Assembly: GCA_905214235.1 (NCBI GenBank)
Contig: CAJMLF010000018.1
Location: forward strand, 1 to 48,446
DNA from: an uncultured bacterium
Lineage (GTDB): Bacteria; Bacillota; Bacilli; Lactobacillales; Lactobacillaceae
Direction of reading: 5' to 3'
DNA: 48,446 nt
Shown piece by piece: positions 1-48,446 of this stretch (its first letter is position 1; each line of letters starts with the position of its first letter). Made by a program: the position numbers and the translations under genes. The notes beneath the pieces were generated by a model. The model ran no database searches. It saw only the letters and a list, made by a program, of their open reading frames with translations, and had not been told where the DNA came from.

Positions 1-114
1 AGTCTACCACAAATGGCTTTTCTATTTTTCTAACTTAATTTTACAAACGGCGTAAGAAAAACAGCGGTCCGGGGGACGAGCCCCTTCCTAATCATTGCGG
101 TTGCTTTTGGTGGC

Positions 115-1383
115 TTGATCCTTCTGGGCACCATTTTACTGATGCTACCGGTCGCAACGAGGAATGGTCAGGGAGCCCCATTTGCCGACGCCCTGTTTAC
201 GGCGACCTCTGCTGCCTGTGTGACGGGGCTGGTCGTCCACAACACAGCAACTTACTGGTCGCTCTTTGGTCAGGCCGTTATTTTAGTCCTAATTCAAGTT
301 GGCGGCCTGGGCGTGGTAACCGTTGTCGTTGGCGTCCGGGCGCTACGGCGGCAGCGGATTAGTCTGCGTGAGCGAACAATTATGCAGGAGTCGCTGTCTG
401 CGTCTAAGATTGGTGGTGTCATTCGGTCGACCCGCTTTATCATTGTGACCACCATTGGAATTGAACTCATTGGGGCCCTCCTTTTGCTGCCGGTGTTCGT
501 CCCCCGTTTTGGCTGGGAAGGCGGCAGTGGTGAAGCCATCTTTCATGCTGTCTCGGCTTTCTGTAATGCGGGCTTCGACCTCCTCAGTACCAAGCAACCT
601 TACCAGTCACTGATGGCATACTCAACAAATGTTGCGATGAATCTTGTGATCGGCCTCCTGATTTTGATTGGGGGAATTGGCTTTATTACCTGGATTGATG
701 TGCGAAAGCATGGCTGGCACATTCGTCGCTATCGTCTGCAGAGCAAGATTGTCCTGGTGGCAACGGTCATCCTTTTGTTAGTACCGATGGCCTACTTCTT
801 TTGCTGCGAGTTTCAAAATTTCCCGATGAAGAAACGGCTTTTGGCGTCCTTTTTCCAGACGGTGAGTCCCCGGACCGCCGGCTTTAACACGGTTCCTTTA
901 ACGCAACTGTCTGATAACGGTCAGTTTATGACCATCCTGCTGATGTTTATCGGTGGAGGAACTGGTTCGACGGCGGGGGGAATTAAGATGACGACGGCGG
1001 GGGTCCTGTTCTGTGCCTGCCTAGCGGTGATCTTTCGTCGGCGGGAGGTAACGGCGTTTGGCCGGCGAATTGCTCCCCGGACCATTTTTCGGGCCGCGGC
1101 CATTTTTACCCTGTACCTAAGTCTGTTAATCGTGGCGGCAATGGTGATGAGCGGTGTGGAGCACCTTGCGCTGTTAACCAGCCTGTTCGAATGTGCTTCG
1201 GCGTTGGATACGGTCGGTCTGACCCTGGGGGTAACCCCCTTATTGCACTTGAGTTCACGCCTACTTTTGATACTATTGATGTTCATTGGGCGGGTCGGCA
1301 GCTTGACAGTTGTCTTCGCGGTGGGCAGCCACTCGACAAAGTTCCAGGCCCGCTACCCAGAGGAGCCCGTAAACGTTGGTTAG
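115..1383 (+). CDS. ktrB: KtrB/TrkH-family potassium channel subunit (5' end abnormal)
   Basis: Membrane subunit of the Ktr potassium uptake system, paired with KtrA just downstream. The four pore loops of the TrkH/KtrB fold are visible, with selectivity-filter glycines in CVTGL, FCNAGF, PRTAGF and DTVGLTLG, plus the conserved GSTAGGIK motif after the third loop. The listed start is a TTG at 115, but it lacks a ribosome binding site and cuts off part of the first helix. The frame stays open and family-like upstream to position 34 (TSPFLIIAVAFGG precedes the TTG) and then meets TAA at 31-33. No ATG, GTG or TTG exists between 34 and 114. An in-frame ATG at 13 lies just before the TAA. The gene may therefore be broken at its 5' end, use a rare start, or begin outside the window. 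Family assignment is firm; the start is not. Confidence 0.85.
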   Translation: MILLGTILLMLPVATRNGQGAPFADALFTATSAACVTGLVVHNTATYWSLFGQAVILVLIQVGGLGVVTVVVGVRALRRQRISLRERTIMQESLSASKIGGVIRSTRFIIVTTIGIELIGALLLLPVFVPRFGWEGGSGEAIFHAVSAFCNAGFDLLSTKQPYQSLMAYSTNVAMNLVIGLLILIGGIGFITWIDVRKHGWHIRRYRLQSKIVLVATVILLLVPMAYFFCCEFQNFPMKKRLLASFFQTVSPRTAGFNTVPLTQLSDNGQFMTILLMFIGGGTGSTAGGIKMTTAGVLFCACLAVIFRRREVTAFGRRIAPRTIFRAAAIFTLYLSLLIVAAMVMSGVEHLALLTSLFECASALDTVGLTLGVTPLLHLSSRLLLILLMFIGRVGSLTVVFAVGSHSTKFQARYPEEPVNVG

Positions 1384-1396
1384 GAGGAAGTTAACG

Positions 1397-2059
1397 ATGG
1401 CAAAGGATAACATTGACTCGGCACTGGTGATCGGCTTAGGGCGGTTCGGCTTTCACGTCGCTAAGAAGTTTAATGAGCTCGGCATCGACGTGATGGGGAT
1501 CGATATCAAGGAGGACCGGGTGACCGCTGCCACCGATGTCCTTACCCGGGGACTGATTGGCAACACCACGAACGCTGATTTTTTAAAAAGCTGCGGGGTG
1601 GGAAATTTTGACCTGTGTGTCGTAACGATTGGTGGGGACTTTGAGGCCTCGCTGGAGACGACCTGGCAGCTTAAACAGCTGGGCGCCAAGAAGGTCATTG
1701 CCCGGGCTAGCTCGGCGATTCATGAGCAGTTCCTGTTGCGCAACGGCGCAGACGAAAGCATCTATCCGGAACGTCAGGATGCCCAGTGGCTAGCTTACCG
1801 GTACAGCTCACCCCATATTTTGGACTACACCCGTTTAGACCAGGAAAATGCCATCTTTGAGATTGAGGTCCCAACATCGTGGGTTGGCAAGTCACTGGTG
1901 GAGATTGATGCCCGGAAGAAGTACGACCTGAACATCATTGGCAGTAAGCACCCGGATGGTCGTGTGTCGACCCATGTTGATCCCGAGCAGCTTCTCGAAA
2001 AGGGGATGACCCTGGTTGTCAGTGGGGATGCCCAGACAATCCTCAAATTATTTCGCTAA
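1397..2059 (+). CDS. ktrA: KtrA potassium uptake regulatory subunit
   Basis: Cytosolic RCK ring subunit that gates KtrB. An N-terminal Rossmann RCK_N domain begins with the nucleotide-binding motif VIGLGRFG and continues for roughly 120 residues. A C-terminal RCK_C domain follows at about residues 135-220; in Firmicutes this domain binds c-di-AMP (family knowledge). The start is ATG 1397 because AGGAGG sits at 1382-1387 with good spacing; an upstream in-frame GTG at 1376 has no such site. The ribosome binding site overlaps the ktrB stop, so the two genes form one operon. Length, 220 residues, is normal for KtrA. Confidence 0.93.
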   Translation: MAKDNIDSALVIGLGRFGFHVAKKFNELGIDVMGIDIKEDRVTAATDVLTRGLIGNTTNADFLKSCGVGNFDLCVVTIGGDFEASLETTWQLKQLGAKKVIARASSAIHEQFLLRNGADESIYPERQDAQWLAYRYSSPHILDYTRLDQENAIFEIEVPTSWVGKSLVEIDARKKYDLNIIGSKHPDGRVSTHVDPEQLLEKGMTLVVSGDAQTILKLFR

Positions 2060-2074
2060 AAATAAAAAAAGTAC

Positions 2075-2103
2075 TTGCCAATGAATTGTCTGCTTGCTAT
2101 AAT
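2075..2103 (+). promoter_or_regulatory. Promoter of tRNA-Leu
   Basis: A -35 box TTGCCA at 2075-2080 and a perfect -10 box TATAAT at 2098-2103 are separated by 17 bp. The tRNA begins 13 bp after the -10 box, so the primary transcript has almost no 5' extension. Confidence 0.85.
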
Positions 2104-2116
2104 ACTATTTGTTGAT

Positions 2117-2202
2117 GCGGCCATGGCGGAATTGGCAGACGCGTAAGATTAAGGATCTTATGGTCATTTATGACCGTGGAGGTTCAAGTCCTCTTGGCCG
2201 CA
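2117..2202 (+). tRNA. tRNA-Leu (anticodon AAG)
   Basis: An 86-nt class II tRNA with a long variable arm. The acceptor stem GCGGCCA (2117-2123) pairs with TGGCCGC (2195-2201), followed by discriminator A at 2202. The anticodon stem TAAGA/TCTTA encloses the loop TTAAGGA, giving anticodon AAG, which reads CTT leucine codons. The T-loop carries GGTTCAAGTCC. CCA is not encoded. It is a single-gene unit with its own promoter and terminator. Confidence 0.95.
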
Positions 2203-2208
2203 CTACTA

Positions 2209-2247
2209 AAAACACCCAACTGGTTTTACCGGTTGGGTGTTTTTTTA
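2209..2247 (+). terminator. Intrinsic terminator of tRNA-Leu
   Basis: The stem CACCCAACTGG/CCGGTTGGGTG (one G-T pair) with a 5-nt loop is followed by eight T residues. It lies just after the tRNA and before the lacL regulatory region. Confidence 0.9.
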
Positions 2248-2283
2248 CGTTTAATTAACTAAAGTTTACTATCTTCCACTAAA

Positions 2284-2298
2284 TGAAAGCGCTATACT
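2284..2298 (+). promoter_or_regulatory. cre-like site over the probable lacL -10 box
   Basis: TGAAAGCGCTATAC at 2284-2297 matches the CcpA cre consensus TGWAARCGYTWNCW at 12 of 14 positions. It overlaps TATACT (2293-2298), a plausible -10 box for lacLM. Catabolite repression of a lactose gene by CcpA is expected in this group. The -35 element is not clear. Confidence 0.5.
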
Positions 2299-2333
2299 AA
2301 AAGTGGACACTTTTATGAGGAGGTATTTCTTTA

Positions 2334-4283
2334 ATGGATGCAGATATCAAATGGTTAGATGACCCCGAAACATTTCGGGTTAACCAACTACCCGCCCATA
2401 GTGACCACCACTACTATGGTAACTATGCTGAGTGGGGACAGGGGCAAAGTCGTTTTGCCCAGTCGTTAAATGGCCAGTGGCAATTTAAGTTTGCCCAAAA
2501 TCCGCACGAACGGCAAAAGAACTTTTACCAAGTGGACTTAGACTGCGCTGACTTTGACCAGATCGAAGTACCGAGCGAAATTGAATTAAGTGATTATGCC
2601 CAGAATAACTACATTAACACCTTGATTCCGTGGGAAGGTAAAATTTACCGGCGGCCGGCCTACGCGGTTGATGGTAAGAATAAGGAAGAGGGTTCCTTCA
2701 GCACGGGTGAAGACAACACTGTCGGTATGTACCGGAAGGAATTCGACCTTGACCCTGAATTGCGGGGGAAGGAAGTTCGGGTCCGTTTCGAAGGGGTCGA
2801 ACGTTCAATGTACTTGTGGTTGAACGGCCACTTTGTTGGCTACGCGGAAGATAGCTTTACCCCGTCCGAGTTTAACCTGACACCGTACATCCAGGACGAG
2901 GGGAACGTCATGGCGGTTGAGGTCTTCAAGCACAGTACCGCTTCCTGGATTGAGGACCAGGATATGTTCCGCTTCTCCGGAATTTTCCGGTCCGTGGAAC
3001 TGCTGGCCCAGCCAGTGACCCACCTGGAAGATATGACCATCCGGCCAACCGTTGATGACGGTTACCAAAATGGCCATTTAAACCTGGACCTGCAACTCAC
3101 CGGTGAACAGGAGGGGACCGTCCACGTTCTGGTTAAGGATGAAAACGGTAACGTCGTCGTTGACCAGACAAAGCCGGTTGCCGAGCAGGTGGCAATTGAT
3201 GAGGTTGCCCTGAAGAATGTTCACCTTTGGGATAACCACCACCCCTACCTTTACCAACTGTTCGTTGAGATCCATAACGAAGCCGGGCAACTAGTTGAAC
3301 TGGTTCCCTACCGGTTCGGTTTCCGGCGGATTGAGATCAGTGCTAACCACGTTGTCTTACTGAACGGCCAGCGCCTGATCATCAACGGGGTCAACCGTCA
3401 CGAATGGGATGACCAGCGTGGCCGCTCCGTCACGTTGGCTGACATGGAAAAGGATATCCAAACTTTTAAGGAAAACAACATCAACGCCGTCCGGACTTGC
3501 CACTACCCGGACCAGTTACCGTGGTACCAGCTGTGTGACGAGCACGGGATCTACATGATGGCCGAAAACAACCTGGAATCCCACGCTACCTGGCAGAAGA
3601 TGGGGAAGGTTGACCCGTCCTACAACGTTCCCGGCTCCGTCCCGCAATGGAAGGAAGTCGTTGTTGACCGGGCCCGGACCAACTACGAGACCTTCAAGAA
3701 CCACCCGGCAATTTTGTTCTGGTCCCTGGGGAACGAATCCTTTGCGGGTGACAACATTGCCGCAATGGGCCGCTTCTACAAGGAACATGACGACAGCCGC
3801 CTGGTTCACTACGAGGGTGTTTGCCACACCCATGATTACAGGAAGCAGATTCCGAGTCTCAAGAAGGAATCTTACCTGCCAGCTGGTGGAACGAAGGACT
3901 ACCGTGACCAGATTTCGGATGTTGAAAGCTGGATGTACCTGCCACCAAAGCAGGTTGAAGAATACCTGCAAAATAACCCCGACAAGCCGTTTATGGAGTG
4001 TGAATACATGCATGACATGGGGAACTCCGATGGGGGAATGGGCTCCTACATTAAGTTGTTGGACAAGTACCCACAATACTTCGGTGGCTTCATCTGGGAC
4101 TTCATTGACCAGGCCCTGCAAGTTAAGGACCCCGTCAGTGGCAAGATGGTAATGCGTTACGGTGGCGACTTTGATGACCGTCACTCAGACTATGAATTTT
4201 CAGGCGATGGCTTGATGTTCGCTGACCGGACACCAAAGCCGGCAATGCAGGAGGTACGGTACTACTATGGCTTACACAAATAA
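2334..4283 (+). CDS. lacL: Beta-galactosidase large subunit LacL
   Basis: Large subunit of the heterodimeric GH2 beta-galactosidase of lactobacilli, which hydrolyses lactose in the cytosol. It carries the sugar-binding and TIM-barrel domains. Both catalytic glutamates are present: the acid/base E468 in WSLGNES and the nucleophile E557 in [12 protein letters not shown]. Length is 649 residues, close to known LacL proteins, which lack the C-terminal domain of single-chain LacZ. ATG 2334 follows GAGGAGG at about 2318-2323. The stop lies 17 bp inside lacM, indicating translational coupling. Confidence 0.96.
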
Positions 4284-5220
4284 ATTACACGTTATTTACG
4301 GTGATGGTTCACTTGGTGTCGGTGGTGAAGGCTTCCACTACATCTTCTCTTATGAACGTGGGGGACTGGAATCACTGAAGGTTAATGGCAAGGAATGGCT
4401 CTACCGGACCCCAACACCGACCTTCTGGCGGGCCACGACGGACAATGACCGGGGAAGTGGCTTTAACATCAAGTCCGCCCAGTGGTTGAGTGCCGACTAC
4501 TTCCAAAAGTGCACGAATATTGATGTGACGGTCGATGACCACCACTTCGCAGGCCTGCCGCTTGACAATGACCACTACAGCAATGACGAAACTGCTGAGC
4601 AGGTGGCGCTGACTTACACTTTTGAAACACTGACGGTCCCATCAACGACGGTAACGATGACCTATACTGTAACCAGCGATGGTCAAATTAAGGTTGCTGT
4701 CCACTATACTGGTAAGAAGGGCTTGCCAGAGTTGCCAGTGTTTGGTGTCCGGATGGTGATGCCGACTGCGGCGACCGGCTTTGAATACGCGGGCCTCTCT
4801 GGTGAAACTTACCCTGACCGGATGGCGGGTGGCCAGCACGGCACCTTCAAGGTTAAGGGTCTTCCGGTAGCCAAGTACCTGGTTCCCCAGGAAAACGGGA
4901 TGCACATGGCTTGTGACTGGGTTAAGATCACCCGGCAGACGACCCAGAACAATGCGGACCATTCTGACCAGCCGTTCAGCTTGAAGGTGGCTAAGGATCG
5001 GGATAGCTTTGCCTTCAGCTGCCTGCCGTACACGGCAGAGGAGCTCGAAAACGCGACCCACATTGAAGAACTGCCCCAAAAGCGGCGGACCGTCCTGGTT
5101 ATCGCTGGTGCTGTCCGTGGGGTTGGTGGCATCGATAGCTGGGGTGCCGATGTTGAAAAGCAGTATCACATTCCAGCCGACCAGGATATTGACTTTAGCT
5201 TCATTTTGAACGCCAAGTAA
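4267..5220 (+). CDS. lacM: Beta-galactosidase small subunit LacM
   Basis: Small subunit of LacLM, 317 residues, corresponding to the C-terminal beta-sandwich (domain 5) of single-chain GH2 enzymes and needed to complete the active site. Recognisable stretches are [11 protein letters not shown] near residue 55 and [12 protein letters not shown]. It starts inside lacL with GCAGGAGG about 10 bp upstream, so the two subunits are made in a coupled way. A terminator follows directly, so lacLM is a two-gene operon without an adjacent permease or lacI-type regulator. Confidence 0.95.
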
Positions 5221-5235
5221 TTCGGCAAACTAAAA

Positions 5236-5277
5236 GAGGATGGTGAGAAAAAAGTTTTCTCCCATCCTTTACTTTTT
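5236..5277 (+). terminator. Intrinsic terminator of lacLM
   Basis: GGATGG(t)GAGAAAA pairs with TTTTCTC(c)CATCC around a 3-nt loop, followed by a T-rich tract near 5268-5277. Confidence 0.8.
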
Positions 5278-5342
5278 TGCAAAAAAAGCGGGCTACTAAA
5301 CCGTTTTCTGTTTATTTTTGGGACAAAAAGCAATAAATGTTG

Positions 5343-5394
5343 CTTGAAACAACACCTTTTCAAGTTTTAGAATTTACTCGTTTCGTTGTTTCAA
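5343..5394 (+). promoter_or_regulatory. Promoter of the MMPL gene with flanking inverted repeats
   Basis: A -35 box TTGAAA (5345-5350) and a -10 box TAGAAT (5368-5373) are 17 bp apart. The -35 box lies in the palindrome CTTGAAA(8 nt)TTTCAAG at 5343-5364. A 10-bp repeat TTGAAACAAC (5345-5354) recurs inverted as GTTGTTTCAA (5385-5394), bracketing the -10 box and start region. This layout suits a repressor operator; the regulator is unknown. Confidence 0.55.
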
Positions 5395-5421
5395 CTACTA
5401 AGAGAGAAAGGTGCAGAAAGC

Positions 5422-7872
5422 TTGAAGAAATTATTCCATAATCATTTTTTTGCTTTGCTTGCCTGGATCCTTATCCTGGTTATTTCGGTAGTTGCCCTGC
5501 CGGATGTTAACCAGTTGACGCGGTCGCACTCACAAATTACGCTGCCCAAGAGCACGCAGAGTCAGATTGCGCAGACCATCCAGCAGAAGCACTGGGGCCA
5601 CCACGTTAATAATACCTACCAGGTCGTGGCGGTCTTTAACAATGGCAACAAGAAAATGTCTGCCAAGGATAAGCAAAACGTCCAAAAGACGGTTAACCGC
5701 CTGCAAAAGCACGAGGATAAGTACGGTATTAAGGCTATCCTGGGGCCCAACGATAATGCCGCAACCCGTAAGCAGCTGATTTCCAAGGACCAAACCACCC
5801 AGCTGGTCCAGCTGAACGTCAGCAAAAAGCACGGGACTCTGCAAAAAATTAATAAGCAGCTGTCCAGTGCGGTAAAGACGGACGGGGTTAAAACCTACGT
5901 CACCGGGGCGGACATTTTAAATGATGACTTCTCCGGGGCCGTGCAAAAGGGGATTAAGAAGACCGAGGTCATCTCCGTTATCTTTATCTTCGTGGTTCTC
6001 CTGTTAGTTTTCCGGTCACCAATTACCCCGTTGATTTCCCTACTGATGGTGGGGGTTGCCTTCCTTACCTCCTTTAGTATCGTTACCAACCTGGTCGATA
6101 AGTTTAACTTCCCGTTCTCTAACTTCACCCAGGTCTTCATGGTGATCGTTCTGTTCGGGATTGGGACCGACTATAACATCCTGCTGTATAACCGCTTCAA
6201 GGAAAACCTTGGCCAGGGGATGGAAAAGTGGGAAGCCACCCGGAACGCCCAGAAAAATGCGGGGCGGACCATCCTCTACTCCGGTTCCTCACTTCTGATT
6301 GGTTTTACTTCCCTGGGTCTGGCCCGCTTCTCGGTTTACCAGTCCGCCGTTGGGGTCGCTGTCGGGGTTGCCGTTTTGCTGGTTACCCTCTTAACTTTGA
6401 ACCCCTTCTTCATGGCCGTCTTAGGCAAGAAGATGTTTTGGCCGGACAAGCGGTTTACTGGTGAATCCAGCAGTAAAATTTGGCACAAGATGGCCAACAC
6501 TTCGGTTCACCACCCGATTGTCAGCCTCATCTTGGTATTTATTATTTTGTTACCAATCGGTTTTTCTTATAAGAACCACCTGAACTACAATGACGCCGAT
6601 GAAATCAGCAACACGACGCCCTCAAAGAAAGGGTTCAACGTTGTTGAGGACCACTTCTCGAAAGGGACGGCCGAACCGGTTACGGTTTATATCAAGGCCA
6701 ACCACAAGTTAGATAATGAAGAGAACCTACTGCTGATTGACCGGCTGACTAACCAGCTGAAGGACAGTAAGGATGTTAAGACCGTTACTTCCGTGACCCA
6801 ACCGGCCGGGAGCAAGGTCAACCAACTGTACGTTAACAACCAACTGAAGCAGATTACGGGCCAACTTGGCAAGGCCCAGGGGAGTCTGTCACAACTCTCC
6901 TCTGGGATGGCTAGCCAGGCCGCAATGCAGTCTGCTTCCATGGGGGCAGCGGGTGTTTCAGCCATGGCACAACAACAGGCAATGATGTCTGGAATGGGTC
7001 AGATGACTTCCGGCCTTCAGCAGGGTGGCGACTACCTGACTGGCCTGCAAAATTCGGCTGCCGGTAAGACCTTCTACCTGCCACAAAACCAGCTGAGTAA
7101 CCCTGAAATTCAGCAGTCGATGCGGAACTACTTGTCACAGAACAAGAAGACCGCGCAAATTACGGTTATCCTGAATTCCAACCCTAGTGGTGGACGGGCT
7201 ACCAACGCGGTTAATGACTTGACCAATGTTGCCAAGTACTCCCTGAAGGGGACTAAGTTAGGCAACGCCACCGTGGTTGTCGGTGGTCAGAGTTCGAAGA
7301 TCAATGACACGAAGACGGTTGCCGGTGGCGACTTTATTCGAACGGCGATCATCATGATTGTCGGGATTGGCCTGGCCCTGATCTACGTTACCCGGTCACT
7401 ACTGCAGCCGGTTTACGTTCTCGGAACGCTGGTTACAGCTTACCTGGCTGCTTTGTCAATCACCCATGTCTTGACCCGCCTTATCCTGGGACGGCCAATG
7501 TTGACGTGGAACACCCCATTCTTCAGCTTTATTATGCTGATTGCCCTGGGGGTTGACTACAGTATCTTCTTAATCATGCGTTACCGGAATACGGATAACG
7601 AGCATTACCTGCCAACGGAGCGGATTGTGATGGCCTCATCCGCAATTGGGACGGTCGTAATCTCAGCTGCAATTATCCTGAGCGGGACCTTTGCATCACT
7701 GATTCCGTCCGGTATCCCAACCTTGATTGAGGTTGCCATGACCGTGATTATCGGACTGATTATCCTGGTAATTATTATTCCGCTGGTCGTTCCAAGCACG
7801 ATCCACTTGACATACCCAATGCGTTCTGCAATGCGTGATAACCAAGCAAAGCGGAAGGCCGCTGAAAATTAG
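5422..7872 (+). CDS. MMPL-family RND-type membrane exporter
   Basis: Large membrane transporter with two MMPL repeats, each having one helix, a large extracytoplasmic loop and a bundle of five helices. The first repeat carries FGIGTDYNILLYNR and the second ALGVDYSIFLIMRYR, matching the Asp-Tyr pairs used for proton coupling in MmpL proteins. The second loop has an unusual Gln/Met/Ala-rich stretch (about residues 490-540). The start is set at TTG 5422, preceded by AAAGGTG with 8-bp spacing, giving 816 residues; a TTG at 5386 is in frame but has no ribosome binding site. Substrate unknown: lipid export or drug resistance are typical of the family. It stands alone between terminators. Confidence 0.88.
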   Translation: MKKLFHNHFFALLAWILILVISVVALPDVNQLTRSHSQITLPKSTQSQIAQTIQQKHWGHHVNNTYQVVAVFNNGNKKMSAKDKQNVQKTVNRLQKHEDKYGIKAILGPNDNAATRKQLISKDQTTQLVQLNVSKKHGTLQKINKQLSSAVKTDGVKTYVTGADILNDDFSGAVQKGIKKTEVISVIFIFVVLLLVFRSPITPLISLLMVGVAFLTSFSIVTNLVDKFNFPFSNFTQVFMVIVLFGIGTDYNILLYNRFKENLGQGMEKWEATRNAQKNAGRTILYSGSSLLIGFTSLGLARFSVYQSAVGVAVGVAVLLVTLLTLNPFFMAVLGKKMFWPDKRFTGESSSKIWHKMANTSVHHPIVSLILVFIILLPIGFSYKNHLNYNDADEISNTTPSKKGFNVVEDHFSKGTAEPVTVYIKANHKLDNEENLLLIDRLTNQLKDSKDVKTVTSVTQPAGSKVNQLYVNNQLKQITGQLGKAQGSLSQLSSGMASQAAMQSASMGAAGVSAMAQQQAMMSGMGQMTSGLQQGGDYLTGLQNSAAGKTFYLPQNQLSNPEIQQSMRNYLSQNKKTAQITVILNSNPSGGRATNAVNDLTNVAKYSLKGTKLGNATVVVGGQSSKINDTKTVAGGDFIRTAIIMIVGIGLALIYVTRSLLQPVYVLGTLVTAYLAALSITHVLTRLILGRPMLTWNTPFFSFIMLIALGVDYSIFLIMRYRNTDNEHYLPTERIVMASSAIGTVVISAAIILSGTFASLIPSGIPTLIEVAMTVIIGLIILVIIIPLVVPSTIHLTYPMRSAMRDNQAKRKAAEN

Positions 7873-7896
7873 AATAATGAAGCTGTATAGTTATAT

Positions 7897-7945
7897 AAAA
7901 AGGACTCTGGCATCTGGAAAAAATCCGGGCGCTAGAGTCCTTTTT
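7897..7945. terminator. Bidirectional terminator between the MMPL gene and the converging membrane protein gene
   Basis: AAAAAGGACTCT(g)GC pairs with GC(t)AGAGTCCTTTTT around a loop. A-runs and T-runs flank the stem on opposite sides, so it can act in both directions. The stem resembles other hairpins in this window (see findings). Confidence 0.8.
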
Positions 7946-7988
7946 GTTCCTTCTAACGACTAGCTTAACTGGAGCGTGAAGCCGATTT

Positions 7989-9749
7989 TTACGCGCGAAT
8001 ACTAGTCTTAAAAAGACTTGAGATAAAAATTAAACCTTGGTAGAGACCGTAAGCAAGTAAGATCGTCAGGCCAATCAAAGAGACTGCCAACAATACAGTG
8101 AACCAGGTCGACTGGTGGAAGCTGAGGATTGCCGTGTTATGCCCCCGTTGCTGGTAAACGTAAGGAGCACCAACACGGGAACGTTGGAAGTGTCTAAGCC
8201 GGTGGCCGTTGACGGTGAGCCGGGACTCCTGGTAGGTGATGATGGGGAGGCGGACCTTCCCCGAGCGCTTGGCATTCCAGGAAAGACAGAGCCGTCCCTT
8301 CGGAAGGACAGTGTGCTTGAAGTCCTTAGCATGGCGGATGACCTGGTCCTGGTAAGCATAAGAGCGGACATAAGTGCGGTTGAGATACTTCTTGGGAATT
8401 GGCAGGTAGTCGGGGGCCCGCTTTTCGACTTTCATCAGCAGTTGTCCAGGATAGTCGGTGTGGACAGACCGTCGCAGGCTCTTAGAGTTGTTTGTTACCC
8501 AGGCCAAGGCCGTTGAAGTGTTTAGAACCTCATCTGATTCGTAGATGGCAGTTCGCCGAAAGACGCTGGTTGTAGTTGGGATTACAACCTGGAAAAGGGT
8601 AAAGAGCAGGAGACCGGAAACCAGCCGCAAGCGAAGCCGGTCATGTGGTGCTGCATCGATAAGCTGCTGGCAGCTCATCGCAATCCCCACTAGCAAGAGG
8701 GGGTAGGCAATCACGGTCAACCGGTTAGGAAACTGCAAGGTGGTTTGCAGGATTGGGGCTGCTTTTTGGATGCTTTCCCAAGGGAACCAGGTCGAACTGA
8801 TAAGGAGGATGATGGCCCCCATGATGGTAACCGTGTCGTTAACGAGTGACCGCTTGAAGGTAAAAATCACGTAAACCAGCTGGAGGGCAAACAAGATCCA
8901 ACAGAAGTAAATCAGGTATTCGCGGGTGCTGGTAAACTGTGATGGCGTCAGTGCGTTGATTTGCATATTAAATGGTGCCGGCTGGGCGATATGGTTATGG
9001 AGGTTGAGCATCAAAAGGGCGCCCCAAACGTTGCCAGTCAGGATGACCGTCCCAATGACTGCCTTGGCCGTTTCCCAAAGCATTTGGCCCCGCTTAGTTG
9101 AAAGGATTAAACCAATGATAAAGAAAGGCACAAGCGTCAGGGTGAAGAAAATGGAACTCAACAGGTGGATTTGAATGATGACCGTCATTAGAGTCATCAG
9201 GGAAAGCCAGTGAACTGGGCGGTCATGGTCCGTAATCATCGTAATTCCAACCATGATCATGTACGGGGCGAGAGCAGCCCCCCAGGCGTTCATGTTTTGT
9301 GCCAGTTCCCACCGGGGAAGCCAGCCAATGCACAGGAAGATTAGGCTAACCAACAGGGCTATCCGGCGACAAGCATGGACCTTAGTAGCCAGCTGGTACA
9401 TCCCCACCCCGCCGATGAAGTAGACAAGAAAACTTGAAATAACCTGGTAGCGAAACCAGGTCCCCAAAATGCCGAGCAAGATGCCGTTAAGGTAGGCAAA
9501 GAGGGGGCCGTAAACGGCGTTAATAATTCGGCCACTCTGCTGGAAGGAGTAGTTACTCTGAAAATAACTCCAGTTTCCCTGCTGGATCTGTTTAGCAGCG
9601 TCGTAGAAGCGGTTAAAGTGGAAAATCGAATCCGTCCCGAGAATTACCCCGTGGGAAATAATCTGCGGGTACATGATTATGTAAGCCATCACGGCGATTG
9701 CTAGGTAGGGCAGAGCCCAATTGATAACTTTTTTACTCTGTTCTTTCAT
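7989..9749 (-). CDS. Polytopic membrane protein, YfhO/GT-C-like
   Basis: A 586-residue integral membrane protein with about a dozen predicted helices. After the first helix the sequence GTDSIFHFNRFYD and a following loop resemble the acidic first extracytoplasmic loop of GT-C type glycosyltransferases and YfhO-like proteins. The C-terminal third (about residues 400-550) is a soluble extracytoplasmic region with little similarity I recognise, followed by a last helix. It may transfer sugars from a lipid carrier to a cell-surface polymer, but that is inference. ATG 9749 is preceded by GAGAGATG. It is monocistronic, with a convergent terminator downstream. Confidence 0.7.
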   Translation of the reverse strand: MKEQSKKVINWALPYLAIAVMAYIIMYPQIISHGVILGTDSIFHFNRFYDAAKQIQQGNWSYFQSNYSFQQSGRIINAVYGPLFAYLNGILLGILGTWFRYQVISSFLVYFIGGVGMYQLATKVHACRRIALLVSLIFLCIGWLPRWELAQNMNAWGAALAPYMIMVGITMITDHDRPVHWLSLMTLMTVIIQIHLLSSIFFTLTLVPFFIIGLILSTKRGQMLWETAKAVIGTVILTGNVWGALLMLNLHNHIAQPAPFNMQINALTPSQFTSTREYLIYFCWILFALQLVYVIFTFKRSLVNDTVTIMGAIILLISSTWFPWESIQKAAPILQTTLQFPNRLTVIAYPLLLVGIAMSCQQLIDAAPHDRLRLRLVSGLLLFTLFQVVIPTTTSVFRRTAIYESDEVLNTSTALAWVTNNSKSLRRSVHTDYPGQLLMKVEKRAPDYLPIPKKYLNRTYVRSYAYQDQVIRHAKDFKHTVLPKGRLCLSWNAKRSGKVRLPIITYQESRLTVNGHRLRHFQRSRVGAPYVYQQRGHNTAILSFHQSTWFTVLLAVSLIGLTILLAYGLYQGLIFISSLFKTSIRA

Positions 9750-9915
9750 GATTCATCTCTCAATTTCAAACAATTATTTATATTATAAGACAAACCTACG
9801 TTATAAGGGAGCAGAAATCAAAACGGTTTACCAAAATTAATGTGATTATTCCACTGCGGCATTGTGATCCTGTTGTACAATAGACGGTATATTCGAAGAG
9901 AAAGTAGATGAGGTA

Positions 9916-10866
9916 ATGCTAGCAATTTTCCTGTCAGCCGTTTCTGGTGTTTTAATTATTTTAGTAATGGTCGTGGTGGGCTTCGTAATGAACGAGCGGG
10001 GCTGGTTCAACGAGCAGTCACCCCGCATCATTTCCCGCCTGGTTACCCAGGTTTCCTTACCTTGCTACATGGTTACCACCATCATGCACGATTTTTCTGC
10101 CGGACAACTGAAGACCCTTTTACCGGACCTCCGTTACCCGGTAATCTCGATGCTGATTCTGTTTGCCCTTTCCTTCGCGGTCGCCCGGGCGATTGGCATC
10201 AAGCGGTCCCACATTGGCCTGTTTTCGTCAATGTTTTTCAACTCCAACACGGTTTTCATCGGTCTGCCAATTAACCTGGCCCTGTTTGGTAATTCTTCAA
10301 TCCCCTACGTGCTGGTTTACTACATGGCAAACACGACCTTCTTCTGGACCCTGGGGGTATGGTTGATTCAAAAAGACGGCCTGCACGAGGCCAAGATTGA
10401 TCCCCTGACGGCACTGAAAAAGATCTTTTCACCGCCACTGTTAGGCTTTATCTTGGGGGTCATTTTGGTAATCCTCCACGTCCACCTGCCGAAGTTTATC
10501 ATGAGTGACCTTTCATACATTGGGGGGCTAACCATCCCAATGTCGATGATCTTTATTGGTATTGCCATCTCTAATGCCGGGTTGAGCCGGGTAAAGATTT
10601 CCCGGGATGCCCTGGGAATTCTTTTAGGGCGCTTCCTCTTGGCACCTGCCTTGATGGCACTTTTGGTCTTGCCAAGTTCAATGTCGCCACTGATGAAGCA
10701 GGTCTTTATCCTTCAAGCGGCGATGCCGGTAATGACGAACGCCCCAGTTGTTTCCAAGCTGTACCATGCCGACTCTAGTTACGCCGCAATTATGGTCACG
10801 GAAACGACCGTCCTGAGCGTGATTGTCATTCCAATCCTGATGGTAATCATCAAGACCTTCTTATAG
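9916..10866 (+). CDS. AEC-family transporter (auxin efflux carrier/malate permease type)
   Basis: A 316-residue membrane protein with about ten helices in the two-half arrangement of the AEC family, the N-terminal half ending near residue 150 and the second starting with FILGVILVILHV. In lactic acid bacteria such proteins move organic acids such as malate, but the substrate cannot be read from sequence. ATG 9916 follows GATGAGGT closely. No malolactic gene is adjacent. The gene ends about 70 bp before gpmA, which has its own promoter. Confidence 0.85.
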   Translation: MLAIFLSAVSGVLIILVMVVVGFVMNERGWFNEQSPRIISRLVTQVSLPCYMVTTIMHDFSAGQLKTLLPDLRYPVISMLILFALSFAVARAIGIKRSHIGLFSSMFFNSNTVFIGLPINLALFGNSSIPYVLVYYMANTTFFWTLGVWLIQKDGLHEAKIDPLTALKKIFSPPLLGFILGVILVILHVHLPKFIMSDLSYIGGLTIPMSMIFIGIAISNAGLSRVKISRDALGILLGRFLLAPALMALLVLPSSMSPLMKQVFILQAAMPVMTNAPVVSKLYHADSSYAAIMVTETTVLSVIVIPILMVIIKTFL

Positions 10867-10873
10867 GAAATAT

Positions 10874-10903
10874 TTGATAATTTCCCGGGAAATACGCTAT
10901 CAT
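10874..10903 (+). promoter_or_regulatory. Promoter of the gpmA-like gene with an internal palindrome
   Basis: A -35 box TTGATA (10874-10879) and a -10 box TATCAT (10898-10903) are 18 bp apart. The spacer holds a perfect 14-bp palindrome, ATTTCCCGGGAAAT (10880-10893), placed where a repressor would block RNA polymerase. Confidence 0.6.
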
Positions 10904-10934
10904 TAAATTGTAAAAGGGAGAGCGAGAAAAAATT

Positions 10935-11618
10935 ATGGTAGACTTAGTAATCGTGCGTCACGGGCAGAGTCAGGCAAACCGTGACAACATCTTCACTGGT
11001 TGGACGGATGTCCCGTTAACTGACAAGGGAATTGCCCAGGGGATTGCGGTTGGCAAGGCCTTGAAGGCAACTGGTATTCAGTTTAGCGATGCCAATACCT
11101 CCTATATGTCCCGGGCAATTGTCACAACCAACATTATCCTGGATGAAATCGACCAACTTTATATTCCGGTTCACAAGACCTGGCGGTTGAACGAACGACA
11201 TTACGGCGCCCTTTCAGGCCGTAATAAGGCCGTCGTTAAGGAAGAAGTTGGGGCCGACCAGCTTCACCGTTGGCGGCGGGGATACAGTGAAGTACCGCCG
11301 AAGTTGACGACCCGTCAGCACGACCGGCGTTATGACCGGCTCGGAATTAAGATGCCCCTTAGTGAGAGCCTGGCAATGACCCAGAAGCGCTTGTTGCCGT
11401 TTTGGGAAGACCAGGTAGCGCCCCGGTTGCTTGACGGTAAGAATCAGCTGATTGTTGCTCACGGTAGCTCGCTTCGGGCCCTGATTAAGTACCTCGATCA
11501 AATTCCGGACGACCAGATTGACAAGGTGGAAGTACCAAACGGTAAGCCGATTTGGTATAAGTTCGATAACCACCTCCGCATCGTTAACAAGACATTTATT
11601 ACTATGGATGGTGAATAA
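10935..11618 (+). CDS. gpmA: 2,3-bisphosphoglycerate-dependent phosphoglycerate mutase
   Basis: Interconverts 3- and 2-phosphoglycerate in glycolysis. The catalytic histidine H9 lies in VRHGQS, the acid residue E87 in LNERHYG, and the second histidine in VAHGSSLRALIKYL. Length, 227 residues, is normal for dPGM. Several conserved positions deviate (VAHGSSLR where AHGNSLR is usual; SQANRDN where SEWN is usual), so this may be a second, divergent gpmA paralogue rather than the main glycolytic enzyme. ATG 10935 follows GGGAGAGCGAG. It is coupled to the downstream hydrolase. Confidence 0.85.
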   Translation: MVDLVIVRHGQSQANRDNIFTGWTDVPLTDKGIAQGIAVGKALKATGIQFSDANTSYMSRAIVTTNIILDEIDQLYIPVHKTWRLNERHYGALSGRNKAVVKEEVGADQLHRWRRGYSEVPPKLTTRQHDRRYDRLGIKMPLSESLAMTQKRLLPFWEDQVAPRLLDGKNQLIVAHGSSLRALIKYLDQIPDDQIDKVEVPNGKPIWYKFDNHLRIVNKTFITMDGE

Positions 11619-11619
11619 G

Positions 11620-12489
11620 ATGGCAATTCATGAACTCGAAAATAACCCGGATCTTAAGGGCCAAGTGCGGCTGATCGACAACGTTAGCTATGCGGCAATT
11701 GACGGGCGGCCACTTAAGATGGCAATTCTGGAACCGTGGACCCAGCGTTTCCCACTGAAGTATAACCCGTTGCCGCGGCCATTAATTGTCTTTGTTCAGG
11801 GAAGTTCCTGGCGTGTGGGTAAGATGGGTGAACAGATTCCCCAGTTAATCCAGTTTGTTAAGGCTGGCTATGTGGTTGCCACCGTCCAACACCGCAATAC
11901 CCTGGATGGCTACCCGTTCCCGTCATTTCTCCAAGACGTCAAGACCGCAATTCGCTATCTCCGGCGGCACGCCATTAAGTATGCAATTGACCCTGAGAAG
12001 GTGGCCATTTGGGGGACGTCATCCGGAGCAAATGCGGCGATGCTGGTGGCACTGACCGGGGATGACCCCCGTTATGCCGGCCACCTCTATTTGACCGAGT
12101 CCGACCGGGTCAACGCGGTTGTCAGTTGCTTTGCCCCAATGGATATTAAGGATACCTTTGAGTGCACGGCGGTGGTACCGGGCAGTGAATTATTGAAGTT
12201 CTGCCTGCTTGGAATGGACACGAAGAAGTGGCCAGAAAAAGAAAAGGAGATGAGTCCCCTGTACCAGGTAAAGCCTGGCCAGGACTATCCACCATTTCTC
12301 TTACTCCATGGTGACGCTGATAAGGTTGTTCCTTACCACCAGATGGAGGACATGTACCATAAGCTGACCGATGAAGATTATGATGTTGAAGCCTACCGGG
12401 TAAAGGGCGCTAACCACGAGAAGGACTTCTGGAGCGCAAAGGTTTACCAGGTCGTCCAGGAATTCCTCGACCAGCAACTTAAGAATTAA
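11620..12489 (+). CDS. Alpha/beta hydrolase, esterase (BD-FAE-like)
   Basis: A 289-residue cytosolic hydrolase with the nucleophile elbow GTSSG (Ser134 in the middle), an aspartate in LLHGDADKVVP and a histidine in GANHEKD, forming the usual triad. The oxyanion-hole segment reads VQGSSWR instead of HGGGW, typical of the BD-FAE/carboxylesterase subgroup. The start is ATG 11620, one base after the gpmA stop, with GGATGGTGA as a ribosome binding site inside gpmA; an upstream extension in frame overlaps gpmA and is not family-like. Substrate unknown; small acyl esters are likely. Confidence 0.85.
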   Translation: MAIHELENNPDLKGQVRLIDNVSYAAIDGRPLKMAILEPWTQRFPLKYNPLPRPLIVFVQGSSWRVGKMGEQIPQLIQFVKAGYVVATVQHRNTLDGYPFPSFLQDVKTAIRYLRRHAIKYAIDPEKVAIWGTSSGANAAMLVALTGDDPRYAGHLYLTESDRVNAVVSCFAPMDIKDTFECTAVVPGSELLKFCLLGMDTKKWPEKEKEMSPLYQVKPGQDYPPFLLLHGDADKVVPYHQMEDMYHKLTDEDYDVEAYRVKGANHEKDFWSAKVYQVVQEFLDQQLKN

Positions 12490-12494
12490 AAATG

Positions 12495-12542
12495 AAGGAC
12501 CCTTAGCGCCGTCAGTTGACACGGTACTAAGGGTCCTTTTAA
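12495..12542. terminator. Bidirectional terminator between the hydrolase and the Xre gene
   Basis: AAGGACCCTTAG pairs with CTAAGGGTCCTT around a 20-nt loop, with T residues after the stem on the plus strand and a T-run on the minus side after the A-rich flank. It serves two converging genes. Confidence 0.8.
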
Positions 12543-12749
12543 TTATTTATCTTTTACGTACTGGAGAATGTCACCGGGCTGGCAATCCAGGACCTGGCAA
12601 ATCTTTTCGAGAGTAGCAAAGCGAATCCCGCGGGCCTTACCGGTCTTAAGAATCGACAGGTTGGCCGGTGTGATACCGATTTGCTTGGCAAGTTCCTTAG
12701 AGCTAATTCCCCGTTGGTCCATCACCAGTCCTAATGTTACCTTAATCAC
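12543..12749 (-). CDS. Small Xre-family helix-turn-helix regulator (YozG-like)
   Basis: A 68-residue Cro/C1-type DNA-binding protein that is nearly all HTH (residues about 13-50, SSKELAKQIGITPANLS as the helix-turn-helix core). It resembles Bacillus YozG, which likewise follows a DUF2975 gene. The start is GTG at 12749, preceded by GGTGGTGAG overlapping the end of the upstream gene, so the two are translationally linked. Likely an autoregulator of its operon, acting at repeats in the promoter 13298-13339 (inference). Confidence 0.88.
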   Translation of the reverse strand: MIKVTLGLVMDQRGISSKELAKQIGITPANLSILKTGKARGIRFATLEKICQVLDCQPGDILQYVKDK

Positions 12750-12760
12750 AGACTCACCAC

Positions 12761-13267
12761 CTAAATAATACTATCAGCGTCTTGCTGAAGGGCAATTCCG
12801 CGCTTGAAGATCAAGTAAATAATTAACAGAAAAACGATGAAGCCAATGCCGTTACCGAAGCTGTCATTTGTCATCACGATAAAGCTGACAAACGGCTTTG
12901 CTTGAACCAGGTGTAGCCAGATAGTGGTGAAGCCGCTAATGATTACCCAAGCGATTTCTAGCCACAGAATCAGTTGTAATGCCTGGCAGTTGGCCGCAAT
13001 AAAGTAGTGGCCCCGGTTAAGGTTGTTCAGTAAACGGTGGGTTGCGAGTAGCTCAGCGAAGGCGAGGGCAGCGATGATTACTGCTACCAGCCCCTGAATG
13101 ACGAGATTGATGGTCAAGGGGGTGTTAAGGAACGTGTGGGGCGAAACTAGGCAACAAATTCCGGCAATCACGGTTGCAAAGGCGGTAAAGAAGGTAGCAA
13201 CGATACCGAGGTCAATGCCTACCTGGGCTAATCCCAAAACGAACTTGACTAACTTTTCTTTCATCAT
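12761..13267 (-). CDS. DUF2975 membrane protein (YoaS-like)
   Basis: A 168-residue protein with four predicted helices (about residues 15-38, 48-70, 98-120, 135-155), matching the DUF2975 family. These proteins are almost always paired with a small Xre regulator, as here. Function of the family is unknown. ATG 13267 follows GGAGGAGTGACTG; a second ATG follows immediately. It is the first gene of a two-gene operon read from the promoter at 13302-13330. Confidence 0.85.
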   Translation of the reverse strand: MMKEKLVKFVLGLAQVGIDLGIVATFFTAFATVIAGICCLVSPHTFLNTPLTINLVIQGLVAVIIAALAFAELLATHRLLNNLNRGHYFIAANCQALQLILWLEIAWVIISGFTTIWLHLVQAKPFVSFIVMTNDSFGNGIGFIVFLLIIYLIFKRGIALQQDADSII

Positions 13268-13297
13268 CAGTCACTCCTCCAGTGGTTCTTATTTACA

Positions 13298-13339
13298 AAT
13301 TATTGTAAAACAATAATTAAATATCGTCAAACAATAATT
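13298..13339 (-). promoter_or_regulatory. Promoter and repeated operator of the DUF2975-xre operon
   Basis: On the minus strand a -35 box TTGACG (13330-13325) and a -10 box TACAAT (13307-13302) are exactly 17 bp apart. The 9-mer ACAATAATT occurs at 13310-13318 and 13331-13339 and inverted at 13298-13306, so copies cover the -10 box, the spacer and the region upstream of -35. The two direct copies are 21 bp apart, two helical turns. Confidence 0.7.
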
Positions 13340-13350
13340 AGAATTGGCCA

Positions 13351-13381
13351 AATAAAAAGAGCCGGCTCTTAATACCGACTC
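13351..13381 (-). terminator. Terminator of pepC
   Basis: Read on the minus strand, GAGTCGG pairs with CCGGCTC (one G-T pair) across a 9-nt loop, followed by TTTTTATTT. A perfect palindrome AAGAGCCGGCTCTT (13357-13370) overlaps it. Confidence 0.65.
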
Positions 13382-13406
13382 AGTAGGTAATATTTTTCAC
13401 TTGACC

Positions 13407-14747
13407 TTAGGCAAGGGTTCCCATTGGATCCCATGGCTTAAGAACGATCGGTTCCTGAGCCTGCTCCTTCAGCAGCTTATCCGACAGGTACTTCTTGTTA
13501 ATGACGATTTGGAAGCAATATTGGTCCATCCAGTCGTCACTCATAACGAAGTAGCCCTTGTGACCAACCTTGTTTCCCCAAGAGTTTTCAACCTTCCACT
13601 TGGTTGGCTGGTCATCAACCAGGTCAACTCCGGTTAAGACCATGGCGTGGTCCATCATGCTCTGACCGTAGTCCAGCATTTGCGCCTTGGTCATGTCCAG
13701 GTCAACGTCAAATAGTTCGTTGTAACGGTAAGTGTTGAGGGCCATGATCCCAAGCTTGGTTTCAGAGTACTTGACCACGTCGGATCCAAACCAGACACTT
13801 TCGCCGCCCTTCAGTTGGTCAATGGCGAGTTGCTTGAACTCATCCATCGGCAGGTTAAGGTGCTTGATTTGCCGGCCGCCAACGACGTTACCGAGCATGT
13901 CGATTGTGTAGGTCTTGTGGTATTCCTTGTCAGCGGTTGGGGCCTGGATAATGGAGACGTAATCTTCCAGGTTCCAGCCAACGTACTTCTTGAAGAATTC
14001 CTGAGGGGTCAGGTTGGCGTCCCGGTGGTATTCGTTATCCTTCTTAGTCCGGTATTCAAAGTCAAAGTGGGTAGCGGGTTCCCCAAAGGCGTAGGCGAGG
14101 ATTCGGTAGACTTCGTTGAGCATCTTTTGCCGGGCGGTGTTCAGTTCGTCATCGCTAGCGTTGTCTTCGTTGACCATCTTACGCAGGATAACGGCGTCGT
14201 GCCGGAGCTTGTTGTTCAGCACTTCATTGATGCCCCGGGAGTTGTTGGAGTTGAATGATTCTGGCATGGCTGTTTTCGGAACAACCCCGTACTTTTCAAT
14301 GAGGGCGCAAAGCATGTCCCATTGGCCACCATCACTTTGTGGAGCAGCCATTAACCAGGCCACCTTCCGGCTGTCAGCATCCTTCTTGGCGGTCTTCAAG
14401 ACATTTTCGTAGAAGTAGTTGGCCTTTTCAAATTTGTCCCAGAAGAACTGGTAGGACTGCGAAAGCTCGAAGTTATCGGGAAGGTTGAACTTTTGCTGCA
14501 TGTCGTGCCGCATGGTGTTCAGGGCAGCAAACATCCAGCAGCGACCAGACTGCTTTTGGTCGGCGACGTTTCCCGTCTTGAGGTCGATTGAGAAGTGGGG
14601 GTCGTTGTCCTTGATTGAGTGCCAATCAAAGCTGGCATTCCGGACCCCATTCTTGGTAACGGCGCGTTCTAAAACTTGACTGTCACGCCGGTTGTCGTAG
14701 TCGGCGCGGAAGTTAGCGATATCATCGTTAGAAATAGCAAAACTCAT
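13407..14747 (-). CDS. pepC: Aminopeptidase C (bleomycin hydrolase family)
   Basis: Cytosolic C1B cysteine aminopeptidase that removes N-terminal residues from peptides taken up from casein or other proteins. The catalytic residues are C70 in QSGRCWMFAAL, H367 in MDHAMVLTGV and N388 in VENSWGN. Length 446 is normal for lactobacillus PepC, and the extended C-terminal arm (DPMGTLA) that enters the active site is present. ATG 14747 is preceded by AAAGGAGGCTC. It has its own terminator and is separated from rpiA by another. Confidence 0.97.
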   Translation of the reverse strand: MSFAISNDDIANFRADYDNRRDSQVLERAVTKNGVRNASFDWHSIKDNDPHFSIDLKTGNVADQKQSGRCWMFAALNTMRHDMQQKFNLPDNFELSQSYQFFWDKFEKANYFYENVLKTAKKDADSRKVAWLMAAPQSDGGQWDMLCALIEKYGVVPKTAMPESFNSNNSRGINEVLNNKLRHDAVILRKMVNEDNASDDELNTARQKMLNEVYRILAYAFGEPATHFDFEYRTKKDNEYHRDANLTPQEFFKKYVGWNLEDYVSIIQAPTADKEYHKTYTIDMLGNVVGGRQIKHLNLPMDEFKQLAIDQLKGGESVWFGSDVVKYSETKLGIMALNTYRYNELFDVDLDMTKAQMLDYGQSMMDHAMVLTGVDLVDDQPTKWKVENSWGNKVGHKGYFVMSDDWMDQYCFQIVINKKYLSDKLLKEQAQEPIVLKPWDPMGTLA

Positions 14748-14826
14748 TTAATGAGCCTCCTTTAAATTGTTACTACCTATTATAAAACAAAAGCCAGCAC
14801 AACATAATAAAACGGCTGCCCAATTC

Positions 14827-14868
14827 AAAAAAGCGCCACGCGTTAGGAAAACCTAATCGCAAGGCGCA
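14827..14868 (-). terminator. Terminator of the GNAT-rpiA operon
   Basis: On the minus strand GCGCC(tt)GCGATTAGG pairs with CCTAACGCG(t)GGCGC around a TTTT loop, followed by TTTTTT. Confidence 0.85.
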
Positions 14869-14887
14869 TTTAAACTGGTTAGATTGC

Positions 14888-15571
14888 TTACCGGGCATGT
14901 AAAACCTTGGGCCCGTTCTGGGTGCCGACAATCACGTCGTTGACCCGATTTAAGAAGAGGCCGCTCTCGACGACGCCTACCATGTGGATAAGCTCGTCGG
15001 CAAGTTGGGCCGGATGGTCAACCTTGCCCAGGTGGAGGTCAATGATGTAGTTCTTTTCGTCAGTCAAGAACTTGTTGTCGCCATCCATCCGCCAGCTCGG
15101 CTTGTAGCCCTTCTTTTCCAAACGGTTGAAGACTAACTGGGCACCGAACGGGATTACTTCAATTGGCAACGGGAATTTCCCCAGCTGGTGGACTAACTTG
15201 CTTTCGTCGACGATCCAGATGATCTTGTCGGAAGCATTAGCAACGATCTTTTCCCAGAGGAGGGCACCGCCGCCACCCTTGATTCCTTGGAAGTCGTCGC
15301 TAACTTCATCGGCCCCGTCAATGCAGAGGTCGATATGGTCAACTTCGTCAATGTCCTTAATGGTGATTCCCAGCTCCTTGGCCTGCTTGGCGGTCCGACT
15401 GGAGGTCGTAACCCCGGTAATGCCGGTTAATTCCCCAGCTTGGACCCGCTTGCCAAGTTCGTCAACCATGTAGCGGACGGTTGACCCGGTCCCCAGGCCG
15501 ACAATCATCCCTGACTTAATGTAGTTAACCGATTCCTGGCCGGTTTGGGCCTTTAATTCGTCTTGATTCAT
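14888..15571 (-). CDS. rpiA: Ribose-5-phosphate isomerase A
   Basis: Interconverts ribose 5-phosphate and ribulose 5-phosphate in the pentose phosphate/phosphoketolase route. Signature motifs are GTGST (residues 27-31), DGADE (85-89) and KGGGG (98-102) with the catalytic glutamate in ALLWEKIV. Length 227 is normal. ATG 15571 follows TTAGGAGGATTTACGAAA on the minus strand. Only 14 bp separate it from the upstream GNAT gene, so the two are probably co-transcribed. Confidence 0.96.
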
Positions 15572-15585
15572 TTTCGTAAATCCTC

Positions 15586-15876
15586 CTAAATTGTGCGGTC
15601 ATCCGGTGATAATAGCTTTTGGTATTCGGGATGACGGCGAAACTCCGCCTTTGCAAAGGGACACATTAGTTTTACCGTTAACTGGTGCTCACTCGCGTAG
15701 TCCACGAAATGGCGCACGAGCTCGTTGGCAATCCCCTGTCCACGAAAGTCGGGGTGGACAAAGACCCGTTCGACCACGACCCGGTCGTCAGCAACGGCCG
15801 GAAAGCTTAGTTCACCAATTAGGGGGTGAAACTGGTCCTTGGCAATGAGCTTATTTCCATCAACAACAAATTCCAT
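15586..15876 (-). CDS. GNAT-family N-acetyltransferase, YjdJ type
   Basis: A small single-domain acetyltransferase of about 96 residues of the Acetyltransf_CG/YjdJ type. The acetyl-CoA binding loop RGQGIA follows [10 protein letters not shown], and the C-terminus [16 protein letters not shown] is characteristic. The start is placed at ATG 15876, preceded by GGATGTGAT; an upstream in-frame ATG at 15891 lacks a ribosome binding site. Substrate unknown. Upstream of rpiA in the same operon, though a functional link is not apparent. Confidence 0.85.
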
Positions 15877-16003
15877 CACTATCACATCCATTCAAATTTA
15901 ATTTTCGATAAAGTCGGGCGAAAAGTCAAGCTAACCAATACCATTGGTAACCAATCTATCCTATAATATTACAATAGTGATTTATTAATGAGGTGAAATA
16001 ACT

Positions 16004-16540
16004 GTGAAACGCGGATTTAAAATCGTGTCAAAAAAGGCCGACGATGGCTTGTCCCTCCCCAAGCGGCAGACAGCTAAGGCGGCTGGTTATGACTTTGCCG
16101 CTTCCGAGGACTTTACCCTCCCTTCAATCTGGAAGGGGAACTTTTTAAGGGTCCTCTGGGCGCTTTTTAAGCAGAAGAAAGTCAGCGACGAAGATTTTCA
16201 AAGTGCGGACGCTTGTTTAAAACCGTATTTAGTACCTACAGGGGTCAAAGCCTACATGCAGGATAATGAATTCCTCCTGTTGGCCAACCGCTCGAGTGGC
16301 CCTTTAAAACGGCGGCTGATTTTGCCCAACGGGATTGGGATTGTCGACGCGGATTACTATGATAACGACAGTAACGAGGGTGAAATTTTCTTTCAGCTGA
16401 TTAATTTTGGCCTGCGCGACTACCATATCAAGAAGGGTGAACGGATTGGCCAGGGAATCTTTATGCCATTCCTCTTGGCCGATGGTGAGACGGCACCACA
16501 CGCCCAACGGACCGGCGGATTTGGCTCAACTAAAAAGTAA
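16004..16540 (+). CDS. dut: dUTP diphosphatase-like protein
   Basis: Hydrolyses dUTP to dUMP and pyrophosphate. The five dUTPase motifs can be seen in order: AGYDFAA, NRSSGPLKRRL, NGIGIVDADYYDND, GERIGQGIF and RTGGFGST. The protein is 178 residues, longer than the usual 145-150, because about 30 residues (roughly 48-75) are inserted between motifs 1 and 2, a form common in lactobacilli. GTG 16004 follows AATGAGGTG. It precedes radA by 12 bp and is probably co-transcribed. An upstream ACCAAT(acc)ATTGGT inverted repeat at 15934-15948 precedes TATAAT at 15962-15967. Confidence 0.9.
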   Translation: MKRGFKIVSKKADDGLSLPKRQTAKAAGYDFAASEDFTLPSIWKGNFLRVLWALFKQKKVSDEDFQSADACLKPYLVPTGVKAYMQDNEFLLLANRSSGPLKRRLILPNGIGIVDADYYDNDSNEGEIFFQLINFGLRDYHIKKGERIGQGIFMPFLLADGETAPHAQRTGGFGSTKK

Positions 16541-16552
16541 GGAGGAGAGAAA

Positions 16553-17929
16553 TTGGCAAAGGTAAGGACACAGTATGTTTGTCAAAACTGCGGGTACAGT
16601 TCACCCCGCTATCTTGGCCGGTGCCCCAACTGTGGTCAATGGAATTCCTTAGTTGAGGAGCAGGTTCAGACGAAGTCAACGGCAACCAAGGCGCGGCCGA
16701 CAACCACCCTAACTGGTCTCGTTGCCAAGCCCCAAAAGATTAATGAGATCAACAGCAAGGAAACGCCGCGGGTTAAGACCAAGTTAAACGAACTCAACCG
16801 GGTCCTGGGCGGTGGAATTGTCCCCGGCTCGTTGATCTTGATTGGTGGGGACCCGGGGATCGGGAAGTCAACCCTGTTACTGCAGGTGTCTGGCCAGCTC
16901 AGTGATGAAGGGCACCGGGTTCTCTATGTTTCCGGAGAAGAAAGTGGTACGCAGATTAAGATGCGGGCGGAACGCCTCGGTGTTGCGGGGGATGAGTTCT
17001 ATGTTTATCCGGAGACGAACATGGACAGCATTAAGGACACTATCCGTGAGATTAAGCCGTCCTACGTGGTTATCGATTCTGTCCAGACCATGCAGGCAAC
17101 GGATGTGACGTCAGCCATCGGGAGTGTCTCCCAGATTCGGGAGGTTACCGCCCAGTTGATGCAGATTGCCAAGAGTAATAACATCACAATCTTTGTGGTT
17201 GGTCATGTTACCAAGGGGGGCGCCCTGGCTGGTCCAAAGATCCTGGAACACATGGTAGATACGGTCCTCTACTTTGAGGGGGACCTCCACCATACCTACC
17301 GGATTTTGCGGTCAGTTAAGAACCGTTTCGGCTCGACGAACGAACTGGGAATCTTTGAAATGCACACCAACGGGTTGACGGAGGTTAAGAACCCTTCCGA
17401 GATTTTCCTGGAGGAGCGTTTAGCCGACGCTACGGGTTCGGCCGTAGTGGTTTCCTTAGAGGGGACCCGACCAATCTTGGTCGAAATCCAGGCCCTGGTG
17501 ACGCCGACAGTCTACGGAAATGCCCAGCGAACCGCTACCGGTTTGAGTAGAAACAGGGTATCATTAATAATGGCCGTTCTGGAAAAGCGGGCCAACCTGA
17601 TGCTGCAAAACCAGGATGCTTACTTAAAGGCTGCTGGTGGGGTTAAATTGGACGAGCCGGCAATCGACTTGGCAATCGCCATCAGTATCGCCTCAAGTTA
17701 CCGCGACAAGGGGACCCGGCCGGCAGACGCCTTCGTTGGCGAAGTCGGTTTGACTGGTGAAATCCGGCGGGTCAACCGGATTGAACAACGGGTCGCCGAG
17801 GCGCAGAAACTTGGCTTTCAGCGAATTTTTGTTCCGAAGAACAATCTGAAGGGGTGGAACCCGCCTTCAGGAATTGAGGTCATCGGTGTGGGGACCCTCC
17901 GTGAGGCCCTACGGATGGCCCTTGGCTAG
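16553..17929 (+). CDS. radA: DNA repair protein RadA (Sms)
   Basis: RecA-like helicase that promotes branch migration in recombination and repair. It has an N-terminal zinc finger (C10, C13, C24, C27), an ATPase core with Walker [11 protein letters not shown] near residues 98-107, the RadA-specific [13 protein letters not shown], and a C-terminal Lon-protease-like domain. Length 458 is normal. TTG 16553 is chosen because AAGGAGGAGAG lies just upstream. It sits between dut and yacL as in other Firmicutes. Confidence 0.96.
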
Positions 17930-17951
17930 AAAGAGAAAAGGAGGAATGCTA

Positions 17952-19121
17952 ATGCTTAAACGGATTATTCGTTTACTCTATATTTTAGTAGGGGCCGCAG
18001 TAGGCTTTTATTACCTGCCGACACTGTGGGACTTGTTTAAGCTGCACATTTATAGCCCACTGTTGGTATTCTTAGATGTTTTAATTGGTGCAATTATTTT
18101 TTGGTTATTATCTTTAGCACTTATGAAACCAACGGTCAGCGTTATTCACCGGGTCGAACACGACCTGACAAGTAAGAGTCCCCTGTATATTTTCTTTGGG
18201 GCCCTACTAACGATCCTGGGCTTGGTCATTGCGGTCTTGGTATCGATTCCCTTGTGGCGGACCAAGATTCCGGTGGTCAATAATATCTTACCGATCTTGC
18301 TAATGGTCGTTTTCAGTTACTACGGCTTTAAGATTGGCACTTCCCGCTTGGATGACTGGAAGAATTTGGCAATGGTCAAGCGGGGCAAAGACAGTAAGAA
18401 TGAAGTCCTGGAGCGCCAGGATGATAACTACCACCACTACAAGATCCTGGACACTAATATCCTGATTGACGGGCGAATCTACGACCTCGTTAAGACCGGT
18501 TTTTTAGAAGGAACCTTACTGGTACCCAATTTTGTGCTCTATGAGTTGCAGTATATTGCGGACTCGGGCGAGAGCATCAAACGGGTTCGGGGCCGGCGGG
18601 GCCTGGACATCCTCAACAAGCTACGGAGCGAAAAGATTGTCCCAATCGAGATGTATGACGGTGACTTTGAGGATATTCCCGAGGTTGATAGCAAGCTGAT
18701 TGCCCTTGCCAAGAAGGTTGATGGGGTAATTGTGACGAACGACTACAACCTCAACAAGGTCATCCAGTTTCAAAACGTGGATGTGTTAAACATCAATAAC
18801 CTGGCCAAGTCTCTGCGGCCACGGGTTATTCCTGGCGAAACCCTGAAGGTGGTTGTTGTCAAGAAGGGGACCGAGCGTCAGCAGGGGGTTGCCTACCTTG
18901 ATGATGGCACAATGGTGGTTGTTGAAGACGGCCGGTTCTTCATGAACAAGCCGATTGAAGTTGAGGTTACCAGTGCTCTCCAGACCGATGCCGGCCGGAT
19001 GATTTTCGCTCGGCCCCTCCATTCGCAGCGGGGGATTGATGAGCAACACGACAATGGCTCAGCGGCGAAGAAGAATTCCAAAGACAAGCCTGAGCCTAAG
19101 AAAGGTAAGGGTCATAAGTAA
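17952..19121 (+). CDS. yacL: PIN/TRAM-domain membrane protein YacL
   Basis: A membrane-anchored putative nuclease with four N-terminal helices (about residues 1-125), a PIN domain starting at KILDTNILIDGRIYD with further acidic residues in DSKLIALA and VTNDYN, and a C-terminal TRAM domain (from about residue 295). A charged tail ends the protein. ATG 17952 fits best with AAAAGGAGG at 17936-17944; ATG 17946 is too close to that site. The exact role in the cell is unknown. Conserved neighbour of radA. In related lactobacilli gltX usually follows; it is absent here. Confidence 0.9.
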   Translation: MLKRIIRLLYILVGAAVGFYYLPTLWDLFKLHIYSPLLVFLDVLIGAIIFWLLSLALMKPTVSVIHRVEHDLTSKSPLYIFFGALLTILGLVIAVLVSIPLWRTKIPVVNNILPILLMVVFSYYGFKIGTSRLDDWKNLAMVKRGKDSKNEVLERQDDNYHHYKILDTNILIDGRIYDLVKTGFLEGTLLVPNFVLYELQYIADSGESIKRVRGRRGLDILNKLRSEKIVPIEMYDGDFEDIPEVDSKLIALAKKVDGVIVTNDYNLNKVIQFQNVDVLNINNLAKSLRPRVIPGETLKVVVVKKGTERQQGVAYLDDGTMVVVEDGRFFMNKPIEVEVTSALQTDAGRMIFARPLHSQRGIDEQHDNGSAAKKNSKDKPEPKKGKGHK

Positions 19122-19131
19122 TATTAATGAA

Positions 19132-19175
19132 AATGGCCCCGGGTATTTTGGAGATTCAAGATATCCGGGGCCATT
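19132..19175. terminator. Terminator after yacL
   Basis: AATGGCCCCGG pairs with CCGGGGCCATT across an imperfect, AT-rich inner stem, followed on the plus strand by ATTATTATG. The long GC stem suggests termination though the T-tract is weak. Confidence 0.65.
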
Positions 19176-19186
19176 ATTATGATTTA

Positions 19187-19345
19187 AAACAAAAAAAGAG
19201 ATAGCTTGGGAATGCTATCTCGTTAGGGAGTATATGATAACCTTGGGGGAGATTATCATAAGTAATTATTTTTTCGTTACTATTGGGAGGAGTAATTGAA
19301 AAATAATAGGTTTCATTGATGTAGAAAGCTATTAACTTTCTACGC
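19187..19345 (-). ncRNA. Putative structured small RNA with C-rich loops
   Basis: Read on the minus strand the region has a 5' hairpin GTAGAAAG(7)CTTTCTAC (19343-19321), a weaker mid hairpin, a hairpin TATGATAA(12)TTATCATA (19260-19233), and a final hairpin GAGATAGC(8)GCTATCTC (19221-19198) followed by TTTTTTTG, a classic terminator. Loops and linkers carry C-rich runs: CTCCTCCC (19292-19285), CTCCCCC (19251-19245), CTCCC (19230-19226) and TTCCC (19212-19208). These could pair with Shine-Dalgarno sequences. A promoter is not clear; TATATA/TATAAA at 19353-19346 is a candidate -10. No protein frame is evident. Confidence 0.45.
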
Positions 19346-19512
19346 TTTATATACTAACAATAGAATGTGAAGAAAGTATGACCAAACAGTTAAATATCTT
19401 TTAGCGGGGTTAAAAGCATTCGTTTGGCGATAACGGCCGCGTCATGAAAGCGAATGTGTTAAAATTATTGAGAAGAAATTTTAAATTAATGAACGGATGG
19501 GAGTAGGTTAAA

Positions 19513-20925
19513 ATGCTAACAATTTACAATACCTTGACACGGAAGAAAGAAATATTTAAACCCCTGCACCCGGGGATTGTTAACATGTATGTCTGTGGTC
19601 CCACCGTTTATAACTACATTCATATTGGCAATGCGCGGAGTGCAATCGCCTTTGATACTGTCCGGCGGTACCTGGAGTTCAAGGGTTACCAGGTCAACTA
19701 CGTTTCTAACTTTACGGACGTTGACGATAAGATGATTAAGGCGGCCCATGAACAGGGAATCACCGTTCCCCAACTGGCGGATAAGTATATCAAGGCCTTC
19801 ATGGAAGACACCACTGCAATCAACATTGAACCGGCGACGAGCCATCCCCGGGCAACCGAGCATATCCCGGAAATCATCAACTTTGTTCAGCGCCTAATCG
19901 ATAAGGGCTACGCATACGCAAAGGATGGGGATGTCTACTACCGGGCCCGTAAGTTTGCCCACTATGGTGAATTATCCGGACAATCGATTGATGACTTGGA
20001 AGTTGGCGCGAGTGAACACGTTAGTGCCGACGAGGTCAACAAGAAGGAGGACCCAATGGACTTTGCCCTTTGGAAGGCGGCTAAGCCAGGGGAAATTTCG
20101 TGGGATTCACCATGGGGAAAGGGACGGCCCGGCTGGCACATTGAGTGCTCGGTAATGTCCACTAAGTACCTCGGTGACACCCTTGATATCCATGCTGGTG
20201 GCCAGGACCTGGAGTTCCCCCACCACGAAAATGAAATTGCCCAAAGTGAAGCCGCCACCGGTCACAAGTTTGTTCGTTACTGGATGCATAACGGCTTTGT
20301 GACGATTGGTAAGGACAACGAAAAGATGAGCAAGTCCCTCCACAACTTCATTACGGTCCACGACATCATTAAGACGGTGGATCCGCAAGTGCTGCGCTTC
20401 TTCATGGCCACCACCCAGTACCGGCGGCCAATCCAATATAGCGAAGCTAACCTCACGGATGCCAAGAACAACCTTGAGCACATCCAAACCGCCTTTGACA
20501 ACCTGAAATACCGGGAAAAGGATGCCCAGGATGGTGACGATGCTAATGTTCAAAAGCAAGTAGCCGAGTATACGAATCGCTTCATTGACGCAATGGACGA
20601 CGACATCAACGTCCAAAACGGGATCGCGGTGGTCTATGAACTAGTGAAGGCGGCCAACACCTATGCCCAAGCGGCAACCGTTTATCGTGGCGGCTTGAAA
20701 GAGTTCGAAACGGCAATGGTCAAGCTTATCAGCATCTTCGGCATTAAACTGGTGGCAACGGACAACGAGATCGATGACGAAAAGATCAAGGCCCTGATTG
20801 AAGAGCGGAACCAAGCCCGGAAGAACAAGGATTTTGCCCGGAGTGACCAGATTCGTGATGACCTAAAGAAGCAGGGGATTATCCTTGAAGATACCCCCCA
20901 GGGAACTCGTTATAAGAAGGAGTAA
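19513..20925 (+). CDS. cysS: Cysteinyl-tRNA synthetase
   Basis: Class I aminoacyl-tRNA synthetase charging tRNA-Cys. The HIGH-type motif is HIGN (residues 37-40), preceded by the zinc-ligand C28, and the KMSKS motif is at 271-275. Length 470 is normal. ATG 19513 follows GGATGGGAGTAGG. The upstream region has an extended -10 (TGTTAAAAT near 19458-19465) but no T-box leader could be recognised. It begins the conserved block cysS-mrnC-rlmB. Confidence 0.97.
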
Positions 20926-20936
20926 CAAAAGAAGTA

Positions 20937-21350
20937 ATGGAAAAAGCAAACTATCAGCAGTTAAACGGAATTGCCCTGGCCTACCTGGGGGATGCCGTTT
21001 ATGAAGTATTCATTCGCCAGCACCTATTAAGCAAGGGGCTTAGTAAGCCCACAAAGTTGCAGCACTTGGCGACCCACTATGTCTCTGCCAAGGCCCAGGC
21101 GGCTTTGATTGACCTGATGAAGGCCGACCAGCTCCTAAGTGATGAGGAATGGGCCTACTTTAAACGGGGACGGAATGCCAATAGTCACACCCATGCCAAG
21201 CACACTTCGGTCCTCACTTACCGGATTTCAACCGGCTTTGAGGCCTTGATGGGCTACCTGCAGCTCTCGGGGCAGCAGGACCGGTTAGCGGAACTTGCCG
21301 AATGGTGTATTAAACAAGTTGAGGAGGGACGGACCAAGCATGAAGACTGA
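20937..21350 (+). CDS. mrnC: Mini-ribonuclease 3
   Basis: RNase III-like nuclease without a double-stranded RNA binding domain, which matures 23S rRNA in Firmicutes. The catalytic segment [15 protein letters not shown] near residues 16-30 and the second acidic region are present. Length 137 is normal. It lies 11 bp after cysS and overlaps rlmB by 11 bp. Confidence 0.95.
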
Positions 21351-22089
21351 GCATACTGATTTTATTATTGGCCGGCACCCGGCAGTAATGGCGTTGAAGT
21401 CGGACCAGGAGATCAATAAGGTCTTCGTTCAGTCTGGCCTTAAGGCGGATGCAATCGCTCAGATCATTAAGTTAGCAAAGGAAAAGCGGTTGGTAATTTC
21501 TAATGTGCCCAAGACCAAATTGGACCAGATGACCGACCACCAGAACCATCAGGGGGTGGCCCTAGCGGTTGCCGCCTACCACTATGCCAGCATTGATGAC
21601 CTCTTTGCTAACGCCGAGAAGAAGGGGGAGGACCCCTTCTTCTTGATCCTGGATGAGTTGGAAGACCCCCATAACCTGGGTTCAATTATCCGGACCGCGG
21701 ATGCAGCAGGGGTTCACGGGATTATTATTCCCCGGCGGCGGGCGGTCGGCCTGACCTCTGTGGTGGCCAAGACGTCCACGGGCGCCATTGAACATGTCCC
21801 GGTTGCCCGGGTGACTAACCTGGTGCAGACCGCTAAGGAGCTCCAGTCGCGTGGTGTTTGGCTGTTTGGAACTGACATGCGTGGTAAGGACTACCGGACC
21901 TGGGACGCGCATGGTGCGGTGGCCCTCGTGATTGGCAACGAGGGAAAAGGGATCTCGTCTCTTTTGAAGAAGACCTGCGACGAAATGCTGACAATTCCCA
22001 TGATTGGTCACGTTCAAAGCCTAAACGCCAGTGTGGCGGCCAGCCTGTTGATCTACCAGGGCTTTAACTCCCGGCATCCATTAGCATAA
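21340..22089 (+). CDS. rlmB: 23S rRNA (guanosine-2'-O-)-methyltransferase, RlmB/TrmH (SpoU) family
   Basis: SpoU-type 2'-O-methyltransferase with a deep trefoil knot. An N-terminal substrate-binding domain (about residues 1-90) precedes the catalytic domain with motifs [23 protein letters not shown] and [11 protein letters not shown]. Length 249. The start ATG 21340 is preceded by GAGGAGGGA at 21321-21329; an upstream in-frame extension falls inside mrnC. Also called yacO in Bacillus. A strong terminator follows. Confidence 0.94.
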
Positions 22090-22093
22090 ATTG

Positions 22094-22135
22094 AAAAGAC
22101 AAACTCTAGTGATCACCGCTAAAGTTTGTCTTTTT
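22094..22135. terminator. Terminator after rlmB
   Basis: AAAAGACAAACT(c)TAG pairs with CTAAAGTTTGTCTTTTT, flanked by an A-run and a T-run, so it can act on both strands. Confidence 0.85.
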
Positions 22136-22464
22136 AAATCCCAAATTTGTTTATCAATGCCTTATCACCTGTAAGGGCTTTCATATTTTCCATTTAACAT
22201 CGCAGTGGATTTTTCCCTTACGTGGTGGACAAAGTGGCCGTTAGCGTTCGATCGCGTGTTTTTTAAAGGTGGACCATTTATTGTCTCGTCCCGACTGCTT
22301 TGTTAAATTAGCAACAGACACGTGGATTTTAATTTGGAAAGGTTTATTGGGACATTTCTAAACCCAATAATGGGGAAGGTAAATACCATTATTAGGGAAC
22401 TACCGGCATTATGTCAGGAGTTAAAATCGTGACGGGTTAATTGAATCTTTAGGGAGTTTTATTG
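22136..22464 (+). other. Structured non-coding region upstream of sigH
   Basis: No gene is seen in these 329 bp. GTAAGGG (22171-22177) pairs with CCCTTAC (22215-22221) with a nested TCCA/TGGA stem. Further on TTATTGGG (22344-22351) can pair with CCCAATAA (22363-22370), and the same CCCAATAATGG (22363-22373) can instead pair with CCATTATTAGGG (22386-22397). These are alternative hairpins in what is probably the sigH 5' leader. No convincing promoter was found. Confidence 0.45.
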
Positions 22465-23028
22465 ATGCGTTTGGATGAAGAAAAAAGGGATCTGATCAAG
22501 TCTTGTGCAGATTTGAGCGATGAGGAGTTCATCCTCCTCTTTCGCCAGTACCTCCCCTTAGTTCGGCGGATATGGCAGCATTATTATGTGCCGGGCCTGG
22601 AATTAGCCGACTGGGAGCAAGAAGCACAACTAGTGTTGATCAAGGTGATTCGTTCCTATACCGGAACAAATGATAGCCAGTTTGGCGGCTTTTACAAGCA
22701 GAGCCTGGTCAACAAAATTTTGGACCTTTACCGGGCGCGGCAAGCACGCAAAAGAATTCCGGCGGGGAAGGTGGCCCCACTAAATGATGACTTCGCAGAA
22801 ATTCTGAATGACCCCCACCAGTTCCAACCGGAAGACACCATTTATTGTCACTACTGCATTCGTAAATTGATGCAGTCCTGTTCGGCATTCGAACGGACCG
22901 TTTTGATCAGTTACCAGAAGGGGTATTCGACAAACGAGCTGGCGGCCGTACTTAATTGCAGTAAGCGGCAAGTACAAAGTGCGATGAGCCGCAGCCGGCA
23001 AAAATTGATCGACATCCTAAAACGCTAG
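22465..23028 (+). CDS. sigH: Sigma-70 family factor, SigH/ComX-like
   Basis: Alternative sigma factor of 187 residues at the conserved sigH position ahead of rpmG-secE-nusG. Region 2 is recognisable at about residues 22-90 (YLPLVRRIW, LADWEQEAQLVLIKVIRSY) and region 4 at about 135-185 (FERTVLISYQKGYSTNELAAVL as the start of the HTH). In lactobacilli this gene is linked to competence-type regulons. ATG 22465 follows AGGGAG with 8-bp spacing; a TTG directly before it is less likely. Confidence 0.88.
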   Translation: MRLDEEKRDLIKSCADLSDEEFILLFRQYLPLVRRIWQHYYVPGLELADWEQEAQLVLIKVIRSYTGTNDSQFGGFYKQSLVNKILDLYRARQARKRIPAGKVAPLNDDFAEILNDPHQFQPEDTIYCHYCIRKLMQSCSAFERTVLISYQKGYSTNELAAVLNCSKRQVQSAMSRSRQKLIDILKR

Positions 23029-23096
23029 TTAACTGCCATTCGCTTGCTTTCTACTGGTAATTCGTGATAATCTATTCCCTGTGTGGAGGTGTTAGT

Positions 23097-23246
23097 ATGG
23101 CACAGAAGAAAGTGGCCTTAGAATGTACCAAATGCGGTGCGTGAAACTACACGATTACTGCTAACCCTCAGCGTCAAGAGCGCTTAGAATTACGAAAATT
23201 CTGTAAACATTGCGGGGAATATACACTTCACCGCGAGAGTAAATAG
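23097..23246 (+). pseudogene. rpmG: Ribosomal protein L33 gene interrupted by an in-frame TGA
   Basis: A frame of 49 codons that would encode a complete L33 (begins MAQKKVALECTKCGA, ends [15 protein letters not shown]) has a TGA stop at codon 16 (23142-23144), where arginine is usual; one C-to-T change of CGA explains it. Both zinc-ligand CxxC pairs are kept, so this is the cysteine-containing form. ATG 23097 follows GTGGAGGTG. Loss could be tolerated because lactobacilli normally carry further rpmG copies. It could also be a base error in the assembly. Confidence 0.85.
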
Positions 23247-23258
23247 GTGGAGGCAAAT

Positions 23259-23435
23259 ATGCACTTAATTCGTTTTATTAAAAGTGTTAACCATGAAATG
23301 AAACTAGTCGTTTGGCCAACGGCACGGGAGAACCGGCGTGATACAACCATTGTCATCTCGCTGACACTCTTTTTCGTCCTGTTCTTTGCCCTGTTCGACT
23401 GGTTGATTCAAATGTTTATGAAACTGTTTGTTTAA
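23259..23435 (+). CDS. secE: Preprotein translocase subunit SecE
   Basis: Small essential subunit of the SecYEG translocon, 58 residues, with the conserved amphipathic segment KSVNHEMKLVVWPTARE followed by a single transmembrane helix (about residues 30-52). ATG 23259 is preceded by GGTGGAGG, which overlaps the rpmG stop; an in-frame GTG at 23247 is part of that site. Co-transcribed with rpmG. Confidence 0.93.
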   Translation: MHLIRFIKSVNHEMKLVVWPTARENRRDTTIVISLTLFFVLFFALFDWLIQMFMKLFV

Positions 23436-23442
23436 CAGATAG

Positions 23443-23471
23443 TGGTAAAACAAGCAGTGGTCTGTTATACT
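23443..23471 (+). promoter_or_regulatory. Extended -10 promoter ahead of nusG
   Basis: TATACT at 23466-23471 is preceded by TG one base upstream, forming an extended -10. A weak -35 (TGGTAA, 23443-23448) lies 17 bp away. The predicted start falls just before the hairpin at 23482. Confidence 0.5.
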
Positions 23472-23481
23472 AGCTGTGACG

Positions 23482-23512
23482 AACTTCGTAGATTTGCGAA
23501 GTTTTTTATTTT
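23482..23512 (+). terminator. Terminator or attenuator in the nusG leader
   Basis: AACTTCG (23482-23488) pairs with CGAAGTT (23497-23503) around an 8-nt loop, followed by TTTTATTTT. It ends rpmG-secE transcription or attenuates nusG from the promoter just upstream. Confidence 0.75.
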
Positions 23513-23545
23513 GGCAAAATTTTGAATTAAAGAGGAGGATTCATC

Positions 23546-24091
23546 GTGGAATCACATGAAAAACGCTGGTATGTGCTCCATACCTATGCCGGATACGAAA
23601 ACCGGGTCAAGAGTAACTTGGAATCACGGGCCCAATCAATGGGCATGCAAGACTACATTTTCCGGGTAGTCGTTGCCGAAGAGACCGTTCGTGAAGTCAA
23701 GGATGGCAAGGCCAAGGAAGTCGTTGAAAATACCTTCCCAGGTTACGTCCTGGTTGAAATGATCATGACGGATCAGGCATGGTACATTGCGCGGAACACA
23801 CCTGGTGTTACTGGGTTCCTTGGTTCTCACGGTGGGGGCTCAAAGCCAACCCCACTGCTGCCAGAAGAAGTTGAACGGATTATGAAGCGGATGGGTGCTG
23901 ACATTACCGTTAGTGACATCGACGTCAAGGAAGGCGACACCGTTAAGGTAATCGCCGGACCGTTTGCGGACCTGACGGGGAAGGTAACGGAAGTTGACCA
24001 CGAAAAGCAAAAGCTGAAGGTTAACGTCAACATGTTTGGCCGGGAAACTTCCGCTGAACTGGGCTTTGACCAAATCGATACGGTCGAATAA
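23546..24091 (+). CDS. nusG: Transcription termination/antitermination factor NusG
   Basis: RNA polymerase-associated elongation factor with an N-terminal NGN domain (RWYVLHTYAGYENRVK at the start) and a C-terminal KOW domain (GDTVKVIAGPFADLTGKV). Length 181 is normal. The start codon is GTG 23546, preceded by GAGGAGG. It is followed by the separate rplK-rplA unit. Confidence 0.97.
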   Translation: MESHEKRWYVLHTYAGYENRVKSNLESRAQSMGMQDYIFRVVVAEETVREVKDGKAKEVVENTFPGYVLVEMIMTDQAWYIARNTPGVTGFLGSHGGGSKPTPLLPEEVERIMKRMGADITVSDIDVKEGDTVKVIAGPFADLTGKVTEVDHEKQKLKVNVNMFGRETSAELGFDQIDTVE

Positions 24092-24151
24092 TTAATAATT
24101 GATTACTCATTATAATTGTGGTATTTTATTAAGGTATGCTATTGGACATAC

Positions 24152-24189
24152 TGTGGGAGAGGTAAATTTTCTGCCTCATCATGACCACA
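24152..24189 (+). promoter_or_regulatory. L1-binding leader element of the rplK-rplA operon
   Basis: TGTGG (24152-24156) pairs with CCACA (24185-24189) and GAGG pairs with CCTC, leaving a 7-nt asymmetric internal loop ATCATGA before the closing CCACA. This resembles the mRNA mimic of the 23S rRNA L1 site by which L1 represses its own operon. It lies 10 bp upstream of the rplK ribosome binding site. Confidence 0.6.
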
Positions 24190-24214
24190 ACACGGACTAA
24201 GGAGGTTTTGTCTC

Positions 24215-24640
24215 GTGGCAAAGAAAGTAGCTAACGTTGTCAAGTTGCAAATTCCTGCCGGTGCAGCAACACCAGCTCCACCAGTAGGTCCTGCACTTGG
24301 ACAAGCAGGTATTAACATCATGGGCTTCACTAAGGAATTCAACGCCCGGACTGCAGACCAAAAGGGTATGCTGATCCCAGTTGTAATTACTGTTTATGAA
24401 GACCGTTCATTTGACTTCATTACTAAGACGCCACCTGCTGCTGTCTTACTGAAGAAGGCCGCTGGTGTTGAACACGGTTCCGGTGAACCTAACACGAAGA
24501 AGGTTGCTACTGTAACCAAGGATCAAGTTAAGCAAATCGCCGAAACTAAGATGCAAGATCTAAACGCAGCTGACGTTGAAGCAGCTATGCGCATGATTGA
24601 AGGTACTGCACGCAGCATGGGCTTCACTGTTGAAGACTAG
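24215..24640 (+). CDS. rplK: 50S ribosomal protein L11
   Basis: Large-subunit stalk-base protein of 141 residues that binds the GTPase-associated centre of 23S rRNA. Recognised by [23 protein letters not shown] near the N-terminus and by the RNA-binding C-terminal domain. GTG 24215 follows AAGGAGG at 24199-24205. Codon usage shows the strong bias of highly expressed genes. Confidence 0.98.
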
Positions 24641-24682
24641 TTGCTAAGCAGTCCGGACACCCTATTAAAGTAGTGTGTCTCC

Positions 24683-24710
24683 GTGGGAGGTATTAACTCC
24701 GCTAGACCAC
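24683..24710 (+). promoter_or_regulatory. Second L1-site-like hairpin between rplK and rplA
   Basis: GTGG (24683-24686) pairs with CCAC (24707-24710) and GAG (24687-24689) with CTC (24697-24699), leaving a 7-nt internal loop CGCTAGA. The layout, including the loop length and terminal GA, copies the upstream L1 leader element. It lies just before the rplA ribosome binding site. Confidence 0.45.
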
Positions 24711-24734
24711 ATTTGCAAGGAGGAAAAACACAAG

Positions 24735-25427
24735 ATGGCTAAGAATCGTGGTAAGAAGTACCAAGATGCGCTTAAAAAGGTTGACAGCAAGAAGGAATAC
24801 GCAGTTAACGACGCAGTTCAATTAGTAAAAGACATTGACTTTGCTAACTTTGACTCAACTGTTGAAGTTGCATTTAACTTAAACGTAGATACTAAGCAAG
24901 CTGACCAACAATTACGTGGTGCCGTTGTTTTACCAAACGGTACTGGTAAGGACCAAACCGTTATTGTATTTGCCGAAGGTGATAATGCCAAGGCTGCTGA
25001 AGACGCCGGTGCTGACTTTGTTGGCTCTGACGACTTAGTAGAAAAGATCCAAGACGGCTGGCTTGACTTTGACGTGGCCATTGCTACGCCAAACATGATG
25101 CCTAAGGTTGGTCGTTTGGGTCGGATCTTGGGACCTAAGGGCTTAATGCCTAACCCAAAGACTGGTACGGTTACGATGGACGTTGCTAAGGCGGTTTCTG
25201 ACGCCAAGGCTGGTCAAGTTACCTACCGGACTGACCGTGATGGTAACGTTGCTGTACCATTCGGTAAGGTTTCCTTTGATACCGATAAGTTAGTTGAAAA
25301 CCTGAAGACTTTGGAAGACATCGTTGTTAAGGCTCGTCCTGCTTCAGTTCGGGGTACTTACATCAAGCATGCTTCCATCGCTTCGACTTTCGGCCCAAGC
25401 GTTACGCTTGATTTGACTTCATTCTAA
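24735..25427 (+). CDS. rplA: 50S ribosomal protein L1
   Basis: Large-subunit L1 stalk protein of 230 residues and the likely translational repressor of this operon. Signature region [20 protein letters not shown] lies near the middle. ATG 24735 follows AAGGAGG with good spacing; the in-frame extension upstream covers the regulatory hairpin and is not part of the protein. Codon use is strongly biased as expected. Confidence 0.98.
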
Positions 25428-25446
25428 ATTTAAGTTGAACCTAATT

Positions 25447-25493
25447 AAAAGGGGAAGACAGCGTTAATGATGACGTTGTCTTCCCCTTTTTTA
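25447..25493 (+). terminator. Terminator of rplK-rplA
   Basis: AAAAGGGGAAGACA pairs with TGTCTTCCCCTTTT (with small internal mismatches near the loop) and is followed by more T residues. Confidence 0.9.
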
Positions 25494-25606
25494 ATTTTAA
25501 AAAAATACTCTAATTATTTTATAATCAAAAGACTGCCAGGGCGGGATTAAACGGTAGAATAATAATAATTTTTATGACGAAAATCTGCTGAAACTAAATT
25601 CATTAC

Positions 25607-25635
25607 TTAACAAGCGGGTGGTTTTAGTGTATACT
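25607..25635 (+). promoter_or_regulatory. Promoter of the aminotransferase gene
   Basis: A -35 box TTAACA (25607-25612) and a -10 box TATACT (25630-25635) are exactly 17 bp apart, about 68 bp before the start codon. Confidence 0.75.
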
Positions 25636-25702
25636 ACTTGCCAATGACAGTTTTATTAAAAACAAATTAGAACTGTGAAAACATTTTTAAGGAGTGACGA
25701 CA

Positions 25703-26896
25703 ATGACAAAGTTTAAGTATTCTAAACGAGTTCCAGCAGACGGCACGGATGCGGTGGGTGCTATCCTGAAAGCAGCGGCGGATCCGAAGATTATTTCCTT
25801 TGCTGGTGGACTGCCAGCTCCTGAACTGTTCCCCGTAAAGGAAATGCAAGCGGCCGTTGACAAAGTCTTTGAAGAACATGGCCAGGAAGCGATGCAATAC
25901 GGGGCCGCCAAGGGGGTTACTGCGCTCCGTGAGTTGATCCTCCAACACGTTAAGGAAAAGGAAGGCGTCACCGGCGTCCTCGATAACGTCTTGGTAACAA
26001 CCGGTTCAGAACAGGTCCTGGACCTGGTGGGGAAGGCATTCGTTAACCCCGGTGACACGGTCTTGGTTGAACAGCCGACCTACCTTTGTGCCCTGGACGT
26101 TTTCAAGTCCTATGGTTCTAAGTTCGTGGGCGTGGCCATGGATGAACAGGGGATGAAGATGGATGCCCTTGAGGACGCCCTCAAAGCCCATCCGGAGACT
26201 AAGCTGATTTATACCGTGCCTAACTTCCAAAACCCAACCGGCCGAACAATGGCCGTTGACCGCCGGAAGAAACTCGCTGAGTTAGCTGCTAAGTATGATG
26301 TTTATGTTCTCGAAGACAACCCGTATGGTGAGATTCGCTTTGCCGGGACCCATGTTCCCGCAGTTAAGTCCTTTGACGAAACCGGTCACGTCTTTTACAT
26401 GAGTACCTTCTCTAAGACCCTGGCACCCGGATTCCGCCTTGGCTGGGTAGTCGCCGATACGGACGTCATCAATAAACTGACGGTGTTGAAGCAGTCTGCG
26501 GACCTACATACCGATAACTTGGCCCAGTACGCGGTGGTTGAATTCTTGAATAATAATGACCTTGACGCACACGTAAAGGAGATCAGTGACCTTTACGGTA
26601 AGCGTAAGCAATTGATGGCGGATGGACTTAAGAAGTACTTCCCGGCTGGTGTTAAGTACACTAATCCAGAAGGGGGGATGTTCCTGTGGGTTGAAGTGCC
26701 AGGGGTTGACGATACCGTTGAGCTCTTCAAGGAATGTCTCAAGCACAACGTTGCTTTTGTACCAGGCGATCCATTCTTTGCGAGTAAGCCACAACCAGGG
26801 GCTTTCCGCCTGAACTACTCAAATGCCAAAGAAGACCAGATCAAGGTCGGGATGAAACAACTAGGTGAAGCACTCCAAGAAGCGGTTAATAAGTAG
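25703..26896 (+). CDS. PLP-dependent class I/II aminotransferase
   Basis: A fold-type I aminotransferase of 397 residues. The PLP lysine lies in STFSKTLAPGFRLGW, the cofactor-binding region in EDNPYGE, and PNFQNPTG marks the family. It resembles the 2-aminoadipate/aromatic or branched-chain aminotransferase group (LysN, AraT-like). The exact amino donor cannot be told from sequence. ATG 25703 follows AAGGAG with 8-bp spacing; an in-frame GTG at 25694 overlaps that site. Monocistronic with its own promoter and terminator. Confidence 0.9.
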   Translation: MTKFKYSKRVPADGTDAVGAILKAAADPKIISFAGGLPAPELFPVKEMQAAVDKVFEEHGQEAMQYGAAKGVTALRELILQHVKEKEGVTGVLDNVLVTTGSEQVLDLVGKAFVNPGDTVLVEQPTYLCALDVFKSYGSKFVGVAMDEQGMKMDALEDALKAHPETKLIYTVPNFQNPTGRTMAVDRRKKLAELAAKYDVYVLEDNPYGEIRFAGTHVPAVKSFDETGHVFYMSTFSKTLAPGFRLGWVVADTDVINKLTVLKQSADLHTDNLAQYAVVEFLNNNDLDAHVKEISDLYGKRKQLMADGLKKYFPAGVKYTNPEGGMFLWVEVPGVDDTVELFKECLKHNVAFVPGDPFFASKPQPGAFRLNYSNAKEDQIKVGMKQLGEALQEAVNK

Positions 26897-26930
26897 AAAA
26901 TAGACAAAACTTATCCTTCAGTTTTGGGAT

Positions 26931-26968
26931 GGGGTCGAATTAACAGTTGATTCGACCCCAATTTTTTT
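26931..26968 (+). terminator. Terminator of the aminotransferase gene
   Basis: GGGGTCGAAT pairs with ATTCGACCCC around a 9-nt loop, followed by AATTTTTTT. Confidence 0.9.
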
Positions 26969-27042
26969 GTTTGTTCTACTAATCAATTGCTAAGAAAAAT
27001 GTCCGACATTCATTACTGTTATATCAACAATTTAAAACACTG

Positions 27043-27107
27043 ATAATAATTATATTATTATAAATATACAATAACGATTTGACAATTTCCTAATTAGTCG
27101 ATAAACT
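27043..27107 (+). promoter_or_regulatory. Promoter of the glycosyltransferase operon with an upstream palindrome
   Basis: A consensus -35 box TTGACA (27079-27084) and a -10 box TAAACT (27102-27107) are 17 bp apart. A perfect inverted repeat ATAATAAT(TAT)ATTATTAT lies at 27043-27061, 18 bp before the -35 box, and may be a regulator site. Confidence 0.75.
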
Positions 27108-27161
27108 AGTTGCGATAATCAATGTTGCCAAAAGGGTGACTTGTAGCGGGGAGGAAGTAAG

Positions 27162-27299
27162 ATGCTGTCATTACTTGATGCGGTTGATCAGCCGTTAGTC
27201 ACGGTTGTAATTCTTATTTTGCTAGTGATTATTGGGGTAGCGCTAACAATTAGTTTTGTCTTCTGGCTTCTCTTTCGTCATAATCTGAGGAAGGGGTAG
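27162..27299 (+). CDS. Small single-helix membrane protein upstream of the GT2 gene
   Basis: A 45-residue protein starting MLSLLDAVDQPLVTVV, with one hydrophobic helix (about residues 13-38) and a basic end RHNLRKG. ATG 27162 follows GGGGAGGAAG with good spacing, and its stop is 3 bp before the GT2 start, so it is well placed as the first gene of the operon. I do not recognise the family; it may be an accessory subunit of the membrane synthase, as small partners are known for PNAG-type synthases (inference). Confidence 0.65.
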   Translation: MLSLLDAVDQPLVTVVILILLVIIGVALTISFVFWLLFRHNLRKG

Positions 27300-27302
27300 A
27301 CT

Positions 27303-28598
27303 ATGCTGGTATATTTCTTTACGGGAGTCTGGATGATCAGCCTCCTGATTTTTCTAATTTATACTCTTATTAGTATTTTCTTTCGGTCATTTTCGTATCC
27401 CACAGACTACATCGCCTTTGCCGGGAACCAGGTGACGGACAAGGTTGACAAGCAACTGCGCTACTTTATCATTGTGCCCTGTTTCAATGAGGAAGCGGTG
27501 ATTAAGCAGACTATCCAGCACCTCTTAGGCTTTGGGGAGTTCGAGGTGGTGGTGGTTGATGATGCAAGTACCGATAACTCGGCAGCCGAAATTCGCCAAA
27601 TTAGGAGTCTACCGCTACACCTGCTCCAGCGCCAACTACCGGATGCACATACGGGAAAGGGGGACGTTTTAAACTTCGCCCTTGATTACATCCGGCAGCA
27701 GATTAAGCAGCGGGGAACCACACCGGAAAAGACAATTGTTGGGGTCGTTGATGCCGACGCCGAGCTCGCCCCTAATGCGGCCCAGCGTCTGAATGGCGAT
27801 TTTTCTTCGCCGGCTGGGAACGTCTGTCAGATGCGGGTGAAGATGTACCCCCACTTTAAAACGGAATTACAGATCCTTCAGGACATTGAGTTCTTCAGTA
27901 TTAACCACATGACCCAGATAATGCGGATGTACACCAGGACCGTGGGCTTGAGTGGCAATGGGCAGTTCTTCCGCCTGGCCCCAATTCTTGCCAAGATTGG
28001 TCCCCATCCCTGGGGGAATGCCTTACTGGATGACTACGAATTGACGATTAAGATGCTTTTAAAGGGCCTGCACGTGGACTACATGACGGAAACCTACGTT
28101 TATCAGGAGGCACTGGCTTCCTTGAAGAAGTTTATCCGCCAACGTAGCCTGTGGGTTCAAGGAGACCTTAACTGCCTGAAGTACCTCCCCGCGATTGTGA
28201 AGAGCCGGCGACTAAAGACGACCCAGAAGACGGGAATTTACTACTTCCTCTGTCAACCGTGGATTAACGCCCTGGCCGACACTGCCATCATTGTCTTGAC
28301 GGTCTTCAGTTTCTTTCACCTGGACAAGCTTTTCGGTAACCTGCCGGGACTGGCCCTGATTGCGATGGTAGTCTTAGTGGCGCTCTTTTCCTTATTATGG
28401 GGGATTGTGTTCAGCTTCTTCTACCGGCATGACCTTCGCCACTTTGATGAACCCGCAATTACCCGGCGCCAGTATTTACTGTTGCCCTTTGGCGTATCGT
28501 ACCTTTACGTTGTGCTCTTCTTCAGTATTGTCATGGCCTTTTGGCGGTGGCTCTTTCATGAAAACTCGTGGATTAAGACGGAGCACGGCAAGGGTTGA
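27303..28598 (+). CDS. Membrane GT2-family glycosyltransferase
   Basis: A 431-residue processive-type GT2 enzyme: one N-terminal helix, a cytosolic catalytic domain with DDAST, DADAELAP, LSGNGQFFR and LLDDYEL, and about three C-terminal helices. The final motif reads QRSLW where Q(Q/R)xRW is usual, so the arginine is replaced by leucine. Located between a small membrane protein and a UDP-GlcNAc 2-epimerase, it may polymerise or add an N-acetylhexosamine to a surface polymer. That product is inference. ATG 27303 follows AGGAAGGGG. Confidence 0.85.
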   Translation: MLVYFFTGVWMISLLIFLIYTLISIFFRSFSYPTDYIAFAGNQVTDKVDKQLRYFIIVPCFNEEAVIKQTIQHLLGFGEFEVVVVDDASTDNSAAEIRQIRSLPLHLLQRQLPDAHTGKGDVLNFALDYIRQQIKQRGTTPEKTIVGVVDADAELAPNAAQRLNGDFSSPAGNVCQMRVKMYPHFKTELQILQDIEFFSINHMTQIMRMYTRTVGLSGNGQFFRLAPILAKIGPHPWGNALLDDYELTIKMLLKGLHVDYMTETYVYQEALASLKKFIRQRSLWVQGDLNCLKYLPAIVKSRRLKTTQKTGIYYFLCQPWINALADTAIIVLTVFSFFHLDKLFGNLPGLALIAMVVLVALFSLLWGIVFSFFYRHDLRHFDEPAITRRQYLLLPFGVSYLYVVLFFSIVMAFWRWLFHENSWIKTEHGKG

Positions 28599-28622
28599 TG
28601 GTGAAAGGAAGTTAGGAAAACA

Positions 28623-29729
28623 ATGAAGCAGATAAAAGTAATGGCCGTTTTTGGTACCCGCCCGGAGGGAATCAAGATGGGCCCGGTCGTGCGCAGACTA
28701 ATCGAGGATGATCGCTTTTCACCGGTGGTAGTGTCGACGGGTCAGCACGCCGAAATGCTCCAGCAGGTACTGGATGTTTTTCATATCAGGCCGGACTACG
28801 ACCTCAAGATCATGAAACCGGGGCAGGGGTTGACGCAGATAACGATGACCACCATGCAGCGCTTGGAGCCCATCGTCCAAAAGGAACGGCCAGCAATCAT
28901 GCTTGTTCACGGGGACACCAGCTCTGCTTATGCAGCCGCACTGACGGCCTTTTATAACCGAATTGCGATTGGCCACGTGGAGGCCGGCTTGCGGACGTGG
29001 AATAAGTATTCGCCATACCCGGAAGAGATGAACCGGCAGATGATTGACGACCTGGCCGACCTCTACTTTGCGCCCACCGCGACGAGTGCTGATAACCTCC
29101 ACCGTAGCAACCACCAACAGGGGATTACCGTTACCGGTAACACGGCGATTGACGCCTTGAAGTACACGGTTAACCAGGATTACCACCATCCGGCCTTAGA
29201 AAAGATTGCCCCCAACCACCAGATCATCCTGCTGACCATGCACCGGCGGGAAAACTGGGGACAACCGATGAAAGAAACCTTCCGGGCCATCAAAGATGTC
29301 GTTGATGCCCGGGCGAACTTGGACGTCATTTATCCGGTTCACCTAAACCCCATTGTCCGTAACACTGCGGATGAGGTGTTTGCGGGGGACCCGCGGGTGC
29401 ACCTGGTTGATCCCTTAGATGTTGTTGACTTTCATAACATCATGAGTCGCTCCTTACTGGTGATGAGTGATTCTGGTAGGGTGCAGGAGGAGGCTCCGGC
29501 CCTGCATAAGCCGGTACTGGTGCTCCGTGACACAACAGAACGGCCTGAAGGTGTGGCGGCCGGGACCCTGAAGCTGGTTGGAATTAGCTATGATAACGTT
29601 AAAAAACAGTTGACGAGCTTACTCGATAACCAGGAAGAGTACCAAAAAATGAGCAGTGCACAAAACCCGTATGGTGATGGGCACGCCAGTGAACGGATTC
29701 TTTCCGCAATTGACGAGTGGGCGCACTAA
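28623..29729 (+). CDS. wecB: UDP-N-acetylglucosamine 2-epimerase (non-hydrolysing)
   Basis: Converts UDP-GlcNAc to UDP-ManNAc. Family motifs are FGTRPEGIKMGP at the N-terminus, HGDTSSA (D98), HVEAGLRT, PEEMNRQ, MHRRENWG and SDSG..QEEAPAL. The usual SGG is SGR here, with arginine R286 replacing a conserved glycine near the UDP-binding site, so activity may be altered. Length 368 is normal. It starts 24 bp after the GT2 gene and likely supplies its nucleotide sugar. Also known as mnaA. Confidence 0.92.
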   Translation: MKQIKVMAVFGTRPEGIKMGPVVRRLIEDDRFSPVVVSTGQHAEMLQQVLDVFHIRPDYDLKIMKPGQGLTQITMTTMQRLEPIVQKERPAIMLVHGDTSSAYAAALTAFYNRIAIGHVEAGLRTWNKYSPYPEEMNRQMIDDLADLYFAPTATSADNLHRSNHQQGITVTGNTAIDALKYTVNQDYHHPALEKIAPNHQIILLTMHRRENWGQPMKETFRAIKDVVDARANLDVIYPVHLNPIVRNTADEVFAGDPRVHLVDPLDVVDFHNIMSRSLLVMSDSGRVQEEAPALHKPVLVLRDTTERPEGVAAGTLKLVGISYDNVKKQLTSLLDNQEEYQKMSSAQNPYGDGHASERILSAIDEWAH

Positions 29730-29759
29730 CTTGAGATCTTTATATATGGGAGTGAGACA

Positions 29760-29784
29760 GAACTAGCTTGCTAGTTCGTTTTTC
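29760..29784 (+). terminator. Terminator of the glycosyltransferase operon
   Basis: GAACTAG(CTTG)CTAGTTC is followed by GTTTTT. The preceding GGGAGTGAGACAG is a sequence often seen in lactobacillus intergenic repeats. Confidence 0.7.
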
Positions 29785-29809
29785 GCCGTAAAACTAGTCT
29801 TTAGAAAGC

Positions 29810-29863
29810 ACAAAGAGGGCTCTAGTGTTCGGACTTTTTCGAACACTAGAGCCCCTTTGTGTG
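29810..29863. repeat. Long perfect hairpin, member of a dispersed family
   Basis: GGGCTCTAGTGTTCG pairs without mismatch with CGAACACTAGAGCCC around an 8-nt loop, and the stem extends through CACAAAG/CTTTGTG with one bulged base. No T-tract follows directly. Similar CTCTAG-containing stems occur at 7897-7945 and 46436-46472. Confidence 0.6.
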
Positions 29864-29923
29864 TTGTGCCGTAGCATTAACTATATAGGAAGCTTATGTT
29901 ACAGCCCCTTTTTTAAATGGAAG

Positions 29924-29960
29924 AAGGAAGACAGGGGTAATGCAAAACCCTGTCTTCCTC
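29924..29960 (-). terminator. Hairpin downstream of the amino acid permease gene
   Basis: AGGAAGACAGGG pairs with CCCTGTCTTCCT around an 11-nt loop just past the permease stop. The T-tract is poor on the minus strand, so termination efficiency is uncertain. Confidence 0.5.
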
Positions 29961-29970
29961 CTTAGAAAAC

Positions 29971-31407
29971 CTATTTTAATTTTATCTTAGCTAAAGGTAC
30001 CAGGTGGGTATGGTGGCGCAGCTTATAGTAGAGGTAGAAGAAAATGAAGAGTGGCACACTCATGTAGGTGATCAAAATGTTGGACCAATCGAGTTTTAAG
30101 AAGGCGTCAACGTTTTGACCAACGATAACGACGATGCAGAGAACAAAGGCAAACAGGGGACCAAAGGGGAAAAGTCCGGCATGGTAGTCAAGCTCGTCTA
30201 AGGTATGGCCCTGCCGTAAGAAACCGCGACGGAACCGGTAGTGGGCAATCGCAATTCCTAACCATTCCATGAACCCGCCAAGACTAGTAGCGGCAATCAG
30301 GTAGTTGTAAACGTTTGGACCGATGAACTGGAGGGCCCACAGTGCCAAACTCAAAATTGCCATTGCGAGGAAGCTGACGATTGGGACACCCCGGTGATTG
30401 ACGCGGCGGAATCCTTTCCACAAGAAACCATCGACTGACTGGGAGAAGAGAATCCGGGAAATGGCGTAGAGCCACGAGTTAGCTGACGAGAGAACCGCGA
30501 TTAAGATGACAAAATTCATAATCCCCGCGGCATAGCGGAGCCCGGCGTACTGGAAGATCAGGGTGAAGGGGCTGGTCACAATGTCTTGCACATCAGAGCT
30601 GAGAAGGTTCTTATTGGTGTAAGGAAGGACGCAGGCAATCACGAAAATCGTCAGGACGTAGAAGAGTAGGATACGCCAGAAGGTGGCGTGAATTGCCCGG
30701 GGAACACTGTGCTTGGGGTCGGCCGATTCACCTGCGGCAATCCCAACCATTTCCGTCCCCTGGAAGGAAAAACCAGAGACAACGAAGGCACTAATGATTC
30801 CCGGGACCCCGTTGACGAAGGGGGCCTTCTTATAGGTGAAGTTCTGGAAGCCCAATGCATGGTGGTCGCCAATCAAACCGCAGATAACCGCAATTCCCAC
30901 GATGACAAAGATTACCACGGCGGCGACCTTTAGCAGGGCCAACCAAAATTCAGTTTCACCATAGGCCCGTACTGAGAAGTAATTGATTGTAAAAATAATA
31001 ACAAAGGCCAGGAGACTGAAGAGCCAGGACGGGACATGGGGGAACCAGAAGTTCATGACAATCCCGACGGTGGAGAGTTCTACGGCAACGGTAATAGCCC
31101 CACAGAACCAGTAGTTCCATCCCATGGCAAAACCGAGGGCGGGGTCAACATAGCGGTTGGCGTATTCGGCAAAAGAACCACTGCGGGGGTTATAGGTTGC
31201 CATCTCAGCGAGGCTGGTCATTAAGAAAAAGACCATTAATCCCATGACAAAGTATGCGATTAGGCTACCGCCGGGGCCAGCAGTTGTGATTGCGGACCCA
31301 CTGGCAATGAAAAGGCCGGTACCAATTGTCCCACCCAGGGCAATCATCGACAGGTGACGTGACTGTAAGGTATGGCGGATATGGCCATTATGCTGTTGAT
31401 TATTCAA
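29971..31407 (-). CDS. APC-family amino acid permease (LysP-like)
   Basis: A 12-helix amino acid:cation symporter of about 478 residues. The first helix carries the substrate-binding GGTIGTGLFIASG, and the FSFQGTEMVGIAAGE motif of the amino acid transporter (LysP/AroP-type) subgroup is present. Resemblance is closest to lysine-type permeases, but specificity is not certain. The start is placed at TTG 31407, 9 bases after AGGAGGA (31423-31417); the ATG at 31416 directly abuts that site. A long hairpin lies upstream at 31469-31520. Confidence 0.88.
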   Translation of the reverse strand: MNNQQHNGHIRHTLQSRHLSMIALGGTIGTGLFIASGSAITTAGPGGSLIAYFVMGLMVFFLMTSLAEMATYNPRSGSFAEYANRYVDPALGFAMGWNYWFCGAITVAVELSTVGIVMNFWFPHVPSWLFSLLAFVIIFTINYFSVRAYGETEFWLALLKVAAVVIFVIVGIAVICGLIGDHHALGFQNFTYKKAPFVNGVPGIISAFVVSGFSFQGTEMVGIAAGESADPKHSVPRAIHATFWRILLFYVLTIFVIACVLPYTNKNLLSSDVQDIVTSPFTLIFQYAGLRYAAGIMNFVILIAVLSSANSWLYAISRILFSQSVDGFLWKGFRRVNHRGVPIVSFLAMAILSLALWALQFIGPNVYNYLIAATSLGGFMEWLGIAIAHYRFRRGFLRQGHTLDELDYHAGLFPFGPLFAFVLCIVVIVGQNVDAFLKLDWSNILITYMSVPLFIFFYLYYKLRHHTHLVPLAKIKLK

Positions 31408-31468
31408 TATGCACATTCCTCCTATATAATAGTTAGTAAAATTGTAGTGCGAACCGGTGAATATTAAA

Positions 31469-31520
31469 AATACTTATTTCTAATGGTCAGGCATGCGACT
31501 GACGCATGGTAATAAGTATT
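31469..31520. repeat. Long interrupted palindrome between the permease and ABC exporter genes
   Basis: AATACTTATT (31469-31478) is the inverse of AATAAGTATT (31511-31520), with a nested CATGCG(5)CGCATG (31492-31508). The 10-mer GTCAGGCATG inside it recurs at 31534-31543. On the minus strand the stem is followed by TTTAAT, so it might act as a weak attenuator ahead of the permease; otherwise it is a regulator site for one of the divergent genes. Confidence 0.55.
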
Positions 31521-31614
31521 CACTGAGTACATAGTCAGGCATGAGTAGAAAGCATTTCACATGTCGTTGATCTTCACTTATTATTAAATAGTAAAAAGAA
31601 AGGAGGAGTAACCG

Positions 31615-33363
31615 GTGGCAATTTTAAAGCAACTCCGCTGGTTTTTCCGTCAGCAGTGGCGGCAGTATCTTGGTGGGGTGGTTGCCCTAGTATTGGTTGC
31701 AATTTGCAACGTCATCCCGGCCCGGATAATTGGTAACGTTGTCGATGCAATCAGCGCCCACCGGGTTAACGGGGGATGGTTGACTTTGCAGATCAGCATT
31801 ATGCTGAGTGCGGCGATCATTCAATATTTCCTGCGCTTTGCCTGGCAGAAGCTGCTTTACGGCAGTTCCTATGTCCTGGAACGCCAGCTAAGAAGCAGGT
31901 TATTTCACCACTTCATGGCAATGGACCCCAGCTTTTACCAGCGGTGGCGGATTGGCGACCTAATGGCCCACGCCACTAACGATGTTGAAGCTGTCCGGGA
32001 GGTTGCTAGCTACGGTATCTTGATCTTAGCGGACTCCATTATCACTGGGGGCTCAATGATTATCGCAATGGGCATCTTCGTGAGCTGGCAGCTGACAATT
32101 ATCACCCTCCTGCCACTGCCGCTCCTCGTTGTTCTGGCTAACCGGTTGGGTAATAAGGTGCACGTTGCCTATGGCCGGGCTCAGCAGGCGTTTGGTCAGC
32201 TCAATAATAAAACCCAAGAGAGTATCACGGGAATCAAAGTTGTCCAGGCACTCGGCGAAGAGGAAGCTGACCTGGCCGACTTTCACCGTTATGTTCAACG
32301 GGCCCTCCACACAAATCTCAGGGCCTATTTTTGGGATGCCCTCTTTAATCCAGCAACTACGTTAATTATGGGGTTAGCCTACCTCCTTGCGATCGGCTTT
32401 GGGGGCTGGTTTGTCGGTCGTGGGCAATTGACGGTCGGTCAGCTGGTCACGATGATTACCTACCTGGGTGAATTAGTATGGCCGCTCTTTGCAATTGGGA
32501 CCCTCTTTAATACGCTGGAACGGGGCCGGGCCAGCTACGACCGGATTAATAGCCTGCTTGCCGAAAAACCTGCCTGGCGTCCCGCACGTTTAGGTGCCGT
32601 TCACTTATCAGGAACACTAATGGTTGATATTAACCGCTTTCGTTATCCGGATGGGGATCACCCGGTCCTTCACGATATTCATTTCCGGGTGCCCGCAGGT
32701 AGCAAGGTGGGAATTGTCGGTCCCACTGGTAGTGGGAAAACGACCCTTCTGCGGCTGCTGGTCCGGGATTTTGACCATTATGATGGTCAAATTACGGTTG
32801 CCGACCAGGATATCCGTGACCTTCCTTTAACGGACTATCGGCGACAAATCGGTTATACTCCTCAAACTGACTTTCTCTTTTCAACATCAATTGAGCGTAA
32901 CTTACGCTTTGGTGATGAGCAGGCTGACGACCGGCGGGTGGTAGAAACGGCCCGGAAGGTGGCAATGGATCAAGAAATTGCGGCAATGGCGGACCAGTAT
33001 AAGACCAGGGTTGGCCAGGACGGGACCAACCTGTCTGGTGGTCAACGCCAACGGCTTTCTTTGGGGCGGGCCTTAATTGGTTCAGAACAACTACTGGTTT
33101 TGGATGACCCCTTATCCGCGGTTGATGCAGAGACCGCTGGTCAAATTGAAGAACGGCTGGTAACGGCTAAGGAAAAGACAGTTATTATGACCACCAGCCG
33201 CCTTAGTACGGTTGATCAACTCGACTGGTTAATAGTGATGGAAGCGGGAACGGTAACCGAGCAGGGCCAACCGGCACAATTATTAAAGCGGCCGGGCTGG
33301 TACCGAAATAACTTGCAAGAACAGCTGCGGCGTCAACGGTTGGAGGATGATTTAAATGGATGA
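31615..33363 (+). CDS. ABC exporter half-transporter with degenerate ATPase site (LmrC-like)
   Basis: A 582-residue type IV ABC half-exporter: six helices (about residues 15-310) then an ATPase domain. Walker A is GPTGSGKTT (369-377) and the signature LSGGQRQR is intact, but the catalytic glutamate is aspartate (D498 in LDDP) and the H-loop histidine is serine (S528 in TTSRLS). This is the pattern of the non-catalytic half in heterodimers such as LmrCD and TM287/288. GTG 31615 follows AAAGGAGGAG. It overlaps its partner by 8 bp. Export of drugs or other amphipathic compounds is likely. Confidence 0.92.
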   Translation: MAILKQLRWFFRQQWRQYLGGVVALVLVAICNVIPARIIGNVVDAISAHRVNGGWLTLQISIMLSAAIIQYFLRFAWQKLLYGSSYVLERQLRSRLFHHFMAMDPSFYQRWRIGDLMAHATNDVEAVREVASYGILILADSIITGGSMIIAMGIFVSWQLTIITLLPLPLLVVLANRLGNKVHVAYGRAQQAFGQLNNKTQESITGIKVVQALGEEEADLADFHRYVQRALHTNLRAYFWDALFNPATTLIMGLAYLLAIGFGGWFVGRGQLTVGQLVTMITYLGELVWPLFAIGTLFNTLERGRASYDRINSLLAEKPAWRPARLGAVHLSGTLMVDINRFRYPDGDHPVLHDIHFRVPAGSKVGIVGPTGSGKTTLLRLLVRDFDHYDGQITVADQDIRDLPLTDYRRQIGYTPQTDFLFSTSIERNLRFGDEQADDRRVVETARKVAMDQEIAAMADQYKTRVGQDGTNLSGGQRQRLSLGRALIGSEQLLVLDDPLSAVDAETAGQIEERLVTAKEKTVIMTTSRLSTVDQLDWLIVMEAGTVTEQGQPAQLLKRPGWYRNNLQEQLRRQRLEDDLNG

Positions 33364-35119
33364 AAAGAAGCGGTTAACTCACCGGCAGCAGGGGAAAATA
33401 TTACGCCGGATTTTCCGTGCTGCCCGCCCCTTTTGGTGGCAGTTTGCCTTGGCGATTGTAATGGCAGTGGCCCTTAGCATCGTTAACCTTTTGCTACCAC
33501 GGTTGATTCAGTATTACATTGACCACTACCTGCGCCACGGGCCGGTATTGCTAAAGTGGATCATCCTGTTTACAGGAATATATGGTGTTTTAACGGTGGT
33601 ACGGGCCCTCCTCCAATTTATTCAGGCCTACAGCTTTGCGGTGGGGGCCGAACGAACACTCGAAAGCCTCCGGGACCGGCTAATTCGGCATGTCTACTTT
33701 TTGGGGATGAAGTTCTTTGATGAGACCCCCGTTGGTGAGATTGTCTCCCGGGTTACGAACGACACTAAGACCCTGTACAACTTTTGGAACCTGATTTTAA
33801 ACCTGGTGGTTGCACTAACCGGTCTTGTTGCCGCCTTTGTCGCAATGATGGCAGTCAGTCCGATACTGGCCTGGACCACTTTGGGATTACTGGCGGTCAT
33901 CATCATCCTGGTTTACTGTTACCAGCGCTTGAGTGTTCCAGTATACCAACGGGTCCGCGCATCATTGAGTAGGCTTAATACCCGCCTTAACGACGCGCTG
34001 ACGGGAATTGAAGTTATCCAACAGTTTGGCCAGCAAGGGCGACTGGCTAAGGCCTTTGACCGTGAGAACAATCGCTACTTTAGCTTCCGGAACCGCTTGA
34101 TTAACTTTGACTCCTTCCTGCTGTACCCAGTGGTTAGCCTAATGTTCATCCTGGCAGAAACCGCAACACTGGGCTATTTCGGCTGGCGTAGTGAGCGGGC
34201 AATGGTAGCTGCGGGGGTAGTGTACGCATTCATCGCCTACCAGCAGAACTTCTTCAACCCCCTGACTAGTGTGATGGAGAACTTAGCGACCTTCCAAGAG
34301 GGAATTGTTGCCGGGAGCCGGATCTTTAACCTCCTGGACCGGCCCTCCAGTCAACCGCGCCAGGATGCCCGCCCGTTTAAAATCACGGACGGCAAGATTG
34401 AGTTTCGTCATGTTACCTTTGGCTATGACCCTGCTAAACCGGTACTGAAGGATATTTCCTTTACCGTCTTACCGGGACAAATGGTGGCCCTGGTTGGCCA
34501 TACCGGAAGCGGCAAGAGTTCGATTATTAACCTACTGATGCGCTTTTATGAGTTTCAGAAGGGACAAATCCTGGTTGATGGGGTGGATATTCGTCACTAC
34601 CCGTTGAAAGAACTACGCCACCGGCTGGGCCTGGTCGTTCAGGACCCGGTCATCTTTTACGGGACGGTTGCCCATAATATTGGGATGTATAGTGACGAGC
34701 AGGAACAGGCTAATATTGAGGACGCGGCCCAGGTTGTCAATGCGGATAGTTTTATAAAACGACTGCCCAGAAAGTACGAAACCCTCCTGAGTGAAGGGGG
34801 AAGTAACCTGTCGGCTGGCCAGCGGCAATTAATTGCCTTTGCCCGGGTAATGGCCCGTCACCCGCTAGTTTTAATTCTTGATGAGGCCACTGCCCATATT
34901 GATTCCCACACCGAAAAGATGATTACCACCAGCATCAACAAAATGAGCAGTCAGCAAACCACAATTGCCATTGCTCACCGCCTGTCAACCATTCGGGACG
35001 CCGATAAAATCTTGGTGCTTCGGGACGGAAAAATTGTTGAGCGCGGCCGGCACAGTGAGTTGATGGCCCAGAATGGCTACTATGCCAAGTTAGTTCGCCT
35101 CCAGGAGGAAGAAAATTGA
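33356..35119 (+). CDS. ABC exporter half-transporter, catalytic partner (LmrD-like)
   Basis: The 587-residue partner of the preceding gene, again six helices followed by an ATPase domain. It has the canonical Walker A GHTGSGKSS, catalytic E510 in LILDEAT and H-loop H541 in IAHRLST, whereas its signature is LSAGQRQ instead of LSGGQ. Together the two subunits form one normal site and one degenerate site. ATG 33356 lies inside the upstream gene after TTGGAGGATG. The rplJ promoter begins 10 bp after the stop. Confidence 0.92.
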   Translation: MDEKKRLTHRQQGKILRRIFRAARPFWWQFALAIVMAVALSIVNLLLPRLIQYYIDHYLRHGPVLLKWIILFTGIYGVLTVVRALLQFIQAYSFAVGAERTLESLRDRLIRHVYFLGMKFFDETPVGEIVSRVTNDTKTLYNFWNLILNLVVALTGLVAAFVAMMAVSPILAWTTLGLLAVIIILVYCYQRLSVPVYQRVRASLSRLNTRLNDALTGIEVIQQFGQQGRLAKAFDRENNRYFSFRNRLINFDSFLLYPVVSLMFILAETATLGYFGWRSERAMVAAGVVYAFIAYQQNFFNPLTSVMENLATFQEGIVAGSRIFNLLDRPSSQPRQDARPFKITDGKIEFRHVTFGYDPAKPVLKDISFTVLPGQMVALVGHTGSGKSSIINLLMRFYEFQKGQILVDGVDIRHYPLKELRHRLGLVVQDPVIFYGTVAHNIGMYSDEQEQANIEDAAQVVNADSFIKRLPRKYETLLSEGGSNLSAGQRQLIAFARVMARHPLVLILDEATAHIDSHTEKMITTSINKMSSQQTTIAIAHRLSTIRDADKILVLRDGKIVERGRHSELMAQNGYYAKLVRLQEEEN

Positions 35120-35128
35120 GAAAATCCC

Positions 35129-35158
35129 TTTACAGATGAGGGGGCGGCATGTTAAACT
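35129..35158 (+). promoter_or_regulatory. Promoter of rplJ-rplL
   Basis: A -35 box TTTACA (35129-35134) and a -10 box TAAACT (35153-35158) are 18 bp apart, directly upstream of the L10 leader. Confidence 0.7.
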
Positions 35159-35164
35159 TTCATA

Positions 35165-35285
35165 GTTGATTAAATATGACTCTGCCTAAGACTCAGGTGG
35201 CATTAAGCCTTAATTCGTACCTGCCGAGGAAGAAATGTAAATTCCTTCTCTATGTCTGCGGTCATAGGGATTTTTTTATAAATCC
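35165..35285 (+). promoter_or_regulatory. L10 leader (autoregulatory mRNA element)
   Basis: The conserved L10-L12 binding segment CTAAGACTCAGGTGGCATTA (from 35186) with the paired CCTGCCGAGGA is present, followed by a terminator: CTCTATG (8-nt loop) CATAGGG and TTTTTTT near 35249-35279. In Firmicutes, excess L10(L12)4 binds this leader and lowers expression of the operon. Confidence 0.8.
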
Positions 35286-35316
35286 AATCAAAAATACATT
35301 GCAGGAGGTGAAGTTC

Positions 35317-35817
35317 ATGAGTGAAGCAGCTATTGCAAAGAAGGCTGAAATCGTTAAGCAAACTGTTGATTTGATTAACGACGCTGAATCAGCTATCGTT
35401 GTTGACTACCGTGGTTTGACGGTTGCCGAAGTTACTGACTTACGTAAGCAACTTCGTGACGCCGGTGTTAAGATGTCCGTTATCAAGAACAAGATCCTTG
35501 ACCGGGCTGTTGAAGGCACTGATTACGAAGATCTGCGGAGTACTTTTGTTGGCCCAACTGCTGTTGCCTTCTCTAACGAAGACCCAATTGCCCCAGCTAA
35601 GATTCTGAAGAAGTTCGCTGACGACCACGACGCTCTTGAAATTAAGGGTGGCTTCATCGAAAAGTCTGTTAAGACGCTCGACGAAATCAACGAATACGCT
35701 ACGATGCCAAGTCGCGAAGACCTGCTGTCCATGCTGGCATCTGCATTGCAAGATCCAATGCGGAAGATTGCCCGTGCAGTCAAGGCCGTTGCCGACAAGG
35801 AAGACGAAGCGGCATAA
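35317..35817 (+). CDS. rplJ: 50S ribosomal protein L10
   Basis: Stalk-base protein of 166 residues that anchors L7/L12 dimers. Recognised by [19 protein letters not shown] near residue 25 and the C-terminal L12-binding helix. ATG 35317 follows GCAGGAGGTG; the in-frame extension upstream reads through the leader and is not real. Biased codon use marks high expression. Confidence 0.97.
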
Positions 35818-35879
35818 TTACCGTATATCGGTTCAATACCACATCAAAATTAATTACCTAAATATTGGAGGAAATAAAC

Positions 35880-36245
35880 ATGGCTTTTGATAAGGATGCT
35901 ATCATTGCTTCATTAAAGGAAGCATCAATTTCTGACCTTAACGATCTTGTTAAGGCAATCGAAGACGAATTCGACGTTTCTGCTGCTGCTCCAGTAGCTG
36001 CTGCCGGTGCTGCTGGCGGTGACGCTGCTGCTAAGGACAGCTTCACTGTTGAACTGACTGAAGCTGGTCAATCTAAGGTTAAGGTTATCAAGGCTGTTAA
36101 GGACATCACTGGTGTCGGCCTGAAGGATGCTAAGGACCTGGTTGACGGTGCTCCTTCAGCTATCAAGGAAGACGTTAAGGAAGACGAAGCTAACGACATC
36201 AAGGAAAAGCTTGAAGCCGCTGGTGCTACTGTTACCCTTAAGTAG
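35880..36245 (+). CDS. rplL: 50S ribosomal protein L7/L12
   Basis: Acidic stalk protein of 121 residues with an N-terminal dimerisation domain, an Ala/Gly-rich hinge (about residues 38-55) and a C-terminal factor-binding domain ([14 protein letters not shown]). ATG 35880 follows TTGGAGGAAA. Cotranscribed with rplJ and closed by a strong terminator. Confidence 0.98.
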
Positions 36246-36263
36246 TCGCTTCATAAATTTAAC

Positions 36264-36300
36264 CAAAAGAGGTTGGCGAGTAATCGCCAGCCTCTTTTGT
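36264..36300 (+). terminator. Terminator of rplJ-rplL
   Basis: AAAAGAGGTTGGCGA pairs with TCGCCAGCCTCTTTT around GTAA. The A-flank would also allow function in the other direction. Confidence 0.9.
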
Positions 36301-36664
36301 TGTTTAAAAATACTCTAAATAAGATGTAAACCCTTGCTGGGGCTGCTTGTTAGGTCATAAGGGGTCATGTTTAGTAAAAAATGATCACCCGTTAAATGGT
36401 ATAAAACGGCATTTCGTTTATAGTGTGTTATTTAAAAGTCATTATTATTCACACGGAATATGACTAATAATAATCACCGATATAAACACTTACTTAGCAC
36501 TATGTTTAAGAAAAGCAGGTTGGCCGTTCAGAAAATAAAAAAAATCCGATATAAATATTTTAATCTTGCTTGAAAGAAAGCGCTATGAGTTGTACACTTG
36601 AAATGTAATAAGCAATTATTGTTAAACATGTGATAAGCTATTTGTTTACTGGAGGGGATTAACA
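36301..36664 (+). other. Long non-coding region upstream of cydA
   Basis: No gene is visible in this 364-bp AT-rich stretch. It holds a near-perfect inverted repeat GTCATTATTATT (36439-36449 region) against AATAATAATCAC (36466-36476), a small hairpin TATAAAACG/CGTTTATA near 36400-36422, and the cydA promoter with a cre-like site near 36570-36598. A weak Rex-like sequence TTGTTAAACATGTGATAA lies at 36619-36636. Confidence 0.5.
36570..36598 (+). promoter_or_regulatory. cydA promoter with embedded cre-like site
   Basis: A -35 box TTGAAA (36570-36575) and a -10 box TACACT (36593-36598) are 17 bp apart. The spacer contains AGAAAGCGCTATGA (36575-36588), 12 of 14 matches to the cre consensus. CcpA binding here would repress the cyd genes in the presence of preferred sugar. 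Confidence 0.6.
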
Positions 36665-38098
36665 ATGGATATTGTTAGTTTAGCGCGGTTCCAGTTTGCG
36701 ATGACGACAGTCTTTCACTTTTTCTTCGTTCCGTTTTCAATCGGGACGGTCTTCGTTGTCGCAGTCATGGAAACAATGTATTACCGCACCAAGAACCCGT
36801 CATATAAGAAAATGACTAAGTTCTGGGGTAATATCTTCATGCTAAGTTTTGCTGTTGGGGTTGTAACTGGACTGATTCAGGAATTCCAATTTGGGATGAA
36901 CTGGTCTGATTATTCACGGTTCATGGGTGATATCTTCGGGGCACCACTGGCCTTCGAAGCGTTGCTATCATTCTTTATTGAATCGACCTTCATCGGTCTG
37001 TGGGTATTTACCTGGGACCGGGTTAAGAAGGGCTTGCACTTATTCTTTATCTGGATGATCGTGTTTGGGACGGTCACGAGTGCCCTGTGGATTTTGACGG
37101 CGAACTCGTTTATGCAACACCCAGTGGGCTTTGCAATTCGTAACGGCCGGGCCGAAATGGTCAACTTCGGGGCCCTACTGTCTAACCCACAACTGATCTT
37201 TGAACTCAGTCACGTCCTGATGGGGGCCCTGTTAACGGGTGCAACCATCATCACCGGTTTGGCCGCCTTCCAACTGTTGAAGAAGCGGGCACTATCTGAT
37301 GAAAATAAACAGATTTACCACAAGACAATGCGGGTTGGCCTCTGGTTAATGCTGATCTTCTCCCTCGGTTCCATTACCGCTGGGGACATGCAGATGCAAT
37401 ACCTGATTAAGGAACAGCCAATGAAGTTTGCCGCTACCGAAGCGGTTTACAAGACAACTAAGAGTCCAGCACCGTGGACGGTAGTTGGAATTGCTAATCC
37501 AAAGACCCACCAGGTCAATGGCAAGGTTGAGATTCCGGTAATGCTGAGTGTGCTTTCTTACCACAAGGCTTCTGGTTCAGTAACCGGGATGGAAGAAATT
37601 AACGCTCAATTAGAAAAGAAGTACGGTACCCACATTGATGGGCAAAAGATGAACTACTATGTTCCAGTTAACACCTTGTTCTGGAGCTTCCGGGTAATGT
37701 GTGGATTTTCTGCACTACTTGCCCTCGTTTCAATTGTCGGTCTGGTAATGACGAGGCGCGGCAAGGAGACACTTTACAATCACCGGTGGATGTTATGGGT
37801 AATGGCCATTCTTACCTTCTCACCATTCCTGGCTAACACCGCTGGTTGGTTCATTACCGAATTTGGACGGACACCATGGACAGTTTATGGCCTGTTCACC
37901 ATCAAGCAGAGTGTATCGCCAAACGTTTCTGTTGCTTCACTGCTAACGTCAAACATCATTTACTTTGTATTGTTCACCAGCTTGGCAATTGTCCTGATTG
38001 CCCTGATCGTCCGCTTCCTGCGTAACGACCCGGTTGAGTGGGACGCCGCTCAGACTGATAAGAAAGCAACTGATCCATTTGCAAAGGGGGCCTTCTAA
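36665..38098 (+). CDS. cydA: Cytochrome bd ubiquinol/menaquinol oxidase subunit I
   Basis: Quinol-oxidising, heme-bearing subunit of cytochrome bd in the cytoplasmic membrane, 477 residues. The N-terminal heme ligand H18 lies in TTVFHFFFVPFSIG and another conserved histidine is H183 in ELSHVLMGA. The GWFITEFGRTPW motif is present with T where Q is usual. Start ATG 36665 follows GGAGGGGATT. It abuts cydB directly and begins the cydABCD operon. Confidence 0.97.
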   Translation: MDIVSLARFQFAMTTVFHFFFVPFSIGTVFVVAVMETMYYRTKNPSYKKMTKFWGNIFMLSFAVGVVTGLIQEFQFGMNWSDYSRFMGDIFGAPLAFEALLSFFIESTFIGLWVFTWDRVKKGLHLFFIWMIVFGTVTSALWILTANSFMQHPVGFAIRNGRAEMVNFGALLSNPQLIFELSHVLMGALLTGATIITGLAAFQLLKKRALSDENKQIYHKTMRVGLWLMLIFSLGSITAGDMQMQYLIKEQPMKFAATEAVYKTTKSPAPWTVVGIANPKTHQVNGKVEIPVMLSVLSYHKASGSVTGMEEINAQLEKKYGTHIDGQKMNYYVPVNTLFWSFRVMCGFSALLALVSIVGLVMTRRGKETLYNHRWMLWVMAILTFSPFLANTAGWFITEFGRTPWTVYGLFTIKQSVSPNVSVASLLTSNIIYFVLFTSLAIVLIALIVRFLRNDPVEWDAAQTDKKATDPFAKGAF

Positions 38099-39115
38099 AT
38101 GTCATTTCTACAAGCACTATGGTTCTTGTTAATTGGCGTCCTGTTCTCCGGCTTCTTCTTCCTGGATGGATTTGACTACGGAGTAGGGATGGCTGTCGGC
38201 ACACTTGCCCACAACGAAGGTGAAAAGAGCCAAATCATTAGGACAATCGGCCCGGTATGGGACGGTAACGAAGTTTGGTTGATCACCGCCGGGGGAGCAA
38301 TGTTTGCCTCCTTCCCATACTGGTACGCAACCCTCTTCTCTGGCTACTACTTGATCCTTTTGTTCATCCTGGTTGGCCTGATTTTGCGGGGGGTCTCATT
38401 TGAATTCCGTGCTAAGAGTTCAGATGAAAAGAAGCCGGTTTGGGACCGGATTATGGCCTTCTGCAGCTTCTTAGTACCATTCCTATTTGGGGTAATGTTT
38501 ATCTCAATGATTAAGGGGATGCCAATTGACGCTGCTGGTAGCATTCACGCCCACTTCTTTGACTACTTCAACTGGTTCTCAATCGTCGGCGGAATTGCCC
38601 TGGCCCTGCTGACCTACCTGCACGGTTTAAACTACATCACCTTAAAGACCAAGGGCCCCGTTTCCGAGCGTGCACAGAACTTTGCCCAGGCCCTTTACTG
38701 GGTCCTCTATGTTGGTGAAGTGGTCTTTGCCTTACTGCTGCTCTTCCAAACCGACTTTATCAAGGTTCACCCCGTTGCAACCTTGCTTTGCCTGGTCCTG
38801 ATCGTTGGCTTCTCTGTTTGGGCCCACGTTTCGACCTTCAAGAATAAGCAGGGGTACGCATTTGCGGCAAGTGGTTTGACCCTGGTATCACTGGTTGCCT
38901 TAATCTTCTGTGGCCTCTTCCCACGGGTAATGATTTCTTCAATCAGTGCGAAATTTGACCTTGTTATCCAAAGCGCATCCTCATCCAACTACACTTTGAT
39001 TGTGATGACGATTGCGACAGTTATTCTGGTACCTTGTGTACTGGCTTACACAATTTGGGCATACTGGATTTTCCGGAAACGGATTGAGATGCCTAAAGTT
39101 GGGGAGGCTAATTAA
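38099..39115 (+). CDS. cydB: Cytochrome bd oxidase subunit II
   Basis: Membrane partner of CydA, 338 residues, with eight or nine helices. The conserved start WFLLIGVLFSGFFFLDGFDYG and GPVWDGNEVWLI are present. Its ATG follows the cydA stop without a gap and its own stop overlaps the cydD start by one base. Confidence 0.96.
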   Translation: MSFLQALWFLLIGVLFSGFFFLDGFDYGVGMAVGTLAHNEGEKSQIIRTIGPVWDGNEVWLITAGGAMFASFPYWYATLFSGYYLILLFILVGLILRGVSFEFRAKSSDEKKPVWDRIMAFCSFLVPFLFGVMFISMIKGMPIDAAGSIHAHFFDYFNWFSIVGGIALALLTYLHGLNYITLKTKGPVSERAQNFAQALYWVLYVGEVVFALLLLFQTDFIKVHPVATLLCLVLIVGFSVWAHVSTFKNKQGYAFAASGLTLVSLVALIFCGLFPRVMISSISAKFDLVIQSASSSNYTLIVMTIATVILVPCVLAYTIWAYWIFRKRIEMPKVGEAN

Positions 39116-40833
39116 TGATTGATCGAGAGCTATTTCAACTCGCGGGAGCTAAATCAATCAGTAAAAGGCTTGCGGGACTTGATGTTCTGCAAGCCTTTTT
39201 AATTATTGGTCAGGCGCTCGCCCTCAGTGCGGTCATTACCCGTTTATGGGCTGGCCACACCTTGAACTACTTGATGCTATTGGCATTTGTGGCTTGCTTT
39301 ACGGGCCGCCAGTTGTTGGCCTGGTTAAGTAACCGCTGGTTGGATGACTATGCCGGAAAAACAGCCCAAAGCCTCCGCAAGCGACTCTTAAAGAAGCTGT
39401 TTGCAATGGGGCCCGCCCTGGTGCAAAAGCAGGGGACGGGGAGTATGATCACCATGGTGGTGGACGGAATTAGCGAGGTTCGTGAATACGTCAAGCTGAC
39501 TTTCTCAAAGGTCATGACCATGATGATTGTTCCCGTTTTAGTCCTGATTGCCGCGGCCTTTCTAGATTGGAAGTCTGCCCTTATCCTGTTGATTATGTAC
39601 CCCCTGATTGTGCTGTTCATGATTATCCTTGGGCACGCCGCTCAGGCCCGGGCGGAAAAGCAGTTTGGGAACTTTCAGAAGCTGTCCAACAACTTTATTG
39701 ATTCCTTGCGGGGAATTGATACCTTGAAGTACCTGGGCCTCAGTAAGCGGTACTCCAAGAGTATTTTCCGCTCTAGTGAGCTGTTCCGGGGACGGACAAT
39801 GCGGGTCCTCAAGGTGGCAATGCTGTCTACCTTTGCCCTGGACTTCTTTACGACCCTTTCCATTGCCGTAATTGCCGTTTATCTCGGTTTTGGCCTGATC
39901 AACGGGACCATCAACCTGTTCCCGGCTTTGGCGGTCCTGATTTTGGCACCCGAATACTTCCTGCCAATCCGTAACTTTGCGGGGGACTTTCACGCCACTT
40001 TAAACGGTAAGAACGCCTTTAAGAAGATTCACCAGCTAATCACGACCCCCGCTGAAAAGACAGTCGACCTGTCCCTTCATCCGTGGACGGCTGAGGACAA
40101 GTTGACGGTTGACAACCTCCAATTCCGCTACCCCAATGGAACGACGATTAAGCCCTTCTCCCTGGCCATTCAGGGCTACCGGAAGGTGGGAATCATTGGG
40201 ATGAGTGGGGCCGGTAAAACGACCTTGATTAACCTCCTCAGTGGCTTCTTGACGCCGACAGGGGGGACGGTGACTGTTCAGGGACAGGCGGCGCCAACGC
40301 TGGATATCCCGGAATGGAAGCAGCAGCTCCTCTACATCCCCCAGAACCCGTATGTTTTTACGGCTACCCTGCGGGACAATATCGCCTTTTACACACCGGA
40401 CGTTAGTGACGACGCGGTCCGTCATGCCATCCACGTTGTCGGCTTGGATGACCTTTTAGCCGACTTACCAGAAGGACTTGACACCGTGATTGGTAACGGG
40501 AAACGGGTGCTTTCTGGGGGGCAGGCACAGCGGATTGCCCTTGCCCGGGCCTTCCTGGATAAGAAGCGCCGGGTCATGATTTTCGATGAGCCGACCGCCC
40601 ACCTGGATATTGAGACCGAGATGGACCTGAAAAAGCGGATGCTGCCACTGATGGAGCACCGGTTAGTCTTCTTTGCGACCCACCGTCTGCACTGGATGAA
40701 GCAGATGGACTACATCCTGGTGATGAACCATGGTGAGCTGGTGGAGCAGGGGACCTTTGCTCAGCTCCAGGAGAAGAAGGGCTACTTTACCCGGCTGATG
40801 AACGAAATGCGAGGTGAAAAGGAAAATGTTTAA
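39115..40833 (+). CDS. cydD: ABC transporter CydD (cytochrome bd assembly)
   Basis: One half of the heterodimeric CydDC exporter needed to assemble cytochrome bd, exporting thiols and binding heme in known cases. It has six helices and an ATPase domain with Walker A GMSGAGKTT, signature LSGGQAQR and Walker B MIFDEPT. Length 572 is normal. Start ATG 39115 overlaps the cydB stop. Confidence 0.94.
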   Translation: MIDRELFQLAGAKSISKRLAGLDVLQAFLIIGQALALSAVITRLWAGHTLNYLMLLAFVACFTGRQLLAWLSNRWLDDYAGKTAQSLRKRLLKKLFAMGPALVQKQGTGSMITMVVDGISEVREYVKLTFSKVMTMMIVPVLVLIAAAFLDWKSALILLIMYPLIVLFMIILGHAAQARAEKQFGNFQKLSNNFIDSLRGIDTLKYLGLSKRYSKSIFRSSELFRGRTMRVLKVAMLSTFALDFFTTLSIAVIAVYLGFGLINGTINLFPALAVLILAPEYFLPIRNFAGDFHATLNGKNAFKKIHQLITTPAEKTVDLSLHPWTAEDKLTVDNLQFRYPNGTTIKPFSLAIQGYRKVGIIGMSGAGKTTLINLLSGFLTPTGGTVTVQGQAAPTLDIPEWKQQLLYIPQNPYVFTATLRDNIAFYTPDVSDDAVRHAIHVVGLDDLLADLPEGLDTVIGNGKRVLSGGQAQRIALARAFLDKKRRVMIFDEPTAHLDIETEMDLKKRMLPLMEHRLVFFATHRLHWMKQMDYILVMNHGELVEQGTFAQLQEKKGYFTRLMNEMRGEKENV

Positions 40834-42577
40834 AAAAGTACCACTCTTGAGGGCCCTCAAGCACGACCGGTGGGTACGGCCGTACCTGCACCACTACCGC
40901 AAGACGCTAATCCTGGCGATTTCTTTAGGAATCATCACCTTCATCTGTGGTGGGGGACTGATGTTTTGCGCCGGTTTCTTGATTAGTAAGTCGGCAACCC
41001 ACCCGGAAAACATCCTCCTCGTCTACGTACCGATCGTTCTGACCCGGGCGTTCGGGATTGCCAGGCCAGCCTTTCGCTACGTTGAACGGCTGGTCAGCCA
41101 CAACTGGGTCCTCAAGATGACCTCGCGCCTTCGCCAGAAGCTTTATGACAGCCTGGAAGAGGACGCCACCATCTTTAACAGTAAGTACCAGTTAGGTGAT
41201 ATCTTGGGGCTGTTATCCGATGATGTCCACCATATCCAAAACCTCTACCTGCGGACGATCTTCCCAATGCTGGTGGCCTGGGGCCTGTTTGCCATCATTG
41301 TCATCGCCCTGGGGATCCTTTCTCCCCTAATGGGCTTGTGGATGCTCCTGGTGTTTGCTTTGATGATAATTGCCATCCCCCTGTGGTCGGTCCTGGTGAA
41401 CGGGGCCCGGCAGGAATACGAAAAACAGGTCAAGGATGACCTCTACGTCAACCTTACTGATAACGTCTTGGGGGTTGGTGACTGGGTCCTTGCTGGTCGG
41501 GGTAAGGAATACTTACAGCTTCATGATGAAAATGAGCTCCAGGTGCTGGCAACCGAAAAGGCCATGCACCGCTTTGAACGACTGCGTGACTTTCTCGTTC
41601 AGATGCTGGTCCTCTTGATGGCGGTCAGCCTGCTCTTTTGGGGAGCGGCCCGCTTTGGGGGACAACCAGGTGGCCCGGCAAACTGGATTGCGGCCTTTGT
41701 CCTGGCAGTCTTTCCCCTGATTGATGCGGTTGCCCCCCTCCCGGCGGCGGCCCAGGAGACCAACGTTTACACTAAGTCGCTTGTCCGCTTGAACGGTTTG
41801 AACGCTGGGCAATCAGCTCCCACGACGAAAGTTCCCCAACTGGCGGGGCCGTACGAAATCCGGGTCAAGGACTTCCACTACACGTACCCCCACACTAAGC
41901 GGCCCGTGCTACGGGGGATTGACCTAACAATTAAGCCGGGTGAGAAACTAGCTATCCTGGGGAAGAGTGGCGCGGGGAAGAGTACTCTCGCGGCGCTTTT
42001 GCGGGGTGACCGGGTCCCGACCAGCGGTGCCGTAACGCTGAATGGTGTTGCCACCAGTCAGTTTGGTGACCACATTGCCGACTACATTGGGGTTATCAAC
42101 CAGCAGCCCTACCTCTTTAATACGACAATTGCAAATAACATCCGCCTTGGTAACGAAGAGGCTAGTGATGACCAGGTCTGGGACGTCCTCAAACGGGTCG
42201 GCCTCGCGGAGATGGTTAAGGCCTTGCCCCACGGTATCGAAACGAAGGTTGATGAGGCCGGTCTCCGCTTCTCTGGTGGTGAACGTCACCGGCTGGCCCT
42301 GGCGCGAATCCTGCTCAAGGATACCCCCATCGTCCTCCTTGACGAACCGACCGTTGGCCTGGACCCCATTACGGAACAGGCGGTCATTGACACGATCCTG
42401 AACCAGTTAGCGGGGAAGACCCTGATCTGGATTACCCACCACCTCCAGGGGATTGAACGCTTTGACCAGGTGGTCTTTATTGAAGACGGTCAGCTTGAGA
42501 TGCACGGTAAGCCGGCCGAACTGTGGGCTAACAATGCCCGTTACCGTGAACTAAAAAAAGCCGATCAGGGATTGTAA
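40814..42577 (+). CDS. cydC: ABC transporter CydC (cytochrome bd assembly)
   Basis: Second half of CydDC, 587 residues. Six helices precede the ATPase domain with Walker A GKSGAGKST, signature FSGGERHR and Walker B VLLDEPT. It overlaps cydD by 20 bp, so expression is tightly coupled. The 3' end forms part of a bidirectional terminator shared with the converging prenyl synthase gene. Confidence 0.94.
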   Translation: MKRKMFKKVPLLRALKHDRWVRPYLHHYRKTLILAISLGIITFICGGGLMFCAGFLISKSATHPENILLVYVPIVLTRAFGIARPAFRYVERLVSHNWVLKMTSRLRQKLYDSLEEDATIFNSKYQLGDILGLLSDDVHHIQNLYLRTIFPMLVAWGLFAIIVIALGILSPLMGLWMLLVFALMIIAIPLWSVLVNGARQEYEKQVKDDLYVNLTDNVLGVGDWVLAGRGKEYLQLHDENELQVLATEKAMHRFERLRDFLVQMLVLLMAVSLLFWGAARFGGQPGGPANWIAAFVLAVFPLIDAVAPLPAAAQETNVYTKSLVRLNGLNAGQSAPTTKVPQLAGPYEIRVKDFHYTYPHTKRPVLRGIDLTIKPGEKLAILGKSGAGKSTLAALLRGDRVPTSGAVTLNGVATSQFGDHIADYIGVINQQPYLFNTTIANNIRLGNEEASDDQVWDVLKRVGLAEMVKALPHGIETKVDEAGLRFSGGERHRLALARILLKDTPIVLLDEPTVGLDPITEQAVIDTILNQLAGKTLIWITHHLQGIERFDQVVFIEDGQLEMHGKPAELWANNARYRELKKADQGL

Positions 42578-42593
42578 TCCCTAACTGGCTTTT
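42553..42593. terminator. Bidirectional terminator overlapping the cydC and prenyl synthase 3' ends
   Basis: AAAAGCC and GGCTTTT form the outer stem and AGGGATT/AATCCCT the inner stem. The hairpin includes the final codons of cydC and the stop codon of the minus-strand gene, a very compact arrangement. Confidence 0.8.
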
Positions 42594-43578
42594 ACATGGT
42601 GCGCTTTAGTAACTGGTTTGCCATCTGGTGGAGAAAGCGGCGGGCCCGGTTATCAGGAAGCTTGGTGAGGTTCTCGATTGCCTTATTGGTAAACCGCCCC
42701 GCTAGTTGACGACTAGCCTTGACCGCGTCCGACGCAACGACAATTTCTTGGACCCTCTGCATGTCAGCGAGGGTCATTTGTCTTTTCTTGGCTAGTAGCG
42801 GGCCCAACTGGGTGGCCGCGCTTGGCTGCTGGAGGGCTAAAAGGAGGGGCAGGGAGTAGACCCCGGTAGCGAGGTCTTCAAGGACTGGCTTATTCAGTCC
42901 CTGTCCGCCGGTATAGTCGAGAATATCGTCGAGCATTTGAAAGGCAATGCCCAGGTTTTGACCAAACTTTGCGGCGGGCCTGGTCAACCGTTCGTCCCCA
43001 CCGCCGAAGTGGGCGCCTTCCCGGGCGGCCAAGCGGAAGAGGGCGGCGGTTTTACCGTTGACGTTTTTAAGGTAGTCCTTGAGCCCCTGCTGGGTGTTGA
43101 ACCGCTGCCCCATCTGTCCCAGTTCACCGTTTAAGATTTGGCGCATGCTGCGGGCGTTGGTGGTGAGGTAGCTGGATCCTGGCATTGTCTCAATCAGGAG
43201 GTCAAAGAAGACCGTGAAGAGCAGGTCACCGGCATAGACGGCGGTATCCTTCCCAAAGCGAGTCTGAATGCTGACCGCGCCCCGTCTCTTTGGCGAGTCA
43301 TCGATGATATCATCGTGGATCAGGGTCGCCATATGAAGAATCTCAATCGACGAGGCGACCTTCACTAAGCGGTCATCATGCTCACTACTTTGCGGGTTGC
43401 ATGCCCGGGCCGTTAACAACAGGAGGGCGGGACGGAGGTACTTGCCGCCGTTGTCGGCCATTGCCAAAAGGGCCGCTTCGAGGGACGGATTATTGCAGAC
43501 AATCCGCTGGTGGATGCAGTCATTGACTGCCTGGAGCTGTGTGCTGATTAGTGGGTAATGTTGCCATCTATTTTTCAT
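42592..43578 (-). CDS. Polyprenyl diphosphate synthase (menaquinone side chain)
   Basis: Trans-prenyltransferase of 328 residues that makes the long isoprenoid chain for menaquinone. The first aspartate-rich motif is HDDIIDDSPKRRG (from D89) and the second is MLDDILDY. It resembles the large subunit of heptaprenyl diphosphate synthase (HepT/IspB group); no small HepS-type subunit is seen nearby. The start is ATG 43578, with AAAGGAAA upstream; a longer in-frame extension runs into menA and is unlikely. It is divergent from menA. Confidence 0.9.
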   Translation of the reverse strand: MKNRWQHYPLISTQLQAVNDCIHQRIVCNNPSLEAALLAMADNGGKYLRPALLLLTARACNPQSSEHDDRLVKVASSIEILHMATLIHDDIIDDSPKRRGAVSIQTRFGKDTAVYAGDLLFTVFFDLLIETMPGSSYLTTNARSMRQILNGELGQMGQRFNTQQGLKDYLKNVNGKTAALFRLAAREGAHFGGGDERLTRPAAKFGQNLGIAFQMLDDILDYTGGQGLNKPVLEDLATGVYSLPLLLALQQPSAATQLGPLLAKKRQMTLADMQRVQEIVVASDAVKASRQLAGRFTNKAIENLTKLPDNRARRFLHQMANQLLKRTM

Positions 43579-43614
43579 CGTAATAATTTTCCTTTTAATC
43601 AAAAATGCTTTAGT

Positions 43615-43624
43615 TATAATTATA
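43615..43624. promoter_or_regulatory. Overlapping -10 boxes in the prenyl synthase/menA divergent promoter region
   Basis: TATAATTATA is a perfect palindrome that provides a TATAAT hexamer on each strand. The -35 boxes are weak on both sides. Confidence 0.45.
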
Positions 43625-43642
43625 CCGAAAGGATGTGATTTG

Positions 43643-44545
43643 GTGTCACTAAATGTATTTTTAGAGCTTGTCGAAATTAAAGCCAAGACGGCAAGCGTCG
43701 TCCCTTTCCTCTTGGGGATGGGATTTAGCCTGTATTATTTTCATTCTATCAACTGGCTGTTAGCACTTATCTTCTTTGTAGCGATGTTCCTATTTAACAT
43801 GGCAGTTGATATGCTTGATAACTACAATGACTATAACCACGCGGTTGACCAACAGAATTACAAGCAAAAGACCAATATTATCGGTCGGGAAAACCTGTCT
43901 CCCCACTTGGTATTAGGCCTGCTCGTCATCTTCACGGCAACCGCGGCTCTGCTTGGCCTCTCCCTGGTTTACTTGGCTGGGTGGCCAGTGCTGTGGATGG
44001 GGATCTTTTGCTTTGCCATCGGGATCCTGTATTCCTCGGGACCCCACCCCATTTCCAACTTACCATTTGGTGAATTAGCATCGGGCTTCACGATGGGCTT
44101 CATGATTGTCCTCTTAAGTGTCTACCTCAATTCCTACCAACAGTTTCAGTGGAACTGGGCAACCCTATGGCGGGTCTTCGTCATTGCCCTGCCAGATGAA
44201 CTATGGATTTCTAACCTTATGTTAGCTAATAACATCTGTGATGCGCAAGAGGATGAGGATAATCACCGTAAAACAATCGTCCATTTTATCGGCAAACGGA
44301 ATGCTTTGATCGCCTTTAGTGCTAAAAATGTTATCGCTTTCTTAGTGATCATTGCTTCTCCCTTGCTGGAGATTGCCCCATGGACAGTTATTTTATCATT
44401 AGTTATTGTACCTTTTACTTATCACCAGAACAAGTTACTTGTTCACAAGCAGATTAAGCGCGAAACCTTTATCTGTGGTGTTAAAATACTTTTAGTCGGA
44501 TCGGTTGCCCAGCTATTAACCTACTGGGTTGGCATACTTTTGTAG
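43643..44545 (+). CDS. menA: 1,4-dihydroxy-2-naphthoate polyprenyltransferase
   Basis: UbiA-family membrane enzyme of about 300 residues that joins the polyprenyl chain to DHNA to form demethylmenaquinone. The first aspartate motif is NMAVDMLDNYND and the second is NICDAQEDEDNH; about nine helices are predicted. The start is GTG 43643, seven bases after AAAGGATG; TTG 43640 is an alternative. It is followed 15 bp later by ndh. Confidence 0.92.
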   Translation: MSLNVFLELVEIKAKTASVVPFLLGMGFSLYYFHSINWLLALIFFVAMFLFNMAVDMLDNYNDYNHAVDQQNYKQKTNIIGRENLSPHLVLGLLVIFTATAALLGLSLVYLAGWPVLWMGIFCFAIGILYSSGPHPISNLPFGELASGFTMGFMIVLLSVYLNSYQQFQWNWATLWRVFVIALPDELWISNLMLANNICDAQEDEDNHRKTIVHFIGKRNALIAFSAKNVIAFLVIIASPLLEIAPWTVILSLVIVPFTYHQNKLLVHKQIKRETFICGVKILLVGSVAQLLTYWVGILL

Positions 44546-44560
44546 AATGGAGGAGAAACG

Positions 44561-45781
44561 ATGAAAAAGGTAGTTGTATTGGGGGCCGGATATGCTGGCC
44601 TAAAGACAGTCGTTGAGTTGCAAAAACAGTGTCGGGGTGAGGTGGAGATCACCCTGGTCGACGAGAATTCATACCACTATGAGGCCACTGACTTACATGA
44701 AGTGGCCTCAGGAAATCTCCCGGCCAGCAAGATCACTTTCCCAATTGCGGATGTCTTAGATCCAAAGATGACAACCTTACTGTTGGACCATGTTGAAAAG
44801 GTTAACGAAGCAGAAAAGACGGTTGAGTTGGCGCACCACCAGCCGCTTAAGTATGATTACTGTGTCTTTGCGTTAGGCTTTGTTTCCGAAACCTTTGGTA
44901 TCAAGGGGGCCGAGGAAAACAGCCTGCCGATGACCAGCGTTAAGGAAGCCGAAGCAATCCACGCCCACATCATTGACCGGATGAAGGATTATCAACAGAG
45001 TCAGAACCCGGCGGACCTGAAGATTGTTATCTGCGGTGCCGGTTTCACAGGAATTGAACTGGCGGGGGCGTTGGCTGATGCCCGCTCGCGGTTTGCTAAG
45101 CTCGCCGGGGTGACCCCTGACAAGGTAACAATTGACATTATCGATGCTTCCAAGCGCCTGTTGCCAATGTTTAACGACAACCTAGCCGAATATGGTGTTA
45201 ACCTGTTGAAAAAGCTCAACATCAACGTTATTACGGAGGCCCTGATTCAAGAAATCAAGCCAGGGACCGTCCTCTATAAGGGGGCCAATGACGAAGACGG
45301 AACCCCCTTGCACGAAATTAAGGGGAACACCATTATTTGGACGACCGGGGTCAGCGGCAGTCCAGTGGTGGCCGAATCTGGGCTCCAGCAACGGCGGGGC
45401 CGGGTAATGGACAGTGGTCACTTGACCGCCCCCCAAGACGATGAGCTCTACATGGTCGGGGACGTTGCGGCAGTGATGCCACCAGATGGTAAGCGCCCGT
45501 ACCCAACCACGGCGCAAATTGCTTTGTCGATGGCTAATTACGTTGCCAAGGACATTGCCGCCCGTGTAAAGGGGACCAACCGGCCAGGGGCTTACACCTA
45601 CAAGTCACTGGGAACAGTGGCCTCAGTTGGTAACACCCGGGCCTTCGGAGAGGCTAGTGGTCATTCCTTCAAGGGCTACCCTGCTTCGGTCCTCAAGAAG
45701 ATGATCATGAACAAGTCGCTCATGGAATTAGGGGGCTTCAAGGAGCTCTTTGCCAAGGGCCGCTTTGACCTTTACCACTAG
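44561..45781 (+). CDS. ndh: Type II NADH:quinone oxidoreductase
   Basis: Single-subunit membrane-associated flavoprotein of 406 residues that passes electrons from NADH to menaquinone without proton pumping. FAD-binding GAGYAGL is at the N-terminus (residues 8-14), NADH-binding GAGFTGIE near 157-164, and VGDVAAV near residue 301 binds FAD. ATG 44561 follows ATGGAGGAG. Transcribed with menA and closed by a terminator. Confidence 0.95.
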   Translation: MKKVVVLGAGYAGLKTVVELQKQCRGEVEITLVDENSYHYEATDLHEVASGNLPASKITFPIADVLDPKMTTLLLDHVEKVNEAEKTVELAHHQPLKYDYCVFALGFVSETFGIKGAEENSLPMTSVKEAEAIHAHIIDRMKDYQQSQNPADLKIVICGAGFTGIELAGALADARSRFAKLAGVTPDKVTIDIIDASKRLLPMFNDNLAEYGVNLLKKLNINVITEALIQEIKPGTVLYKGANDEDGTPLHEIKGNTIIWTTGVSGSPVVAESGLQQRRGRVMDSGHLTAPQDDELYMVGDVAAVMPPDGKRPYPTTAQIALSMANYVAKDIAARVKGTNRPGAYTYKSLGTVASVGNTRAFGEASGHSFKGYPASVLKKMIMNKSLMELGGFKELFAKGRFDLYH

Positions 45782-45804
45782 AATTGAATACCTATTAAGC
45801 TAGT

Positions 45805-45837
45805 AAGAACATCGTCCCCAACGGCGGTGTTCTTTTT
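45805..45837 (+). terminator. Terminator after ndh
   Basis: AAGAACATCG pairs with CGGTGTTCTT (one G-T pair) around a loop and is followed by TTT. Confidence 0.75.
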
Positions 45838-45907
45838 GAAAACGGGCAAGGAAACATGTTCTTTTAAGGACGTGATGAATTACCTATTTTTTTATTCTTT
45901 AATCGAA

Positions 45908-45925
45908 CATACGTTTTAGAGTATG
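45908..45925. repeat. Subterminal hairpin ahead of the tnpB remnant
   Basis: CATAC(8 nt)GTATG is an inverted repeat about 80 bp before the transposase fragment. IS200/IS605 ends carry such hairpins, so it may mark a former left end; the match is short. Confidence 0.3.
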
Positions 45926-46005
45926 ACATAATATCCTTAACAGAGAGTGGTATTCAGGTATTAATTAGCTTTGCTAACTGGCCAGTGCTGAAAGATTGTG
46001 GTGAA

Positions 46006-46407
46006 ATGACACAAATTATAAAGGGAATCAAGCTTCGCCTATATCCCAATGCCCAGCAAAGGGAACAATTGTGGCAGATGTTTGGTAATGATCGTTTCGT
46101 TTGGAACCAAATGTTGGCGATGGCTAAGGAACGATATCAAAATAATCCCAGTAGCCGCTTTGTCAATGAATATGGGATGAATTATCTACTGAAGAGGCTT
46201 AAGCAAGAATACCCATTCCTTAGGGCGAGTGACTCAACTAGCTTCCTCATCGTTAATCATAATCTCGCCCAAACTTTTAAGATGTTATTTAAACATCGGG
46301 GCGGTTACCCACGTTTTAAATCGCGTCGTGCTATTCGCCAAGCTTATACTGAATGGATGATGAACCAGTACCAGGAATTGTCGAAAATTCAAAAAGAGAA
46401 TAAATAA
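46006..46407 (+). pseudogene. Truncated TnpB (OrfB) of an IS200/IS605-type element
   Basis: A frame of 133 residues whose first 100 match the N-terminus of TnpB proteins: GIKLRLYPNAQQREQL, FGNDRFVWNQML, and FKHRGGYPRFKSRR. A full TnpB has about 370-430 residues with the RuvC-like nuclease and zinc finger; these are missing, and the sequence after FKSRR is unrelated before a stop at 46405-46407. No TnpA, no right end and no guide RNA region were seen. A dead remnant. ATG 46006 has GTGGTGAA upstream. Confidence 0.8.
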
Positions 46408-46435
46408 AAGAGAGATTGTGGCACAAATCGAAAAT

Positions 46436-46472
46436 AAAGGTCCCCAGTGTATATTGACACTAGAGACCTTTT
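46436..46472. terminator. Bidirectional terminator between the tnpB remnant and the GlpT-like gene
   Basis: AAAGGTC(ccc)AGTGT pairs with ACACT(aga)GACCTTTT. On the minus strand it would end the transporter transcript. It contains the CTCTAGTGT core shared with other hairpins of the window. Confidence 0.7.
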
Positions 46473-46485
46473 GCCTTAAGTTCAT

Positions 46486-47796
46486 TTATTTAACTGCTTC
46501 TTGTCCGCGGACGTTCCAGGTCGTCAAGAAGATCAGACAGGCGACGATGCTGGCAACCAGGATCAGGACAAAGCCCATGTGCCAGCCGGCCATGTCAACG
46601 ACCCAGCCAAGGACAGCGTTGGCGGAGAAGGACCCGAAGAAGTAACCAAAGAGACCAGTTAATCCGGCAGCAGTACCGGCGGCTTTCTTTGGTACTAGGT
46701 CAAGGGCTTGCAGGCCGACCAACATGACCGGGCCGTAGATCAGAAAGCCGATCGCCACCAGGGCGGCGTTAATTACCGCCAGGCTGTTTGCCGACATGTA
46801 GACCACGAGGAAGACGGTTACCAGGACCATGTAGCAGAAGCTGGCCGGACCCCGCCGGCCATGAAAGACGTGGTCAGAAACCCAACCGGCCAGCAGGGTG
46901 CCGGGAATCCCGGCTAATTCGTACCAGAGGTAGGAGGCACTGGCACTGCCAAGGGTGATTCCCTTCACCTCGGTCAGGTAGGTCGGGACCCAGTTTTCCA
47001 CCCCGTAACGGACGAGGTAGACGAAAATATTGGCACAGGCGATAACCCAGACCCACTTATTATTGAGGACGTGCTTGAACAGGAGCTCCTTGGTGGTAAA
47101 GTTGTGCTCGTTGAGCTGGTGATTCTTGTTTGGATAGTCATTACGGTACTCCTCGATTGGTGGCAAGCCGACCGATTCAGGACTGTTACGCATCAGGATA
47201 AAGGCGATAACGGCAATTACGATTCCGGCAATGGCGGGGATAATGAAGGCCCCGTTGAAACTCTTGATACCGAGCGAACTTGCCGCGATCAGGACAATCC
47301 CCCAGTTGGCCAGGGGTGCCATCAAACCGCCGCCGACGTTGTGGGCTGTGTTCCAGAGGGCGGTCTTACCACCCCGCTCGTTAAGGGAAAACCAGTGGAC
47401 CAAGATCCGGCCACACGGGGGCCAGCCCATCCCCTGAAACCAACCGATGATAAACAAGACGATGAACATGGTCGTGATGTTACTGGTTAGCGCGGGGATG
47501 AAACCGAAGGCCAGGTTGGTTAAAGAAACTAGCAGCAGACCGAGGGGCAGGAAAATTCGGGCATCGCTCTTGTCGGAAACAATCCCCATTACGAACTTAC
47601 TAATTCCGTATGCTAGGGAGACAGCGGAGAGGGCTAGCCCTAACTGTCCCTTTGAGAAACCTTCCTTGATTAACCCGGGAATGGCGATTGAAAAGTTATT
47701 TCTTAATAGGTAGTAACCGGCGTAACCAACGAAAATACCGATAAAGACTTGCAGGCGCAAGCGACGGTAGGTGGCGTCGATTTTACTCTTGTCCAT
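46486..47796 (-). CDS. glpT: MFS organophosphate:phosphate antiporter (GlpT-like)
   Basis: A 12-helix major facilitator of 436 residues in the organophosphate:Pi antiporter group. GMGWPPCGRILVHWFS and the two substrate-binding arginines expected in LLRNNFS and VRYGVENW are present. It most resembles glycerol-3-phosphate transporters, importing glycerol 3-phosphate in exchange for phosphate, but a hexose phosphate role (UhpT) is not excluded. ATG 47796 follows TAAGGAG. No glpQ or glpK is adjacent. Confidence 0.88.
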   Translation of the reverse strand: MDKSKIDATYRRLRLQVFIGIFVGYAGYYLLRNNFSIAIPGLIKEGFSKGQLGLALSAVSLAYGISKFVMGIVSDKSDARIFLPLGLLLVSLTNLAFGFIPALTSNITTMFIVLFIIGWFQGMGWPPCGRILVHWFSLNERGGKTALWNTAHNVGGGLMAPLANWGIVLIAASSLGIKSFNGAFIIPAIAGIVIAVIAFILMRNSPESVGLPPIEEYRNDYPNKNHQLNEHNFTTKELLFKHVLNNKWVWVIACANIFVYLVRYGVENWVPTYLTEVKGITLGSASASYLWYELAGIPGTLLAGWVSDHVFHGRRGPASFCYMVLVTVFLVVYMSANSLAVINAALVAIGFLIYGPVMLVGLQALDLVPKKAAGTAAGLTGLFGYFFGSFSANAVLGWVVDMAGWHMGFVLILVASIVACLIFLTTWNVRGQEAVK

Positions 47797-47866
47797 ATGA
47801 AAATACTCCTTACTGATAAATTATTCAGCATTAATTGTACTACTGTTTGCCATAGTTAAGGACAAA

Positions 47867-47897
47867 AAATAAAGGGCTTCCATGGGGAGAAGCCCTT
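47867..47897 (-). terminator. Terminator of mscL
   Basis: On the minus strand AAGGGCTTC pairs with GAAGCCCTT around an 8-nt loop, followed by TATTTTTT. Confidence 0.85.
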
Positions 47898-47922
47898 ATC
47901 AATCATTAATTCTGGTTGGTAG

Positions 47923-48294
47923 TCATTCGTCTGCCTGTTTCTTTAGTGTTTCCGCAATTTCCTTGAGGTATTGAACTTCGGGACTTGGTGCGGCCGGCTT
48001 TTCTTCCTTCTTGTGGAAGTGGTTGATAAATTTAACCAGCAGGAAGACAACGAAGGCGATGATGATAAAGTTAATGACGGCGTTTAAGAACAGACCGTAT
48101 TTAAACTGGGCGTCGCCAACGGTCAGGACGAGGTTTGAAAGATCAATTTTCCCGATGAAAAGACCGATCAGGGGGTTAATCAGGTTGTTGACCAGGGAAT
48201 TAACGATGGCCGTAAATGCTGCCCCGACAATGATCCCGACAGCCATGTCAACAACGTTCCCGCGGGCAATAAAGTCTTTGAATTCCTTGAGCAT
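47923..48294 (-). CDS. mscL: Large-conductance mechanosensitive channel
   Basis: Homopentameric membrane channel of 123 residues that opens under membrane tension to release solutes in osmotic downshock. The N-terminal [23 protein letters not shown] and TM1-TM2 arrangement with a cytoplasmic helix are present. ATG 48294 follows AAAGGAGGCTC. The upstream 150 bp to the window edge hold no gene; a TTGACA at about 48403 (minus strand) has no clear partner -10. Confidence 0.97.
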
Positions 48295-48446
48295 GATGAG
48301 CCTCCTTTTTGACTATCTTTCGTATTATTATTTTATCAATGGAATCAGGCTCGTGACTACGGTTGATTATTGAGATTTAAGAAATTTTAAGTCCCGGAAT
48401 GTCAATTTAAATTAGAAATTGGTCATCTGTAATATACTTCATGAAT

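What the first reader, a model, noticed from the sequence alone, without database searches (positions are those of the whole stretch)
19187..19345. Possible new small RNA with several C-rich, SD-complementary loops
On the minus strand a chain of hairpins ends in a perfect 8-bp stem plus seven T residues, a textbook terminator. The loops and linkers expose CTCCTCCC, CTCCCCC, CTCCC and TTCCC, each complementary to GGAGG-type ribosome binding sites. Repeated C-rich loops in separate hairpins recall the SD-targeting small RNAs of other Firmicutes (UCCC-motif RNAs, csRNAs), but I do not recognise this one. It sits where gltX normally lies between yacL and cysS.
Basis: partly seen in the sequence, partly recalled or inferred. 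Interest (0 to 1): 0.72.

Follow-up and report, generated by a model that had tools for sequence, protein, structure and literature searches.

The report
Envelope-stress small RNA of lactobacilli
A conserved short RNA gene of lactobacilli seems to be switched on by a cell-surface stress regulator and to block ribosome binding on messages for surface proteins, much as known small RNAs of Listeria and streptococci do; transcript, regulator and targets still need proof at the bench.

Summary
Minus-strand 19345-19190 reads as an RNA of about 155 nt: four hairpins, C-rich loops and linker, 8-bp terminator with seven T. It is found in 49 of 50 genus genomes. Helices 1 and 4 covary strongly, helix 3 partly; helix 2, which carries CUCCUCCC, hardly varies. 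No Rfam family reaches its cut-off.

Upstream lies a conserved GTCAYA-n5-TTCACA repeat, 9 nt before an extended -10. Of 72 similar sites elsewhere in 47 genus genomes (reversed-pattern control 14), I fetched 20: they precede ltaS operons, htrA, LysM proteins, a glycosyltransferase pair or a second C-rich RNA. In two Lactiplantibacillus genomes six of six sites precede sibling C-rich RNAs. Best reading: an envelope-stress response regulator activates an RNA that blocks Shine-Dalgarno sites of surface-protein mRNAs.

In one relative the four strongest predicted targets are secreted proteins (0 of 100 flank shuffles did this); one LysM target pairs at -19 kcal/mol or better in 14 of 20 genomes. 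Relatives bridge towards Rfam Ref84 and, weakly, Listeria LhrC. Transcript, regulator and targets are unproven. A new variant of a known kind.

The parts
19366..19382 (-). regulator box: direct repeat GTCATA (19382-19377), 5 nt, TTCACA (19371-19366); 11-bp period typical of OmpR-family response regulators
   Evidence: conserved in the genus alignment; a matrix from 48 promoters, the window's own included, gives 62.9 bits here and at most -8.1 elsewhere in the window
19351..19359 (-). extended -10 element TGTTAGTAT (TG 19359-19358, TAGTAT 19356-19351), 9 nt after the box; no -35 hexamer seen
   Evidence: consensus TGnTAnTATA in 48 promoters
19190..19345 (-). small RNA of about 155 nt; start near 19345-19343 inferred from the -10, end at the T-tract
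   Evidence: model R1 144.2 bits (the window is one of the sequences R1 was built from)
19321..19343 (-). hairpin 1 (5' hairpin), covarying
   Evidence: 5 of 7 aligned pairs have double changes
19265..19307 (-). hairpin 2, nearly invariant, carries CUCCUCCC complementary to GGGAGGAG ribosome binding sites
   Evidence: 9 of 11 pairs never vary; L030 lacks part of its 5' arm
19233..19260 (-). hairpin 3 with CUCCCCC
   Evidence: 3 of 10 pairs have double changes, 87.2% of cells pair
19222..19232 (-). single-stranded linker with CUCCC
19191..19221 (-). intrinsic terminator, 8-bp stem 19221-19198 with UUCCC in the loop, T7 tract 19197-19191
   Evidence: 9 of 9 aligned pairs have double changes

Best explanation
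It is a trans-acting small RNA gene. An OmpR-family response regulator (identity unknown) binds GTCAYA-n5-TTCACA and activates a promoter that lacks a -35, as part of a cell-envelope regulon that in various species also holds ltaS, htrA and LysM proteins. The RNA is framed by a 5' hairpin and a terminator hairpin and shows several CUCC/CCCC stretches. These pair with GGGAGG-type Shine-Dalgarno sites, hairpin 2 being the main one, and stop translation of selected secreted or surface proteins (LysM protein, YSIRK adhesin, lipoprotein). Shown here: gene anatomy, structure, promoter box, conservation, shared box. Inferred: transcription, activation, the stress signal, SD pairing, targets.
For: Conservation and covariation. 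The promoter scores 60.3 bits in relative G034, the next site 3.7. Genus-wide box pattern: 116 sites in 47 genomes, 44 of them the RNA promoter, so 72 others against 14 for the reversed pattern. Of these 72 I fetched 20, mostly recurring ones: 11 precede an ltaS operon, 3 htrA, 2 a LysM protein, 2 a glycosyltransferase pair, 2 a second C-rich hairpin RNA. Lactiplantibacillus G297 and G268: 4 of 4 and 2 of 2 box sites precede RNAs with C-rich loops, judged by eye. Targets in G034: top 4 of 1788 genes all predicted secreted, 0 of 100 flank-shuffled controls reach this; the anti-SD alone shows no such preference. The LysM target pairs at -19 kcal/mol or better in 14 of 20 readable genomes, against 25 of 1788 genes in G034.
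Against: No transcript data. Regulator not identified: G035 lacks RNA and box yet has 8 Trans_reg_C matches, its relatives 7 and 7. Of six box sites in G034, three (345654, 1495692, 1497737) have no ORF of over 100 aa after them on their strand within 1.5 kb, and the first recurs in four further genomes; 52 of the 72 sites were not fetched as such. The best pairing energy in G034 (-23.7) is no better than flank-shuffled controls (mean -24.2, 56 of 100 as low), the top-50 count of secreted proteins is reached by 11 of 100 controls, and the hairpin-3 and terminator loops alone show no top-50 enrichment. The secreted-protein idea was formed on seeing the list. Any C-rich loop pairs with strong SD sites. 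In 6 of 20 genomes the LysM gene pairs less well (-12.2 to -17.0), and five of the 14 good ones are near-identical relatives of G034. L030 (G037) lacks part of helix 2's 5' arm.
Confidence: 0.74

Rival explanations
1. Cis element: plus-strand leader or attenuator of cysS, with the hairpins read on the plus strand.
For: The plus strand also folds well (z -5.3) and the RNA is next to cysS in most Limosilactobacillus and some Paucilactobacillus loci.
Against: No Rfam leader reaches its cut-off there. In other genera no cysS was found in the 8 kb held, and in L024, L039 and L040 the RNA is 241-1047 nt from cysS. T-tract and promoter box are on the minus strand (48 of 50 rows fit the promoter pattern). 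Over the 27 pairs I count 24 G-U against 10 A-C cells, which favours the minus strand as the RNA.
Confidence: 0.04
2. The RNA binds a protein or ribosomes rather than mRNAs: its CUCCUCC stretch mimics the 16S anti-SD and titrates a factor.
For: CUCCUCC equals the anti-SD core (recalled). Several equal motifs in one RNA suit a sponge. Hairpin 2 is nearly invariant well beyond the loop.
Against: Loops outside hairpin 2 drift while staying C-rich, as expected for pairing with SD sites. LhrC, which it resembles, acts by base pairing (PMC4132741, passages seen).
Confidence: 0.1
3. It encodes a peptide: an open frame of 16 codons starts at the AUG after hairpin 1 (dual-function RNA).
For: The frame is open in the window and runs through the conserved hairpin 2.
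Against: AUGAAACC is present in 17 of 33 aligned sequences and absent in 16; no SD precedes it; the stretch shows hardly any synonymous change.
Confidence: 0.02
4. Real small RNA in the envelope regulon, but with one or two dedicated targets rather than a surface-protein set.
For: About 30 nt are nearly invariant across the genus and Paucilactobacillus, more than SD pairing needs; the LysM gene of the reuteri group matches on both sides of the SD.
Against: Several equivalent C-rich sites and multi-copy siblings in other genera suggest many targets.
Confidence: 0.2

Closest known systems
LhrC1-5 of Listeria (Rfam RF00616)
   Same: [quoted passage not shown] driven by a two-component system on envelope stress; represses envelope proteins (PMC4132741, PMC5880928, PMC13350326: passages seen). 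The Loigolactobacillus relative L116 aligns to the whole LhrC model at 35.5 bits (E 0.082 over the 42,753 bases first searched; E 0.00058 when narrowed to 301 nt afterwards).
   Different: The window RNA is not listed for RF00616 up to E 10. It has an extra 5' hairpin and an extra C-rich hairpin, is single-copy in its genus, and its regulator is unknown. No genome over the LhrC cut-off was among the 398 searched, so Listeria itself was not compared.
Ref84, Enterococcus sRNA 84 (Rfam RF02846)
   Same: Same order of parts: UUAUUUUUCAUUUUACUC hairpin, UACUCC linker, terminator. Matches in 113 of 295 Lactobacillales genomes at E 0.1, 40 over the cut-off. Intermediates; model R1 reaches 19 of 30 such sources at E 1 or better, best 0.0011.
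   Different: Window scores 20.7 and 18.2 bits, cut-off 52. The Ref84 model finds 0 of 151 Lactobacillaceae genomes at E 0.01. The 20 best-scoring Ref84 loci fetched have no TTCACA or TTCATA repeat upstream and no hairpin 3.
csRNAs of streptococci (Rfam RF02379)
   Same: Sibling RNAs with CUCC motifs driven by a response regulator that also drives htrA (PMC8186281 and PMC12826053: passages seen).
   Different: 17.2 bits against 57; the CiaR box TTTAAG-N5-TTTAAG is not the box here.
sigma-E RNAs MicA and RybB of E. coli (recalled)
   Same: Envelope-stress regulator induces a DegP/HtrA protease together with RNAs that lower synthesis of surface proteins.
   Different: No sequence relation claimed; sigma factor and Hfq, not a response regulator.

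Membership tests
LhrC (RF00616) | covariance model score at or above 110 bits | tested here: not met
   window not listed up to E 10; relatives L116 and L150 score 35.5 and 31.1 bits
LhrC (RF00616) | three CU-rich sites: loop, single-stranded stretch, terminator loop | tested here: met
LhrC (RF00616) | multicopy (five near-identical copies) | tested here: not met
   one match per genome in 46 of 47 genus genomes; 2-3 copies in some Lactiplantibacillus
LhrC (RF00616) | LisR-dependent promoter | tested here: inconclusive
   response-regulator-type box found, regulator unknown; Listeria promoters not reached
LhrC (RF00616) | binds SD of envelope-protein mRNAs | not testable with these tools
   prediction only
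Ref84 (RF02846) | model score at or above 52 bits | tested here: not met
   20.7 and 18.2 bits
Ref84 (RF02846) | order of parts: hairpin UUUUUCAUUUUACUC, linker ACUCC, terminator | tested here: met
csRNA (RF02379) | model score at or above 57 bits | tested here: not met
   17.2 bits
csRNA (RF02379) | CiaR box TTTAAG-N5-TTTAAG before the -10 | tested here: not met
   box is GTCATA-n5-TTCACA
cysS leader / T-box | Rfam leader match on the plus strand upstream of cysS | tested here: not met

The most novel reading that the evidence does not exclude
In lactobacilli it is wired to one envelope regulator that at the same time raises HtrA, lipoteichoic acid synthase and wall proteins and, through the RNA, lowers the synthesis of other secreted proteins: a Gram-positive counterpart of the sigma-E / RybB-MicA circuit.
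Probability: 0.38. Interest if true: 0.75.

Novelty: new variant of a known kind. Interest (0 to 1): 0.6.

Why it matters
If true, widely used gut and food lactobacilli have an RNA arm of the envelope-stress response, with a promoter box, a list of co-regulated genes and testable targets. No Rfam family reaches its cut-off on it and none of my ten literature searches listed a description.

Tried and rejected
Rejected: cysS leader or attenuator; peptide-coding RNA; membership of LhrC, Ref84 or csRNA by score. Weak Rfam hits ar14, RsaA and sbrA are taken as shared C-richness. The class-wide LhrC search gave 13 of 398 genomes at E 0.1 and 0 over the cut-off; I printed 9 of the 13 and took them, the best (L210, 44.7 bits) included, as chance by eye; L214, L217, L218 and L221 were not read. 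So LhrC scores of 35 bits also arise by chance in large searches, and the hit of L116 counts only because it falls on an independently found relative. Two of 67 hits of the core pattern (L098, L145) are taken as chance. No plasmid record matched. One search used a mis-set -10 and is superseded. The missing-regulator test with G035 gave no candidate; in G035 cysS directly follows an upstream ORF, read as mrnC by recall, so the intergenic stretch is gone. Model R1 finds the short siblings badly: L330 E 0.039, L331 0.18, L204 0.43; L205, L207, L209 none up to E 10. In the sibling RNAs L330 and L331 the predicted fold pairs part of CCUCCC. Alignment A2 across genera is poor on its right half and was not used for a model.

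Full report
WHAT IS THERE. The window's minus strand between yacL and cysS reads, from 19345 down to about 19190, as four hairpins ending in an 8-bp terminator and seven T. The fold has z -7.7. C-rich motifs lie in hairpins 2, 3 and 4 and in the linker. No Rfam family reaches its cut-off there; among the sub-threshold hits are Ref84 at 20.7 or 18.2 bits (cut-off 52) and csRNA at 17.2 (cut-off 57). The plus strand also folds (z -5.3), so other evidence was needed for the strand.

CONSERVATION. blastn of the region finds 49 of 50 genus genomes. A covariance model, R1, from 33 sequences (33 of 50 collected; near-duplicates and L030 left out) finds 46 of 47 genus genomes, one match each, many of them the training sequences. 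The exception, G035, has lost the intergenic stretch. L030 (G037) has the RNA but lacks part of the 5' arm of helix 2. In the 33 sequences ATTATTTTTC-n-ATTACTCCTCCC-n-ATAGTAAC is nearly invariant. The structure has 94.4% paired cells (shuffles 85.2%), 127 double-changed cells (37) and a covariation score of 0.320 (0.142); none of 500 shuffles reaches any of these, and sliding the partners drops pairing to 38-54%. Helix 4 has double changes in 9 of 9 pairs, helix 1 in 5 of 7, helix 3 in 3 of 10; helix 2 in 0 of 11, so it gives no covariation evidence.

WIDER FAMILY. A scan of a named genome collection with the core pattern gave 67 hits, 65 of them Lactobacillales, including Loigolactobacillus, [Lactobacillus] selangorensis and Trichococcus palustris (taxonomy). 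cysS lies in the 8 kb held in 39 of the 67 and is divergent in all 39; in 28 no cysS was found there, of which 2 are chance hits and some end too soon. So the RNA is not tied to cysS.

PROMOTER AND REGULON. Upstream of the RNA is TTGGTCATACTTTCTTCACATTCTATTGTTAGTAT. A matrix from 48 aligned promoters (2 of 50 rows did not fit the pattern and were left out) scores 62.9 bits here and 60.3 bits at the RNA in G034, where the next site scores 3.7. Two repeats 11 bp apart, followed at 9 nt by an extended -10 and no -35, is the anatomy of a promoter activated by an OmpR-family regulator (general knowledge). A looser pattern, drawn from the RNA promoters, gives 116 sites in 47 genomes against 14 for the reversed pattern; 44 genomes have sites, one in each being the RNA promoter, which leaves 72 (counted from its table). 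I fetched 20 of the 72, mostly those that recur. Eleven precede an 86-90 aa ORF and an ltaS-family gene (NCBIfam lipoteichoic acid synthase 796 bits, below its cut-off of 970), 3 precede HtrA (Do-family protease; Pfam domains over the cut-off, NCBIfam models not), 2 a LysM protein (one checked: LysM and NlpC/P60), 2 a glycosyltransferase pair like SdgA/SdgB/GtfA (below the NCBIfam cut-offs), and 2 a second short RNA with CCUCCC and a strong terminator. One protein of each kind was searched; the others were assigned by tblastn to it. In G034 the six sites are the RNA, a LysM gene, the ltaS operon, and three (345654, 1495692, 1497737) with no ORF of over 100 aa after them on their strand within 1.5 kb; the site at 345654 recurs in G003, G005, G037 and G038 and is unexplained. 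In Lactiplantibacillus G297 and G268 all six box sites precede RNAs with C-rich loops. In Paucilactobacillus G196 one of three sites is the RNA, one precedes a small protein gene, one lies in what looks like coding sequence.

HtrA is under CiaRH, CssRS, CroRS or LisRK in other Gram-positives (PMC12826053, passages). The box falls within what I recall of PhoP/WalR-type repeats (TTHACA-n5-TTHACA); this is a lead, not a test. G034 has seven Trans_reg_C matches; by my reading one (1278694-1279377) resembles CovR/LisR and one WalR. Which one binds the box is open.

TARGETS. In G034 I called genes crudely (1852 with an SD start; 1788 scored) and paired the hairpin-2 stretch with -45 to +25 of each start. 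The four best are all secreted by my own simple rule: a YSIRK protein with a pectate-lyase-like adhesive domain, a protein with one N-terminal membrane stretch (not searched), a DUF4767 lipoprotein and a LysM protein. With the loop core kept and the flanks shuffled, 0 of 100 controls reach 4 of 4, 5 of 10 or 7 of 20 secreted; 11 of 100 reach the top-50 count and 2 of 100 the top-100 count; the minimum energy is not special (56 of 100 as low). The anti-SD alone shows no preference for secreted proteins (p 0.97); the linker does (10 of 50), the hairpin-3 and terminator loops do not (6 and 3 of 50). The idea was formed on seeing the list. As a second look the LysM protein was searched in 47 genus genomes: 21 have it and 20 gave a readable start (chosen by SD strength); 14 of the 20 pair at -19 kcal/mol or better, as 25 of 1788 genes do in G034. 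Five of the 14 are 94-99% identical to the G034 protein. Among 13 readable versions of 70% identity or less, G001, G009, G015, G020, G026, G030, G031 and G040 keep it; G006, G007, G010, G019 and G029 do not.

RELATION TO KNOWN RNAS. Ref84 RNAs have the same order of parts without hairpin 3. The Ref84 model matches 113 of 295 Lactobacillales genomes at E 0.1 but 0 of 151 Lactobacillaceae at E 0.01. Intermediates from other families of the order score 40-47 bits for Ref84 and several carry a TTCACA or TTCATA repeat, while the 20 best Ref84 loci fetched carry none. R1 matches 19 of 30 such sources at E 1 or better, best 0.0011. The Loigolactobacillus copy aligns full length to LhrC at 35.5 bits (E 0.082 as first searched, 0.00058 after narrowing); chance hits elsewhere in 398 genomes reach 44.7 bits. 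I regard common descent with Ref84 as likely and with LhrC as plausible; C-rich composition could mimic part of it.

MECHANISM. Most likely: envelope stress, then a response regulator, then RNA made together with HtrA, LtaS and wall proteins, then pairing of CUCC stretches with SD sites and less synthesis of some secreted proteins. Steps seen in sequence: gene, promoter box, shared box, loops. Steps inferred: transcription, signal, activation, pairing, outcome.

LITERATURE. Ten searches were made; none listed a description of this RNA in lactobacilli by title or abstract start. Passages of six papers were seen. PMC8220740 and the database paper PMC12807594 appeared in listings and were not opened. 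The library holds open-licence papers only, so absence from print is not shown.

Noticed in passing
L323:387-647, L334 and others; G034 about 1893901: An 86-90 aa ORF lies between the box and ltaS in the 11 fetched loci and G034; the one searched (L323) has no Pfam or NCBIfam match.
   Followed up: partly
L330:361-452, L331:2795-2886: Second box-driven hairpin RNA with CCUCCC and AUCCCC, upstream of an ORF with a weak EbpS-like match (33.9 bits, cut-off 300).
   Followed up: partly
L178, L179, L180: Three to four near-identical tandem copies of a Ref84-like RNA in unnamed Lactobacillales genomes.
   Followed up: no
G034 345654 and like sites in G003, G005, G037, G038: Recurring box-like site with no ORF after it on its strand; unexplained.
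   Followed up: partly
L051: In G035 cysS follows another ORF directly, the intergenic region is gone and yacL lies on the far side; rearrangement or assembly fault.
   Followed up: partly
window 35167-35285 +: Ribosomal protein L10 leader, 75.7 bits; ordinary.
   Followed up: no
window 19132-19175 +: Very stable 20-pair terminator-like hairpin after yacL.
   Followed up: no
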